Shown in pieces: positions 1 through 53,769 of a stretch of 53,769 nt of DNA. A program made the position numbers and the translations under genes. The stretch lies in NCBI GenBank assembly GCA_002155895.1, contig MUMD01000014.1, positions 1-53,769 on the forward strand, read 5' to 3'. The DNA comes from Streptomyces rochei. Its GTDB lineage: Bacteria > Actinomycetota > Actinomycetes > Streptomycetales > Streptomycetaceae. Positions within the stretch are counted from its first letter, which is position 1. Each line of letters starts with the position of its first letter. Under the pieces are notes generated by a model. The model had not been told where the DNA came from and searched no databases. It was given only the letters and a program-made list of their open reading frames with translations.

Positions 1-296
1 CGGCCCGAGCCGCCCGGCCCGTGCCGGGCCGGCCCCGGCACGCGCCTGCCGGGCTCACCCGGGCCGCGCGGCGCGGTTACGGCGCCTGCCGCCGCGGCGC
101 CCGGCACGGTGTGGTGTCGCGAGGGTGCCTGCACCTGGGCACGCCAGGTCGCGGCTGTCCGGAGCACCCGGTCCCGGTGGAGCTGTTCCGGAGTCCGTCT
201 GTTCCGTGCGCAGTCCCGGCACGCGTGCCGGGACTGCGCACGCCTCCCGGCCGGTCGGGCCACCGCGGCTCCGGGGCCCCGTCGTCCACGGGCTGG
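1..296. other. Non-coding end region with a long palindrome
   Basis: No convincing gene is seen here. Long open frames exist on both strands, but they are Arg/Pro-rich and show no recognisable family, as expected from GC-rich DNA. The only clear structure is the 38-bp palindrome at 205-242. Confidence 0.5.
205..242. terminator. 38-bp perfect palindrome, likely terminator
   Basis: Bases 205-223 are the exact reverse complement of 224-242, giving 19-bp arms with no loop mismatch. It lies 54 nt beyond the stop of the minus-strand 57-residue gene. No T-run follows, which is usual for streptomycete terminators. It could serve that gene and also block transcription entering from the left. Confidence 0.6.
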
Positions 297-470
297 TCAG
301 ACGCTGGTCGTGCCGACCTCCACGCCGTGCTCGGCGGCGAGACGGCGCAGGTCGTCGAGCTCTCCCAGCTCCACCTCGACGAGGAACTCGTCCCCCTCGT
401 CGCGGGCCCGGGACAGGTCGGACTCGGTCGTCTTTATGCGCTGCAGAAGTCCTGCGGTGAAAGCGTCCAT
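297..470 (-). CDS. Small conserved-looking hypothetical protein (57 aa)
   Basis: This ATG-started frame encodes a short, highly charged, probably helical protein rich in Glu, Asp, Arg and Leu. A purine-rich GAGGGGG stretch sits just upstream of the ATG at 470 and could be the ribosome binding site. There is no signal peptide or membrane segment. It diverges from cutR and ends before the 38-bp palindrome. A much longer open frame extends upstream of this ATG but is the antisense of cutRS. The function is unknown. I believe it is real because its composition is balanced, unlike the surrounding shadow frames. Confidence 0.6.
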   Translation of the reverse strand: MDAFTAGLLQRIKTTESDLSRARDEGDEFLVEVELGELDDLRRLAAEHGVEVGTTSV

Positions 471-884
471 GCTGCGCCCCCTCGTCCTGGGTCGTGGGTC
501 GGTGGCACGGGGGTGTGCCGATCGAAAGGGACGATCACGTCTCCGGTGGAGTGCCCAGCGCTGCCCTGCCGGGCGGCGACGGTGCCGGACACCCACGCCC
601 GCTCTGCGGAAGCGGACCGCGGCATACCGCGCGGTGACGCGGTACAGGCAGAGCGTGATCGCGGGGTGTAAAGCCGTCCTCCCCCCGCTCCCTTCCGCGG
701 AAACCTCAACCGCGCGAGAAAATCTCGCATTCCCGCTCCGGCGCCGGTGTTTCTCCCGGCCCCTCACCCGCCTTACAGCCGACTTATGGCCGAAAAGGGC
801 AGGATGGAGGCAACACACCCACCAGCCCCCTGCCCTCGTGCGCGCCCACAGCGCTACGCGGGTGGACACAGGAAGGACAGCGAC
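471..884. other. Divergent intergenic region upstream of cutR
   Basis: This 414-nt region lies between the divergent 57-residue gene and cutR and must hold both promoters. The one structure I can point to is a small inverted repeat at 714-728 (GCGAGA-AAA-TCTCGC), a candidate operator. An open frame reads into cutR from 747, but it lacks a ribosome binding site and family features. Confidence 0.45.
714..728. promoter_or_regulatory. Inverted repeat upstream of cutR
   Basis: Six-base arms GCGAGA and TCTCGC flank an AAA spacer in an otherwise unstructured leader, about 160 nt upstream of the cutR start. It could be a regulator half-site pair or a small hairpin. The bases alone do not decide. Confidence 0.3.
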
Positions 885-1538
885 GTGCGCGTACTCGTCG
901 TCGAGGACGAGCAGCTGCTCGCCGATGCGGTGGCCACCGGACTGCGCCGGGAGGCCATGGCCGTCGACGTCGTGTACGACGGTGCGGCCGCCCTGGAGCG
1001 CATCGGCGTCAACGACTACGACGTGGTCGTCCTCGACCGCGACCTCCCGCTCGTGCACGGCGACGACGTGTGCCGCAAGATCGTCGAGCTGGGCATGCCC
1101 ACCCGCGTGCTGATGCTCACGGCCTCCGGCGACGTCAGCGACCGGGTCGAGGGCCTGGAGATCGGCGCCGACGACTACCTGCCCAAGCCCTTCGCGTTCA
1201 GCGAGCTGATCGCCCGCGTGCGCGCCCTGGGCCGGCGCACCAGCGTGCCGCTGCCGCCCGTCCTGGAGCGTGCCGGGATCAAGCTCGATCCCAACCGCCG
1301 CGAGGTGTTCCGGGACGGCAAGGAGGTGCAGCTCGCGCCGAAGGAGTTCGCCGTGCTGGAGGTGCTGATGCGCAGCGAGGGCGCCGTCGTCTCGGCCGAG
1401 CAGCTCCTGGAGAAGGCCTGGGACGAGAACACCGACCCGTTCACCAACGTCGTCCGCGTGACCGTCATGACCCTGCGCCGCAAGCTGGGCGAGCCGCCCG
1501 TCATCGTCACCGTGCCCGGCTCCGGCTACCGGATCTGA
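885..1538 (+). CDS. cutR: CutR response regulator (OmpR/PhoB family)
   Basis: Cytoplasmic response regulator of 217 residues. The receiver domain spans about 1-115, with the acidic pair E7/D8, phospho-acceptor Asp51 in VVVLDRDL and the conserved Lys near 100 in PKPF. A winged-helix DNA-binding domain follows (about 125-217) and ends in GSGYRI. The GTG at 885 is chosen because GGAAGGA lies 7-8 nt upstream and the receiver fold begins at once; earlier in-frame Met codons add 46 low-complexity residues. Six nucleotides separate it from cutS. Length, sequence and pairing match the CutR/CutS system of Streptomyces, originally linked to actinorhodin and copper phenotypes and later to envelope or secretion stress. 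Confidence 0.93.
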   Translation: MRVLVVEDEQLLADAVATGLRREAMAVDVVYDGAAALERIGVNDYDVVVLDRDLPLVHGDDVCRKIVELGMPTRVLMLTASGDVSDRVEGLEIGADDYLPKPFAFSELIARVRALGRRTSVPLPPVLERAGIKLDPNRREVFRDGKEVQLAPKEFAVLEVLMRSEGAVVSAEQLLEKAWDENTDPFTNVVRVTVMTLRRKLGEPPVIVTVPGSGYRI

Positions 1539-1544
1539 TCGACC

Positions 1545-2789
1545 GTGGCCACGACACCCGCGCCCCCCGGGGTGCCCCCGAAGCCCACCTGGGACCCGCG
1601 CTCGGCCTCCCCGCTGCCGTGGCTGCGGCCCACCATCCGGATAAGGCTCACGCTGCTCTACGGCGGCATGTTCCTGATCGCCGGCATCCTGCTGCTGTCG
1701 ATCATCTACCTGCTGGCCGCCCAGGCGGTGCGCACCGGCAACCAGCCGCTCTACAAGATCGTCGACTTCGAGGACCTCCAGGTCGCGAGCACCGACTGCC
1801 CCGGAGTCACCAACGGCAACCTGTCGCTGTCGCAGTTCAACGCCGCGATCAGCGACTGCATCGACCACCAGCGCCAGGTCGCCCTGGACCGGCTGCTGAG
1901 CCGGTCGCTGCTGGCCCTGCTGGGGCTCGCCGTGATCGCCTTCGCCTTCGGTTACGCGATGGCCGGACGCGTCCTGTCGCCGCTGGGCCGGATCACCCGT
2001 ACCGCCCGCGCGGTGGCGGGCTCCGACCTGTCCCGCCGGATCGAGCTGGACGGCCCGGACGACGAGCTGAAGGAGCTGGCGGACACCTTCGACGACATGC
2101 TGGAGCGGCTGCAGCGGGCCTTCACCGCCCAGCAGCGCTTCGTCGGCAACGCCTCCCACGAACTGCGCACCCCCTTGGCGATCAACCGGACCCTGCTGGA
2201 AGTCCACCTGTCCGATCCCCACGCCCCCGTGGAGCTGCAGCAGCTCGGCAAGACGCTGCTGGCCACCAACGAACGCAGCGAGCAACTGGTCGAGGGCCTG
2301 CTGCTGCTCGCCCGCAGCGACAACCAGATCGTCGAACGCAAACCGGTGGACCTCGCCGAGGTGGCCGGCCAGGCCATCGACCAGGTGCACGCCGAGGCGG
2401 ACACCAAGGGCGTGGCGATCCGCGGCACCCGGGAACCCGCGGTGGTCCAGGGCAACGGCGTCCTGCTGGAGCGGATCGCCCTCAACCTCGTCCAGAACGC
2501 CGTGCGCTACAACGTGGCGGAGCAGGGCTGGGTGGAGGTCACCACCTCGGTGGAGAACGGCCAGGCGGTCCTGGTGGTCACCAACACCGGCCCCGTGGTG
2601 CCGGCGTACGAGATCGACAACCTCTTCGAGCCGTTCCGCCGGCTGCGCACCGAGCGCACCGGCAGCGACAAGGGGGTCGGCCTCGGCCTGTCCATCGCCC
2701 GGTCGGTGGCCAGGGCCCACGGCGGTCACATCTACGCACAGCCGCGCGAGGGCGGAGGGCTCGTGATGCGAGTCACCCTGCCCGTCTGA
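1545..2789 (+). CDS. cutS: CutS sensor histidine kinase
   Basis: Membrane sensor kinase of 414 residues (GTG start) that would phosphorylate CutR. Membrane segments lie at about 36-61 and 119-140. The short external loop between them holds two cysteines, Cys85 and Cys105. A HAMP segment follows (about 140-193), then the phospho-accepting H-box ASHELRTP with His205, and a HATPase domain with an N-box near ALNLVQNAVRYN and glycine-rich GVGLGLSIA. The reading frame is intact and ends cleanly. The two loop cysteines are positioned to form a disulfide, consistent with sensing extracellular redox or folding state; that last step is inference. Confidence 0.93.
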   Translation: MATTPAPPGVPPKPTWDPRSASPLPWLRPTIRIRLTLLYGGMFLIAGILLLSIIYLLAAQAVRTGNQPLYKIVDFEDLQVASTDCPGVTNGNLSLSQFNAAISDCIDHQRQVALDRLLSRSLLALLGLAVIAFAFGYAMAGRVLSPLGRITRTARAVAGSDLSRRIELDGPDDELKELADTFDDMLERLQRAFTAQQRFVGNASHELRTPLAINRTLLEVHLSDPHAPVELQQLGKTLLATNERSEQLVEGLLLLARSDNQIVERKPVDLAEVAGQAIDQVHAEADTKGVAIRGTREPAVVQGNGVLLERIALNLVQNAVRYNVAEQGWVEVTTSVENGQAVLVVTNTGPVVPAYEIDNLFEPFRRLRTERTGSDKGVGLGLSIARSVARAHGGHIYAQPREGGGLVMRVTLPV

Positions 2790-3194
2790 GATCATGACCC
2801 CGACATCTCACCGATACCCGAGGATGTTCGCTTTGAGCGGAATTTCCAGGCCGAGGGCCCGGGAGTTGCCTGTGTGATCGATCACAGCGCGGACTTTCCC
2901 GCCCTCTACTCTCCGTGATCATGCACCCTGTCGGAAGGCCGGGAAAGTCCTGGTTTTCAGGGCCTCTGATCACGGGAAGTACACGGTGGGGCGCCTTTGA
3001 AGTGCGACATTCGGACCGTGTACGGTCCCCATCGCCATCCAAGCCGATCACTCATGAGGAGTCCGGTTGGGTGTCGATTGAGTAACAGACCTTGATGTGA
3101 GGCAAAATCTCCGCCTCAGGTCGGGCACAAGTCCGGCCTCTCACGCGTTACGTGCGCTGGAGACACCGCAGACACCCAGAGGGGGAGAGCGACC
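2790..3194. other. Long intergenic region with repeated GATCAC-type sites
   Basis: This 405-nt gap between cutS and the DUF4193 gene has no credible gene. It contains a 14-bp palindrome TGTGATCGATCACA (2873-2886), an inverted pair CCGTGATCA (2913-2921) and TGATCACGG (2967-2975), a further CCGATCACT near 3043, and a hairpin TGAGGC-N9-GCCTCA at 3098-3118. It is most likely the regulated promoter region of the DUF4193 gene. I cannot place the promoter precisely. Confidence 0.5.
2873..2886. promoter_or_regulatory. Palindrome TGTGATCGATCACA, candidate operator
   Basis: This is a perfect 14-bp palindrome. Its inner GTG-N6-CAC spacing resembles the half-site geometry described for actinobacterial Crp-like regulators. 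It lies 84 nt after the cutS stop and about 310 nt before the next start. Related GATCAC-containing sites follow at 2913-2921, 2967-2975 and about 3043. Confidence 0.4.
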
Positions 3195-3491
3195 ATGGCA
3201 ACCGATTACGACACTCCACGCAAGACCGACGACGACGTCGACTCGGACAGCCTCGAAGAGCTGAAGGCCAGGCGGAACGACAAGTCCGCCTCGGCCGTCG
3301 ACGTCGACGAGTTCGAGGCCGCAGAGGGCCTCGAACTCCCCGGCGCCGACCTCTCGAACGAGGAACTGGCCGTCCGTGTGCTGCCGAAGCAGCAGGACGA
3401 GTTCACCTGCATGAGCTGCTTCCTGGTGCACCACCGCAGCCAGCTGGCCCGGGAGAAGAACGGCCAGCCGATCTGCCGCGACTGCGACTGA
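3195..3491 (+). CDS. DUF4193 family zinc-ribbon-like protein
   Basis: An acidic 98-residue protein. The first 70 residues are rich in Asp and Glu and look disordered or helical. The C-terminal 30 residues carry CMSC and CRDC, a four-cysteine arrangement typical of a zinc ribbon. Family and length match the DUF4193 proteins found throughout actinobacteria, whose role is not established; a nucleic-acid or RNA-polymerase partner role is only a guess. The ATG at 3195 follows a strong GGGGGAGAG ribosome site. A 13-nt gap to the next gene suggests co-transcription. Confidence 0.85.
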   Translation: MATDYDTPRKTDDDVDSDSLEELKARRNDKSASAVDVDEFEAAEGLELPGADLSNEELAVRVLPKQQDEFTCMSCFLVHHRSQLAREKNGQPICRDCD

Positions 3492-3504
3492 GGCGGGGTC
3501 GGCC

Positions 3505-4461
3505 GTGACTGGCTCGACCCCTCCCTGGAAGCGCCGCTTCCACAGGCGGGAAGCGGACCAAGGACCGCTCGACGGTTCCTACAGCGCGCGTGACGACGAG
3601 CGGGGCCCGACCGACACGGGGACGGCCCCGCTCGAATCAGTGGCCGACCGGGACGGCCTCCCGGCGACCGCGCAGACGCCGGCACCCGCTGCCCGGCGCA
3701 GGGCAGCGGCGTTCCGGCACAAGGCCGGACAGGGCGTTCGCAACGGCGGACAGCGCGCCAGGGCCGCCCTGGCGCATCTCGCCGACCGGATCATCGAACT
3801 GGCACCACGGGTGCCCGTCCGGGACCTGGCGACCCTGCGCAGACAGTTCCCCGGCCTCGGCCCGGAGGAGCTGGCCGACCGGCTGGTCGCCGGCGCGGCC
3901 AAGGGCACGGCGACCGTCGGCGCGGGCATCGGCGCCGCGGCGATGATGCCCGTCCCGCCCGCGATGCCCACCGAACTGGCCGCCGAGGTCACCGGTGTGG
4001 CCGCGATCGAGCTGAAGCTGATCGCCGAACTGCACGAGGTGTACGGGCTGCGCCCGCCCGGCGGTCTCGGCCAGCGCAGCACCGCCTACCTGAACTCCTG
4101 GTCGGACGAGCGCGGTGTGGACGTCTCCAAGCCGTCGACCCTCGGCTCGGCGATGAACAGCCACATGAAGCGCCAGCTGCGCCAGCAGATCATGAAGCGG
4201 ATGGTGCGCAACCTGCCCAACCTCATGCCGTTCATGGTCGGTGCGGCGGTGGGCGCGGTCATGAACCGCCGCGACACCAGGAAGCTCGCCGACCGGATCC
4301 GGGCGGACCTGCGCAAGAGACAGGTGCCGTGGAGCGCCCTCGACGACCTGCCGCCCCTGGAGGGGCCGCGGGACGCGCTGGACATGGGCGCCCTCACGAA
4401 GGAACTCGGGCCCGGGCGGCCCGGCCACCGCCCCGACCTGGGCGGGGACGGCTCTCACTGA
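3505..4461 (+). CDS. Conserved hypothetical helical protein (318 aa)
   Basis: GTG-started protein of 318 residues, 13 nt downstream of the DUF4193 gene and probably in its operon. The first 70 residues are polar and disordered. After that it is mostly helical, with a Gly/Ala-rich stretch (GAGIGAAAMMPVPP, about 139-152) that could insert into or lie on a membrane, and a second hydrophobic patch near residues 237-252 (LPNLMPFMVGAAVGAV). No catalytic motif is recognised. Its position between the DUF4193 and DUF3093 genes and its good codon structure support a real gene of unknown function. Confidence 0.75.
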   Translation: MTGSTPPWKRRFHRREADQGPLDGSYSARDDERGPTDTGTAPLESVADRDGLPATAQTPAPAARRRAAAFRHKAGQGVRNGGQRARAALAHLADRIIELAPRVPVRDLATLRRQFPGLGPEELADRLVAGAAKGTATVGAGIGAAAMMPVPPAMPTELAAEVTGVAAIELKLIAELHEVYGLRPPGGLGQRSTAYLNSWSDERGVDVSKPSTLGSAMNSHMKRQLRQQIMKRMVRNLPNLMPFMVGAAVGAVMNRRDTRKLADRIRADLRKRQVPWSALDDLPPLEGPRDALDMGALTKELGPGRPGHRPDLGGDGSH

Positions 4462-4473
4462 CACCGGCCTCCG

Positions 4474-4493
4474 GCCCGCGCGGCCGCGCGGGC
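4474..4493. terminator. 20-bp palindrome between convergent genes
   Basis: Bases 4474-4493 form a perfect GC-only palindrome centred in GCGGCCGC. It lies between the convergent ends of the 318-residue gene (4461) and the DUF3093 gene (4515), a natural place for a bidirectional terminator. A second small inverted repeat overlaps the DUF3093 stop codon at 4508-4524. Confidence 0.5.
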
Positions 4494-4514
4494 ACCGTCG
4501 TCACCGCGGCGGCG

Positions 4515-4976
4515 TCACGCCGCCGCCTTCGCCGCCTTCAGGGCCTCGACCAGCTGCTCCGGCTCGCGGGTCGACAGGTACAGGTACGGAGTCGGGTCCT
4601 GCGGGTCCGTGACCAGGACGCGCACGGCCCTCGGGATGTAGGCCCGCAGCAGCAGGAAGGCGCGGGTGTCCGCCTTGTGGGTCCGCCAGGCGCGAGCCTC
4701 CTCCGGGTCGAGGATCTCCGCCTCGCCCAGGGCGGACAGCGGCACCTTCGCCTCGCCCGCGATCAGCGAGTCCCCCACCACGCGGATGCGGACCGCGCCG
4801 TACGAACTGGCCGCCACCGCCGCCACCGCCGTACCGCCGGCGAGGCCGCCCAGCATCGGCAGCGTGCCGAAGGGCAGCAGGATCAGGGCGAAGGAGAGCC
4901 CCACCAGGAAGGACCCCACCCACCAGGAGCGGGGCGCGGTGAGGCGTTCTTCGTACGAGGCGGTCGAGAGCTGCAT
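4515..4976 (-). CDS. DUF3093 family membrane protein
   Basis: Protein of 153 residues. A short cytoplasmic start (SYEERLTAPRSWW) leads into two adjacent membrane helices (about 20-60, containing LVGLSFALILLPFGTLPML), followed by a soluble domain of about 95 residues ending in an Ala/Lys-rich tail. This layout and the opening Y-x-E-R-L-x-P motif fit the actinobacterial DUF3093 family, whose function is unknown. The ATG at 4976 is preferred because the frame upstream loses family character. It diverges from the thioesterase gene with only 57 nt between the starts, so the two promoters must overlap. Confidence 0.82.
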   Translation of the reverse strand: MQLSTASYEERLTAPRSWWVGSFLVGLSFALILLPFGTLPMLGGLAGGTAVAAVAASSYGAVRIRVVGDSLIAGEAKVPLSALGEAEILDPEEARAWRTHKADTRAFLLLRAYIPRAVRVLVTDPQDPTPYLYLSTREPEQLVEALKAAKAAA

Positions 4977-5033
4977 GCACCAAGCTTGGCACGGTATCGG
5001 CGATCGGCCGACGCGCGGGTAAGGTCTGCGCCT

Positions 5034-5618
5034 GTGAGTGGTACTTCCCCAGGTCTTGAGCCCCCCGCCGACGCCGCGAAGCCCGTCCGGCACCCCGAAG
5101 CGCCCGCACCCGGCGAGCTGCTCGGCGCCCACTACGGACAGTGCTTCGGCTGCGGGGGCGACCAGCCCCACGGACTGCACCTCGAGGCGCGGGCCGGCGA
5201 AGGCGTGTCGATCACCGCCGAGTTCACCGTCCAGGCCGCCCACCAGGGCGCCCCCGGCCTCGCCCACGGAGGTGTGCTGGCGACCGCGCTGGACGAGACC
5301 CTCGGCTCGCTCAACTGGCTGCTGCGCACGATCGCGGTGACCGGACGGCTGGAGACCGACTTCCGGCGGCCGGTGCCGGTCGGCACCACGCTGTATCTGG
5401 AGGCCGAGGTCACCGCGGTGGCCGGCCGGAAGATCTACTCCACCGCCACCGGCCGGATCGGCGGCCCGGACGGGCCCGTGGCCGTGCGCGCCGACGCCCT
5501 CTTCATCGAGGTCAAGGTCGATCACTTCGTGAGCCACGGCCGCGAGGAGGAGATCCGCGCCGCCATGGACGACCCCGACCAGGTCCGCCGCGCCCGCGCC
5601 TTCGAGGTGAACCCGTGA
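5034..5618 (+). CDS. PaaI-family hotdog-fold thioesterase
   Basis: Protein of 194 residues with a single hotdog domain from about 35 to 165. The motif AHGGVLATALDETLG matches the PaaI/4HBT active-site helix, in which the acidic residue activates water for acyl-CoA thioester hydrolysis. A cysteine pair in the segment GQCFGCGGDQPHGL precedes it, as in many actinobacterial members. The physiological acyl-CoA substrate cannot be told. The GTG start sits 57 nt from the divergent DUF3093 start. The stop overlaps the dut start (GTGA), so translation of the two is coupled. Confidence 0.85.
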   Translation: MSGTSPGLEPPADAAKPVRHPEAPAPGELLGAHYGQCFGCGGDQPHGLHLEARAGEGVSITAEFTVQAAHQGAPGLAHGGVLATALDETLGSLNWLLRTIAVTGRLETDFRRPVPVGTTLYLEAEVTAVAGRKIYSTATGRIGGPDGPVAVRADALFIEVKVDHFVSHGREEEIRAAMDDPDQVRRARAFEVNP

Positions 5619-6193
5619 GCACCGCAGGCCCCGCACACCCCGGGCCCCGCCCGGACCTCGACGTCCTGATCCGCCGCGTCGACCCCGACGTACCGCTTCC
5701 GGAGTACGCGCGGCCCGGTGACGCGGGGGCGGATCTGCGCACCACCGTCGACTGCGTACTCGCGCCCGGTGAACGCGCGGTACTGCCCACGGGCGTGTCT
5801 GTGGCGCTCCCGGAGGGGTACGCGGCCTTCGTGCACCCACGATCCGGGCTCGCGGCCCGCTGCGGTGTCGCCCTCGTGAATGCCCCGGGGACGATTGATG
5901 CCGGGTACCGTGGGGAGATCAAGGTGATCGTGGTGAATCTCGATCCGCGCGAGAGCGTGCGGTTCGAGCGCTTCGACCGGATTGCCCAACTGGTCGTCCA
6001 GCAGGTCGAGAGGGTCCGCTTCCGTGAGGTCGCGGAGCTTCCCGACTCGGCGCGGGCCGAGGGGGGCTTCGGATCCACCGGCGGCCACGCCGGGACGGAC
6101 CGTGCAAGCGGCACAAGCGGTCAGGCCGCCGAGGGCGGCCCGACGGGTGGGAATCGATACGCTTCGGTCGTATCCGACCGGGAAGGACAGTGA
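5615..6193 (+). CDS. dut: Deoxyuridine 5'-triphosphate nucleotidohydrolase (dUTPase)
   Basis: Hydrolyses dUTP to dUMP and pyrophosphate, keeping uracil out of DNA and supplying dUMP for thymidylate. All five trimeric dUTPase motifs are visible in order: PGDAGADLR, PRSGLA, APGTIDAGYRGEI, DRIAQLVV and the C-terminal P-loop-like AEGGFGSTG. The 192-residue length includes about 45 low-complexity residues after motif five, slightly longer than usual; since the motif-five tail folds over a neighbouring subunit, the extra tail is probably disordered. The GTG start overlaps the thioesterase stop. The DUF3710 ribosome site (GGAAGGA) is embedded in its last codons. Confidence 0.95.
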   Translation: MSTAGPAHPGPRPDLDVLIRRVDPDVPLPEYARPGDAGADLRTTVDCVLAPGERAVLPTGVSVALPEGYAAFVHPRSGLAARCGVALVNAPGTIDAGYRGEIKVIVVNLDPRESVRFERFDRIAQLVVQQVERVRFREVAELPDSARAEGGFGSTGGHAGTDRASGTSGQAAEGGPTGGNRYASVVSDREGQ

Positions 6194-6194
6194 C

Positions 6195-6947
6195 GTGTTC
6201 GGACGTCGCAAGAAGAGGGATGCCGCCGAGGGCGCGGCCGGCGAGGCCGAGCAGGTCGTCGACAGCGTCGACACCGAGGCGGACGGAGAGCGCGAGCGCG
6301 TGCGGCTCGAGCCCGAACCGCGGCCCGACGGGCCCTGGGACAGTTCCGAGGTCCGCGACCCCGCCGAGGGCCGGGTGGACCTGGGCGGTCTGTTCGTACC
6401 CGGAGTGGAGGGCATGGAGCTGCGGGTGGAGGTCGCGGGTGACGCGATCGTCGCCGCGACCGTCGTGCTCCGCGACAGCGCCATCCAGCTGCAGGCCTTC
6501 GCCGCGCCCAAGCGCGAGGGCATCTGGGGCGAGGTCCGCGAGGAGATCGGCTCCGGCATCACCCAGCAGGGTGGCATCATCGACGAGGTCGAGGGCCCGC
6601 TGGGCTGGGAGCTGCGGGCGCAGGTGCCGGTGCAGCTGCCGGACGGCACCAGCGGCTACCAGGTCGTGCGGTTCGTCGGCGTGGACGGTCCCCGCTGGTT
6701 CCTGCGCGGAGTGATCTCCGGCCAGGGCGCGGTGCAGCCGCAGGCCGCCGGGCTGCTGGAGCAGATCTTCCGGGACACGGTCGTGGTCCGCGGCGAGGGC
6801 CCGATGGCCCCGCGCGACCCGATCGTCCTCAAGCTCCCCAACGACGCGCAGATGGTCCCCGAGGGCGTCCAGCAGGAGGAGGGCTCCCGCTTCTCCGGCG
6901 GCATGGGCCAGCTCCAGCGTGGCCCGGAGATCACCGAGGTCCGGTAG
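6195..6947 (+). CDS. DUF3710 domain-containing protein
   Basis: Protein of 250 residues beginning VFGRRKKRD at a GTG one nucleotide after the dut stop. After an acidic, Glu-rich linker (about 10-55), a folded domain carries the DUF3710 signature: VDLGGLFVPG, IQLQAFAAP and GWELRAQVPV. It is found next to dut in many actinobacteria, so a nucleotide- or DNA-related role is possible, but none is established. The tight dut-DUF3710 spacing indicates an operon, which ends at the hairpin at 6965-6995. Confidence 0.88.
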   Translation: MFGRRKKRDAAEGAAGEAEQVVDSVDTEADGERERVRLEPEPRPDGPWDSSEVRDPAEGRVDLGGLFVPGVEGMELRVEVAGDAIVAATVVLRDSAIQLQAFAAPKREGIWGEVREEIGSGITQQGGIIDEVEGPLGWELRAQVPVQLPDGTSGYQVVRFVGVDGPRWFLRGVISGQGAVQPQAAGLLEQIFRDTVVVRGEGPMAPRDPIVLKLPNDAQMVPEGVQQEEGSRFSGGMGQLQRGPEITEVR

Positions 6948-6964
6948 CCGGGTCACCGGTACGC

Positions 6965-6995
6965 AAGGGCCGCTCCCGCACGGGACGCGGCCCTT
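6965..6995 (+). terminator. Hairpin terminator after the dut operon
   Basis: AAGGGCCGC (6965-6973) pairs perfectly with GCGGCCCTT (6987-6995) around a 13-nt loop, starting 17 nt after the DUF3710 stop. There is no long T-run, as is common in Streptomyces. Confidence 0.7.
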
Positions 6996-7112
6996 CGTCG
7001 TGCCGGGGCACGCCCGCCCCGCGACGGTCCCCGCGGACGAGGGGCGCCCGACCGTTGAACCTTCCGGCGCCCCCTGGCGATACTGGCGCCCGGTTCCGGC
7101 GGGGGAGGGCAC

Positions 7113-7805
7113 ATGGGCCAGGTGGTCACCGAGACGATGGTGCGCGTCCAGGAGGTGCGGAAGTCGTACGGCCGCGGCGCCGCCGCCGTGCACGCCCTGC
7201 GCGGCGTCTCCTTCGAAGTGCCGCGCGGTGAGCTGGTCGCCCTCAAGGGGCGGTCGGGCTCCGGGAAGACCACGCTGCTCAACATCGTCGGCGGGCTCGA
7301 CGCGGCCTGGACCGGACGGGTCGAGGTCGACGGCCGCGACCTCGCGGCACTCGACGAGGACGGGCTGCTCGCCCTGCGCCGCGACCGCGTCGGCTTCGTC
7401 TTCCAGTCCTTCGGGCTCATCCCGATCCTCACGGCCGCCGAGAACGTCGGCGTTCCGCTGCGGCTGCGCCGGACCCCGCCGCGCCGGCGGGAGGAACGCG
7501 TCGGTCTGCTCCTGTCCCTCGTCGGTCTGGCCGACCACGCCGCCCAGCGGCCCGGCGAGCTGTCCGGCGGGCAGCAGCAGCGGGTCGCCATCGCGCGGGC
7601 CCTCGCCAACGAACCGGCGCTGCTGATCGCCGACGAGCCCACCGGCCAACTGGACGCGGAGACCGGGCACGCCGTGATGGAGCTGCTGAGGGCCGTCGTA
7701 CGCAGCGAACGGGTGACCGCCCTGGTCGCCACCCACGACGCCGCCCTCCTGGACCTCGCCGACCGCGTGCTGGAACTGCGGGACGGGACGATCGTCGAGC
7801 AGTGA
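7113..7805 (+). CDS. ABC transporter ATP-binding protein (MacB/LolD-like)
   Basis: Single ABC ATPase domain of 230 residues. Walker A is GRSGSGKTT (46-54), the Q-loop lies in VFQSFGLIP, the signature is LSGGQQQR, Walker B is LLIADEPTGQLD, and the switch His is in VATHD. The sequence type is that of exporter ATPases partnered with FtsX/MacB-type permeases. No permease gene is adjacent on either side, so it is an orphan here and must use a partner encoded elsewhere or have lost it. A GGGGGAG ribosome site precedes the ATG at 7113; a second ATG at 7137 is possible. Confidence 0.85.
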   Translation: MGQVVTETMVRVQEVRKSYGRGAAAVHALRGVSFEVPRGELVALKGRSGSGKTTLLNIVGGLDAAWTGRVEVDGRDLAALDEDGLLALRRDRVGFVFQSFGLIPILTAAENVGVPLRLRRTPPRRREERVGLLLSLVGLADHAAQRPGELSGGQQQRVAIARALANEPALLIADEPTGQLDAETGHAVMELLRAVVRSERVTALVATHDAALLDLADRVLELRDGTIVEQ

Positions 7806-7972
7806 CGCCGCAGGCGCCGGGGCGGCACCCGGCGGGTCGCGGTCCCGTCGGACACCTGCGTCAGAGTTCCGTCAAAGACGACGGCCCTTCCGTACCCTGC
7901 CCCCTTTTGTCGGGATTGCTGGCCGTAGGGTCGACGCTGCGCACTCGGCGCTGACCGGAAGACAATGAGGCC

Positions 7973-10519
7973 ATGGGACGCGGCAAGCTTCGGATCTACC
8001 TCGGCGCGGCGCCGGGTGTCGGCAAGACCTACGCCATGCTGTCCGAGGCCCACCGCCGCAGCGAGCGCGGCACGGACTGCGTCGTCGCCTTCGTCGAGCA
8101 CCACGGCCGGTCCCGCACCGAGACGCTGCTGCACGGCCTGGAACAGGTGCCGCGCCGCGAGCTGGAGCACCGCGGCGCCCTCTTCACCGAGCTGGACCTG
8201 GACGCCGTGCTCGCCCGCGCGCCCCGGGTGGCCCTGGTGGACGAACTGGCGCACACCAACGTCCCGGGCTCGCGCAACGCCAAGCGCTGGCAGGACGTCG
8301 AGGAGCTGCTGGCCGCCGGGATCGACGTGATCTCCACCGTCAACATCCAGCACCTGGAATCCCTCGGCGACGTCGTCGAGTCGATCACGGGCGTACGGCA
8401 GCAGGAGACCGTGCCGGACGAGGTGGTGCGCCGCGCGGACCAGATAGAGCTGGTCGACATGTCGCCGCAGGCGCTGCGCCGGCGCATGGCCCACGGCAAC
8501 ATCTACCAGCCGGACAAGGTCGACGCGGCCCTGTCCAACTACTTCCGGCCCGGCAACCTCACCGCCCTGCGCGAGCTGGCCCTCCTGTGGGTGGCGGACC
8601 GGGTCGACGAGTACCTCCAGCAGTACCGCAGCGAACACCGCGTATCCAGGATCTGGGGCTCGCGCGAGCGCATCGTCGTCGGCCTGACCGGCGGCCCCGA
8701 GGGGCGCACCCTGATACGCCGGGCCGCGCGCCTCGCCGAGAAGGGCGCCGGGGGCGAGGTGCTGGCCGTCTACATAGCCCGCAGCGACGGGCTGACCTCC
8801 GCCTCCCCGAAGGAACTGGCGGTGCAGCGCACCCTGGTGGAGGATCTCGGCGGCACCTTCCACCACGTGCTCGGCGACGACATACCGGCCGCGCTGCTCG
8901 ACTTCGCGCGCGGCAGCAACGCCACGCAGATCGTCCTCGGCTCCTCGCGCCGCAAGACCTGGCAGTACGTCTTCGGACCCGGCGTCGGCGCCACCGTGGC
9001 CCGCGAGTCCGGGCCCGACCTGGACGTCCACATCGTCACGCACGAGGAGGTCGCCAAGGGCCGGGGGCTGCCCGTGGCCACCGGCGCGCGGCTCGGCCGT
9101 TCCCGGATCGCCTGGGGCTGGCTCACCGGCCTCGGCGGCCCGGTGGTCCTCACCCTGCTGCTGAACACGGTCCACCTGGGCCTCGCCAACGACGTCCTGT
9201 TCTATCTGGCGCTGACCGTGGCCGCCGCGCTGCTCGGCGGCCTCTACCCGGCGCTCGCCTCGGCCGCGGTCGGTTCGCTCCTGCTGAACTGGTTCTTCAC
9301 GCCCCCGGTCAACCGGATCACCATTGCCGACCCCCGGAACATACTCGCGCTCGCCATATTCGTGGGCGTCGCGCTCTCCGTGGCCTCCGTCGTCGACGTC
9401 GCCGCCCGCCGCACCCACCAGGCCGCCCGGCTGCGCGCCGAGTCGGAGATCCTCTCCTTCCTCGCCGGCGACGTGCTGCGCGGCGAGACCAGCCTGGAGA
9501 CCCTGCTGGAACGGGTCCGCGAGACCTTCGGCATGGAGTCGGCGGCGCTGCTGGAACGGGAGGGCGACGTGGCCCCCTGGACCTGCGCCGGACGCGCCGG
9601 GACCGGACCGCCGGTCGAGCGCCCGGAGGACGCGGACGTGGACATGCCGGTCGGCGACCACATGGCCCTCGCGCTGACCGGCCGGGTGCTGCCCGCCGAG
9701 GACCGACGGGTGCTGGCCGCCTTCGCCGCCCAGGCCGCCGTCGTCCTGGACCGGCGCCGCCTGCGCGAGGAGGCCGACCGGGCCAGGACGCTGGCCGAGG
9801 GCAACCGCATCCGCACCGCGCTGCTGGCCGCCGTGAGCCACGACCTGCGGACGCCGCTCGCCGGGATCAAGGCCGCGGTCACCAGCCTGCGCAGCGACGA
9901 CGTGGCCTGGTCGGAGGAGGACCAGGCGGAGCTGCTGGAGGGCATCGAGGAGGGCGCCGACCGGCTCGACCACCTGGTGGGCAACCTGCTCGACATGTCC
10001 CGCCTGCAGACCGGCACGGTCACGCCGCTGATCCGCGAGATCGACGTCGACGAGGTGGTGCCGATGGCGCTCGGCGGAGTGCCCGAGGGCAGCGTCGAGC
10101 TGGACGTCCCCGAGACGCTGCCCATGGTCGCCGTCGACGCCGGGCTGCTGGAGCGGGCCATGGCCAACCTGATCGAGAACGCGGTCAAGTACAGCCCGGC
10201 CGGCCGGACCGTCCTGGTCGCCGCCAGCGCCCTCGCGGACCGCGTCGAGGTGCGGGTCGTCGACCGGGGGCCCGGAGTGCCGGACGACGCCAAGGAACGC
10301 ATCTTCGAACCCTTCCAGCGCCACGGCGACGCCCCGCGCGGAGCGGGGGTGGGCCTCGGACTGGCCGTGGCCCGCGGCTTCGCCGAGGCGATGGCCGGCA
10401 CCCTGAACGCCGAGGACACCCCCGGCGGCGGCCTCACCATGGTGCTCACCCTCCGCGCGGCCGGAACACACGCCGGCGCTTCCCCCGTCACGACAGCAGA
10501 AAGGCAGGCCGCCCGATGA
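7973..10519 (+). CDS. kdpD: KdpD osmosensitive K+ channel sensor kinase
   Basis: Membrane histidine kinase of 848 residues. The N-terminal KdpD domain has the Walker-type motif GAAPGVGKTY (11-20) and the conserved segment VDELAHTNVPGSRN. A universal-stress-like domain follows, then the DUF4118 four-helix membrane block (about 380-480), a GAF-like stretch, the phospho-accepting His623 in AVSHDLRTPL, and a HATPase domain ending GLGLAVARG. The order and length are full for the family, which senses potassium limitation and turgor. The stop overlaps the kdpE start (ATGA). The structural genes kdpFABC are absent from the window. Confidence 0.95.
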   Translation: MGRGKLRIYLGAAPGVGKTYAMLSEAHRRSERGTDCVVAFVEHHGRSRTETLLHGLEQVPRRELEHRGALFTELDLDAVLARAPRVALVDELAHTNVPGSRNAKRWQDVEELLAAGIDVISTVNIQHLESLGDVVESITGVRQQETVPDEVVRRADQIELVDMSPQALRRRMAHGNIYQPDKVDAALSNYFRPGNLTALRELALLWVADRVDEYLQQYRSEHRVSRIWGSRERIVVGLTGGPEGRTLIRRAARLAEKGAGGEVLAVYIARSDGLTSASPKELAVQRTLVEDLGGTFHHVLGDDIPAALLDFARGSNATQIVLGSSRRKTWQYVFGPGVGATVARESGPDLDVHIVTHEEVAKGRGLPVATGARLGRSRIAWGWLTGLGGPVVLTLLLNTVHLGLANDVLFYLALTVAAALLGGLYPALASAAVGSLLLNWFFTPPVNRITIADPRNILALAIFVGVALSVASVVDVAARRTHQAARLRAESEILSFLAGDVLRGETSLETLLERVRETFGMESAALLEREGDVAPWTCAGRAGTGPPVERPEDADVDMPVGDHMALALTGRVLPAEDRRVLAAFAAQAAVVLDRRRLREEADRARTLAEGNRIRTALLAAVSHDLRTPLAGIKAAVTSLRSDDVAWSEEDQAELLEGIEEGADRLDHLVGNLLDMSRLQTGTVTPLIREIDVDEVVPMALGGVPEGSVELDVPETLPMVAVDAGLLERAMANLIENAVKYSPAGRTVLVAASALADRVEVRVVDRGPGVPDDAKERIFEPFQRHGDAPRGAGVGLGLAVARGFAEAMAGTLNAEDTPGGGLTMVLTLRAAGTHAGASPVTTAERQAAR

Positions 10520-11199
10520 CCCGGGTGCTCGTGATCGACGACGAACCCCAGATCGTGCGTGCGCTCGTGATCAACCTCAAGGCGCGCCACTACGAGGTCG
10601 ACGCCGCCCACGACGGTGCCACCGCCCTCCAGCTCGCCGCCGCCCGCCACCCCGACGTGGTGGTGCTCGACCTGGGCCTGCCCGACATGGACGGCGTCGA
10701 GGTGATCCGGGGCCTGCGCGGCTGGACCCGGGTGCCGATCCTGGTGCTGTCCGCCCGGCACTCCTCCGACGAGAAGGTCGAGGCCCTCGACGCGGGCGCC
10801 GACGACTACGTCACCAAGCCCTTCGGCATGGACGAGCTGCTGGCCCGGCTGCGCGCCGCCGTCCGCCGGGCCGAGCCCGTGCCGGGCGGCGAGGACGACG
10901 TGATCGTGGACACCGCGGAGTTCACCGTGGACCTGGCCGCGAAGAAGGTGAACCGGGGCGGCAAGGACGTACGGCTGACGCCCACCGAGTGGCACCTGCT
11001 GGAGGTGCTGGTGCGCAACACCGGGCGCCTGGTCAGCCAGAAGCAGCTCCTCCAGGAGGTGTGGGGGCCGTCGTACGGGACGGAGACGAACTACCTGCGG
11101 GTCTACATGGCGCAGCTGCGCCGCAAGCTGGAGACGGACCCGGCGCATCCGCGCCACTTCATCACCGAGCCGGGCATGGGGTACCGCTTCGAGAAGTGA
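10516..11199 (+). CDS. kdpE: KdpE response regulator
   Basis: OmpR-family regulator of 227 residues, translationally coupled to kdpD through ATGA. The receiver domain has D8/D9, phospho-acceptor Asp52 in VVVLDLGLP and Lys in VTKPFG. The winged-helix domain contains LTPTEWHLLEVL and ends in the usual GMGYRFEK. In the known pathway KdpE activates the kdp potassium ATPase operon. Here that operon is not adjacent, so KdpE would act at a distance. Confidence 0.94.
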   Translation: MTRVLVIDDEPQIVRALVINLKARHYEVDAAHDGATALQLAAARHPDVVVLDLGLPDMDGVEVIRGLRGWTRVPILVLSARHSSDEKVEALDAGADDYVTKPFGMDELLARLRAAVRRAEPVPGGEDDVIVDTAEFTVDLAAKKVNRGGKDVRLTPTEWHLLEVLVRNTGRLVSQKQLLQEVWGPSYGTETNYLRVYMAQLRRKLETDPAHPRHFITEPGMGYRFEK

Positions 11200-11271
11200 G
11201 CGGCGGGCGCCCGCGAAGTGAGCCTCGCGATACCGGCCCGAGAGGGGTGCATGGCTGTCGGCCCCTCCCGG

Positions 11272-11286
11272 TACGCTTCTGATATG
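11272..11286 (+). promoter_or_regulatory. Candidate -10 box for a leaderless OB-fold transcript
   Basis: TACGCT (11272-11277) lies 6 nt before the ATG at 11284, so a transcript started from it would begin at or within a base or two of the start codon. No ribosome binding site precedes this ATG. Leaderless mRNAs are common in actinobacteria. Confidence 0.4.
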
Positions 11287-11682
11287 AGTGCTGCTCCGCG
11301 TTCCGACAAGCCGGTGGGCCGGTTCCGGCGCATGTTCGACCGGCTCTCCTCGTCGCAGGAGGACCTGGAGTCCGAGGAACTGCGCGAGGACGCCGACACC
11401 GCCGGCTGCACCCGCATCGGGGACTGCCAGGACCGTCAGATCGTCTCGGTAACTGGTACCTTGCGCACGGTCACCCTGCGACCGCGCGCGGGCGTCCCGG
11501 CCCTGGAGGCCGAGCTGTTCGACGGCTCCGCCGCGCTGGACGTGGTGTGGCTGGGCAGACGCTCCATCGTGGGCATAGAGCCGGGGCGCAAGCTCATCGC
11601 ATCGGGCCGGATCTCCATGAGCCGGGGCCGCCGGGTGCTCTTCAACCCGAAATACGAACTGAGACCCCTCGGACGGGAGTAG
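11284..11682 (+). CDS. OB-fold nucleic-acid-binding protein
   Basis: Protein of 132 residues. The first 45 are polar. From about residue 50 an OB-fold appears, with VSVTGTLRTVTLRP, ALEAELFDGSAALDVVWLGR and a closing strand ISMSRGRRVLFNPKYEL. OB-folds of this size bind single-stranded nucleic acid. The ATG at 11284 is chosen over upstream in-frame starts (11218, 11251) because a -10-like TACGCT lies at leaderless distance and the extra residues are unstructured. The stop is 3 nt before the DUF3159 start, so the two are one operon. Confidence 0.8.
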   Translation: MSAAPRSDKPVGRFRRMFDRLSSSQEDLESEELREDADTAGCTRIGDCQDRQIVSVTGTLRTVTLRPRAGVPALEAELFDGSAALDVVWLGRRSIVGIEPGRKLIASGRISMSRGRRVLFNPKYELRPLGRE

Positions 11683-11685
11683 CCG

Positions 11686-12474
11686 GTGACGTCGCTCGAC
11701 AAGCCGACGGAAGACACCCAGGACACGGAAGCCGACGACGCACGGGCGGTCACCGAGGCCGCGCTGTTCGAGGCGTTCGGCGGCGTGCGGGGCATGGTCG
11801 AGACGGTGCTGCCGGGCCTGCTCTTCGTCACCATCTTCACGCTCAACAACGACCTGCACATGTCGGCGATCGCGGCGCTGGCCGTGTCGCTGGTGCTGGT
11901 CGTGGTCCGGCTGGCGATGAAGGACACCGTCAAGCACGCGTTCAGCGGTGTCTTCGGCGTCGCCTTCGGCGTGGTCTTCGCGATGATGACCGACAACGCC
12001 AAGAACTTCTACCTGCCGGGCATGCTCTACACCCTGGGCCTGGCCCTGGCCTACATCGTCACCTCGCTGGCCGGCGTGCCCCTGATCGGTCTGATCCTCG
12101 GCCCGGTCTTCAAGGAGAACCTCTCCTGGCGCACCCGCAACCCGGGCCGCAAGAAGGCGTACACCAAGGCGAGCTACGCCTGGGGCTTCATCCTGCTCGC
12201 CAAGTCCGCGATCCTCTTCCCGCTGTACTGGTGGGCCGACACCGAGCAGCTCGGCTGGGTCCTGGTCGCCCTGAAGATCCCGCCCTTCCTGCTCGCCGTC
12301 TGGCTCACCTGGGTCTTCCTGGCCAAGGCTCCGGCCCCCATCGACGTCTTCGCGGAGATGGAGGCGGCGGAGCAGGCCGAGAAGGAGCGCGAGGAGCGCG
12401 CGAAGGCCGAGCGCGAGGCCCGGGGCGAAGACGCCCTCGACCCCGCGCCCGGCGGCAGACACCGCAAGGGCTGA
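11686..12474 (+). CDS. DUF3159 family membrane protein
   Basis: Integral membrane protein of 262 residues with five or six hydrophobic helices between about 35 and 215, including LPGLLFVTIFTLNNDLH and IAALAVSLVLVVVRLAM. A charged Glu/Arg tail (about 222-262) looks like a cytoplasmic coiled coil. This matches the DUF3159 family, which in actinobacteria often follows the OB-fold gene as it does here. GGGAG just upstream of the GTG at 11686 supports the start. The function is unknown; a channel or transporter-like role is possible. Transcription should end at the 58-bp palindrome. Confidence 0.86.
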   Translation: MTSLDKPTEDTQDTEADDARAVTEAALFEAFGGVRGMVETVLPGLLFVTIFTLNNDLHMSAIAALAVSLVLVVVRLAMKDTVKHAFSGVFGVAFGVVFAMMTDNAKNFYLPGMLYTLGLALAYIVTSLAGVPLIGLILGPVFKENLSWRTRNPGRKKAYTKASYAWGFILLAKSAILFPLYWWADTEQLGWVLVALKIPPFLLAVWLTWVFLAKAPAPIDVFAEMEAAEQAEKEREERAKAEREARGEDALDPAPGGRHRKG

Positions 12475-12491
12475 CGCACCGGCGGGACGAC

Positions 12492-12563
12492 GCGTACGGC
12501 GTCGGGTCCGGACACGGTGTCGGTCCCGCGTACGGCGTCGGCCCCGGACAGGGTGTCGGTCCC
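12492..12563. repeat. Two tandem 36-bp repeats
   Basis: Unit 12492-12527 is repeated at 12528-12563 with three mismatches, and the first seven bases of a third unit (GCGTACG) follow and merge into the left arm of the adjacent palindrome. The repeats are non-coding. They may have arisen by slippage or from hairpin-associated duplication. Confidence 0.85.
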
Positions 12564-12618
12564 GCGTACGACGGTGGGGTGCCCGGAGATCTCCGGGCAC
12601 CCCACCGTCGTACGCGGG
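12561..12618. terminator. 58-bp perfect palindrome, bidirectional terminator
   Basis: Bases 12561-12589 are the exact reverse complement of 12590-12618, centred on AGATCT. It lies between the convergent ends of the DUF3159 gene (12474) and trkA (12630), so it is well placed to stop transcription in both directions. Arms of 29 bp are unusually long for a terminator. Confidence 0.85.
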
Positions 12619-12629
12619 CCGTGGGCGGG

Positions 12630-13307
12630 TCAGCGCGCAGTGCTGCCCTTCCGCGCCGACAGCAGGTCCTCCAGCTGCTCCTCGCGGGCCTGAGCCGCCA
12701 CGAACAGCAGCTCGTCGCCGGCCTCCAGGGAGTCCTCCCCGGACGGCGTCAGCACCCGGGTGCCGCGGATGATCGTGACCAGCGAGGTGTCCTCGGGCCA
12801 CTCCACGTCGCCGACCTGCGTGCCGGCCAGCGCCGACTCCTCCGGCAGGGTCAGCTCCACCAGGTTGGCGTCGCCGTGGCTGAAGCGCAGCAGCCGGACC
12901 AGGTCGCCGACGCTCACCGCCTCCTCGACCAGGGCCGACATCAGCCGCGGCGTGGAGACGGCGACGTCCACGCCCCAGGACTCGTTGAACAGCCACTCGT
13001 TCTTCGGGTTGTTCACCCGGGCGACGACGCGCGGAACGCCGTACTCCGTCTTGGCCAGCAGGGAGACGACCAGGTTGACCTTGTCGTCGCCCGTCGCGGC
13101 GATGACGACGTTGCAGCGCTGGAGCGCCGCCTCGTCCAGGGACGTGATCTCGCACGCGTCCGCGAGCAGCCACTCCGCCATCGGCACCCGCTCGACCGAG
13201 ATCGCGGTCGGCGCCTTGTCGATGAGCAGGACCTCGTGCCCGTTCTCCAGCAGCTCACCCGCGATCGAACGGCCGACCGCACCGGCTCCGGCAATGGCGA
13301 CCCTCAT
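12630..13307 (-). CDS. TrkA-type K+ uptake NAD-binding protein (second of pair)
   Basis: Protein of 225 residues with an RCK arrangement. The N-terminal Rossmann fold opens with GAGAVGRSIA, and the acidic D31 of LLIDK sits at the end of strand two, as expected for NAD(H). RCK-C/TrkA-C follows from about 140. It would regulate a potassium channel or TrkH-type transporter in response to nucleotide. Its ATG overlaps the stop of the upstream TrkA gene, so the two are coupled and probably form a heteromeric ring. Its stop lies just beyond the 58-bp palindrome. Confidence 0.9.
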   Translation of the reverse strand: MRVAIAGAGAVGRSIAGELLENGHEVLLIDKAPTAISVERVPMAEWLLADACEITSLDEAALQRCNVVIAATGDDKVNLVVSLLAKTEYGVPRVVARVNNPKNEWLFNESWGVDVAVSTPRLMSALVEEAVSVGDLVRLLRFSHGDANLVELTLPEESALAGTQVGDVEWPEDTSLVTIIRGTRVLTPSGEDSLEAGDELLFVAAQAREEQLEDLLSARKGSTAR

Positions 13308-13978
13308 CAGTGACCGCCCTCCTCTTCGGGACCCTGGGCGAACGCCGCCTCGACCTTGTCGACCTCGTCGGTGCGCATCATCACGTGCACCAGGTCACCC
13401 TCCTGCAACACGGTCTGCGAGGTCGGCAGGATCGCCTCCCCGAGCCGGGTGACGAACGCCACGCGCACCCCGGTCTCCTCCTGGAGCCGGCTGATCTTGT
13501 GGCCGACCCAGGACGCCGAGGTGTGCACCTCGGCGAGCTGGACCCCGCCGGTGGGGTCGCGCCACAGCGGTTCGGCGCCCGAGGGGAGCAGCCGGCGCAG
13601 CATCTGGTCGGCCGTCCAGCGGACGGTGGCGACCGTGGGGATGCCCAGACGCTGGTAGACCTCGGCGCGGCGCGGGTCGTAGATGCGGGCGGCGACGTTC
13701 TCCACGGCGAACATCTCGCGGGCCACCCGGGCGGCGATGATGTTGGAGTTGTCACCGCTGGAGACGGCGGCGAAGGCGCCCGCCTCCTCGATGCCCGCCT
13801 CGCGCAGGGTGTCCTGGTCGAAGCCGATGCCGGTCACCCGGCGGCCGCCGAACGTGGAACCGAGGCGGCGGAAGGCGGTGGGGTCCTGGTCGATCACGGC
13901 GACCGTGTGCCCCTGCTGCTCCAGGGTCTGCGCGAGGGCGGAGCCCACGCGACCGCAGCCCATGATCACGATGTGCAT
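13307..13978 (-). CDS. TrkA-type K+ uptake NAD-binding protein (first of pair)
   Basis: Protein of 223 residues with the Rossmann motif GCGRVGSALA at 7-16, D30 at the end of strand two, and a TrkA-C domain from about 138. It is paired with the overlapping downstream TrkA gene. The APC-type permease gene diverges from it about 670 nt away; that permease resembles the KUP-like/amino-acid group and is often found beside these genes in Streptomyces, so the three may form a transport module. No RBS stronger than a loose AGGACAT-like stretch is visible upstream of the ATG. Confidence 0.9.
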   Translation of the reverse strand: MHIVIMGCGRVGSALAQTLEQQGHTVAVIDQDPTAFRRLGSTFGGRRVTGIGFDQDTLREAGIEEAGAFAAVSSGDNSNIIAARVAREMFAVENVAARIYDPRRAEVYQRLGIPTVATVRWTADQMLRRLLPSGAEPLWRDPTGGVQLAEVHTSASWVGHKISRLQEETGVRVAFVTRLGEAILPTSQTVLQEGDLVHVMMRTDEVDKVEAAFAQGPEEEGGH

Positions 13979-14314
13979 CGCCTCACACCCCGCTCTCTGC
14001 GGGCCCGCCGGCCTTAGTGGATGTCCTGCTCATGTCTCTCTTTCGGCTCGCCTGGCGACACGTCGCGGCCGGTGTGCGGGGCCGCAGGGGAACATCATGC
14101 CGGTGACCGCCGACCCCGACGCCGCTCGGGGCCCCGGGAAGACCTGATTCCGGGCGTGAGCCGGGTTCCCCGTCGTCCGCCCCCAACGTAGCGGCAAGCC
14201 TCCCGCGCTCGCAGGGGCCGTCTCAACCCCGGGGTCCCCCGGGGCGCGACCGGGGCTCTCCCACCGGGTCAGCCACTGGTCACCCGCCGGGGCGGCCACC
14301 GGTCACCCGCCGGG
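13979..14314. other. Intergenic region upstream of the trkA pair
   Basis: This 336-nt stretch lies between the first trkA start and the 41-residue membrane gene. It should hold the trkA promoter. I see no convincing gene. GGTCACCCGCCGGG occurs twice about 20 nt apart near 14278-14315. Confidence 0.4.
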
Positions 14315-14440
14315 TCAGCCGCCGGCTCGGCCGCCGGCCGAGGACCCGCGCCGGCCGATGCTGCGGATGCTCGCGAGAGTGAGGATTCCGAGGCCGACCA
14401 GGGTGACGGCGCCGCCGATCAGCTCTGCGCTCAGGTGCAT
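14315..14440 (-). CDS. Small single-pass membrane protein (41 aa)
   Basis: A short minus-strand frame, easily missed by length filters. It encodes M-H-L-S-A-E-L followed by one hydrophobic helix (about 6-25, GGAVTLVGLGILTLASI), a positively charged RRG segment and a Gly/Ser tail, the normal inside-positive layout of a one-helix membrane protein. A near-perfect ribosome site, GGAGG at 14445-14449, lies 4 nt upstream of the ATG, which argues strongly for translation. It lies between trkA and the divergent APC permease gene and might be a small partner of either; that is inference. Confidence 0.65.
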   Translation of the reverse strand: MHLSAELIGGAVTLVGLGILTLASIRSIGRRGSSAGGRAGG

Positions 14441-14633
14441 GGGACCTCCAGGGGGCGGTGCAACGGCCGGGGAGCGGACGCCGATCAGGGACCGTTCGTC
14501 ATATAGGCAGTCATTCAGGCACGCCGACCGCGCGCCCTACGGAATCCGCAGCCGTGCGGGCCCCGAGTTCACCCGTAGAGCAGACGGCGAGCCGATCGGG
14601 GGTGGCGGGTGGGCGCGCGCCCGTTCGAACGCT

Positions 14634-14650
14634 TACGATCCTCTGTTGTG
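14634..14650 (+). promoter_or_regulatory. Candidate -10 box for a leaderless permease transcript
   Basis: TACGAT at 14634-14639 ends 8 nt before the GTG at 14648. A transcript would start at or next to this codon, and no ribosome binding site is present, so a leaderless start fits. Confidence 0.4.
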
Positions 14651-16711
14651 TCCAAACTGACCGACGTGCCCAAGCGGATTCTCATCGGGCGCGCACTGCG
14701 CAGTGACCGGCTGGGCGAAACGCTCCTGCCGAAGCGCATCGCCCTCCCCGTCTTCGCCTCCGACCCGCTGTCCTCCGTGGCCTACGCGCCCGGCGAGGTC
14801 CTGCTGGTCCTGTCCATCGCGGGCGTGTCGGCGTACCACTTCAGCCCCTGGATCGCGGTCGCGGTCGTCGTGCTGATGTTCACCGTGGTCGCCTCCTACC
14901 GGCAGAACGTGCACGCCTACCCGAGCGGCGGCGGCGACTACGAGGTGGCGAACACCAACCTCGGCCCGAAGGCCGGGCTCACGGTCGCGAGCGCCCTGCT
15001 GGTCGACTACGTACTGACCGTCGCCGTCTCCATCTCGTCCGGCATCGAGAACCTCGGCTCCGCGATCCCCTTCGTGGTCGAGCACAAGGTCCTCTGCGCC
15101 GTCGCCGTCATCCTGCTGCTGACCCTGATGAACCTGCGCGGCGTCAAGGAGTCGGGCACGCTCTTCGCCATCCCGACGTACGTCTTCGTCGCGGGCGTCT
15201 TCATCATGATCGCCTGGGGTGCCTTCCGCGGGCTGGTCCTGGACGACACCATGCGCGCCCCCACCGCCGACTACGAGATCAAGCCGGAACACGGCGGCCT
15301 GGCCGGCTTCGCCCTGGTCTTCCTGCTGCTGCGCGCCTTCTCCTCCGGCTGCGCCGCCCTCACCGGCGTCGAGGCGATCTCCAACGGCGTCCCGGCCTTC
15401 CGCAAGCCCAAGTCGAAGAACGCGGGCAACACCCTCGCGCTGATGGGCCTGCTCGCCGTCACCATGTTCTGCGGCATCATCGCGCTGGCCGCCGCGACCG
15501 ACGTCCGCATGTCGGAGAACCCGGCCAAGGACCTCTTCCACGACGGCGTCCCGCTCGGCGCGGACTATGTGCAGCACCCGGTGATCTCGCAGGTCGCCGA
15601 GGCGGTCTTCGGCGAGGGCAGCTTCCTGTTCATCGTCCTGGCCGCCGCCACCGCGCTCGTCCTCTTCCTCGCCGCGAACACCGCGTACAACGGTTTCCCG
15701 CTGCTCGGCTCGATCCTCGCCCAGGACCGCTACCTGCCCCGCCAGCTCCACACCCGCGGCGACCGCCTGGCCTTCTCCAACGGCATCGTGCTCCTGGCCG
15801 GCGCCGCGATGCTCCTGGTCTTCATCTACGGAGCCGACTCGACGCGCCTCATCCAGCTCTACATCGTCGGTGTCTTCGTCTCCTTCACGCTCAGCCAGAT
15901 CGGCATGGTCCGTCACTGGAACCGTCACCTGGCCACCGAGAAGGACCCGGCCGCCCGGCGCCGCATGATCCGCTCCCGCGCGATCAACGCCTTCGGCGCC
16001 TTCTTCACCGGCCTGGTCCTGGTGGTCGTCCTGGCGACCAAGTTCACCCACGGCGCCTGGGTCGCCCTGCTCGGCATGTGCATCTTCTTCGCGACGATGA
16101 CGGCCATCCGCAAGCACTACGACCGCGTCGCCGAGGAGATCGCGGCCCCCGAGGACCCGGAAGAAGGGCAGACCGACGACATGGTCCGCCCCTCCCGCGT
16201 CCACTCGGTCGTCCTCATCTCCAAGATCCACCGCCCCACCCTCCGGGCCCTCGCCTACGCCAAGCTCATGCGCTCCGACACCCTGGAGGCGCTCAGCGTC
16301 AACGTCGACCCGGCCGAGACCAAGGCGCTGCGCGAGGAGTGGGAGCGGCGCGGCATCGCCGTACCGCTGAAGGTGCTGGACTCGCCCTACCGCGAGATCA
16401 CGCGACCGGTCATCGAGTACGTCAAGAGCCTGCGCAAGGAGTCCCCGCGCGACGCGGTCTCCGTGATCATCCCCGAGTACGTGGTCGGCCACTGGTACGA
16501 GCACCTGCTCCACAACCAGAGCGCCCTGCGCCTCAAGGGCCGCCTGCTCTTCACCCCGGGCGTCATGGTCACCTCCGTCCCGTACCAGCTCCAGTCCTCC
16601 GAGGCCGCCAAGCGGCGCGCCCGCAAGCGGCAGGACTGGAGCGCGCCGGGCGCGGTCCGGCGGGGCCCGGCGCAGTCCGACCGGGCCAAGGAGTCCTCGC
16701 CGTCGAAGTAG
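14648..16711 (+). CDS. APC-family amino acid/K+ permease
   Basis: Permease of 687 residues. After a basic start (KRILIGRALRSDRLGETLLPK), about twelve membrane helices run from residue 35 to 480. The first contains FASDPLSSVAYAPGEVL, typical of the APC branch with KUP-like features, and YPSGGGDYEVA lies in the loop before helix three. A soluble C-terminal domain of about 180 residues follows, with a universal-stress-like look (VVLISKIHRPTLRALAYAK). It probably imports an amino acid or a cation with proton. The GTG start at 14648 is supported by the leaderless promoter and by family start position. Divergent TrkA genes are its likely regulators. Confidence 0.87.
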   Translation: MSKLTDVPKRILIGRALRSDRLGETLLPKRIALPVFASDPLSSVAYAPGEVLLVLSIAGVSAYHFSPWIAVAVVVLMFTVVASYRQNVHAYPSGGGDYEVANTNLGPKAGLTVASALLVDYVLTVAVSISSGIENLGSAIPFVVEHKVLCAVAVILLLTLMNLRGVKESGTLFAIPTYVFVAGVFIMIAWGAFRGLVLDDTMRAPTADYEIKPEHGGLAGFALVFLLLRAFSSGCAALTGVEAISNGVPAFRKPKSKNAGNTLALMGLLAVTMFCGIIALAAATDVRMSENPAKDLFHDGVPLGADYVQHPVISQVAEAVFGEGSFLFIVLAAATALVLFLAANTAYNGFPLLGSILAQDRYLPRQLHTRGDRLAFSNGIVLLAGAAMLLVFIYGADSTRLIQLYIVGVFVSFTLSQIGMVRHWNRHLATEKDPAARRRMIRSRAINAFGAFFTGLVLVVVLATKFTHGAWVALLGMCIFFATMTAIRKHYDRVAEEIAAPEDPEEGQTDDMVRPSRVHSVVLISKIHRPTLRALAYAKLMRSDTLEALSVNVDPAETKALREEWERRGIAVPLKVLDSPYREITRPVIEYVKSLRKESPRDAVSVIIPEYVVGHWYEHLLHNQSALRLKGRLLFTPGVMVTSVPYQLQSSEAAKRRARKRQDWSAPGAVRRGPAQSDRAKESSPSK

Positions 16712-16788
16712 ACTGGTCGGCTGTTGTCCTCCGGCGCCCGCCTTCCGGCGGCCGTGCCTTGTCGTCCCGTTCTCTGGAGTCACCCGCC

Positions 16789-18141
16789 ATGCACGCAGAA
16801 CCGATGAAATCGCAGGCGGAGTCCCGGGGGGTCTCGCTGGTGGGGGAGGAGTACGAGGTCGAGATCGGCCCCGTCGCCCACGGCGGCCACTGCATCGCCC
16901 GTACGTCCGAGGGGCAGGTGTTGTTCGTACGGCACGCCCTGCCCGGCGAGCGGGTCGTGGCCCGCGTGACCGAGGGCGAGGAGGGCGCACGCTTCCTGCG
17001 CGCCGACGCGGTCGAGATCCTGGACGCCTCCAAGGACCGCATCGAGGCGCCCTGCCCCTTCGCCGGTCCCGGCCGCTGCGGCGGCTGCGACTGGCAGCAC
17101 GCCAAGCCGGGCGCCCAGCGCCGCCTCAAGGGCGAGGTCGTCGCCGAGCAGCTGAAGCGCCTGGCGGGTCTCACCCCCGAGGAGGCCGGCTGGGACGGCA
17201 CGGTGATGCCGGCCGAGGGCGACAAGGTGCCCGCCGGCCAGGTCCCGTCCTGGCGCACGCGCGTGCAGTACGCGGTCGACGCCGAGGGCCGGGCGGGCCT
17301 GCGCAAGCACCGCTCGCACGAGGTCCAGCCGATCGACCACTGCATGATCGCCGCGGAGGGTGTCAGCGAGCTGGGCATCGAGGCGCGGGACTGGACGGGC
17401 ATGGAGTCCGTCGACGCGATCGCGGCGACCGGCTCCCAGGACCGCCAGGTCATCCTGACCCCGCGACCGGGCGCCCGCCTGCCCATCGTCGAACTGGACC
17501 GCCCGGTCTCCGTCATGCGGGTCGGCGAGAAGGACGGCGGCGTCCACCGCGTCCACGGCCGCCCCTTCGTCCGCGAACGCGCCGACGACCGCACCTACCG
17601 CGTCGGCAACGGCGGCTTCTGGCAGGTCCACCCCAAGGCCGCCGACACCCTCGTCAAGGCGGTCATGCAGGGCCTCCTGCCGCGCAAGGGCGACATGGCC
17701 CTCGACCTCTACTGCGGCGTCGGCCTCTTCGCCGGCGCCCTCGCCGACCGGGTCGGCGACAAGGGCGCCGTCCTCGGCGTCGAGTCCGGCAAGCGCGCGG
17801 TCGAGGACGCCCGGCACAACCTCGCCGGCTTCGACCGGGTGCGGATCGAGCAGGGCAAGGTGGAGTCCGTCCTGCCGCGTACGGGCATCGACGAGGTCGA
17901 CCTCATCGTCCTGGACCCGCCGCGCGCGGGCGCGGGACGCAAGACGGTGCAGCACCTGTCGTCGCTGGGGGCACGCCGGATCGCCTACGTGGCCTGCGAC
18001 CCGGCAGCACTGGCCCGGGACCTGGCGTACTTCCGGGACGGGGGGTACCGGGTGCGGACGCTGCGGGTGTTCGACCTGTTTCCTATGACGCACCATGTGG
18101 AGTGCGTGGCGATTCTGGAGCCTGCTGGTAAGGGGTCCTGA
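16789..18141 (+). CDS. TrmA/RlmD-type SAM-dependent RNA m5U methyltransferase
   Basis: Class I methyltransferase of 450 residues that methylates uridine C5 in tRNA or rRNA. An N-terminal TRAM domain (about 18-80) is followed by iron-sulfur-type cysteines C89, C97, C100 and C185, the SAM motif LDLYCGVG (305-312), DPPRAG at 376, and the catalytic Cys403 in VACDP. The four cluster cysteines favour an RlmD-like enzyme, but the rRNA or tRNA target cannot be fixed. The 3' end overlaps a 41-bp sequence repeated at 25228-25268, where a second 3' end ending THHVECVAILEPA is left over. The tail of this copy (GKGS) may therefore have been supplied by the integrated island. Confidence 0.92.
   Translation: MHAEPMKSQAESRGVSLVGEEYEVEIGPVAHGGHCIARTSEGQVLFVRHALPGERVVARVTEGEEGARFLRADAVEILDASKDRIEAPCPFAGPGRCGGCDWQHAKPGAQRRLKGEVVAEQLKRLAGLTPEEAGWDGTVMPAEGDKVPAGQVPSWRTRVQYAVDAEGRAGLRKHRSHEVQPIDHCMIAAEGVSELGIEARDWTGMESVDAIAATGSQDRQVILTPRPGARLPIVELDRPVSVMRVGEKDGGVHRVHGRPFVRERADDRTYRVGNGGFWQVHPKAADTLVKAVMQGLLPRKGDMALDLYCGVGLFAGALADRVGDKGAVLGVESGKRAVEDARHNLAGFDRVRIEQGKVESVLPRTGIDEVDLIVLDPPRAGAGRKTVQHLSSLGARRIAYVACDPAALARDLAYFRDGGYRVRTLRVFDLFPMTHHVECVAILEPAGKGS
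18085..18125 (+). repeat. Left attachment-like core repeat
   Basis: 41-bp direct repeat inside the last codons of the RNA methyltransferase gene, encoding MTHHVECVAILEP. It matches 25228-25268 with a single C/T difference at position 9. Upstream of it the two copies diverge mainly at third codon positions. Confidence 0.75.
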
Positions 18142-18296
18142 CCTGCGCTTTCGCTGTCCGGGTGGGGTTGCTCGACCTGTTTCCCTCCGTGTAGCGGTTC
18201 GAGCGGGCGGATCGATCTTTGCAGCTCGCTGACCTGCGGGTTCGTGAGCAGGGCGCTTGCGACGGCGACGCCTTCACATGGCTCTCGCGGAGTTGT

Positions 18297-18315
18297 TGAC
18301 GCTCGGATGACGCTC
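18297..18315 (+). repeat. Paired octamer, candidate integrase arm site (left)
   Basis: TGACGCTC is repeated after 3 nt, an 11-nt period that puts both copies on the same face of the helix. The same arrangement with a different spacer occurs at 25124-25142. It lies 171 nt inside the left core repeat. Confidence 0.55.
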
Positions 18316-18412
18316 GAAACGGGAGTTTCTGCTGCGCCTCTGCGGTAGGGATGCAAGCGGTCGCGTGGTCCCACACTCCGCGAGCCGAGAGCGTGGCCCG
18401 CATCGTGCCATT

Positions 18413-18438
18413 TGATACCAGCCTGGTATCATACTTGC
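18413..18438 (+). promoter_or_regulatory. Autoregulatory operator and promoter of the toxin-antitoxin pair
   Basis: TGATACCA (18413-18420) and TGGTATCA (18424-18431) form a perfect inverted repeat with a 3-nt spacer. A -10-like TATCAT (18427-18432) overlaps the right arm and ends 6 nt before the antitoxin ATG. The layout suggests that the ribbon-helix-helix antitoxin represses its own, probably leaderless, promoter. Confidence 0.65.
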
Positions 18439-18633
18439 ATGGCGATGACACTTCGACTCCCCGAGGATCTTGACGCGAAGCTCACCGAGCGAGCTCGTCG
18501 GGAAGGCCGCAGCAAGCAGGAACTTGCCATCGAGGCCATCCGGGACGCTCAAGAGCGGGCCGAGCTGAAGGTCGAGGACGTTCTCGCGGAACTCATGGAC
18601 AGCGATGCGGAAATCTTGGACTACCTGAAGTGA
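18439..18633 (+). CDS. Ribbon-helix-helix antitoxin
   Basis: Small protein of 64 residues. MTLRLPEDLDAKLTERA forms the DNA-contacting strand and first helix of a ribbon-helix-helix dimer, followed by GRSKQELAIEAIRDA. The acidic C-terminus (VEDVLAELMDSDAEILDYLK) is the expected toxin-binding segment. The ATG at 18439 is chosen because it follows the -10-like box directly and begins the fold; an upstream start at 18412 would lie inside the operator. The last bases overlap the toxin start (GTGA), the usual coupling for these pairs. It would neutralise the Doc-like toxin and repress the operon. Confidence 0.85.
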   Translation: MAMTLRLPEDLDAKLTERARREGRSKQELAIEAIRDAQERAELKVEDVLAELMDSDAEILDYLK

Positions 18634-19022
18634 CCGAAGTGCGCTACATCCAGATCGACGAGATTTTGGCCATCGCTCGCACGGTCAACGGCACCGAGCA
18701 CAGCGTGCGTGACATGGGCCTCCTGGTGTCGGCGATCGAGCGGCCCCGGACCAACGTGTTCGGGGCCGAGCTGTATCCCACGCTGCATGAAAAGGCCGCG
18801 GCACTCCTGCACTCCGTCGCTCGCAATCACGCGCTGATCGACGGCAACAAGCGCACCGCCTGGCTCGCCATGCGTGTCTTCCTCCGGTTCAACGGCGTCA
18901 GCGCCGGCACCGTCCCGCCGCCCGCCTACGTCGCCGGCCCGTTCGTCGAGGAAGTCGCGCAGGACAACGTCGATGTACCGGTCATTGCCAAGCGCCTGGC
19001 GGCTTGGTTCCCCGTTTCCTGA
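18630..19022 (+). CDS. Doc-family (Fic fold) toxin, death-on-curing type
   Basis: Toxin of 130 residues with the Fic signature HALIDGNKRTAW; His67 is the catalytic base, and Asp71, Asn73 and Arg75 are positioned for the nucleotide. The Lys after Gly-Asn is the Doc variant, whose best-known member phosphorylates elongation factor Tu instead of adding AMP. The N-terminal YIQIDEILAIAR and the two-domain helical layout also fit Doc. The usual Phe of the motif is Leu here, common in actinobacterial members. It overlaps the antitoxin gene. It probably stabilises the island or acts in phage-induced growth arrest. Confidence 0.87.
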   Translation: MTEVRYIQIDEILAIARTVNGTEHSVRDMGLLVSAIERPRTNVFGAELYPTLHEKAAALLHSVARNHALIDGNKRTAWLAMRVFLRFNGVSAGTVPPPAYVAGPFVEEVAQDNVDVPVIAKRLAAWFPVS

Positions 19023-19256
19023 CGTTCGACGATGCGAGGGCAAGGCGCGCGTGCCGTACCCTTACACGCTGTCCGGCCCTGCTCGGGTCATGCCGGAATG
19101 GGGCGCTGTGGGTGCCGTGACCATCGGGCGCCGCGTGGCTGGGCGGCTGCCTCGGGGCGGCCGACTCACGTTGCCCACGACACCCGCGTCATCCGAGCCG
19201 GGGCAGGAACGGGTTGGCCGAGTACAGGAGCGCGCGATGCCCTCCCTGCGCCGGAG

Positions 19257-19706
19257 CTACTGGCGATCCGCGCGAGGGACGTGATCCACGTGAAAGGTCA
19301 GCCCGGTGACGGTGCCCGACTGGACGACGGGACCGTGCTGGACTCCTCCGCTGATGTGATTGTCCACCGTGCGCCAGGTGCCTGCCGCGGACGCCGAGAG
19401 CTGCAGTAACGAGGTCAGCAGGGCACGCAGGGCTTCGTCACTGCCGTCGTCGGCTTCCGCCAGTCGGCGCAGACGGTCACCGTATCGTCGGCTGATCTCT
19501 CGGGTGGTCCCTTCACGTTCCGTGGCGTCGGCGGCGAGGAGCCGGGTCCTCGCGTCCTGCAGGTCGTCGAACGTGTTGGGGTCCGCGCCTGTGCGGGTCA
19601 GGTACCGCCCGACGAGTTCCCGGGCGTGTGTCCAGGAGTCGGTGACCATGAGGGAGACCAGTGTGGTGGCGCCCGACGCCGCGAGTACGGCCAGTTCGCT
19701 GTCCAT
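19257..19706 (-). CDS. Small membrane-anchored protein with C-terminal Gly/Val strand motif
   Basis: Protein of 149 residues, last gene of the TIR operon. The N-terminus has one membrane helix (LAVLAASGATTLVSLMVTD). A helical middle contains many Arg and Glu (about 45-105). The C-terminus carries ISGGVQHGPVVQSGTVTG, a short strand motif resembling those in the operon's TIR and ATPase proteins. GGAGAAG upstream of the ATG at 19706 supports the start; an open frame further upstream overlaps the SPFH-like gene. The gap to that gene is 10 nt. Its role is not known. A membrane adaptor or effector recruited through the strand motif is possible. Confidence 0.72.
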   Translation of the reverse strand: MDSELAVLAASGATTLVSLMVTDSWTHARELVGRYLTRTGADPNTFDDLQDARTRLLAADATEREGTTREISRRYGDRLRRLAEADDGSDEALRALLTSLLQLSASAAGTWRTVDNHISGGVQHGPVVQSGTVTGLTFHVDHVPRADRQ

Positions 19707-19716
19707 GTGTCTTCTC

Positions 19717-20784
19717 CTAGGCGAGGGGGGAGGTGGGGGAGGGCGCCTCGTCGTCGTCCGCAGCGAGGGACGCCGGCGGATCGAAGTGGTGCTGGATGTC
19801 CTCGGCGGTCTCGTGGCGGTTCTGCTCCTTGATGAGGCCGGCGATCTGTGCCGCGAGCATCGGGCGGCGTACATCTCCGTCGGTGAAACCGATGCTGTCG
19901 AGGAAGTCGGAGAGACGCATCGTGGCCGTTTCCCGTCCCTGCGGCGCTGAGGCGGGCTCCGCCCCGGGAAAGTCCGACGTCGTCGGCTCGCCGGCCTGCT
20001 GAGAGATCAGATCCCGAAGCCGTTCGGGAATGTCGGTGTCATTGGCCGCCGAGGTGAGCTGAGCGAGCAGGGCCAGGTCGTTCACCGTACGTTCCACATG
20101 CTCGTCGTTCCTGGCGAGCCACCAGACCACGGCGCTGCCGGTGTCCTTGAGGACGTCCTCGCCCAAGTATCGGCGCCTGCTCTGCTCGTACTTGCGCTGG
20201 TGCACCCAGACTTCCTCGTCCTTGCGTACGTCGGCGAGCTTGTCGAGGCGCTCCTGGTCCTGCTGCGCCAGGACGAGCTGGACGTTCTCCGCCATCGCCT
20301 GGAGGTGCCCGGTGGACTCAGGCGCCATCCGGCCGAGGGCGCCGGACAGTTCCTGCTCGACGAGTGAGGCCCGGACCGGTTCTCGTTGCTCGGTGATGGC
20401 GCGGGCCCGCTTCAGGACCGCGTCGACGGCGAGACCCGCCGGGTTGAAAACGGGGGCACTCGCGGGAGCGTCGACGAGGTACCAGCGCACCGTCGCGGAG
20501 AAGACGAAGTCGTAGTCGGCCCACTTGCTGGGCAGCACTACCTGGCTGACGCGGTGTTCCGTGCGTTCCACGGGGGCGGCCGTGAGCTGCTCCTCGAAAG
20601 CCACCGGTACCGTGCCGCGGCGCATCGCGGCGATCCGGAAGACGGCTGCGGGGACGACGAGCAGCAGCACTGCCAGCAGTGGCCAAGCCCATGCGGGCCA
20701 CCGCTGCGTCAGTCCGACGATGCTCAGCAGGAGACCGCTGAGAACGGTGAGGAAGACGGTTGTGGTTTTCCGTGCGGTGGTCAT
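19717..20784 (-). CDS. SPFH/band-7-like membrane protein
   Basis: Protein of 355 residues. Two close membrane helices at the start (LTVLSGLLLSIVGLT and LLAVLLLVVPAAVF) are followed by a soluble domain in which FSATVRWYLVDAP, VLKRARAITEQ and a long charged helix (AENVQLVLAQQDQERLDKL) recall SPFH/band-7 proteins, which form membrane-associated rings. The last 80 residues are acidic and low-complexity. The ATG at 20784 would overlap a TGA in the ATPase's alternative frame (ATGA), suggesting original coupling. It may scaffold the TIR/ATPase complex at the membrane. The SPFH assignment is by resemblance and is uncertain. Confidence 0.65.
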   Translation of the reverse strand: MTTARKTTTVFLTVLSGLLLSIVGLTQRWPAWAWPLLAVLLLVVPAAVFRIAAMRRGTVPVAFEEQLTAAPVERTEHRVSQVVLPSKWADYDFVFSATVRWYLVDAPASAPVFNPAGLAVDAVLKRARAITEQREPVRASLVEQELSGALGRMAPESTGHLQAMAENVQLVLAQQDQERLDKLADVRKDEEVWVHQRKYEQSRRRYLGEDVLKDTGSAVVWWLARNDEHVERTVNDLALLAQLTSAANDTDIPERLRDLISQQAGEPTTSDFPGAEPASAPQGRETATMRLSDFLDSIGFTDGDVRRPMLAAQIAGLIKEQNRHETAEDIQHHFDPPASLAADDDEAPSPTSPLA

Positions 20785-22765
20785 GGTCGAGTGCCCCTGA
20801 GGTCGTAGGCGGTGCGGCCCGAGCGATGCCCTGCGCCGCGCTGATCTTGTGGAGCAGCAGACCGGTGGTCTCCGCGGCCCGCGCCGCATCCCCCGGACCG
20901 GTGCGCTCGGCGTCGCGGGCGCACGCGTACAGCAGGGCGAAGACCTTGCCCCGCTTCTCCGTGCACCGCTGTGCCGCGCTGACGAGGAGGTCGAGCAGGA
21001 GCCCGCCGTGTGGTCCGGTGACGGTGGTCGCCCGGTGGAGCCAGCGCCGTGCTGCGGCCTGCCACTGCGGAGGCGGCAGCTCGGTCAGTACCGCGTGCCA
21101 ACAGGTTGTCAGGGAGCGCTGCGCGCTCTGCTCGTCGATCAGCGCGTGCGAGGTGCCGGGGCGGAGCGTCAACAGTTCGGGGTCGCTGGCCTGGAGGAAG
21201 ATCTCGAGACGGGCGGGTGAGAAGTCGGAACGGGCGAGACGGTCGAGCAGCACGCGGTGCAGCCTGCGGCTGCGCGCCGTCAGATCGCACAGCGCCTGCC
21301 GGGCACGCGTCGTGCCGCGCTCACGCCGGGCCAGGTGGTGGAGCCTGACCAGGGCTTGATCGGGATGACTGGTCGCGAGGACGTCGGCACAGACGCGGAC
21401 CAGCACCTGCGCGAGCTCCCCCTTGAGGCTCCGGTTGGCGCACCACTGGTAGATCTGCTCGCGGAGCTCCCTGGCGTGCACCGGGTCCGCCAGCCCGCGG
21501 GTGAGCGCATGAACGGCCGCCTCCAGGCGAGGCCGGCTCGTCACACCGGTGCTCCAGCCTTCGACGAGGGCCCCCAGGCCGTCCGCACGTCCGGTCCGCA
21601 GGTACTCACCGGCCACTCGTTCCACCAGGCCGTCGCGTACGACGGGGACGACATGCGGGTCGTTCAGCTCCACCACACTCGCGGCCCAGGCGCCGAGGTG
21701 GGGGCGGAGATCGGGCATGTGGTCCCAGAAATGGGCGCGAACGGCGGAGTCGAAGCCCACCTTCTCGAACCGGACCTGTCCGTTGGGGGCGGCAGTGGCC
21801 GAGATCTCGAGGAGTCGCTCGGCGAGGTCCCGGTGCTCCAGAGGCGAGACGCCCTCCGACAAAGGCCCGAGGGTGCTCATCAGTTGCTCGGCCGCGCGGT
21901 GAACGACATCGGCATGCGCCCCGTGCATCATGGACACGGCGATCAGCAGGGCTCTTTGCGGTGCCTCCCGCAGCTCGGTGACGAGCGCTGCGGCTTCCCG
22001 GCGGCCGTCGTTCCGCGCCCGCCCGGCCGCCTCGCACCACTGACCGAATCCGTCCCCGGGCTGACCGGCCTCGCGTGCCCGGCGCACCAGGTCGGCGAAC
22101 TCCGCGATCTCCCGCATCGGCCTGTTCGCCGTCAGGAACCCGGTGACGGTGCCGTCCGACCGGAGATATTCCTCAGGCGGCACACCGTGCAGGCGCAGAT
22201 GCCGCCGGAAAACGCCGATACCGGGAGGCCGTTCGAGCACCACGCGGCAGAACTGCAGGTCCGGGTCTAGAACGCCGCGGTGCGGCATGACCACGACCAG
22301 ATGAGCCCGCTGCTCGTGCACGGCCTTGCGCAGCGCCGGGAGGTCGGCCTGGGCTGCGGCCCAGCGGCGGTCGTCCGCGGCGGACAGGTCCAGCAGCAAC
22401 TGGTCACCGGTCCCGACCAGAGCGGGGTCCTGGAGAGAGAGCTCGTCCTTCTCACCGGGCAGGAGTTCGTGGAAGACACCACTGTCCCGGTGGTGTTCGT
22501 ACAGCAGTACCCGGGCCGCAGCCGACCGGCCACTGCCCGGGACACCGTCCAGGATGACGGTGCCGGAGTCGGCGAGTACGGCACGAGCCTCGCCCATGCA
22601 CGGCGGAGCGACCAGTACATAGCGCAGTCGACGGCGTTGGTCCTCGGCGACTCGGCGGAAAGCCGGTCTGTCCGAGCCCTGTAGCTGCGTGCCGATGTAG
22701 ACGTCGCCAGGGCCCGTGACCGTGACGCCCGAGTCCCGGACCCAGGTGCCGGTGTGCTGGTTCAC
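20318..22765 (-). CDS. P-loop ATPase of the TIR operon, probable 3' frameshift
   Basis: As read, a protein of 815 residues. The N-terminus has DSGVTVTGPGDVYIGTQ, then a nucleotide-binding segment GVPGSGRSA (74-82) in which Arg80 replaces the Walker A Lys, and LLLDLS as a likely Walker B. The rest (about 200-650) is helical, repeat-like and rich in Leu/Arg, resembling STAND-type sensor regions. Beyond about residue 660 the frame runs 467 nt antiphase through the SPFH-like gene and turns Arg/Pro-rich, while another frame gives a TGA overlapping that gene's ATG. The true end is probably 20781 with a one-base indel. The start overlaps the TIR stop (ATGA). Confidence 0.7.
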   Translation of the reverse strand: MNQHTGTWVRDSGVTVTGPGDVYIGTQLQGSDRPAFRRVAEDQRRRLRYVLVAPPCMGEARAVLADSGTVILDGVPGSGRSAAARVLLYEHHRDSGVFHELLPGEKDELSLQDPALVGTGDQLLLDLSAADDRRWAAAQADLPALRKAVHEQRAHLVVVMPHRGVLDPDLQFCRVVLERPPGIGVFRRHLRLHGVPPEEYLRSDGTVTGFLTANRPMREIAEFADLVRRAREAGQPGDGFGQWCEAAGRARNDGRREAAALVTELREAPQRALLIAVSMMHGAHADVVHRAAEQLMSTLGPLSEGVSPLEHRDLAERLLEISATAAPNGQVRFEKVGFDSAVRAHFWDHMPDLRPHLGAWAASVVELNDPHVVPVVRDGLVERVAGEYLRTGRADGLGALVEGWSTGVTSRPRLEAAVHALTRGLADPVHARELREQIYQWCANRSLKGELAQVLVRVCADVLATSHPDQALVRLHHLARRERGTTRARQALCDLTARSRRLHRVLLDRLARSDFSPARLEIFLQASDPELLTLRPGTSHALIDEQSAQRSLTTCWHAVLTELPPPQWQAAARRWLHRATTVTGPHGGLLLDLLVSAAQRCTEKRGKVFALLYACARDAERTGPGDAARAAETTGLLLHKISAAQGIARAAPPTTSGALDHDHRTENHNRLPHRSQRSPAEHRRTDAAVARMGLATAGSAAARRPRSRLPDRRDAPRHGTGGFRGAAHGRPRGTHGTPRQPGSAAQQVGRLRLRLLRDGALVPRRRSRECPRFQPGGSRRRRGPEAGPRHHRATRTGPGLTRRAGTVRRPRPDGA

Positions 22766-23514
22766 CGGTCCTTGTCCTCGTGACCGTCCCGTTCATCGAA
22801 CCGGTGCTGGATGGTGCCGTTGTGGTCGCCCTCGAAGTACGTCATCCCGGCACCCGAGAAGTGACGGTCGCCCGAGACGTGGCGTGAATGCGAGTAGATG
22901 TTGCCGTTCCCGGTGTGGACAGGTCCGTGGGCGCCCTTGACGACCGTGCCGACGTCACCGGTGAAGTCACGGCTCTGTACGGCGGTACCGTTCACGGTCC
23001 CGATGGAATTGGTCACGCTGCCCGGCGCGGGCGCATCCGCCTCGTTCCCGGACCGGTCGTCCAGGCCGGGAATCAGGTCGGCCATCAGATCACCGATGCG
23101 CGCGACACACACGTCGGTGTCACCGGAGTCACACGCGATGGACTGGAGATCGGCGAGCCGTCGCAACGCGGGCGGAAGATCGGCCTTGCTCAGCCGGCTG
23201 GTTCTGCGTCCGTCCAGAACGGGGACCACTGGGACCTCACACTTGAAAGCCTCTTCGATCTCCTTGCGCACCCAGTCCTCGGGATCCTCGAGCCGGGTAC
23301 GGAAGTTGGTCCAGTCCGGTCCGATGACGGCCAGGAGTACGGAGCTGCGCCGTACCGCGGCCAGTAGCCGTTCGGGCCAGCTTTGACCAGGGACGATGGA
23401 CTGTGACGCGTGGAACGCGTGTCCCGGGCCGAAGCGGTGCGACAGCCCTTGGCGGAGCAGGGCCGCGGTCTTCTCCCCGTCTCCGGTGCGGTAGTTGATG
23501 AACATCTCGCTCAT
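22762..23514 (-). CDS. TIR domain protein with Gly-rich C-terminal strands
   Basis: Protein of 250 residues. A TIR domain covers about 1-150: MFINYRTGDGEKTA opens the fold, VLLAVIGPDW is the central strand, and WVRKEIEEAF carries Glu85, the likely catalytic residue of NAD-cleaving TIR enzymes. The C-terminal 90 residues are Gly/Ser/Asn-rich with repeated strand-like pieces such as GDVGTVVKGAHGPVHTG, and HFSGAGMTYFEGDHNG near the end. In bacterial defence, TIR proteins deplete NAD or make cyclic ADP-ribose signals after phage sensing. It overlaps both neighbours (ATGA), so it is stoichiometrically tied to the XRE and ATPase proteins. Confidence 0.85.
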   Translation of the reverse strand: MSEMFINYRTGDGEKTAALLRQGLSHRFGPGHAFHASQSIVPGQSWPERLLAAVRRSSVLLAVIGPDWTNFRTRLEDPEDWVRKEIEEAFKCEVPVVPVLDGRRTSRLSKADLPPALRRLADLQSIACDSGDTDVCVARIGDLMADLIPGLDDRSGNEADAPAPGSVTNSIGTVNGTAVQSRDFTGDVGTVVKGAHGPVHTGNGNIYSHSRHVSGDRHFSGAGMTYFEGDHNGTIQHRFDERDGHEDKDR

Positions 23515-24821
23515 GACGGTGGCTCCTCAAGAGGGGTGGTCGGGCGTGACAAGGTGCCGAGCCGCGGTGCCAGCCGGCGTACCGGTGGGTGGTCCGGGTA
23601 GCGACCCAACACCCGGGCGAGCCGTCGGAGATCGGTCGTGACGGTCGCTGAGCGCACCGCCGTCACACCGTCGAGCAGTGGCTCCGTCAGCGCGCACGCG
23701 TGGTCGATCTCGCCGGCGGAGGCATAGGCGAGCGCGCGGCGTACGCCGTACCGCACCTGCGTACGCACCGCGTCGGGGCCGACCTGAGTGAGCTGCCGAT
23801 CCAGTTCCTCACCCGCCTCGCGGGGTCGGCCGAGATCGACGAGGCACCAGCCGGTGACCATGCCGACCGGATCGGGAAGATGCATAGAGCCGATCACCGG
23901 ATCGTCGGCACCGTCGTTCCCGCGGGCGAGCAGACTACGAGCCCGGTCCAGGGCACGGAGGCAGGCGCCGACATCACCGGCGAGGGCGCGACCCTGCGCT
24001 TCGCGCTGTGCGGCGAGACCACGGATCCGTGACGGCAGCACGCCGGTCTGCGCCCTGCGGGCCAGCGCGATCGTCTGCTCGGCGTCCTCCCGGTACAGCG
24101 TGACCAACGCCCTGCGGACCAGCGCGTAACCGGCCAGTGCCTGATCCCCGCCGGCGGCGGCCAGGTCGACCGCACGCTGTGTCCACCACAGCGCCGCGCG
24201 CTCGTCCCCGGTCTCCTGCACCAGCCAGCCCACGTACTCTGCGTACCGGGAACCGAGCGCCAGCAGGCGGCATCTGGTGCCGCTGTCGCTCTGCGCCGAC
24301 AGCTCCCGCAACGTGTGTGTCTGCGCGATCAGAACGGGCAGGAGCAGGCCGGGTTCCGCGGTTTGGCCGAGTCTGCGGTAGTGCGTGAGGAGTGAGCGTG
24401 AGGCTTCCAGCATGCCGGCGCCGGCGGCCGGGGAAGCCGGACTCGATCCGTCCGACCTCCAGGTCATCAGCGAGGCGACTCCGGCATTCATCACCTCACG
24501 CCGGCCCATGGGCCCGAATGAACTCGGGCCGTCCGGCGACAACTGCATCATCCAGTTCTCCTCCTCGACGCGGCCTGGCGCCGACACGGCAGGTGAATCG
24601 ACGGCGGCAGGGGTGCTCAGGGCGATCAGCGCCCCGTCGGTACCGAGTGCGGCATCGCACAGCCGCACGAGATCACGGCTGGGTGCCTTGATGCCCCGCT
24701 CGACCTTGCTGAGTTGCGCCTTGCTGTAGTGCACGAGACCGGACAGGTCCGTGAGGCTCAGTCCGGCCTCCAGACGCCGCTTCCTCAGTTCCTCGCCGAA
24801 CGGTGTGGACGGTTGGGGCAC
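23511..24821 (-). CDS. XRE-family regulator with TPR-like region, first gene of TIR operon
   Basis: Protein of 436 residues. An XRE helix-turn-helix lies at the N-terminus (FGEELRKRRLEAGLSLTDL, then YSKAQLSKVERG). The remaining 350 residues are helical with TPR-like spacing, containing ALWWTQRAVDLAAAGGDQAL and ALDRARSLLARGNDG; such C-terminal regions bind peptides or partners. The GTG at 24821 is chosen for its strong GGGAGG ribosome site 5 nt upstream; the open frame continues 52 codons further without family character. The stop overlaps the TIR start (ATGA). It is probably the operon's repressor and possibly its sensor. Confidence 0.82.
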   Translation of the reverse strand: MPQPSTPFGEELRKRRLEAGLSLTDLSGLVHYSKAQLSKVERGIKAPSRDLVRLCDAALGTDGALIALSTPAAVDSPAVSAPGRVEEENWMMQLSPDGPSSFGPMGRREVMNAGVASLMTWRSDGSSPASPAAGAGMLEASRSLLTHYRRLGQTAEPGLLLPVLIAQTHTLRELSAQSDSGTRCRLLALGSRYAEYVGWLVQETGDERAALWWTQRAVDLAAAGGDQALAGYALVRRALVTLYREDAEQTIALARRAQTGVLPSRIRGLAAQREAQGRALAGDVGACLRALDRARSLLARGNDGADDPVIGSMHLPDPVGMVTGWCLVDLGRPREAGEELDRQLTQVGPDAVRTQVRYGVRRALAYASAGEIDHACALTEPLLDGVTAVRSATVTTDLRRLARVLGRYPDHPPVRRLAPRLGTLSRPTTPLEEPPS

Positions 24822-25123
24822 GGGGACCTCCCAAGCCCCGTCGTCCGGGCTGAGGCGGTGCTGCACGGAAGAGTGCGACACCAACTCCCGGACGGACAAG
24901 GCGGTCGAAGCTGTTTCCCGTTTCCATCTCCGACGGCGGGGCGCGGCAAGCGTCGTCAGCCAGCGACCTTCGATCACACTTCACCTCTGACGACGGTCCC
25001 CTCGTACGCACTGCGCGCACCGACGCGACTCCACCGGCGTGAGACTCCGTACCGGTGGAGGCGTTGCGTACTACGGGGAGCCGTGGCGTGCCAGAGTTTC
25101 GGCGCCGAACCGACGTAGGGCCG

Positions 25124-25142
25124 TGACGCTCATTTGACGCTC
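25124..25142 (+). repeat. Paired octamer, candidate integrase arm site (right)
   Basis: TGACGCTC, a 3-nt spacer ATT and TGACGCTC again, the same form and orientation as 18297-18315. It ends 85 nt before the right core repeat and would lie inside the island. Confidence 0.55.
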
Positions 25143-25215
25143 CGAGCGTCCGGCGGCTCTCATCCGGGTCCCAAAAGCGTCTCTGACCTGCTGCTTTCCT
25201 GCCTGCGGCCAGGCC

Positions 25216-25284
25216 GACATCTTCCCGATGACGCATCATGTGGAGTGCGTGGCGATTCTGGAGCCTGCCACACAGGGGCTCTGA
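25216..25284 (+). pseudogene. Stranded 3' end of a TrmA/RlmD-type methyltransferase gene
   Basis: Reading from 25216, the frame gives DIFPMTHHVECVAILEPA, then TQGL and a TGA at 25282-25284. This matches the last residues of the intact methyltransferase (DLFPMTHHVECVAILEPA then GKGS). No upstream part of the gene is present. It is the expected scar of integration into the gene's 3' end. Confidence 0.8.
25228..25268 (+). repeat. Right attachment-like core repeat
   Basis: This is the second copy of the 41-bp repeat at 18085-18125 with one mismatch. The 32 bases from 25237 to 25268 are identical to 18094-18125. Confidence 0.75.
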
Positions 25285-25751
25285 ACAGCTGTTTCTCTAT
25301 GTTGCTCGGTCGAGTGCGGGGGTTTGCCCGACCTGTGTGTCGAAGTGGACGACGTGAACTGCATCGCACGCTCCCGAATGTCACCTGATCTGGCGTTCCA
25401 AGCGCGGTATGAGAGGCCACAGATGTCGTCAGTGGCAGAACCCAAAGGAAGCCCACTGACCGGACCCAACTCCACAGAACGCGTCAAATAGGGGCGAAGG
25501 CTCGCTGACCTCGCCGCGGCACCGAAGCGCACACAGTCGGCAACGAACTCCTCCACCTCCCCGGAGCCGTTCCACGTCCCCCATCGCAGTCCCACGCAGA
25601 CCACCCCGCACCTGATGTCTCAGCGGTCACCGAACGCGCCGTCCCTGCATCCCGCGCGCCCCCCGTGCACACTGAGCCAGCCATGTTCCCTCCAGTAAGG
25701 CTGTATGAGCGGTGATCCACCGCCCGATACCACAGCCTGGAGGGGGACGCG

Positions 25752-28700
25752 GTGCCGGAGGAGTGGATACGTGCTGTCGTGGCCGACTTCGGAGCCGAGT
25801 GCCAGGAGCGCCTGCGGGTCAGCGACACGGAGGCGTCCATCGGTCCGGCGGTGGCGAAGCTGGTGGAGACCTTCGGTGCGCGCTGGAAGCTGAGTCCTCG
25901 TCTTCATCCTGAGTACCCCGTGCCCGACGCCCGCGTGCGTCCTGACTACGCGGTGGAGACTTCGGGGCGCATCACCGGTTTCCTGGAGCTGAAGGCCCCT
26001 GGGCACGACGTCACACCCGAAGGCTTCACGAAGCGGGACCGCGAGCAGTGGGAGCTGATGCGCCGGCTGCCCAATGTGCTGTACAGCAACGGCCACACCT
26101 GGTGCCTGTACCGAGGTGGGTCGCGACCTCTTCGCACGGTCCGGCTCGACGGTGATCTCTACCGGTCGGGCAAACGGTTGCGTACGACCGAAGCCGACGG
26201 TGCGCCCTTTCGGGACCTGCTCAGGGAGTTCCTGGGTTGGCAGCCGGGACGCATCACCACCGTGGGTCAGTTGGTCACGTCCATCGCTCCACTGTGCCAA
26301 TACTTGCGCGAGGAGGTGCTGGAGCAGCTTGCCCTCGAACGCAGAGCGCCGGACGGTCCTCGCGGCCGACGGTCCGCCCCCAGGCCTTTCACCGCTCTTG
26401 CGCATCACTGGAGCAAGGTGCTCTTCCCGTCGACCGATGGACAGGATCCCGACCACCTCTTCGCCGACCGCTATACCCAGACGATCGCCTTCGCACTGCT
26501 GTTGGCCCGTATCGAGAACGTACCGCTCCTCGGTCGCAACTTCATCGATGTCGCACGTGAGTTGCAGGCCGAGAACACGGTCATGGGCCGAGCCCTTCAG
26601 TTGCTGACCGAGACGGTCGACGTCGAGTTCGGCCACCGCATCGACACACTCGTGCAGGTGATCGACGCCGTCGACTGGAAGGCGATCCGAGCGCGGAACC
26701 CCGACGCCCACGTCCATCTCTACGAGAACTTCCTCCAGGAGTACGACCGCGAGCTGCGTAAACGGTCCGGCACGTACTACACTCCGCCCCGTCTCGTGAA
26801 GGAGATGGTCCGCTTCACCGACGCCGTACTGCGCACCCGCTTGGGGTGCATGGAGGGGTTTGCCGACGAGCAGGTGACCATCGTCGATCCCGCCATGGGG
26901 ACGGGCACCTTCCTGAGCGAGATCATCGACAGAGTGGCCGAAGAACGTTCCCGCCGTGGGGAGGGCTTCCGTGGCGAGGCGGTGGAACAGCTGGCGGGCC
27001 GGCTGATCGGCTTCGAGCGTCAGATGGCTGCCTACGCCGTCGCCCAGATGAGGATCACCCAGACCCTCCGCGAGCAGGCCAGCGACACTCGACTCGGCGA
27101 TCTGCGACTACATCTCGCCGACACCCTCGCGGACCCCTATGAGAGGGCCACGCTTTTCACCTTCCTGTCCGATGACGATGCTTTGGTCGAGAACACCCGC
27201 AAGGCGGACTGGATCAAGCGGGAGCAGAAGGTCACCGTCATGATCAGTAACCCGCCGGACCGGGAGAGGGCCGAGGGCGAGGGCGGCTGGGTGGAGAAAG
27301 GACGCGAGGGCGAGGACGGAGCACCTCTGCTCGATGACTTCCGCCTCGGCGGCAGAAACGGAGTACACGAGAACAAGCTCAAGAACCTGTATGTCTACTT
27401 CTGGCGCTGGGCCACCTACAAGGTCTTCGAACAGCATCGTGCCGAGTCGGACCGCGGGATCGTCGCCTTCATCAGTACTGCGGGCTTCCTCAGCGGTCCC
27501 GGTTTCCGGGGGATGAGGAAGTACCTGCGGGAGACGTGTTCGGAGGGGTGGATCATCGACCTCAGCCCGGAGGGCCTGCAGCCGCCGATGCGGACACGCC
27601 TCTTCGAAGGCGTACAGCAGCCACTGGCGATTGCTGTGTTCGTCCGGAGCAGGGCAGTGACCGGACCGGCTCACATCAGGTACGTCGCCCTGGACGGCAG
27701 CACCCGGGAGGAGAAGTACGCGCAGCTCGAGTGGCTCGGGCCGGACAGTGACCAGTGGCGGCCGGTGCGTCAGGACGCCCACGCCCCCTTCACACCGGCA
27801 GCGCAGGGAGCGTGGGATACCTATCCCGCATTGAATGATCTCCTGCCCTGGGCCGTACCCGGCATTCTGCCGAAGCGGACGTGGGTCTACTCCCCGGACT
27901 CCGACACCCTGCGCTCCCGGTGGCGCAGGTTGACTGACGCGGCGGATATCGCCGAAAAGCGTGCCTTGTTCAAGGAGACGCAGAGCCGCACCGTCGACCG
28001 GCAGGTCAATCCGCTTCCCGGCTCAGCGCAGCGACGGCAGTCGATGTTGGAGGCGGGGCCCGAGTGCCCGGAACCAGTGCGGTTCGCCTTTCGTCCGTTC
28101 GATCGGCAGTGGATCATTCCGGACAACAGGGTCCTCGACCGGTGCTCGCCACAGTTGTGGGAGAGCCAGGCCAAGGGGCAGATCCACATCGTGGAACAGC
28201 ACTCCGAACGCTTCGGTGACGGCCCCGCCACGTTGTTCACCGCGCTGATGCCGGATATGGATCACTTCACCGGTTGGGGTGGTGGCAGGGTGATTCCCCT
28301 CCTGCAGAAGGACGGCACCCCCAATGTGACCCCCGGCCTCCTCCAGCACCTTCGCAATTCCTTCGGCGGCCGGCCCGTCACCGCCGAGGACCTGGCCGCG
28401 TACATCGCGGCGATCACGGCCCATCCCGGTTTCCGCTCCCGCTTCGACGACGAGCTCACCACCAACGGCATCCGTGTGCCGCTTACCGGGGACGCCCCCC
28501 TGTGGTCGGAGGCCCTGCACATCGGACGCAAGGTGATCTGGGCCTCGACCTTCGGAGAGCGGCTTGTGGACGCGGAGGCGGGGAGGCCGCGTGGGCCCCG
28601 GCAGGTCTGGGCGACCGCTCGGCCGGAGATCACGTACCGGAGGCAGGTCGGAAGGGACGAACTGCCCGAGAGTTTCATCTACGATCCCGACCGCCTTGAA

Positions 28701-29219
28701 CTCCACTTCGGTCAGGGATTCTTCGGGCCGGTGACCCAGGAGGTGCGCGGTTACCAGGTCAGCGGACAGAACGTGCTCGACGGCTGGTTGAAGCGCAGGA
28801 TAGGGCCCCCGTCTCGCCGGGCCGTCAGCCCGCTGGACCGTATTCGGCCCGACCGGTGGCTTCCCGCCTGGAGCGAGGAACTCCAGTATGTGCTCGCGGT
28901 CCTGTGGCATCTGGTCGAGCTGCAGCCGGCTCAGGAGGAGTTGCTCGACCGTGTTCTCAGCGCACCGTTGGTCAGCGTCTCCGAGCTGCGGCGCCGGAAC
29001 GTCCTGCCTGTCCCGGACGCCGCACGACGTTCCGCTCCCGCACCGCTACAGACCGACACCATCCCCGGAACCGAGGGGATCGAGGCGCGACAGCCGCACG
29101 CAGTCAGGCCACTCGCGCCGCAGAGGGATGCTCCGCCCGCCGCTCCGATGACGCGGCCACGGGCAAGCCGCACGCCCGGGGCTGCGCCGGCTCCCCGCAG
29201 GAAACGCCAAGACCCGTAG
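25752..29219 (+). CDS. Nuclease-adenine methyltransferase fusion (type ISP/IIG-like), altered motif IV
   Basis: Single protein of 1155 residues (GTG start, GGAGGGGGAC upstream). A PD-(D/E)xK nuclease domain at the N-terminus shows Asp65, Glu79-x-Lys81 (FLELKAPG) and a following Gln99. The N6-adenine methyltransferase domain has motif X YYTPPRLVKEM (about 340-350), SAM motif DPAMGTGTFL (379-388), and motif IV reading NPPD (500-503) where NPPY/F/W is expected. A target-recognition-like region fills the rest and a Pro/Ala-rich tail ends it. No helicase domain is seen, unlike LlaGI-type ISP enzymes. If motif IV is truly broken, methylation may be lost and nuclease control must come from elsewhere. 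Confidence 0.85.
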   Translation: MPEEWIRAVVADFGAECQERLRVSDTEASIGPAVAKLVETFGARWKLSPRLHPEYPVPDARVRPDYAVETSGRITGFLELKAPGHDVTPEGFTKRDREQWELMRRLPNVLYSNGHTWCLYRGGSRPLRTVRLDGDLYRSGKRLRTTEADGAPFRDLLREFLGWQPGRITTVGQLVTSIAPLCQYLREEVLEQLALERRAPDGPRGRRSAPRPFTALAHHWSKVLFPSTDGQDPDHLFADRYTQTIAFALLLARIENVPLLGRNFIDVARELQAENTVMGRALQLLTETVDVEFGHRIDTLVQVIDAVDWKAIRARNPDAHVHLYENFLQEYDRELRKRSGTYYTPPRLVKEMVRFTDAVLRTRLGCMEGFADEQVTIVDPAMGTGTFLSEIIDRVAEERSRRGEGFRGEAVEQLAGRLIGFERQMAAYAVAQMRITQTLREQASDTRLGDLRLHLADTLADPYERATLFTFLSDDDALVENTRKADWIKREQKVTVMISNPPDRERAEGEGGWVEKGREGEDGAPLLDDFRLGGRNGVHENKLKNLYVYFWRWATYKVFEQHRAESDRGIVAFISTAGFLSGPGFRGMRKYLRETCSEGWIIDLSPEGLQPPMRTRLFEGVQQPLAIAVFVRSRAVTGPAHIRYVALDGSTREEKYAQLEWLGPDSDQWRPVRQDAHAPFTPAAQGAWDTYPALNDLLPWAVPGILPKRTWVYSPDSDTLRSRWRRLTDAADIAEKRALFKETQSRTVDRQVNPLPGSAQRRQSMLEAGPECPEPVRFAFRPFDRQWIIPDNRVLDRCSPQLWESQAKGQIHIVEQHSERFGDGPATLFTALMPDMDHFTGWGGGRVIPLLQKDGTPNVTPGLLQHLRNSFGGRPVTAEDLAAYIAAITAHPGFRSRFDDELTTNGIRVPLTGDAPLWSEALHIGRKVIWASTFGERLVDAEAGRPRGPRQVWATARPEITYRRQVGRDELPESFIYDPDRLELHFGQGFFGPVTQEVRGYQVSGQNVLDGWLKRRIGPPSRRAVSPLDRIRPDRWLPAWSEELQYVLAVLWHLVELQPAQEELLDRVLSAPLVSVSELRRRNVLPVPDAARRSAPAPLQTDTIPGTEGIEARQPHAVRPLAPQRDAPPAAPMTRPRASRTPGAAPAPRRKRQDP

Positions 29220-29379
29220 AGCTCACTGCCCGTCCCCGACCCGGTCGCTCAGCCGATGGCGGCCGGCGAGAACCACGGGCGTCGGATACGCGGCACCTCG
29301 GCGATCTACACTGTGGCCGACCGTCCGTGCGGGCGCCGCGCCGGCCGCGAGTGGGACATCGAGGGGGAGCAGGACCGTC

Positions 29380-30552
29380 ATGGAACCGCTGAGGGGCGAC
29401 GACCCGACGCACATCGGGGGCTACACCCTCCGTGGCCGGATCGGCTCCGGGGGCATGGGACGGGTGTACCTCGGCGAGTCACCCGCCGGTCAGCTCGTCG
29501 CGGTCAAGGTCATCAAGTCGTCCGTCCTCGATGCCGAGACCCGCAGCCGGTTCGTGCTCGAGGTGGAGAACCTGAGGAAGGTGTTCGGCCCTCGGGTCGC
29601 CGCGTTCGCCGGTGCCGACCCGCTGGCCGAACGGCCCTGGCTCGCCGTCGACTACGTCCCCGGTCCCGACCTCCTGCGACATGTCCGTGACCACGGCCCG
29701 CTGCCGCTCGCCGAGACCGCGAGCCTCGGCGCGCTGCTCGCCGAGGGCCTCACCTCCGTGCACCTGGCCGAGCTGCTGCACCGCGACTTGAAGCCGCAGA
29801 ACATCCTCCTCGGACCCGACGGGCCGAAGGTGATCGACTTCGGTCTCGCGGTCCTCGCGGAGCGGCGTACGACCCTGACCGCGACCGGTGTCGTGGTCGG
29901 CAGCGTGCTGTGCATGCCGCCCGAGCAGGCGGAAGGCAACCACCATCTGACACCGGCCGCCGACGTCTACGCCCTCGGCGCGGTCCTGCTGTTCGCCGCC
30001 ACGGGGCACTATCCGTACGACGGCGAGAACTGGCTCGCGGTGGCGTCCCGGATCGGCGACCCTGACCAGGCCCCCGACCTGGCGGGTCTGCCCCCGGAGC
30101 TGACGCCCGTCGTGTCGTCGATGCTCGCCTTCGATGCCGCCGACCGCCCTTCCCTCGCGGAGGTGACCAGTGCCCTGGTCACCGTCTTCACGGGTGCGGG
30201 CCTCACCGCCCGTCAGGCGCGCCAGCGGCTGATCGAGCGGACGGCACCGCATCTCGACGGCCGACTGGTGCCGCCGCCGGGGCCGATCGCCGAGTACGAG
30301 CCCACGCTCGTCGTTCCTGCTCCCCAGCTCGCTGAACCGCTCGCGAAGCAGTCCGTCGTCCGGCGCGAGCCTGCCGACGTCCCCACGGCCGCCCTCACAG
30401 CGCCCGTGCCCCCGGTTCCCGCCATCCAGAGCGGGCGCTCGGCAGGTGGCCGCACCCCCGATGCCACCACAGCCCACGCCATCGCCGAGGATCTGCGCGC
30501 GGCGTACGCGCGAGATGCGGCTTTCGTTCCCGCTCGCGGCGGGTCTCGCTGA
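29380..30552 (+). CDS. Hanks-type serine/threonine protein kinase
   Basis: Soluble kinase of 390 residues, apparently catalytically complete: glycine loop GSGGMGRVYLGE (25-36), Lys in VAVKVIK, catalytic loop HRDLKPQN, DFG in VIDFGLA, and activation-segment PPEQAEG. The catalytic domain ends near 275. The tail is Pro/Ala/Thr-rich, without PASTA repeats or a membrane helix, so it is probably cytoplasmic. The ATG at 29380 follows GGGGGAGCAGGA. It lies between the nuclease-methyltransferase and the SNF2 gene, all on one strand with gaps of 160 and 138 nt. In Pgl/BREX type 2 a kinase (PglW) is part of defence; this one is much shorter and not PglW. Confidence 0.88.
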   Translation: MEPLRGDDPTHIGGYTLRGRIGSGGMGRVYLGESPAGQLVAVKVIKSSVLDAETRSRFVLEVENLRKVFGPRVAAFAGADPLAERPWLAVDYVPGPDLLRHVRDHGPLPLAETASLGALLAEGLTSVHLAELLHRDLKPQNILLGPDGPKVIDFGLAVLAERRTTLTATGVVVGSVLCMPPEQAEGNHHLTPAADVYALGAVLLFAATGHYPYDGENWLAVASRIGDPDQAPDLAGLPPELTPVVSSMLAFDAADRPSLAEVTSALVTVFTGAGLTARQARQRLIERTAPHLDGRLVPPPGPIAEYEPTLVVPAPQLAEPLAKQSVVRREPADVPTAALTAPVPPVPAIQSGRSAGGRTPDATTAHAIAEDLRAAYARDAAFVPARGGSR

Positions 30553-30690
30553 TCCGCAAGCGGCGACGACGTCCCGGGGCCGCCCCGGGATTGCCACAGT
30601 GACCTGCGCGGACATCCGCGGGCATGGAAGACTTGCCCGGTATTCGGCCACTTCCCCCGGCCGACGTGAGCAGGAGACGGAGGCAGCAGC

Positions 30691-33648
30691 GTGACCCACC
30701 AGCCGGACGGGCGGCCGGAACAATCGGTGACCTCCGAGGCGGCGGACGCCTCCGAACTCAGGTTCCCGCCGGGGGCCCAGATCCTCGTCCGGGACGAGGA
30801 GTGGCTGGTGAAGAGTGTCGCGCCGAGCCGTGACGGCGCCAAGATCGAGGCCGTCGGCGTCTCCGAGTTCGTCCGCGACGAACCGGCCGTCTTCTTCACC
30901 GAGATCGAACGTCTCGCGGGGGACGGCGTCAAGTTGCTCGACCCGGAGGACACCGAACTGGTCGAGGACCCGACCGACCACTTCCGCCGCAGCCGTCTCT
31001 TCCTGGAGGCGCTGCTGCGCAAGACCCCGCTCCCGCAGACCGAGCGCGGTCTGGCGCTGGCCGACCGCTTCCTCGTCGACCCGCTCAGCTACCAGCAGCG
31101 CCCCGCCGAGCTGGCCCTCTCCCTCGCCAACCTGCGTCCCCGGCTGCTCATCGCCGACGTCGTCGGCCTCGGCAAGACCCTGGAGATCGGCCTCACCCTG
31201 GCCGAACTGATCCGCCGCGGCCGGGGCGAGCGCATCCTCGTGGTCACCCCGCAGCACGTCCTGGAGCAGTTCCAGCACGAGCTGTGGACCCGCTTCTCCA
31301 TCCCGTTGGTCCGCCTGGACTCGGTCGGTATCCAGCGCATCCAGCGGGAGATTCCGGCCGGCCGCAACCCCTTCACCCACTACAAGCGGGTGATCATCTC
31401 CGTCGACACCCTCAAGAACATCGGCCAGTACCGCCATCACCTGGAGAAGATCCACTGGGACGCGGTCGTCATCGACGAGTCCCACAACCTCATCAACCGG
31501 GGCAGCCAGCGCAACGCCCTCGCCCGCGTCCTCGCGCCCCACACCGACGCCCTGCTGCTGGCCAGCGCGACCCCTCACAACGGCGACGGCAAGTCCTTCG
31601 CCGAACTGATCAGCCTCCTGGACCCGGCCGCGATCGCGGACCCGGACGACTACGACGCCGAGAAGGACCTCAGCCACCTTTTCATCCGCCGGACGAAGGT
31701 CCATCCCGAGGTGCGCGACCAGATCGGCAAGGAGTGGGCAGACCGCGATCCCACCGTCTCCGTGCCGTGCACCGCGACCGAGGCCGAGGAGCGGATCTTC
31801 ACGGAGCTCACGCGGCACTGGCTTCCGACCCCGGACACCTCCACGGAGTTCGGTACCGCGCCGTCGGGACGTACGGCGCCCACCGAGGACCGTCTCTTCC
31901 CGTACACGCTCCTGAAGGCCTTCCTCTCCTCCCACCGGGCGCTCGCCAAGACGGTCACCACGCGCAAGAACACCCTGAACGAGAAGGCGGCCAAGACGGC
32001 CCCGGGCACCCCGGCGGCCACCCGCATCGCCACCGAACTCGCCGCGCTCGACCGCCTGCTGGCGCTGACGTCGGCCATCGGGGAGGGCGGCGCGCCCGGC
32101 GACTCGTCCAAGCTGGACGCCCTGGTGGAGCAGCTGGCCGGCATCGGCGTGCGGCCCGGCTCCGCCACCCGCGTCGTCGTCTTCTCGGAACGTGTCGAGA
32201 CCCTGAAGTGGCTCGCCAAGGTCGTCCCCGCCCGGCTCGGCTTCACCGACGAGCAGGCGAAGCAGGCCGTGAAGGTGATGCACGGCGGCCTGTCCGACAA
32301 GGAACAGATGGAGGTCGTGGAGGCCTTCGGCCTGGCCCACCACCCTGTCCGCATCCTGTTCACCGGCGACGTGGCCTCCGAGGGCGTCAACCTGCACCGG
32401 CAGTGCCACGACCTCGTGCACTACGACATCCCCTGGTCGCTGATCCGCATCGAGCAGCGCAACGGCCGTATCGACCGCTACGGCCAGAAGCACAACCCCC
32501 GCTTCCGGGCGCTGATCCTGCACTCGGCGACCGAGGGTGCCAAGGACGACCGCACGGTCGCCGAGAAGCTCCTCAAACGCGAGGAGGAGGCCTACCGGCT
32601 CGACGGCACCGCTGAGGCGGTCACCGGCTTGTACCGCGCGGAGGAGGAGGAACGCCGCCTGATCAGGGACCTCCTCGCCGGCCGCACGGTGGAGGAGTCC
32701 CTGGCCGCCTCGCCCACCCCCGGCGACCCACTGGCCGCGCTCTTCTCCCAGCCGTCCGTCCTGCCCGAGCACCGGCCCGTGCGCAAGGCCCGGGTTCCCT
32801 CCCTGTTCGGCGGCGACACCGAGGCGTTCGTACGCGCGGCCCTCGACGAGGTCTACGACGAACGCCCGCACGACGCGCTCGACCTCTCCGAGCATCAGCG
32901 CACCCTCCCGCACGGCGAGCCTGCCCCGTACCTCAGCCTCGCCACCGCGAAGGCACCTGACCTGCTCCACCGCCTGGACCTGCTGCCCCCCGACTACCTG
33001 CGGGAGCGGAAGCTGAAGGAACGGCTGATGGTCACCTTCGACCGGGCACTCGGACAGCACAGCCTGGACGAGGCCCGCGGCAGGTCGGGCTCCAGCTGGC
33101 CCGCCATCGGCTACCTCACCGACCTCCACCCCCTGGTGGAATGGCTGGTCGACAAGGTTCTCGTCCAGCTCGGCCGTCAGCAGGCACCCGTCCTCCTCAC
33201 CCCGAGCGCCACCGGGCCGACCTTCCTCGTCCAGGGCATCTACTCCAACAAGCTCGGCCGCCCCACAGTCGTGGAGTGGATGGCCGTGCGCGGCCTGCCC
33301 GACGACCCCGAGGTGCTGCCGATGCCGGACGCGCTGACGGAGGCGGGCGTCGACCCGGACATGGCCAACCCGGCCCCGCCCCGTGACCTGCCCGCGCTCC
33401 AGAAGCTCGTCCCGGCAGCCGTCGCCGCCGCACGCGAGCACCTGGAGGAGCGCAAGGAGGCCTGGACACAACAGATCAGCGCCCAGCTCGACGACTATCG
33501 CGCGCGCCTCGTCCGCTGGCAGCAGGAGTCCCTCCTGCCCGGCCGGATCATCGAGGAGACCATCCGCCACCAGACGGAGCTGGCCGACAAACTCACCGCC
33601 ACCGGCCGCCCGCTGCTGCGCGTCCTGGCGGTCCTCGACCGCGCCTGA
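30691..33648 (+). CDS. drmD: DrmD-like SNF2-family DNA translocase
   Basis: ATPase of 985 residues. Motif I is ADVVGLGKT (155-163), motif II DESH (262-265), motif III LASATPHNGDGKSF, and motif VI lies in EQRNGRIDRYGQKHN. The helicase C-lobe continues with FTGDVASEGVNLHRQ. N- and C-terminal extensions flank the motor. The GTG at 30691 has GGAGACGGAGG upstream. With the large methyltransferase 61 nt downstream, this is the drmD-drmMI pair that defines DISARM class 1, a restriction-like phage defence in which drmD helps the core act on incoming DNA. RapA/HepA-like helicases share the motor, so the name rests on the context as well. Confidence 0.82.
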   Translation: MTHQPDGRPEQSVTSEAADASELRFPPGAQILVRDEEWLVKSVAPSRDGAKIEAVGVSEFVRDEPAVFFTEIERLAGDGVKLLDPEDTELVEDPTDHFRRSRLFLEALLRKTPLPQTERGLALADRFLVDPLSYQQRPAELALSLANLRPRLLIADVVGLGKTLEIGLTLAELIRRGRGERILVVTPQHVLEQFQHELWTRFSIPLVRLDSVGIQRIQREIPAGRNPFTHYKRVIISVDTLKNIGQYRHHLEKIHWDAVVIDESHNLINRGSQRNALARVLAPHTDALLLASATPHNGDGKSFAELISLLDPAAIADPDDYDAEKDLSHLFIRRTKVHPEVRDQIGKEWADRDPTVSVPCTATEAEERIFTELTRHWLPTPDTSTEFGTAPSGRTAPTEDRLFPYTLLKAFLSSHRALAKTVTTRKNTLNEKAAKTAPGTPAATRIATELAALDRLLALTSAIGEGGAPGDSSKLDALVEQLAGIGVRPGSATRVVVFSERVETLKWLAKVVPARLGFTDEQAKQAVKVMHGGLSDKEQMEVVEAFGLAHHPVRILFTGDVASEGVNLHRQCHDLVHYDIPWSLIRIEQRNGRIDRYGQKHNPRFRALILHSATEGAKDDRTVAEKLLKREEEAYRLDGTAEAVTGLYRAEEEERRLIRDLLAGRTVEESLAASPTPGDPLAALFSQPSVLPEHRPVRKARVPSLFGGDTEAFVRAALDEVYDERPHDALDLSEHQRTLPHGEPAPYLSLATAKAPDLLHRLDLLPPDYLRERKLKERLMVTFDRALGQHSLDEARGRSGSSWPAIGYLTDLHPLVEWLVDKVLVQLGRQQAPVLLTPSATGPTFLVQGIYSNKLGRPTVVEWMAVRGLPDDPEVLPMPDALTEAGVDPDMANPAPPRDLPALQKLVPAAVAAAREHLEERKEAWTQQISAQLDDYRARLVRWQQESLLPGRIIEETIRHQTELADKLTATGRPLLRVLAVLDRA

Positions 33649-33709
33649 CCGGCCTCACCGCCCCTTACGGAAGCCACCCGCAGAACCATCCGCAGAAACG
33701 GTCCTCGAC

Positions 33710-36700
33710 GTGACGTACGACTCGCTGGTCAACCACGGCGACTACTTCTCCGCGCACTACCTCGCCGAAGTCCTCCCCAAGGACCTCAAGGCGAAGGACG
33801 GGCTCCTGGCCCGCTGGGCCGATCACGAGGCCGAGGAGAACAAGAAGCCGGCGGACGAGCCGCGCATCCTCACCCCCCGCCAGGGCCTGCGCGCCCTGCG
33901 CGTCCCGTACTTCGCGGACCGCGCCTTCCTGGCCGAGCGCGCCCAGGCCGAGCTGGACGTCCCCGAAGGCGAGTCGGGCTGGCGCACCTACGGCGACCCG
34001 CGCTGGACCAAGACGGTCGCCGACCTCCACGACCGCGTCCTGCGCGCGCTCGGCTACACGCCCGCCCCGGTCACCCTCACCGTCGAGCGCGCCGGCCGCA
34101 CCTACGACATCGAGGTCGCCCACGCCGAACCGGGTCTGGTCGCCCTCACCTGTGGCTGGGCCGCCGAACCGGATGCCGCCCGCGACCCCGCCGGCCCCGG
34201 CCGGCTCCTGCACCCGGTCGACCTTCCGCAGGGCGAGACGATCACCGACGCGGACGCCCTGGTCCGCTTCCTCTTCGCCGCCGACGAACCGCCCCGCTAC
34301 ATCCTCATCCTGGTCGGCGGTGTCGTCGTCCTCGCCGACCGCACCGCCTGGAGCGAGGGCCGCTACCTGGCCGTCAGCCTCGACTCGGCCCTGGAACGCC
34401 GCGACGACCGCCCCGGCGGCGAACTGGACACGATCGCCGCCCTGTTCGGCGCCGACTCGCTCCGCGTGCCGGAGACCGGCGGCACCAACCCGCTGGACGA
34501 CCTCGTCTCCAAGTCGGCCAAACACGCCGTCGGTGTCTCGACGGAACTCCGCGAGGGCCTGAAGGACTCCGTCGAACTCATCGCACAAGCGGTCCTGGAC
34601 CGGCTGGCCGAGCAGGGCGTGACCCCCGCCGATCTCGACGACCCCCAGCGCCTGGCCCGCCGCCTGACGCGTGAGTCCCTGCGTTACCTGTACCGGATCC
34701 TGTTCCTCCTCTACGCGGAGGCCCGTCCGGAGCTGGGCATCCTCCCCTCGGACTACCCCGAGTACGGGGCGGGCTACGGCCTTCAGCGACTGGGCGACCT
34801 GGCGGTCCGCTCCCTCGTCGGTCCCACGGCCCGGGACGGCTTCCACCTGTACCAGTCGATCGACCTGCTCACCCGCATGGTGAACCAGGGCCACCGCCCG
34901 TACGGCACCGAGCCCGAGGACCGGGCTGCCGAGGAGGCCGACCGGGCCGCCCGAGCGGCGGAAGCCGCCGAACTCGCGGCGAGCGGTGACCTCACGGAGG
35001 CCCAACTCGCGCTGCGCGCGCGCCGCTTCGAGCGGGAGCGCAGGGCCCGCCGCAGCGAGGACGTGGGCCTGCGCTTCGAACCCCTGCGCTCGGATCTGTT
35101 CGAGCCGGGCGCCATCCGCCTGATCGGCCCCAAGGTCCCCAACCCCGCGTACGACGAGGACGACCCGTCCGCCGGCCCCGAGCACTTCGACACCAGGCTG
35201 CGCAACGCCACCCTGCACAAGGTGCTGCGCCGCCTGATGCTGACCAGGGGCCGCAAGGGCGAGCGCGGCGGCTTCATCTCGTATGCCCAGCTCGGCATCA
35301 ACCAGCTCGGCGCGGTGTACGAGGGCTTGATGTCTTACACCGGCTTCATCGCCGACGAGACGCTCTTCGAGGTCGCGAAGGGCGGTGACCCCGCCAAGGG
35401 CAGCTGGATGATCCCGGAGTCCCGGGCGGGCGACTACCCGAGCGAGGTGTTCGTCCAGCGGCAGAACGACGAGACGGGCCTGACGGAACGGGCCGAGTAC
35501 CCACCGGGTTCCTTCGTCTACCGCCTCGCGGGCCGCGACCGCGAGAACACTGCGTCGTACTACACACCGGAGTCCCTGACCCAGGTCACCGTCGAACTGG
35601 CCCTCAAGCACCGCCTCGACCAGAACGGCGAGGTGACATCCGCGCGGGAGCTGCTGGAATGGAAGATCTGCGAGCCCGCGCTCGGCTCGGGCGCCTTCCT
35701 CAACGAGGCCGTCAACCAGGTCGCCGCGGAGTACCTGAAGCGGCGTGAGGCCGAGACCGGCGTGGAGATCGCTCCCGACCAGCGGGCGGTGGAACTCCAG
35801 AAGGCCAAGGCGTACGTCGCCCTGCACAACGCCTACGGCGTCGACCTCAACGCCACGGCGGTGGAGCTGGCGGAGGTCTCCCTCTGGCTCAACACCATGC
35901 ACCCCGGGATGCGGGCTCCCTGGTTCGGCCTGCACCTGCGGCGCGGCAACTCCCTCATCGGCGCGGGCCGCAAGATCTACGACAAGGACGCGCTCGGCAA
36001 AGGCAAGTGGCTGTCGAAGAAGGACACCCTCGCCCCGAAGGACCTTCCCTTCCAGGACGGTGCGCTGCCGGAGGGCGCGGTCCATCACTTCCTGCTGCCC
36101 GCGCTCGGGTGGGGCGCGGTGGTCGCCGATGCCAAGTCCAGGAAGATCGCCGAGGAACTGGACAAGGCGGCCGTCCAGCGGATGGAGAAGTGGCGCTCCG
36201 GCATCCTGCGCGCACCGAAGACGGTGACCCAGCGGCGTCGGCTCCAAGGGGTCGCGCGGCGCGCCGAGTTCCTGTGGAAGCTGGTGATCGAGCGGCTGAA
36301 GCAGTCCGAGCGGGAGATCTCCCGCGAGATCGACGTGTGGGGGGCCGACTGGCTGGTCCATCCCGAGCAGGCGGTCCCGAAGGAGGTCGTCTACGGCGAC
36401 CTCACGCGGCCGGGCACGCCGTACTGGCGGCTGAAGACGGTCATGGACGTGTGGTGCGCGCTGTGGTTCTGGCCGCTGGACCGGGTGGGGGAGCTGGACG
36501 GTTCGGAGGTGGTGTCGTACGACGGTGACGGTGACGGTGATGCCGTTGAGCCGTCGGCGGAGGCGGCGGTGGAGACCTCGGGTCCCGCGCCCGGGGACCA
36601 GACGTGGGTGAAGGAGAGCCTGTTCGACGACGGGCTTCCTCAGCAGCTGGAGATGGAGGACGCCGGGTCCTCTTCGTCCTCCCGGGACGCGGGGGAAAAG

Positions 36701-39103
36701 AAACCGGCGCGGAAGCGGACGGCTGCTCGGCCCAAGCGGCGCGAGGTCATCCCGCTGGCCACGCTGGACGACTGGATCGACTTGCTGGAGTGCGCGCTCG
36801 GCGTGAAGGACGTACCGGCGGACTCGCTGGTGGCCGACTTCCCCAGCCTGGAGGCTCTGCGCGACTACGAGGTGGAACTCGACGCGTTCATGGGCATGGA
36901 CTCGCCGTTCCGGCTCAAGGCGCGGTTCCCCTGGCTGGACACGGTGGAGGACGTGGCCGGCAGCGAGGACCGGGATGACGCGGGCGCGGACGGGGGTATG
37001 GGCTTCTTCCACTGGGAGTTGCAGTTCGCGCATGTCTTCGCGGGGAAGGCCGGGGGGTTCGACTTGCAGGTGGGGAATCCGCCGTGGGTGCGGCCCCGGT
37101 GGGAGGAGGATGTTCTGCTCGCCGAGTTCGAGCCGTGGTTCGTGCTCCAGGAGAAGCCTGCCAAGGCGGAGAAGGATCGACGGCGCGCCGAGTTGATCGA
37201 GCGGCCGGAGGTCGGACCCTACCTGTTCGCGGAACTTGCCTCCAACGCGGGTGTGGTGGCCCTGCTCGGGTCGCCGGTCGCCTATCCGCTGCTCACGGGC
37301 ACGCAGCCGGACCTGTACCGGGCGTTCATGTGTCAGACGTGGGCGCATGCGGGACGTGCGGGCACGGTGGGGCTCGTCCATCCCGACTCGCACTTCAGTG
37401 GTGACAAGGAGGCCCGGCTGCGTGAGGCCGCATATAAGCGGCTGCGCGTGCACGGTGACTTCGTCAACGCGGGCAACCGCTTCTTCCCGCCGCCGGTCGG
37501 CCGGTCCAGCCACTTCGGTGTGCACATCTACGGGCCCCAGGGTGAGATCGGCTTCGACCACCTGTCATGGCTGTTCTCCGTGGACGCACTGCGGCTGTCC
37601 GCCCAGCACGACGGCTCGGGGCCGGACCCGGGTGTGCGGTACGGGGACACGTGGGACGAGCGGCCGCACAAGAAGCGGATCATCCGCGTGGACCGGGCAA
37701 TGTTGGAGCAGTGGCAGCGGTTGACCGGGGACGAGGGGCAGCCTGTAGAGCAGGGGCGGTTGCTGTCACCGGTGAGTGTGGCCGAGGGCAAGGCCATCAA
37801 GGCGTTGGCGGACTATCCGCTGAGGCTGGGGACGCTGGACCCGCAGATCACCCGGGGTTTCGACGAGAGCGGCGCCAAGAAGGAAGGCATCATCGATTAC
37901 AACCTTCCGAAGGAGGACGGCTCGGTCTTCCGGCCGGACAAGTGGGATGACGCCATCCTCAAGGGACCGCAGATCGGCCTGGCCAATCCGCTGTTCAAGC
38001 AGCCCAGCCAGGGTGGCGGTGAGGTGCTTGGCCTCAACCATTTGGTGATTCCCGACGATGCGGTGCCCGAGACGGAGTACGTGCGGGTCACGACACCGGA
38101 GAGGTACGCAGAAAAGCAGGATCAGTGGCTCGACAGGGCCGGGTTGGCACGGCTGCGGGTCTCGGAGGAAGCGGCGGTCGAGGCGAGGCGGGTGCTGGCG
38201 GAGGCTCGTGGGGTGGCGCAGGACGAGATCGATGCCGATGATGTCGATCGGTACTTTGTCGGGCGGTCGACTCGGGCGTACACGCGGTTCTATCGGTGGG
38301 CGTGGCGGGAGTTCATCGCGCCCGATACAGAGCGCAGTCTGTATTCGGCGATTGTGCCGCCAGGCGCTGCGCACATCCACGCGGTACGCAGTGGCTACCT
38401 GGGCGACAGCCGCCTGACTGCGCTCACGGCGGGTTTCTGGGCGGCCATCCCCGTCGACTACCTCCTGCGTACGACCCGTCTGCGCCATCTCGATGTTGCA
38501 CCGGCTGGACGTATGCCTGTTCCAGATCCCAAGCACCCCTTGGCGTCGGCCCTACTGCTGCGCACCCTGCGCCTGAACTGCCTCACGAAGCACTACGCCG
38601 CTCTCTGGTCCGAGCTCTACGACCCGACCTGGTCAGGCTACGAGTCCTGGGCCCGTGAGTGGCCTCAGCTGGAGCCACTGCATGAGGTGGGCCCCGAGTG
38701 GACCCGTGCCAGCGCCCTGCGGACCGAACGCGCACGCCGGGCCGCTCTGGTTGAGCTGGATGCCTTGGTCGCCGTCTGGCTCGGTGTGGACGCCGACGCG
38801 CTGGTCGCCATGTACAAGGCCCGTTTCCCGATCATGCAGGACTTCGACGCCGTCACCTGGTTCGACGCCGAGGGACGCCGCATCGCGGGCGACCGCTACA
38901 CGTACGGCCACGGCCAGACCAGAGAGCACTACGAACAGCTCCAAGCGCACCTCGCTGGCGAACGCAAGAATCCGCCGGACGGATACACACCCCCCTTCTA
39001 CAAGGCGAACCGCGAGGTCGAGATGCGAGAGGCGCACGCCCACTTCTCGGCGCGGCTCCAGGAGGCCATCGACCAGGGCAAGTGGACGCCGCCGTCCACC
39101 TGA
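33710..39103 (+). CDS. drmMI: DrmMI-like N6-adenine DNA methyltransferase (very large)
   Basis: Protein of 1797 residues if started at the GTG 33710; the open frame continues upstream inside drmD, but that part is Arg/Pro-rich. Motif X is SYYTPESLTQVTVE (about 617-630), SAM motif EPALGSGAF at 655, and motif IV NPPW at 1123-1126. An unusual 468-residue stretch separates the last two and includes an acidic then basic low-complexity linker (938 to about 1015, starting DGDGDGD). The C-terminal 600 residues probably recognise the target. In DISARM class 1 drmMI modifies host DNA so the system spares it. The family is typically shorter, so a fusion is possible. Confidence 0.82.
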   Translation: MTYDSLVNHGDYFSAHYLAEVLPKDLKAKDGLLARWADHEAEENKKPADEPRILTPRQGLRALRVPYFADRAFLAERAQAELDVPEGESGWRTYGDPRWTKTVADLHDRVLRALGYTPAPVTLTVERAGRTYDIEVAHAEPGLVALTCGWAAEPDAARDPAGPGRLLHPVDLPQGETITDADALVRFLFAADEPPRYILILVGGVVVLADRTAWSEGRYLAVSLDSALERRDDRPGGELDTIAALFGADSLRVPETGGTNPLDDLVSKSAKHAVGVSTELREGLKDSVELIAQAVLDRLAEQGVTPADLDDPQRLARRLTRESLRYLYRILFLLYAEARPELGILPSDYPEYGAGYGLQRLGDLAVRSLVGPTARDGFHLYQSIDLLTRMVNQGHRPYGTEPEDRAAEEADRAARAAEAAELAASGDLTEAQLALRARRFERERRARRSEDVGLRFEPLRSDLFEPGAIRLIGPKVPNPAYDEDDPSAGPEHFDTRLRNATLHKVLRRLMLTRGRKGERGGFISYAQLGINQLGAVYEGLMSYTGFIADETLFEVAKGGDPAKGSWMIPESRAGDYPSEVFVQRQNDETGLTERAEYPPGSFVYRLAGRDRENTASYYTPESLTQVTVELALKHRLDQNGEVTSARELLEWKICEPALGSGAFLNEAVNQVAAEYLKRREAETGVEIAPDQRAVELQKAKAYVALHNAYGVDLNATAVELAEVSLWLNTMHPGMRAPWFGLHLRRGNSLIGAGRKIYDKDALGKGKWLSKKDTLAPKDLPFQDGALPEGAVHHFLLPALGWGAVVADAKSRKIAEELDKAAVQRMEKWRSGILRAPKTVTQRRRLQGVARRAEFLWKLVIERLKQSEREISREIDVWGADWLVHPEQAVPKEVVYGDLTRPGTPYWRLKTVMDVWCALWFWPLDRVGELDGSEVVSYDGDGDGDAVEPSAEAAVETSGPAPGDQTWVKESLFDDGLPQQLEMEDAGSSSSSRDAGEKKPARKRTAARPKRREVIPLATLDDWIDLLECALGVKDVPADSLVADFPSLEALRDYEVELDAFMGMDSPFRLKARFPWLDTVEDVAGSEDRDDAGADGGMGFFHWELQFAHVFAGKAGGFDLQVGNPPWVRPRWEEDVLLAEFEPWFVLQEKPAKAEKDRRRAELIERPEVGPYLFAELASNAGVVALLGSPVAYPLLTGTQPDLYRAFMCQTWAHAGRAGTVGLVHPDSHFSGDKEARLREAAYKRLRVHGDFVNAGNRFFPPPVGRSSHFGVHIYGPQGEIGFDHLSWLFSVDALRLSAQHDGSGPDPGVRYGDTWDERPHKKRIIRVDRAMLEQWQRLTGDEGQPVEQGRLLSPVSVAEGKAIKALADYPLRLGTLDPQITRGFDESGAKKEGIIDYNLPKEDGSVFRPDKWDDAILKGPQIGLANPLFKQPSQGGGEVLGLNHLVIPDDAVPETEYVRVTTPERYAEKQDQWLDRAGLARLRVSEEAAVEARRVLAEARGVAQDEIDADDVDRYFVGRSTRAYTRFYRWAWREFIAPDTERSLYSAIVPPGAAHIHAVRSGYLGDSRLTALTAGFWAAIPVDYLLRTTRLRHLDVAPAGRMPVPDPKHPLASALLLRTLRLNCLTKHYAALWSELYDPTWSGYESWAREWPQLEPLHEVGPEWTRASALRTERARRAALVELDALVAVWLGVDADALVAMYKARFPIMQDFDAVTWFDAEGRRIAGDRYTYGHGQTREHYEQLQAHLAGERKNPPDGYTPPFYKANREVEMREAHAHFSARLQEAIDQGKWTPPST

Positions 39104-39117
39104 CTGGGATTCGCCGA

Positions 39118-39148
39118 CCCCGCGCCCGGTACGGAACCGGACGCGGGG
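39118..39148. terminator. Nested hairpin between drmMI and the DUF397 gene
   Basis: CCCCGCG (39118-39124) pairs with CGCGGGG (39142-39148), and inside it CCGGT pairs with ACCGG. It lies 14 nt after the drmMI stop and 17 nt before the convergent DUF397 stop, so it is probably bidirectional. Confidence 0.65.
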
Positions 39149-39165
39149 CGTCAGTAGGTCGTACG

Positions 39166-39372
39166 TCAATGATTGACGGCGTAGGAGACGAAGGCGGCCC
39201 AATGCTGGGGCCCAAAGGCGAGCTGGGGTCCCTGCCTGTGCTTCGAGTCTCGGATGTGGATGGTGGTGGGTGTGGAAGCGACCTCGACGCAGGCTGGCCC
39301 GTCGTCGGTGCTGTAGCTGCTCTTGATCCATGCCAACTCGAAGCCGTGATCGGCCGGAGGCTTCATGCTCAT
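39166..39372 (-). CDS. DUF397 family protein
   Basis: Small protein of 68 residues with the family signature LAWIKSSYSTDDGPACVEVA near the start and the closing GPQHWAAFVSYA. DUF397 proteins are numerous in Streptomyces and almost always follow an XRE regulator gene, as here, where the ATG overlaps the regulator's stop (ATGA). In WhiJ-like systems the small partner modulates the DNA-binding protein. It has no catalytic motif and probably acts by binding the XRE protein. Confidence 0.9.
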   Translation of the reverse strand: MSMKPPADHGFELAWIKSSYSTDDGPACVEVASTPTTIHIRDSKHRQGPQLAFGPQHWAAFVSYAVNH

Positions 39373-40235
39373 GTCTCTCCAAGGACTTTTTCGATGAAGG
39401 CAAGCGACTCCTGCGGCGGGAGGGCCTGAGCACGGACGACTCCATAGCGGAGTTCAAGGATCTGGATCTCCTTGGGCTCGGAGATCAGTCGGCTGGTCCG
39501 CTGAACCTCGTTGTGCCCCACCGTGGTGCCCTCATTGAGCCGCAGCAGGTGGAAAGGGCCGCCGAGTCCGGCGTTGTCCTCACGATCCATAGGGAGCACC
39601 TGGATCTCCACGTTCCGCATCTGCCCGACTTCCAACAGCCGTTCGAGCTGTCGGCGTAGCACCATCTTGCCCCCGACTCGCCTCCGCAGCGTCGCCTCAT
39701 CATGCACAAAGCTGAAGGCCGGGATCGTGCCCTTTCCGTCGATGATCCCCTGCCGAGCCAACCGCGCAGCCACCAGCCGCTCGACCTCCTCCTCCGAGAA
39801 GGCGGGCCGCCGTGAGCCGAACACCGCCCGCAGGTACTCCTCCGTCTGCAAGAGCCCGTTGACGACGGAGTTGTCGTAGGCGCAGATCTCAACCGCCTCC
39901 GCCTCCAACTTCGCCAGATCCCGGACCTTCTTCGGATACCTGGCCTGCTCCACGTCCTTCTTCAGCCCGACCAGCAGCCCCCCGGCATCCAGCACCCGAT
40001 CCGCCGCCTCCAGAAACGCGGCACTCGGCGCCCGCCGCCCCCGCTCCACCGAGGACACCTGCTCCTCGCTGTAGCCGATCGCCGCCCCCAGCTCGGCCTG
40101 GGTGAGCCCCTTCCGCTCGCGGCATGCCTTGAGGACTCTGCCGACCGTCCGCAGCACCGCCGCCGACTCCTCGTCGTCGGCGCCGTACGGCTCCATCCCG
40201 TCACCGCTCTGCGGTCCCTGCCCCGTCACACCCAT
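39369..40235 (-). CDS. XRE-family regulator with DUF5753 domain (WhiJ-like)
   Basis: Protein of 288 residues. The helix-turn-helix lies at about 27-75 (ACRERKGLTQAELGAAIGYS then EQVSSVERG). The remainder is the DUF5753-type domain typical of WhiJ-like regulators, with ICAYDNSVVNGLLQTEEYL and LPMDREDNAGLGGPFHLL. The ATG at 40235 is selected for the GGAGGTG ribosome site; the open frame continues to 40451 but overlaps the divergent ATP-binding gene. It probably represses the divergent promoter region at 40297-40333. Such trios affect development and antibiotic production in Streptomyces, so this may be a module separate from defence. Confidence 0.9.
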   Translation of the reverse strand: MGVTGQGPQSGDGMEPYGADDEESAAVLRTVGRVLKACRERKGLTQAELGAAIGYSEEQVSSVERGRRAPSAAFLEAADRVLDAGGLLVGLKKDVEQARYPKKVRDLAKLEAEAVEICAYDNSVVNGLLQTEEYLRAVFGSRRPAFSEEEVERLVAARLARQGIIDGKGTIPAFSFVHDEATLRRRVGGKMVLRRQLERLLEVGQMRNVEIQVLPMDREDNAGLGGPFHLLRLNEGTTVGHNEVQRTSRLISEPKEIQILELRYGVVRAQALPPQESLAFIEKVLGET

Positions 40236-40296
40236 GTCAGGCCACCTCCATGTGCCGCCCGTGCCCAACTCCTCGCCGGCGCGCCGCGTCACGCCA

Positions 40297-40333
40297 CACT
40301 GTCCGGACAGTGCCGGACGGTGACCGGACAGTG
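40297..40333. promoter_or_regulatory. Operator-like repeat in the XRE/ATP-binding divergent region
   Basis: CACTGTCCGGACAGTG (40297-40312) is a perfect 16-bp palindrome. CCGGAC recurs at 40313-40318 and CCGGACAGTG at 40324-40333, giving several spaced half-sites. The position between the divergent XRE and ATP-binding genes suggests that the XRE protein binds here. Confidence 0.65.
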
Positions 40334-40392
40334 GCGCTGCGTACCGCCGCCGTTGCTGGTCAGCGTAGGGACAGCCGACCACGCTGGGTGAC

Positions 40393-40872
40393 ATGAACGC
40401 CGATACGGCCCGCGCGCAGCCGACCCATCGAGAGAACGCCCAACACGGCACCGCCGCCGGTCACTTCACCATCCGCCTCTCGGCCACCCCGAGGGGCGCC
40501 CGGCTCGCTCGTCGCCTCGCGGCCGGGCAACTGGACGGCTGGGGATGGCCGTACGACACCGAGGCCAGCCACACGGCGACACTCCTCGTCGCCGAACTGG
40601 CCACGAACGCCGTACGGCACGGCCGGGTGAAGGGCCGGGACTTCCGCATGACCCTCACCCTGTACCGGGACGACCCGGTGGCACTCCGCATCGAGCTGAC
40701 GGACCCGCGCACCGACCGCCGCCCGCCGACGCCCGGCACTCTTCCCCCGGCGTCCCCCGAGACGGAGGCCGGGCGCGGGCTGCTCCTCGTCGACGCGCTG
40801 GCCAGTCATTGGGGGACGACGTGCGCGGACCCGTACACCAAGACGGTCTGGTGCGAGGTCATCCTGGGGTGA
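40393..40872 (+). CDS. ATP-binding protein (HATPase, anti-sigma-like)
   Basis: Protein of 159 residues with a GHKL ATPase fold. The N-box ETVAELATNAVRHG type is seen as LLVAELATNAVRHGRV, an ADP-binding segment is RIELTDPRTDRRP, and the glycine-rich GRGLLLVDALASHWG closes the site. Domains like this act as anti-sigma kinases (RsbW/SpoIIAB group) or as the ATP-binding partners of WhiJ-like XRE proteins. The divergent arrangement with the XRE/DUF397 pair is the classical trio. Target sigma factor unknown; the island's own sigma gene at 45544-47175 is one candidate. Confidence 0.85.
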   Translation: MNADTARAQPTHRENAQHGTAAGHFTIRLSATPRGARLARRLAAGQLDGWGWPYDTEASHTATLLVAELATNAVRHGRVKGRDFRMTLTLYRDDPVALRIELTDPRTDRRPPTPGTLPPASPETEAGRGLLLVDALASHWGTTCADPYTKTVWCEVILG

Positions 40873-40878
40873 CTGTCA

Positions 40879-42024
40879 GTGCCGTCTGCCACCCTGCAGT
40901 GCATGACCTGGACGGCATTCAAGGAGCTTTCCTTCTACTGGACTTCCTGGACCCTGTTCGAGGCTTTGTGGATCGGCATCCTGTGGACGTCACACAGCCG
41001 TGTGCCCGGGCGCGCTGTCTACTGGTTCCGGCCGGCACGACGCATTCGGCGCCGGGCCTGCGAGAGGCGTGTCGGCACGCTTCTCGAGAAACTGGAGCAG
41101 CAGGGCGTACCCGAGCAGGACCGGCCGGACAAGGATCAGCTCGTCGACCGGTGGCACCGGATCGCCGCCGGTCGATGTGCCTCCGTGCCGTTCCAGGTGG
41201 TGCCTCTCCTCATCGCCTTCGCGCCGTTCTGGCCGTTGAGGCCGACGCCCGAAGGGGACACGGCCGCGTCGCTGAAGATGTTCGCGGCTCTCGCGGTGTT
41301 CGGCGTCGTATCCATCGCTCTCATGGCCGCCGACGAACGGGCCACGGCCGTCTCCGACTCGGCGGGTCAGGTGACGACGAGGGCGGCGCTGTTTCTTGAG
41401 ACGCTGCTGGAAGGACCGGGCGGAAGGCGGTCCCAGGATTCGGCTCTCGACAGCCACGGAAAGGCCTTCGGCCAGCTGTGCCGTGCCCTGCGTACGCAAG
41501 CCCGGCACCTCCCGCGCGAGGCGCCGGCCGCAGTGCGGGAGAGAGTCCGCCAGGACACGGAACGACTGATAGCGGCGCTCACCCAGTCGAACGTGCGCTT
41601 CCTGCTCTCCGAGGGAGCGGATCGTGAGACGGCCGTACGCGAACTGGCACGGCTGGCCTCCAACGCTCTGCGCCACAGCTGCCGTCCCCGCACCAGCCGC
41701 GACAGCCTTGTGGTCATCGGAGCGCGCTTGCTGGCGGACGCCCCGTCCCCGGACGGCACGGCCGGTGCCTCGGAGGAGCCGCTGCCGAACCGCCTGTTGC
41801 GCGGGGCCGGGTGGCTCATGGCGGCGGCGGCCCTGTTCACCGGGGCGGCGGTGTTTCCGGGCGGCGGAGCGGCCGCGGATGTGCTCACCCTCGCAGGTGC
41901 GTTCAGTGTCGCGGCCGTCTTCCCGGCACTGCGGGCGGTCCTGGGCCGAGCCGCCGCTGCGGATGCGCCCGGTGCGGCTCCGGCAGACACCGGGGCGGTG
42001 CCGAACCGCCACCACAGCGCATGA
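40879..42024 (+). CDS. Hypothetical membrane protein (381 aa)
   Basis: Protein of 381 residues with a hydrophobic stretch near 15-38 (ELSFYWTSWTLFEALWIGIL), another pair around 105-150 (VPFQVVPLLIAFAPFWPL and FAALAVFGVVSIALMA) and a final pair around 310-355 (GWLMAAAALFTGAAVF). The long middle part is soluble and helical with many Arg/Glu. No catalytic motif is recognised. The GTG at 40879 lies 6 nt after the ATP-binding gene; a second start at the ATG 40903 is possible. It probably belongs to the same transcript. Function unknown. Confidence 0.7.
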   Translation: MPSATLQCMTWTAFKELSFYWTSWTLFEALWIGILWTSHSRVPGRAVYWFRPARRIRRRACERRVGTLLEKLEQQGVPEQDRPDKDQLVDRWHRIAAGRCASVPFQVVPLLIAFAPFWPLRPTPEGDTAASLKMFAALAVFGVVSIALMAADERATAVSDSAGQVTTRAALFLETLLEGPGGRRSQDSALDSHGKAFGQLCRALRTQARHLPREAPAAVRERVRQDTERLIAALTQSNVRFLLSEGADRETAVRELARLASNALRHSCRPRTSRDSLVVIGARLLADAPSPDGTAGASEEPLPNRLLRGAGWLMAAAALFTGAAVFPGGGAAADVLTLAGAFSVAAVFPALRAVLGRAAAADAPGAAPADTGAVPNRHHSA

Positions 42025-42161
42025 GTCCGTCGCCATCCTCCGCCTGCCCCCACCGTGCTGATCAATCGACCGTCACCATGGGATCACCGCCGGTAAGGTG
42101 AAGAGTGATCGGAGCGGACGGAATGATCCCGCAGGGTATGAGGGGAGGGCGAGGAGACGAC

Positions 42162-43427
42162 ATGGCCACGCTGGAGGAGAGCCAGGGGCGTACACGGGAT
42201 CAACGGTCGGTGTACGAGCGGTACCAGGACGCGGCGGCAGAAGCCGGTGAACTCGACACCCCTCTGTTCTCCGTGGAGGTCACCGCCGACGGCCGGCCGA
42301 CCGACATCGAGCGTGAGGAGGCCGAGGACGAGGTGATCGAGGACATCACCTCTCCCTTCGACCCCGAGCACATCGACATCGACACTCGGACGACGACCGT
42401 GGATCTGCTGCTGTCCCGGCTGCGCAACGAGATGATCGACCTCGCCCCGGACTTCCAGCGCAAGGCGGGCATCTGGACCGATGGCAAGCAGAGCCGTCTC
42501 ATCGAGTCGCTGCTGCTGCGCATCCCCATCCCGTCCTTCTACGCCGCCGAGAAGAAGGACGGCAGCTGGGCCATCGTCGACGGCATCCAGCGCCTCACCT
42601 CCATCGCCCGCTTCGTGGAGCCGCAGACGGTCGGCGCCGATCCGCTGAAGCTGACGGGCCTGGAGTACCTGCGCAACTTCGATGAAGCGAGCTTCGCGGA
42701 CCTTTCCGGGAAGCTTCAGATCCGGCTGCGCGAGACGGAGGTCGTCGTCCACGTCATCCGGCGCGGCACGCCCGAGCCGGTGATGTTCAACGTCTTCGCG
42801 CGCATCAACACCGGAGGGGAGCCCCTCACCCGGCAGGAGATCCGGCACGCGCTGATCCCGGGGCGGGCCCGCACGCTGCTCGCTGAGCTGGCGGAGACGG
42901 AGGAGTTCCGGCGGGCCACCGGTTACAGCGTCGTCGGCGATCGGATGGCCGACCGGGAGATGGTGCTTCGCTTCCTGGCTTTCCGGATGACCTCCCCTCA
43001 CGCTTACAAGCCCGGAGACTTCGACGCGTTCCTCGCCGAGGCGATGCACCAAGTGAACCGTCTCGACAGCGCGGACGAGGACCGGCTGCGGACGGAGTTC
43101 GTCACGGCGATGCTGGCGGCCGAGGAGATCTTCGGCCACCACGCCTTCCGGAAGTACCGCCGGAACCAGCAGCGCAAGTCACCCATCAACAAGGCGCTCT
43201 TCGAGGCGATCGCCGTCAATCTCGCGAGCCTCGATGACGACGATCGTGACGTGCTGCGGCAGACGGATGTCCTCGACGCCTTCGCGGAGCTCATGGAGGA
43301 CCCGGAGTTCGAACGCGCCATCTCCGTCGGCACCGGTGATGCCAGGAAGGTGCGCAAGCGGTTCGATGCCGTCAAGGAGCTTTTCGGGAATGCGCTCGAC
43401 GAGGCACGGAGAGACCCCGCGCTGTGA
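42162..43427 (+). CDS. DUF262 domain protein (GmrSD-like nuclease family)
   Basis: Protein of 421 residues. The DUF262 core has DFQRKAGIWTDGKQSRLI (98-115), SLLLRIPIPSFY and the ParB-like active segment IVDGIQRLTSI (138-148), where DGxQR is the conserved motif of the family; here position three is Ile, not Gln. The C-terminal part is helical. DUF262 occurs in type IV restriction enzymes and several phage defence systems, usually as a nucleotide-dependent nuclease. The ATG at 42162 has GGCGAGGAG upstream. It overlaps the ATPase gene (GTGA), so the two proteins are made together. Confidence 0.87.
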   Translation: MATLEESQGRTRDQRSVYERYQDAAAEAGELDTPLFSVEVTADGRPTDIEREEAEDEVIEDITSPFDPEHIDIDTRTTTVDLLLSRLRNEMIDLAPDFQRKAGIWTDGKQSRLIESLLLRIPIPSFYAAEKKDGSWAIVDGIQRLTSIARFVEPQTVGADPLKLTGLEYLRNFDEASFADLSGKLQIRLRETEVVVHVIRRGTPEPVMFNVFARINTGGEPLTRQEIRHALIPGRARTLLAELAETEEFRRATGYSVVGDRMADREMVLRFLAFRMTSPHAYKPGDFDAFLAEAMHQVNRLDSADEDRLRTEFVTAMLAAEEIFGHHAFRKYRRNQQRKSPINKALFEAIAVNLASLDDDDRDVLRQTDVLDAFAELMEDPEFERAISVGTGDARKVRKRFDAVKELFGNALDEARRDPAL

Positions 43428-44572
43428 TCAACCACATCAAGCTGATCAACTTCAAGGCGTTCCGGCGCCTGGAACTCCCCCTCGGCCCGCTGACGCTTCT
43501 CACCGGTCTCAACTCTTCCGGCAAAAGCAGTGTGTTGCAGGCCCTGGGGCTGTTGCGGCAGTCGTACGAGACTCAGATGCTCATCCGGGCCAAGCGTGCC
43601 GGGGGCGGACTGCTGCTCAACGGCGATCTCGTGGCCCTGGGCACCGCGCAGGACGTTCTGCACGAGGACTTCGGGCCGGTGGAAGAACTTCCCGCCGTCA
43701 GCGAGCCGCTCGTCGGCTTAGTCATCGAGGAGGACGGCGAGCAGCGCACGTGGGCCGCCGCCTACGACATTCGCCATCCTGACCAGGACGTCATGCCGTT
43801 GGCAGAGGGCTCGGTCCGCGCGCACCTGGCCGAGCAGCCCTTCCAGTATCTGCACGCCGATCGCATCACCCCGGCGGTCACCTACCCCCGGTCCCATCAG
43901 ATCGCCATCGCGCGAGGGTTCCTCGGCGTGCGCGGTGAGCACACCGTCAATTTCCTGCGCCACCACACGGAGCAGGAAGTGCCCCGGGAAGTGCCCGACG
44001 GCCCGCTCCGTCATCGCGCCGCCACATCGCCCCAGCTCCTGGATCAGACGATCGCCTGGATGCAGGAGCTGTGCCCGGGCGTCAACATCGAGGCAGACCC
44101 GATCGAAGGCACGGACTCCGTCCGCCTCTCCTATGGCTTCGGCGGCACCGCCGGCATCAACGCCACCCGCCGCCGCCGCCCCACCAATGTCGGCTTCGGT
44201 CTCACCTACGCACTGCCCGTGGTCGTCGCCTGCCTCACCGCTACCCCCGAGAGCCTGATCCTGCTGGAGAACCCCGAGGCCCACCTGCACCCGAAGGGGC
44301 AGAGCAGAATGGCCGCGTTGCTCTCCGCGGCCGCCGCCACCGGGGCGCAGCTGATCGTGGAGACGCACAGCGACCACGTGCTGAACGGTGTCCGCATCGC
44401 CGTGAAGCAGGGCGTTCTCCAGCCGGAGGACGCGGTCGTGCACTACTTCCGCGGCAACGGAGCGGGCACCGAGGTCGTCACCCCCCGCATCGACAAGGAC
44501 GGCATGGTCGAACAGTGGCCCGAGGGATTCTTCGACGAGTGGGAGAACTCGCTCGACCAACTGCTGGACTGA
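43424..44572 (+). CDS. AAA ATPase, DUF3696-type (OLD/RecF-like)
   Basis: ABC-class ATPase of 382 residues. MINHIKLINFKAF opens the fold and the Walker A is TGLNSSGKSSVL (27-38). Walker B with its acidic partner is LILLENPEAHLHP, and the switch His is in VETHSDHVLNGVR. The last 60 residues fit DUF3696 (VVTPRIDKDGMVEQWPEGFF). No TOPRIM nuclease domain is seen, so nuclease activity must come from the partner DUF262 protein. The GTG at 43424 overlaps the DUF262 stop. This kind of ATPase often senses phage DNA ends and activates the associated effector. Confidence 0.88.
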   Translation: MINHIKLINFKAFRRLELPLGPLTLLTGLNSSGKSSVLQALGLLRQSYETQMLIRAKRAGGGLLLNGDLVALGTAQDVLHEDFGPVEELPAVSEPLVGLVIEEDGEQRTWAAAYDIRHPDQDVMPLAEGSVRAHLAEQPFQYLHADRITPAVTYPRSHQIAIARGFLGVRGEHTVNFLRHHTEQEVPREVPDGPLRHRAATSPQLLDQTIAWMQELCPGVNIEADPIEGTDSVRLSYGFGGTAGINATRRRRPTNVGFGLTYALPVVVACLTATPESLILLENPEAHLHPKGQSRMAALLSAAAATGAQLIVETHSDHVLNGVRIAVKQGVLQPEDAVVHYFRGNGAGTEVVTPRIDKDGMVEQWPEGFFDEWENSLDQLLD

Positions 44573-44605
44573 CGGCACAGAGCGACTCAGGGGGAGGAGG
44601 ACCAC

Positions 44606-45538
44606 GTGCCACTGCTGTTTCTGAATGAAAAGTCCTGGGGGACGACCTGTGACCCGGCGCGGGCCGAGAGGGCCATGGCCGACTTCGTGGACGCCGTCCG
44701 TGCCGCTGCCGCCGCGGATGGACCGGGCACTGCGCTGGTGAGTGAGGTGGACGTCAAGGCACTGGAGATCGCGGAGGGTTACCCGGTCAACAAGTGGATT
44801 GGCGTCAGTCCGCGCAACCGCGCCCTGTGGCAGCGTCTCCGGGCGTTACAGGGAAGATCGCCCGTGCGGAGTGTCTTTCCGGCTGAGGATGCCGCCGACC
44901 ACCTCGAATACCGGCACGACGGGGAGATCGTCCTCGGACTGGGCGCCGCGCACTTCATGGACGGCATCGCGGTCAGTCTTCCGGTGGCGCGGCAGTGGCA
45001 GGCCGACACCGTCACTGTGGAGCGCATCGAACTCGCTGAGGACGACGACGGCACGCTGGACATGCGGCACGACAGCGTCACTGTCCGCCATGTGTCCGCC
45101 GAGCCGCACCTCGACGGACACGTGGACTGGATCAGGAAGACGCTTAACGAGGGCATCACCACCGGCCCTCGTATCTGGGACGGCCGGGCCGTTCTCTATC
45201 CCCACCTCACGTTCCTGCCCCGTGTCGAGGGCCAGCTCGGCAGCCTGAACCCGCACTGGGTCGTACCCGTACGGCGAACCTTGGAGCGGCTCGAGGAAGC
45301 CGTCGCCGCCTGGGATCCGGCGACCATGGCCGAGCCCGAATGGCGGACCAAGGTCAGCCCGGAGGGCGAGACCCGCAAGCGTGTGTGCCGATTCACCGAT
45401 CTGGATGGCGAGACGCGCACCTTCGACCTGCACGCCCGGTTCACTCCGGGCGCCGGCCGCATCCACTTCCGCCTCGTCCCCGAGGAACGGGCCATCCGTC
45501 TCGCGCACATCGGCGGCAAGATCCGACCGGACCTCTGA
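44606..45538 (+). CDS. Unknown protein, third member of the DUF262/ATPase operon
   Basis: Protein of 310 residues, 33 nt after the ATPase gene with GGGGGAGGAGG just before its GTG. I do not recognise the family. The first 90 residues are helical (MADFVDAVRAAAAADGP). The middle is mixed. The end reads ARFTPGAGRIHFRLVPEERA then IRLAHIGGKI, a pattern seen at the end of RelE/ParE-fold toxins, where the final strand carries a GRIyF and hIG motif. A toxin-like effector is thus possible but unproven. The operon order suggests it acts with the DUF262 and DUF3696 proteins. Its stop is only 5 nt from the convergent sigma gene's stop. Confidence 0.75.
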   Translation: MPLLFLNEKSWGTTCDPARAERAMADFVDAVRAAAAADGPGTALVSEVDVKALEIAEGYPVNKWIGVSPRNRALWQRLRALQGRSPVRSVFPAEDAADHLEYRHDGEIVLGLGAAHFMDGIAVSLPVARQWQADTVTVERIELAEDDDGTLDMRHDSVTVRHVSAEPHLDGHVDWIRKTLNEGITTGPRIWDGRAVLYPHLTFLPRVEGQLGSLNPHWVVPVRRTLERLEEAVAAWDPATMAEPEWRTKVSPEGETRKRVCRFTDLDGETRTFDLHARFTPGAGRIHFRLVPEERAIRLAHIGGKIRPDL

Positions 45539-45543
45539 CCGGC

Positions 45544-47175
45544 TCAGAACAAGGTGCCCTGTCCCTCCGGCACCTTCGCCCTCGTGCTCCTGGGAGCGGC
45601 CGGTGCCTTCGCCGACGGCGCGGGCGCGGGCGCCGGCGCATGTGCGGGCGTAGTCGTGGTCGTGGTCGTGGTCGTGGGAGGAGTCTCCTCCGCCACCGAC
45701 GGCTTCGGTTTACGCTTCCGCTTTCCGCGCGGCTCCGGCACACCGCCCGCCAGCACCACCTTCAACCGGTCCCGGGCCCGGGTCTCCAGTTGACGGATGC
45801 GTTCCCGTGAGACGCCGTACTCGTCGCCGATCTCCTCCAGCGTCTGCCGCTCTCCGCCCACCAACCCGCTGCGCCGCCGCATCACGTCCGCCTCGCGCTC
45901 GGTCAGCCCGGCCCGGGCCAGCAGCTCCTCCGCCCGCTGCCGGGAGTACTTGGGATACAGCACTTCCTCGGGCGTGGGCGCCAGGTGAAGCGTCGCCACG
46001 AGCTCGCCCAGATGGGTCCCGTCGCCGATCTCGCGGTCGAGGGAGTCCGTGGGCCGGCTGATCCGGCGTACCGCCTCGACCTCGGCCACGGTGAGATTCG
46101 CCGCCACGGCCACCGCGCCCGCCGAGACGGACTTCCCCTGGGCGGCCAGCCGGGACTCGACCATCGCCACCTTGCGCACCTTCTCGTGCATGTGCACCGG
46201 GATCCGGATGAGCCGACTCTCGTTGCCGAGTGCCCTCTCCAGCGCCTGTCGGGCCCACCAGGTCGCGTACGTCGAGAACTTGAAGCCCTTGGTGGGGTCG
46301 AACATGCAGGCCGCGTGCATCACCCCGGTCATGCCGTGCTGCACCAGGTCCTCGTACTCGAGGCCCTGGCCCTGCAGCCGCTGGGCCAGCTTGTGCACCA
46401 GACGCACGTTGTGCATCACGAGTGTCTCGTAGGCCCTGCGGCGGATGTCGGTGGCGGGAAGGGCCGCCAGCTCCGTCTCCTGCGGGGTGTGGCCGAGGCG
46501 CTCAGGACCGCCCTTGAGGAGGACGCTCAGCCCGACCTCCTCCTCGGCCGTGAGCAGCGTCTTCCACGCGGTGTGCCGGAACAGGTCCTCGTGCATCCGG
46601 GCCCGAGCCGCGGCCATCGCCGCGTCGAGGTCCGTAAGGACCTTGCCTCCCCCACCGAGCTCCTCCGGCGGCGGCCCCTCCACTTCTACGGTCTTCTCCG
46701 CGGTCTCCGAAGCTTCGGCAGCCTCGACCTGGGCCGGCGGCGCCTCCGAAGTCCCCGGTCGTCGAGGAGCCGGAACAGCGCCGATCACCACCCCCTCGCC
46801 CCGGAGGGCCTGGGCCAGCAGCTCCCTTTCGGTGGTGTCCAGCCCGCACAGCGAGACGAGGCCGCTGAACGCGGGCGCGGGGACCACACCGGCCGAGACG
46901 TATTTCCGGGCCAGCCCCAGGACCCGGCCCACCCGCACGACCTCCCGGGAGGGCGCTGCGGCGTGCTCCACGATCAGGCCTTGCTCGGCCAGAGCCGCTT
47001 CCAGCCTTTTCAGGCCGTCCGCGTCCAGTTCCAGGCGAGCCGTCGCCGCCCGGAAGTCGTCCTCGCTCACCCTGCCGCCGCGCGCGCAGCCGTGCAGCCC
47101 CGCCAGTAACGACGCCATCGCGCCCCGCAGTTCACGCACCCTGTTCCCCCGGGTGCCCAGTGCGTCCACCGTCAT
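45544..47175 (-). CDS. Sigma-70 family RNA polymerase sigma factor
   Basis: Protein of 543 residues. An N-terminal part (about 30-75, SEDDFRAATARLELDADGLK) resembles sigma region 1.1. A Pro/Glu-rich linker follows to about 175. Region 2 is ETLVMHNVRLVHKLAQRLQG with the DNA-melting ATWWARQALERAL, region 3 is VHMHEKVRKVAMVE, and region 4 has TLEEIGDEYGVSRERIRQLE, all near-complete for a primary-type factor. The tail is Thr/Pro/Ala-rich, including nine Thr from a hexanucleotide repeat. The ATG at 47175 lies 163 nt from the divergent drmA start. A dedicated factor for island genes is a reasonable inference. Confidence 0.9.
   Translation of the reverse strand: MTVDALGTRGNRVRELRGAMASLLAGLHGCARGGRVSEDDFRAATARLELDADGLKRLEAALAEQGLIVEHAAAPSREVVRVGRVLGLARKYVSAGVVPAPAFSGLVSLCGLDTTERELLAQALRGEGVVIGAVPAPRRPGTSEAPPAQVEAAEASETAEKTVEVEGPPPEELGGGGKVLTDLDAAMAAARARMHEDLFRHTAWKTLLTAEEEVGLSVLLKGGPERLGHTPQETELAALPATDIRRRAYETLVMHNVRLVHKLAQRLQGQGLEYEDLVQHGMTGVMHAACMFDPTKGFKFSTYATWWARQALERALGNESRLIRIPVHMHEKVRKVAMVESRLAAQGKSVSAGAVAVAANLTVAEVEAVRRISRPTDSLDREIGDGTHLGELVATLHLAPTPEEVLYPKYSRQRAEELLARAGLTEREADVMRRRSGLVGGERQTLEEIGDEYGVSRERIRQLETRARDRLKVVLAGGVPEPRGKRKRKPKPSVAEETPPTTTTTTTTTPAHAPAPAPAPSAKAPAAPRSTRAKVPEGQGTLF
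45653..45676. repeat. Hexanucleotide microsatellite (GTCGTG)x4
   Basis: Four perfect GTCGTG units lie inside the sigma factor gene and encode part of a nine-threonine run on the minus strand. Slippage would change the number of Thr but not the frame. Confidence 0.85.
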
Positions 47176-47280
47176 GAGGGGACTTTGGCACACGGCACTG
47201 ACAATCGGACCTGTCCGGCGGAACGCAGGGTTGATCACCGGTGGCTGGATGTGAGCGATTTCCCGGTTCTGCGGGCGCCG

Positions 47281-47302
47281 TCCGGCATATGCCGGATACG
47301 AT
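47281..47302 (+). promoter_or_regulatory. Palindrome and -10 box upstream of drmA
   Basis: TCCGGCATATGCCGGA (47281-47296) is a perfect 16-bp palindrome, directly followed by a -10-like TACGAT (47297-47302). The drmA ATG is 37 nt beyond. A regulator bound to the palindrome would block or help RNA polymerase at drmA and possibly at the divergent sigma gene. Confidence 0.55.
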
Positions 47303-47338
47303 CTTGCGGGCCGGTACGTTCGGTCGCCAGGGGGTGGC

Positions 47339-50300
47339 ATGGGGGGCAGAGGGGCCATGGGACCCAGAGAAGAACTCGTCGCATTCGTCCGTTCCCAGCT
47401 CGTGGGGCCGGCCCAGGGCGGGGACGAGACCTTGACCTCCCCGCCGGACCGGCAGTACCTCATGGGGACCCTGTATCCCCAGGACGCCGATCTGCACCGC
47501 CAGCTCACACTCTCCGCCGAGGTGACCGAAGCGCCGGGCGCGGAGGAACAGCGGGAGGACACCGCCCACCGGGACGATCCCGTTCCCGAGGCGAACGCCT
47601 GGCTTCCCTCGTCCTTGGGACTGTCCTTGTTCACCACGGCAGCCGAACTCCGTGTCACGGTCCGGGCGGCCCGCTATCTGACCGAGCGGGGCGAGAGCGG
47701 ACGGCGCTGGCGGCGCATCCCGCTGCCCGCCGAGTCCCCGTCCTTCAAGCCGGGCGAGTCGAGCGGCCTCGTGTTCGACGGGCGCGGTGAGATCCGTGTG
47801 ACGTGGCGGACGTTCGGGCACGGTCGACTGGTCACGGTCGCCCTCGTCAACACGGCCCGTGCGCCTCGCCGGACGATGTCCCTCAGCGCGGCCGAGCGTG
47901 AACGACTCTGGGACAGCATGCTGTTCCAGGTGGGACTCGGTGTCGAGGCGGCCGACGGAGAGGTCCTGCCGTATCCGGGCGTCCGCCTCGCCAGCCGAGA
48001 CGAGGAGGAACAGGAACTTCGCCTTCAGTACCGGCACGTCAGGACCTACGCCATCGGTCACGGCTGCGCCGCACGGGAGGGACGCGCGGAGGACGGTCGT
48101 GTGACGCGCGTCCACGCGGAGGTGATGCCGCAGACCGAGGTGCCGGCGGTCCGGGCGGCGGGACCGAGGACCCCCGTGCTGCTGCTGGAGCGGCTCTCCC
48201 ACGCGTCGCTGCCGGTGGCGGCACTCCGCGCGGAGCTGGAAGAGTTCGTCGCGGGGTATCGCGACTGGTACGAGCAGCAGAGGGCGACGGACCTACCCCC
48301 CTGGGGCCGGCCCGCCGCCCGGCGCATCCTGGGACGGATCGAGACCGCCGTACGGCGCATGGAGTCCGGCGTGCGGGCGCTGTGCGCCGAGGAGAACGAG
48401 GACCTGCGGCGGGCCTTCCGCGCGGCGAACGCCGTCATGGCGCTCCAGATGCGGCACAGCGCGCCCGACCAGGCCGGGCAGCGGCATGCCCGTGGAGCGG
48501 CCGTCCAGCTGGATCCGGCCCCCGACCCGTCCGCGGCCTGGCGGCCCTTCCAGCTGGCCTTCTTCCTCATGGCGCTGGAAGGCGCGGCCGATCCGGCACA
48601 TCCCGACCGGGAGACGGTCGACCTCATCTGGTTCCCGACCGGCGGCGGCAAGACGGAGGCATACCTGCTGCTGGCCGCGTTCGTCATGGTCCTGCGCCGC
48701 CTGAGGCCGCGCGGCACCACCGGCGGGGGGACCGCCGTACTGAGCCGGTACACGCTGTCGCTGCTGACCACCCAGCAGTTCCAGCGTGCGGCGACCACCG
48801 TGTGCGCCCTGGAGCGCCTCCGGCGGACCGATCCGCAGAGCCTGGGGAACGAGCCGTTCTCCATCGGTCTGTGGGTGGGCGAGGCGACCACGCCCAACTC
48901 GTACCAGGCGGCCGTGGACGCCTTCGAAGAGGTACGTGCCGCCGCCACCCCGGACGACCGCTTCATCCTCGACCGCTGCCCCTGGTGCGGCACCCGCATC
49001 GTCCCCGCACGCAAGTCCCCCGACCGTGGCGACTACGGTATCGACGCGCGCGCCTCGTCCTTCCGGTTCTTCTGCCCGCGCGACGACTGCGCCTTCCACG
49101 ACCGGCTGCCCGTCGCCGTCGTCGACGACGACCTCTACGACCATCCGCCCACCTTCGTCCTCGGCACCGTCGACAAGTTCGCCCGGCTCGCCTGGGAACC
49201 GGACGCGGGGCGGCTCTTCGGCAGTGGCGGCACCCTGCCCCCCGACCTCGTCATCCAGGACGAGTTGCATCTGCTCACCGGCCCGCTCGGTACCACCGTG
49301 GGCCTGTACGAGGCAGCCGTTCTGCAGCTGTGCTCCCCCGGCCAGCAGGGGCCGAAGATCGTCGCCTCCACCGCGACCATCCGCCGCGCGGGCGAGCAGG
49401 TCCGCAGGCTGTACGGCCGTCCCGTGCAGCTCTTCCCGCCCTCCGGCATCGACGCGCGCTCGTCCTACTTCGCCGAACCCGACGCCGAACGCCCCGGCCG
49501 CCTGTACGTCGGCGTGATGGCACCGGGTCACACCGCCGGCCGTGCGACCGTCGCGACCGCCGCGACCCTCCTCCAGGGGCCGATGCAACTGCCCGCAGGG
49601 CACCGGGACGACTACTGGACCCTTGTCGCCTACCACCACAGCCTCCGCGAGCTGGGCCGTACCGTCACCGCCGCGGCCGACGACATCCCCGCGCAGCTCG
49701 CCGGCATCGGCCCGGTCACCGAGCGGCGTGTGCTCACCGAGGGACAGGTCCAGGAACTCACCAGCAGCCTGGACCGCAGCGAACAGCCACTCGTCCTCGA
49801 CCGGTTGGAGAAGCCCTGGGACCACCCGGTGGCGATCTCACTGCTGTCCTGCACCAACATGCTCTCCGTGGGTGTGGACGTGAAGCGCCTCGGTCTGATG
49901 CTGATGCTCGGCCAGCCCAAGGCCACCGCCGAGTACATCCAGGCCACCAGCCGGGTGGGACGGCACGGCGTGCCCGGACTCGTGGTGACCTTCCTCAACG
50001 CCACCAAGCCGCGCGACCGTTCGCACTACGAAACCTTCGGCACCTACCATTCCGCCCTCTACCGGCACGTGGAACCGACGACCGTCACCCCCTGGTCCGT
50101 GCCCTCCCGCAGGCGTGCCCTGCACGCGGCACTGGTGGTTCTCGTCCGGCACGGCCTCGGGCTCAGCGCCGAGGACGCGGCCGGTGACGTCCTCGACCGT
50201 GCGGCAGACGTCAGTACGCAGGCGGAACGGCTCGTGGAATGGGTCTCGCGCAGCGACCCGGAGGCCGCGCCCGGGGTCCGCGACGACCTCTTCGGCCTGT

Positions 50301-50491
50301 CCCAGGAGTGGCTGGAGGCCGCGCGGCTGGCGCGGAGCGAAGGCAAACGTCTGCACTACCGCACCCAGGGCAAAGGCCAGCACAACCTCCTGCGCGACTT
50401 CGACCGCGGCGGAGGCCTTTGGGAGACCCCGCACTCCATGCGCAACGTCGACCGGGAATGCCAGGTCGTGGTGAAGGGAGCCGACGCGTGA
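47339..50491 (+). CDS. drmA: DrmA-like helicase (DISARM core)
   Basis: Helicase of 1050 residues. An N-terminal domain of about 400 residues precedes Walker A in FPTGGGKTEAY (432-442), motif II DELH (641-644), and STATIRRAG as motif III. The C-lobe has SVGVDVKRLGLMLMLGQP and ATSRVGRHGVPG as motif VI. A zinc-ribbon insert between motifs (C547, C550, C579, C584) is as seen in DISARM helicases. ATG 47339 is used; a second ATG at 47357 is possible. The last base overlaps drmB (GTGA). In DISARM, DrmA with DrmB forms the DNA-loading core complex that opens on 5'-overhanging DNA. Confidence 0.85.
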   Translation: MGGRGAMGPREELVAFVRSQLVGPAQGGDETLTSPPDRQYLMGTLYPQDADLHRQLTLSAEVTEAPGAEEQREDTAHRDDPVPEANAWLPSSLGLSLFTTAAELRVTVRAARYLTERGESGRRWRRIPLPAESPSFKPGESSGLVFDGRGEIRVTWRTFGHGRLVTVALVNTARAPRRTMSLSAAERERLWDSMLFQVGLGVEAADGEVLPYPGVRLASRDEEEQELRLQYRHVRTYAIGHGCAAREGRAEDGRVTRVHAEVMPQTEVPAVRAAGPRTPVLLLERLSHASLPVAALRAELEEFVAGYRDWYEQQRATDLPPWGRPAARRILGRIETAVRRMESGVRALCAEENEDLRRAFRAANAVMALQMRHSAPDQAGQRHARGAAVQLDPAPDPSAAWRPFQLAFFLMALEGAADPAHPDRETVDLIWFPTGGGKTEAYLLLAAFVMVLRRLRPRGTTGGGTAVLSRYTLSLLTTQQFQRAATTVCALERLRRTDPQSLGNEPFSIGLWVGEATTPNSYQAAVDAFEEVRAAATPDDRFILDRCPWCGTRIVPARKSPDRGDYGIDARASSFRFFCPRDDCAFHDRLPVAVVDDDLYDHPPTFVLGTVDKFARLAWEPDAGRLFGSGGTLPPDLVIQDELHLLTGPLGTTVGLYEAAVLQLCSPGQQGPKIVASTATIRRAGEQVRRLYGRPVQLFPPSGIDARSSYFAEPDAERPGRLYVGVMAPGHTAGRATVATAATLLQGPMQLPAGHRDDYWTLVAYHHSLRELGRTVTAAADDIPAQLAGIGPVTERRVLTEGQVQELTSSLDRSEQPLVLDRLEKPWDHPVAISLLSCTNMLSVGVDVKRLGLMLMLGQPKATAEYIQATSRVGRHGVPGLVVTFLNATKPRDRSHYETFGTYHSALYRHVEPTTVTPWSVPSRRRALHAALVVLVRHGLGLSAEDAAGDVLDRAADVSTQAERLVEWVSRSDPEAAPGVRDDLFGLSQEWLEAARLARSEGKRLHYRTQGKGQHNLLRDFDRGGGLWETPHSMRNVDRECQVVVKGADA

Positions 50492-52341
50492 GCCGCCGCC
50501 GGGTGCGCCAGGCGCAGACCGTGGTGCCCTTCGGCACGGGTGCCGTCCTCGACGTCCAGGGAGAGTCCTTCGTGGCCGCGGGCATCGGCGACTGGCCCCG
50601 CGCCCACCAGCCCGTCTCCTCTCCCCGGCTGGCCGCGCGTCTCGGCGTCAGCGGCTTCCGTGCGGCGCCGCCGGCCCCGCACGACGCCTGGGACATCCCG
50701 GACGCCGCCGGACCGCCGTACTTCCGTTTCCCCGCCTGGCTGTTCTGCCCGGCGTGCCGGCGTATGACGCACTGGCGCGTGGCCGACGAACGCCCCGGGC
50801 AGCCGCCACGCTGCCGCAGCTGTTCGCCGCAGCGGCAGCTCACCCCCATGCGGTTCGTGCAGATCTGTCCGTCCGGCCACCTCGGTGACGTCGACTGGTG
50901 GTACTGGGCACATTCCGAACTCCTCCCGGAGCAGCGCGAGTCCTGCACGAGCCGCGAGCACCTGCGGTTTCGCTTCGAGGAGAGGGCGACCGGCCTCGAA
51001 GCCCTGTCGGTGGCCTGCACGGCACCGGGCTGCCCGCACCCGTCCCGGGACCTGCTCGACGTGCTCGGTGCCAAGCGGCTGCGCTGCACCGGGCGTAACC
51101 CATGGCAGCGACGGAGCGAAGCGGTCAAGGACTGCCCCGGGCCCGTCCAGATCGTCCAGCGCACCGCCGGAAACCTGTACTACCCCGTCGTCCACTCGGC
51201 ACTCGACATCCCCGAGACCGGCGAGTCCGGCACCGACGGCGAACTCGGCGAGAAGGTACGCCTCCACGACATGTGGCTCGCCCTGTGCAAGGCGCCCGAC
51301 GGCCCGCGCGCCCCGCTCATCCGCTCGATGATCGCGGAGGACACAGGGGCCGACGACGCTCTTCTCGACGCCCTCCTCGCGGAGGAGAGGGGTACCCCGG
51401 CCGACGAACCCGCGGAACGACCCCACCAGGTGGTGTACCCGGACCTCAGCAGCGACGAATGGGCCGCCTTCACCGCCACCGCCCCGGAACCCACCCGCGA
51501 CTTCGTCATCCGCGAAGTGGGTCTGGGGCTGGACGACGAACTCCTGGCGCCATGGGCGGATCTGAGGGGACGGATCGGTCGGGTGGTCGTGGCGGACCGG
51601 CTGCGTGAAGTCCGCGCCATCCAGGGCTTCACCCGCGTAACGCCGACCGCCAAGTTCGTCCCCGTGGACACCGGTCGGCGGGCGCGCTGGCTGCCCGCCG
51701 TCGAAGTCTTCGGCGAGGGCGTCTTCCTGACCCTGGACGAGCGAAGGCTGGCCGAGTGGGAGCAGGACCGAGCCGTACGCGACCGGGTACGCGGACTGCG
51801 GGACGATCTCGACCGGGCCTTCCAGAAGGACCGGCTGGAAGCTCTCACCGGTCCCGGGCTGCTGCCCCGATTCGTCCTTCTCCATACGCTCGCCCACCTG
51901 CTGATCCGCCAGCTCTCCTTCGAGTCGGGCTACTCCACCGCCTCCCTGCGCGAGCGCGTGTACGCCCGGTCGGGCGGCGCCCCACAGGCCGGCGTTCTCG
52001 TCTACACCGCGGCCGGTGACGCCGAAGGCACCCTCGGCGGTCTCGTCCGGCAGGGTGAGCCGCCCCGGCTCGCCGAGACCCTGCTGCGGCTGACCGAGAC
52101 CGCCGCCTGGTGCTCGGCCGACCCGCTGTGCGCGGAACACACCGGGCAGGGATACGCCAACCTCAACCGCGCCGCCTGCCATGCCTGCTGCCTGCTGCCC
52201 GAGACCAGCTGCGAGACCGGCAACGCCCTCCTCGACCGCGTCCTGCTCGTCGGCGGATCGGGCGTCCCCGGCTACTTCGAGGATGTGATCAAGACAGCCC
52301 GTGAGCTCGCCGCCAGGGAGATCGAGGACGACATCCGGTGA
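50488..52341 (+). CDS. drmB: DrmB-like DUF1998 protein (DISARM core)
   Basis: Protein of 617 residues with the DUF1998 domain at the C-terminus (HTLAHLLIRQLSFESGYST, about 465-485) and cysteine groups along the chain: LFCPACRRM, RCRSC, QICPSGH, CTAPGC and a final CHACC, likely zinc sites. The opening RQAQTVVPFGTGAVLDV is typical of DrmB. The GTG at 50488 overlaps the drmA stop, and its stop overlaps the next gene, so three proteins are coupled. DrmB completes the DrmA complex in DISARM. MrfB-like DUF1998 proteins are relatives, but the adjacency to drmA favours DISARM. Confidence 0.86.
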   Translation: MSRRRVRQAQTVVPFGTGAVLDVQGESFVAAGIGDWPRAHQPVSSPRLAARLGVSGFRAAPPAPHDAWDIPDAAGPPYFRFPAWLFCPACRRMTHWRVADERPGQPPRCRSCSPQRQLTPMRFVQICPSGHLGDVDWWYWAHSELLPEQRESCTSREHLRFRFEERATGLEALSVACTAPGCPHPSRDLLDVLGAKRLRCTGRNPWQRRSEAVKDCPGPVQIVQRTAGNLYYPVVHSALDIPETGESGTDGELGEKVRLHDMWLALCKAPDGPRAPLIRSMIAEDTGADDALLDALLAEERGTPADEPAERPHQVVYPDLSSDEWAAFTATAPEPTRDFVIREVGLGLDDELLAPWADLRGRIGRVVVADRLREVRAIQGFTRVTPTAKFVPVDTGRRARWLPAVEVFGEGVFLTLDERRLAEWEQDRAVRDRVRGLRDDLDRAFQKDRLEALTGPGLLPRFVLLHTLAHLLIRQLSFESGYSTASLRERVYARSGGAPQAGVLVYTAAGDAEGTLGGLVRQGEPPRLAETLLRLTETAAWCSADPLCAEHTGQGYANLNRAACHACCLLPETSCETGNALLDRVLLVGGSGVPGYFEDVIKTARELAAREIEDDIR

Positions 52342-53414
52342 CTCTGACCTACCTGGACCTCAGCGAGGAACAGCAGGACCTGCTGCGGGACCTGTCGTTC
52401 GACGGGCACCACCTCGTCACCGGACCGCCCGGTTCCGGCAAGAGCGTGCTCGCGGCCCAGCGCGCCGCCCTGCTCGCCCTCACCGGAGCCCGGGTCCACC
52501 TGCTCACCCGGTCCAACCTGCTGCGCCAGACCCTCGCCGTCCACGGCGGCGTCGAGGTGGGCACCGTACACGCGTGGATCCACGCCTGGCACCGGGCTCG
52601 CACCGGAGAGCCCGCGCCGCGAGCCGCCGAGAACTGGTTCGACTGGCCCGAACTGTTCACGCTGGCCGCCGTGGACGAGCGCACCGAGCCGTCCGCCCTG
52701 GTGGTGGACGAGGGACAGGACCTGCCCCAGCCCTTCTACCGGCTCTGCCGCCTGCTCGGTGTGTCCGTCACCGTCTTCGCCGACGAATGCCAGCGCATCA
52801 CCGACACCCAGTCCACACTCGACGAGATCAGCGCCGCCCTGGGCGACTGCGCACGCCACCAGCTCACCCGCCAGCACCGCACGACTCGGCCCATCGCGGC
52901 GCTGGCCGCTCGTTTCCACACCGGTGGCACGGCACCGGTCCTGCCCGCCCGCACGGGACCCGCTCCCCGGCTTCGGCGGTACGCCGACCAGCGCGCCCTG
53001 GTCTCACAGCTCGTCGGCCACGCAGAACGGCACCCGCAGCACACCATCGGCGTGATCCTGCGCACGACACGGCAGCAGCTCTCCCTGTACGAGCATCTGG
53101 AGCGCACCGCGCCCCGCCTGCGCTCCCAGGTGTACGTCGGCGCCGCGGCCGAGGGCCGCCACCGCACCCTTGACCTGCGGCGGCCCGGAATCCGCGTCAT
53201 CAGCCGGGCCAGCGCCAAAGGGCTGGAGTTCGACAGCGTCTTCGTGCCCGACGTGCACACCGACAGCGGCGACCCGGGAGCGGCCGCGCTGAGGATGACG
53301 TACTACGTGCTCCTCACCCGGGCCCGGGAAGAGGTCCACCTCGGGTACGAAGGGGACCGGGAGCCGCCGCCGGTCGCCGGCATCCCCGACGACCTGCTGC
53401 TCCGCGCCGTATAA
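52338..53414 (+). CDS. SF1/UvrD-like helicase domain protein
   Basis: Protein of 358 residues with superfamily 1 motifs: Walker A GPPGSGKSVLAA (29-40), motif II VVDEGQDLPQP, motif III-like FADECQRI, motif IV-like RQHRTTRPIA, and motifs V-VI in KGLEFDSVFVPD and YYVLLTRAREE. It is short for UvrD and lacks the 1B/2B insert domains, so it may not unwind alone. It is coupled to drmB by GTGA. Canonical DISARM has a phospholipase D-like drmC here instead. This gene may replace or precede drmC. Confidence 0.85.
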   Translation: MTLTYLDLSEEQQDLLRDLSFDGHHLVTGPPGSGKSVLAAQRAALLALTGARVHLLTRSNLLRQTLAVHGGVEVGTVHAWIHAWHRARTGEPAPRAAENWFDWPELFTLAAVDERTEPSALVVDEGQDLPQPFYRLCRLLGVSVTVFADECQRITDTQSTLDEISAALGDCARHQLTRQHRTTRPIAALAARFHTGGTAPVLPARTGPAPRLRRYADQRALVSQLVGHAERHPQHTIGVILRTTRQQLSLYEHLERTAPRLRSQVYVGAAAEGRHRTLDLRRPGIRVISRASAKGLEFDSVFVPDVHTDSGDPGAAALRMTYYVLLTRAREEVHLGYEGDREPPPVAGIPDDLLLRAV

Positions 53415-53440
53415 GACACTTCGAACCAGCTGAAGTTCCG

Positions 53441-53455
53441 CACGGGCCGCCCGTG
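53441..53455. terminator. Small hairpin after the SF1 helicase gene
   Basis: CACGGG (53441-53446) pairs with CCCGTG (53450-53455) around CCG, 27 nt after the stop and 30 nt before the next start. It is a weak candidate attenuator or terminator. Confidence 0.35.
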
Positions 53456-53484
53456 ACGGGCTGAGAAGACAAGGAGCCACCCGG

Positions 53485-53769
53485 GTGCGCCCCACTCTCG
53501 CCGCCGAACAGGTCGGGGACAGCCTCACCCAGTACCTGACCACCACCTTCGCCCTCGCGGACGAGGGGGAACGGCGTGCGCTGGAGGACTTCCTGCGCGA
53601 CGAGCAGGACGGCATCTTCCGTGGCCCGTACCTGCGGATCCGTACCCCCTTCAAACCGGCGGGGGACGCCTGGAAGTCGGCTCTTGCCTGGGTACCCGAC
53701 GGCTTCGAGCCCTACCGGCACCAGGCACAGGCATGGCAGCGGCTGTCCACCCTGCGCGGTCCCGCCCGG
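53485..53769 (+). CDS. DEAD/DEAH-box helicase, N-terminus only (runs off window)
   Basis: Only the first 95 codons are present. The frame starts at GTG 53485 with AAGGAG 9 nt upstream and stays open to the end. The residues include TQYLTTTFALADEGERRAL, IFRGPYLRIRTPFKP and FEPYRHQAQAWQRLS, the last resembling the Q-motif that precedes Walker A in Lhr/YprA-type and DUF1998 helicases. No ATPase motif is visible yet. It is probably part of the drmA-drmB-SF1 transcript and may be a second large helicase of the same system. Confidence 0.65.
   Translation, partial: MRPTLAAEQVGDSLTQYLTTTFALADEGERRALEDFLRDEQDGIFRGPYLRIRTPFKPAGDAWKSALAWVPDGFEPYRHQAQAWQRLSTLRGPAR

Follow-up and report, generated by a model that had tools for sequence, protein, structure and literature searches.

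A probable CIME-like island lacking its own integrase at the 3′ end of rlmD in Streptomyces rochei

The window analyzed here is a whole contig of Streptomyces rochei (C46; 53,769 nt), and the sequence ends there on the right side. It holds a 7.1-kb unit (18085-25268) bounded by the 3′ end of a gene for an RlmD-type 23S rRNA methyltransferase and by a second copy of that same 3′ end (Table 1). The rlmD product reaches 206.7 bits with the NCBIfam rumA/RlmD model (cut-off 183.55) and contains a TRAM domain, and the gene is present in all 40 Streptomyces genomes searched. A first-pass annotation had described a 41-bp repeat at both ends, the right one inside a stranded methyltransferase 3′ end, and both observations hold: the stop codon is preserved in the right copy, and the duplicated rlmD end is intact in frame. 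The objection that this 69-nt fragment might be part of an unrelated gene fails, since the fragment is rlmD. The core belongs to a larger repeat (84 nt, 80% identical) that exceeds all other direct repeats listed for the 9.5 kb examined. A 29-nt core probe allowing up to three mismatches matched two places in the window, both of them core copies, and none in 100 shuffles.

Table 1. Features of the unit and of its attachment gene
Feature	Position	Strand	Remarks
rlmD-type 23S rRNA methyltransferase gene	16804..18141	+	445 aa; 3′ end is the putative attachment site
Left core copy (attL side), within rlmD	18085..18125	+	Identical to right copy at 40/41 nt
Left arm-type pair TGACGCTC-GGA-TGACGCTC	18297..18315	+	Exact; full sequence TGACGCTCGGATGACGCTC
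Ribbon-helix-helix (RHH) antitoxin-like protein	18439..18630	+	RHH_1 over cut-off; RelB-like under cut-off
Doc/Fic death-on-curing-like toxin	18630..19022	+	Fic 2.9e-15; DOC_P1 over cut-off
h150, small putative membrane protein	19257..19709	-	Last gene in cargo operon
h363, putative membrane protein	19717..20784	-	Cargo operon
STAND-like NTPase	20318..22765	-	Cargo operon; weak nSTAND3 match (0.002), under cut-off
TIR-domain protein	22762..23514	-	Cargo operon; TIR_2 2.7e-8, over cut-off
XRE/NsdA-family TPR-like regulator	23511..24977	-	Cargo operon; HTH_31; NsdA_fam_reg over cut-off
Right arm-type pair TGACGCTC-ATT-TGACGCTC	25124..25142	+	Exact; full sequence TGACGCTCATTTGACGCTC
CTGACCTG box	25183..25190	+	Possible accessory site; second occurrence right after rlmD stop on the left
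Right core copy (attR side)	25228..25268	+	Inside duplicated rlmD 3′ end; stop 25282-25284

The cargo looks like phage defence, combining a Doc/RHH toxin-antitoxin-like pair with a five-gene NsdA-like/TIR/STAND-like operon, and we infer an antiviral role. The spacing between this toxin-antitoxin-like pair and the left arms is alike in several elements: counting the window, 7 of 30 homologous loci have a Doc homologue 312-334 bp from an arm pair. Among 31 Streptomyces cargo loci, which were located with the STAND-like NTPase as query, h363 is present in all (56-92% identity) and h150 accompanies the operon in 26. No match was found for h363 in Pfam, NCBIfam or padloc, nor for h150 in Pfam or NCBIfam.

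Just within each border lies an exact TGACGCTC-N3-TGACGCTC pair, both in the same orientation, as had been noticed from the sequence at the outset. The left pair is of a form that we call a type 2 left end, with the CATGTGG core anchor 203 bp away; the same GGA form is found at core distances of 191-225 bp in G177, G013, G243, BK208 and WAC04229. On the right, the pair comes first and the anchor follows at 113 bp. Across the whole 7.68-Mb genome, with one mismatch allowed, the pair occurs only at these two sites, and a reversed control gave no match. DISARM-like genes on the right were considered as part of the unit and rejected, because they lie beyond the right core, and the window has no arm pair other than the two known, even with two mismatches allowed. 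They may represent a separate further element with its right end past the end of the contig.

The accompanying claim that no integrase, excisionase or remnant lies inside the unit withstood every search. Pfam revealed no integrase, recombinase or transposase in the seven proteins between the borders, the contig gave no PF00589 match at E 1e-5, and tblastn of the entire window with the cognate integrase or excisionase-like protein described below gave at best E 0.17; by these same approaches no recombinase of the unit's own was found between 18141 and 25213. Transfer genes were likewise not found in the unit, either by Pfam for the seven proteins or by padloc and NCBIfam for some of them.

We found a cognate tyrosine integrase (Int; 362 aa), a PF00589 enzyme of islands that have the same ends and the same target, in 36 of 295 Streptomyces genomes, the genome of the window not being among them. 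The survey scored up to six candidates per genome among those listed, so that divergent integrases could escape it, and at E 1e-40 it returned 37 genomes, 36 with 65-100% identity and one with just 33%. An excisionase-like HTH (Xis-like) gene lies directly upstream of Int in 29 of 30 loci. We first supposed that all elements lack an integrase, a view abandoned once the PF00589 search showed Int in several arrays; a regular expression for integrase motifs was too strict, yielding from 20 stretches plus the window only two hits, which were not gene-like. Phages were rejected as a source of the ends or of Int: no phage match to the left end was better than E 1, and all 54 phage records with Int relatives remain below 60% identity (26.9-34.3% for the 15 listed). 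Eleven IMG/VR stretches with the pair were taken as chance, as they show neither a core nor rlmD, Int or any homologue of the cargo. The nearest solved relatives of Int, although weak (E about 1e-8), are 6EMZ and 6EN0, which we take to be the Tn1549 integrase. Paired arm sites with 11-bp spacing resemble the DR2 repeats of Tn916, whereas the cognate Int differs from Tn916/Tn1549-type integrases in being site-specific.

The pair was also sought at other sites and near integrase genes, a check proposed with the first-pass annotation. It occurs in exact form in 135 of the 295 genomes, against two matches in total for the reversed control; the exact count is preferred because at one mismatch the reversed control also matched in some genomes. 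Genomes with Int carry it more often than the others (30/36 versus 105/259; Fisher p = 1.3e-6). At 39 of 43 distinct right ends, some of which were located via the motif itself, the pair (up to two mismatches) precedes the core by 104-115 bp, while the reversed control never had fewer than four mismatches. The duplicated C-terminal fragment is absent in 9 of 33 motif-positive genomes and present in one of seven motif-negative ones (G042). The 3′ end of rlmD proves to be an integration hot spot across the genus Streptomyces.

The arm sequence varies with the integrase clade. Exact TGACGCTC pairs are present in all 27 genomes whose Int is at least 84% identical and in three of the nine whose Int is below 75% (p = 4e-5), whereas exact TGACGCAC-GT(T/A)-TGACGCAC is found in none of the former and six of the latter; with one mismatch and any spacer, the TGACGCAC pair occurs in 12/27 versus 8/9, the reversed control giving two matches. 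Because of this covariation, we read the paired TGACGCTC repeats, with their 11-bp spacing, as probably the arm-type binding sites of a tyrosine integrase, to which Int would bind. The original interpretation, att sites of such an enzyme around an integrase-less unit that is either mobilised in trans or frozen, is supported by this covariation, by the matching Int, by the fixed geometry and by the BK208 copy described below.

In the stretches chosen for Int, a right end with core lies near the gene in 11 of 20, the arm pair alone in three and neither in six. G270, one of these six, carries a TGACGCAC-type pair. The fetched stretches contain six delimited elements with Int and 12 without. Since Int was itself the criterion for picking several of the stretches, these numbers give no rate; they also exclude one G210 unit, whose right core lacks right arms, as well as the units of G022 and G036, in which the pattern detected no right core. 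All six Int-bearing elements have type-1 left ends and none has a type-2 end, so that the left end of the window differs in form from theirs. Type-2 left ends might have an Int of their own, no Int-bearing element with such an end being among the six.

We consider it probable that the unit is a CIME-like integrative island without an integrase, inserted at rlmD, whose movement depended on an integrase gene located elsewhere; it would now be stranded, since no cognate integrase was found in the genome of the window. Site-specific recombination of the unit's own core would have put it into the 3′ end of rlmD, which would be the core-type site of the 362-aa integrase; such an insertion would keep rlmD intact and leave the far border with a copy of its 3′ end. 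The integrase would act together with the excisionase-like HTH protein, and the unit encodes neither. Both would be supplied by islands of the same family with the same core, either in trans or through tandem accretion and composite excision. In favour of this reading, two plasmids with three differences in 18,016 compared bases part ways inside a core, where one of them has an additional segment in which no Int homologue was found; a deletion at the plasmid right junction means that an Int gene might have been lost later.

Another history, possible but on the whole rather improbable, is that an integrase-bearing island inserted at rlmD, was stripped of Int and Xis by deletion and then passed down vertically with ends that no longer function. 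The failure to find Int in the genome of the window fits such a relic, as does the left pair (up to two mismatches), missing in 5 of 12 integrase-less units versus none of the six Int-bearing elements. Moreover, some integrase-less units resemble deletion derivatives: the mini-unit of G022, which measures about 1.5 kb and has an AbiEii-like gene plus a small partner, aligns with the right-hand end of the G007 element, which carries Int. Further support comes from close cargo relatives. In S. parvulus and S. beigongshangae the cargo follows rlmD, and the 17-22 kb fetched showed no duplicated 3′ end; the arms are gone in the former, where cargo identity is at the level of the backbone (90.4 versus 89-90%), and the left pair is kept in the latter with one mismatch. 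About 3.3 kb past the S. beigongshangae cargo lies a piece of Int that covers residues 77-121 and contains one stop, which favours decay there. Since Streptomyces sp. BK208 keeps both ends, WAC04229 the left end and S. fuscigenes a right one, we read these two loci as apparently degraded copies. The first-pass annotation had named the same 7.2 kb without the duplicated 3′ end in close relatives as evidence against its reading, and these two loci in part provide it.

Other observations on the same relatives argue against vertical inheritance of a dead element. BK208, the only one of six close cargo relatives with both ends visible, carries the same unit among different neighbours: similarity starts at 18072 and ends at 25265, both at the core, and outside the unit only att-type sequence matches. 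The main 6.2 kb are 93.2% identical and the left 1 kb 85.3%, and the arm pairs are exact in both copies despite a 7% difference in cargo. However, other islands inserting beside a resident unit also change its neighbours, so the new context alone is no proof of movement, and the BK208 backbone (89-90%) is close to its cargo in identity; in WAC04229 backbone and cargo are about equal (89-90 versus 90.9%). In aligned pieces above 400 bp, the cargo is closer than the backbone in S. fuscigenes (91.7 versus 82-87%) and S. aurantiacus (92.8 versus 84-88%). The RHH-Doc left module is common to two consecutive elements of WAC04229 (93.3% identity over about 960 bp), with no other similarity in the 2.4 kb fetched of the second. 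The lack of any Int remnant in the window also speaks against a relic.

The ends could alternatively belong to an integron-like platform, in which the rlmD core would be a chromosomal capture site and integrase-less units would be shuffled genus-wide with Int seldom resident. This we regard as unlikely. It would account for tandem integrase-less units with differing cargo, for the 105 of 135 exact-pair genomes without Int at E 1e-40, and for the same ends on plasmids. Yet the units are not single-gene cassettes: they measure about 1.5-30 kb, hold several genes and have two complex, differing ends. Int, moreover, lies within islands and not as a fixed platform gene, and it reaches 41.5 bits with the integron-integrase model, far from the cut-off of 265 expected of an IntI-type enzyme. 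An origin of the repeat in homologous recombination or a segmental duplication, with the pairs as chance or regulatory sites, is highly improbable, since, even if weaker similarity stretches the repeat to 84 nt, it covers just the extreme 3′ end of the gene, mostly beside an arm pair that is enriched genus-wide in a fixed geometry.

Building on the CIME-like reading, we tentatively propose a dedicated lineage of integrase-less islands in Streptomyces with a constant frame that runs from the rlmD core and an arm pair through Doc/RHH and a free cargo slot to a second arm pair and core, exchanging defence, toxin-antitoxin and other cargo genus-wide, run in trans by rarer Int/Xis islands and having at least two arm specificities (TGACGCTC and TGACGCAC). 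Movement of integrase-less units in trans would suggest that defence and toxin-antitoxin modules can cross Streptomyces species without any mobility gene of their own; integrase-based finders of mobile elements would overlook them. With core, arm pair and fixed spacing as a signature, cargo can be catalogued genome by genome. Int/Xis and the ends form a testable two-part system with two natural arm forms and, if the action in trans is true, a tool for site-specific integration at a conserved protein-coding gene in Streptomyces.

In the open-licence literature, we found no description of this motif, of this Int family or of rlmD as a Streptomyces island site; occurrences of the letters TGACGCTC with Streptomyces appear, by titles and abstracts, to be chance sequence matches. 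AICEs, as described in the cited passages, are likewise actinobacterial islands placed by integrases at gene 3′ ends, but mostly target tRNA genes and carry their own integrase (PMC3218068). An own recombinase, as in an IME, ICE or AICE, is what the present unit lacks. The ssrA islands of Dehalococcoides share tandem arrangement, gene-3′-end repeats and the restriction of the integration module to part of the islands, but use a serine recombinase and a tmRNA target instead of a tyrosine integrase and rlmD (PMC3146451). Closer in host is PAISt of Streptomyces turgidiscabies, which also duplicates the 3′ end of a protein-coding gene and has an integrase-less module that excises apart from the integrase-carrying one; its target is the palindrome TTCATGAA in bacA, and Pfam reportedly did not identify its integrase (PMC4057263). 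TTCATGAA is missing from the core here, the target is rlmD, and Int is a PF00589 enzyme.

The closest likeness is to CIMEs (cis-mobilizable elements), defined in the cited section as decayed ICEs or IMEs, which keep attL and attR, have no integration or transfer genes and occur in tandem with related elements at a gene 3′ end (PMC5704250). The unit is flanked by attL- and attR-type sequences, made of the core repeat plus arm pairs whose geometry at the right end is that of elements with Int, and encloses no integration or transfer genes by our searches. It departs from CIMEs, as they are presented there, in that the integrase is missing from most genomes with these ends, and a toxin-antitoxin module at the left end recurs in some units.

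The gene for an RlmD-type 23S rRNA methyltransferase (rlmD) lies in the window, which makes up contig C46 of a 7.68 Mb genome in 808 contigs, and its terminal part recurs 7143 bp downstream. The two 41-nt cores are identical at 40 positions and are enclosed in an 84-nt repeat with 80% identity, and the second copy of the rlmD 3' end retains reading frame and stop. Inside each border stands one exact arm pair, TGACGCTC-N3-TGACGCTC, on the same strand, and at up to one mismatch the genome contains no others. Protein scans, PF00589 and searches with the integrase and excisionase-like proteins of other islands at this site (Int and Xis) found no integrase, excisionase or remnant of either between the borders. 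A degenerate core-like copy is seen about 100 bp past the core on both sides, as in several relatives, and may represent an old scar or accessory site. To the right of the unit the genes form a DISARM-like cluster with other genes interspersed, and the contig ends shortly past the DrmB homologue.

Features of the integrase-less unit and its surroundings in the window
Feature	Position	Description
rlmD	3' end at 18141	RlmD-type 23S rRNA methyltransferase gene
Left core	18085-18125	
Left degenerate copy	18146-18200	core-like
RHH/Doc pair (left module)		toxin-antitoxin-like; between the unit's borders
Cargo operon	19257-24977	five genes opposed to RHH/Doc: NsdA-family regulator, TIR protein, STAND-like NTPase, two family-less proteins (h363, h150)
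Right core	25228-25268	
Right degenerate copy	25300-25360	core-like
Right neighbourhood	25752-53769	type IIG restriction-methylation gene, kinase, DrmD, DrmMI/IIG-like, DrmA and DrmB homologues

The same ends recur across the genus. The exact pair is present in 135 of 295 Streptomyces genomes, while the backwards pattern gives two matches across all 295; with one mismatch the pair is found in 215, at which level a reversed control matches some genomes too. All 40 genomes searched for rlmD contain it, and counting from the table of that search, extra C-terminal fragments (residues ~399-445, often several) occur in 24 of 33 pair-holding genomes versus one of seven pair-less ones. The common architecture runs from the core at the rlmD 3' end through a left end, the cargo, the right arm pair and a CTGACCTG-like box to a core. 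We anchored 43 distinct right ends, many of them fetched via the motif itself, on the core and the box; the pair (up to two mismatches) is present in 39, in every case 104-115 bp ahead of the core anchor, and the reversed pattern has at least four mismatches everywhere. Of the right ends fetched by way of Int, STAND protein or Doc, only L241 lacks the pair. In type 1 left ends, two pairs lie ~103-135 bp from the core; type 2, to which the window belongs, has a single pair, mostly with GGA as N3, ~190-225 bp away.

Some islands at the rlmD site encode Int, a 362-aa tyrosine recombinase (PF00589), with an Xis-like protein directly upstream (HTH_17 above cut-off, the excisionase-family model TIGR01764 below cut-off) whose gene was recognised in 29 of 30 Int loci. 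In three loci (L063, L081, L148) a second, shorter integrase-like protein (~210-250 aa) lies ahead of Xis and Int; those of L063 and L148 match only the first 120 of 172 PF00589 positions, and that of L081 is 44% identical to its L063 counterpart. At E 1e-40, with at most six candidates scored in the genomes listed, Int is present in 37 of 295 genomes, 36 with 65-100% identity and one with just 33%; none was found among the candidates scored in the window's genome. Exact pairs are held by 30 of the 36 Int genomes versus 105 of 259 others (Fisher p 1.3e-6), so the majority of end-bearing genomes are without the enzyme. Of 20 stretches (15-20 kb each) surrounding Int, 11 have a core-bearing right end downstream of it, three only an arm pair, and six neither.

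Exact TGACGCTC pairs are present in all 27 genomes with Int of at least 84% identity and in three of nine with Int below 75%; exact TGACGCAC-GT[T/A]-TGACGCAC pairs occur in six of these nine and none of the 27, and TGACGCAC pairs relaxed to one mismatch and any spacer in eight and 12, respectively. In a midpoint-rooted Int tree of 30 tips (six unlabelled; arm labels entered by hand, and taken from the left arms for G171 and G188, whose right arms are mixed), the TGACGCAC form is confined to a single clade, and G159, the deepest branch, is of the TGACGCTC form. Arm sequence tracks Int, as expected of arm-type sites bound by Int, and it is from this sequence covariation that we infer binding.

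Integrase-less units are not peculiar to the window. Two-ended units in contiguous stretches comprise 12 without Int and six with it, in a sample biased towards Int, and PF00589 (E 1e-5) has no match inside the integrase-less units of G000, G013, G124, G196, G204, G210 and G243. The left pair (up to two mismatches) is present in all six Int-bearing units and in only seven of the 12 others, indicating that part of the latter have decayed at one end. The unit of G022, with ~1.5 kb between its arm pairs and an AbiEii-like gene plus a small partner as main genes, aligns with the right end of G007's Int-bearing element and thus looks like a deletion derivative. Such a gene and partner lie just inside the right end in L063, L066, L067 and L148 (the last assigned by sequence likeness only), Int being present or absent. 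The RHH/Doc pair is similarly placed behind several type 2 left ends; among 30 homologous Doc loci, the window counted, an arm pair lies 312-334 bp before Doc in seven and a core at less than 900 bp in 16. Two successive elements of WAC04229 have the left module in common (93.3% over ~960 bp) and nothing beyond it within the 2.4 kb fetched of the second. These data favour, without proving, a lineage of non-autonomous elements alongside decayed ones. One unit at the rlmD site (L073, genome G036) carries GH10/GH62 xylan-degrading enzymes, with no recombinase among three proteins scanned.

A pair of plasmids gives evidence for exchange at the core. Stretches of the linear plasmids of NBC_01201 and Alt3 (Streptomyces sp.) show three differences in the first 18,016 fetched bases, which include a 7.6-kb unit that carries T7SS-secreted-protein cargo and lacks an Int homologue; their divergence begins at a base inside the core. 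Past it, NBC_01201 has an ~8.4-kb segment that has both a left end and a degraded right end and lacks any Int homologue, and then returns to Alt3-like sequence (94.9% over 527 bp); given the deletion at the right junction, this segment may have lost its Int gene later. The unit's left end also occurs on large linear plasmids (L097, NZ_CP107794.1; L257, NZ_CP108566.1), two of which have similar NRPS/siderophore-type gene clusters nearby.

The cargo operon was found at 31 loci in Streptomyces, 26 of them with h150, and named loci with the window's cargo are Streptomyces without exception. At 25 of the 31 (STAND protein 47-69% identity) no core was seen in the fetched DNA; at the remaining six it is 87-92% alike. 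The copy in Streptomyces sp. BK208 matches the window from core (18072) to core (25265), at 85.3% in the leftmost 1 kb and 93.2% in the 6.2 kb that follow, with ~360 bp extra between; its left flank is the right end of another element, its right DNA is unlike the window, and unit and rlmD are on separate contigs. In WAC04229 the cargo lies behind the right end of another element and has a left end, whereas no right end was seen; the S. fuscigenes cargo, fused to an Int-bearing element, has its right end. S. beigongshangae has the cargo after rlmD with the left pair kept; a gap spans the TIR and regulator genes, no right end was evident, and a broken Int fragment lies 3.3 kb past the cargo. In S. 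parvulus, too, the cargo comes after rlmD, with no arms or right core seen, and S. aurantiacus has a copy on a contig without visible ends.

Identity of backbone and cargo to the window (pieces >400 bp)
Strain	Backbone	Cargo
S. fuscigenes	82-87%	91.7%
S. aurantiacus	84-88%	92.8%
S. beigongshangae	85-90%	91.5-92.8%
BK208	89-90%	93.2%
WAC04229	89-90%	90.9%
S. parvulus	89-90%	90.4%

The values for S. fuscigenes and S. aurantiacus point to horizontal movement, and those for WAC04229 and S. parvulus do not. Padloc gave no match for three scanned proteins of the operon, which is a candidate for an uncatalogued defence operon. Its h150, TIR and STAND N-terminus hold short motifs that we take to resemble amyloid-signalling sequences.

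Recombination between the unit's two cores would probably be carried out by Int and Xis of another island of the family, with Int forming the bridge from core to arm sites; this would free a circle and restore rlmD. That circle, or else a composite that includes an adjoining Int-bearing element, would travel by means the unit does not itself encode, carriage on plasmids having been observed for elements of the family, and re-insert at an rlmD core, where the RHH/Doc pair would keep the unit in place. As Int is absent from the window's strain, the unit should not move now.

The literature searched yielded nothing on the rlmD 3' end as an island target or on the arm motif; AICEs are described as mostly using tRNA genes as targets (PMC3218068). 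Among the articles consulted, the closest concept for the unit in the integrative-element literature is the CIME (PMC5704250), the closest case within Streptomyces is PAISt at bacA (PMC4057263), and the ssrA island array of Dehalococcoides offers a parallel from another phylum (PMC3146451).
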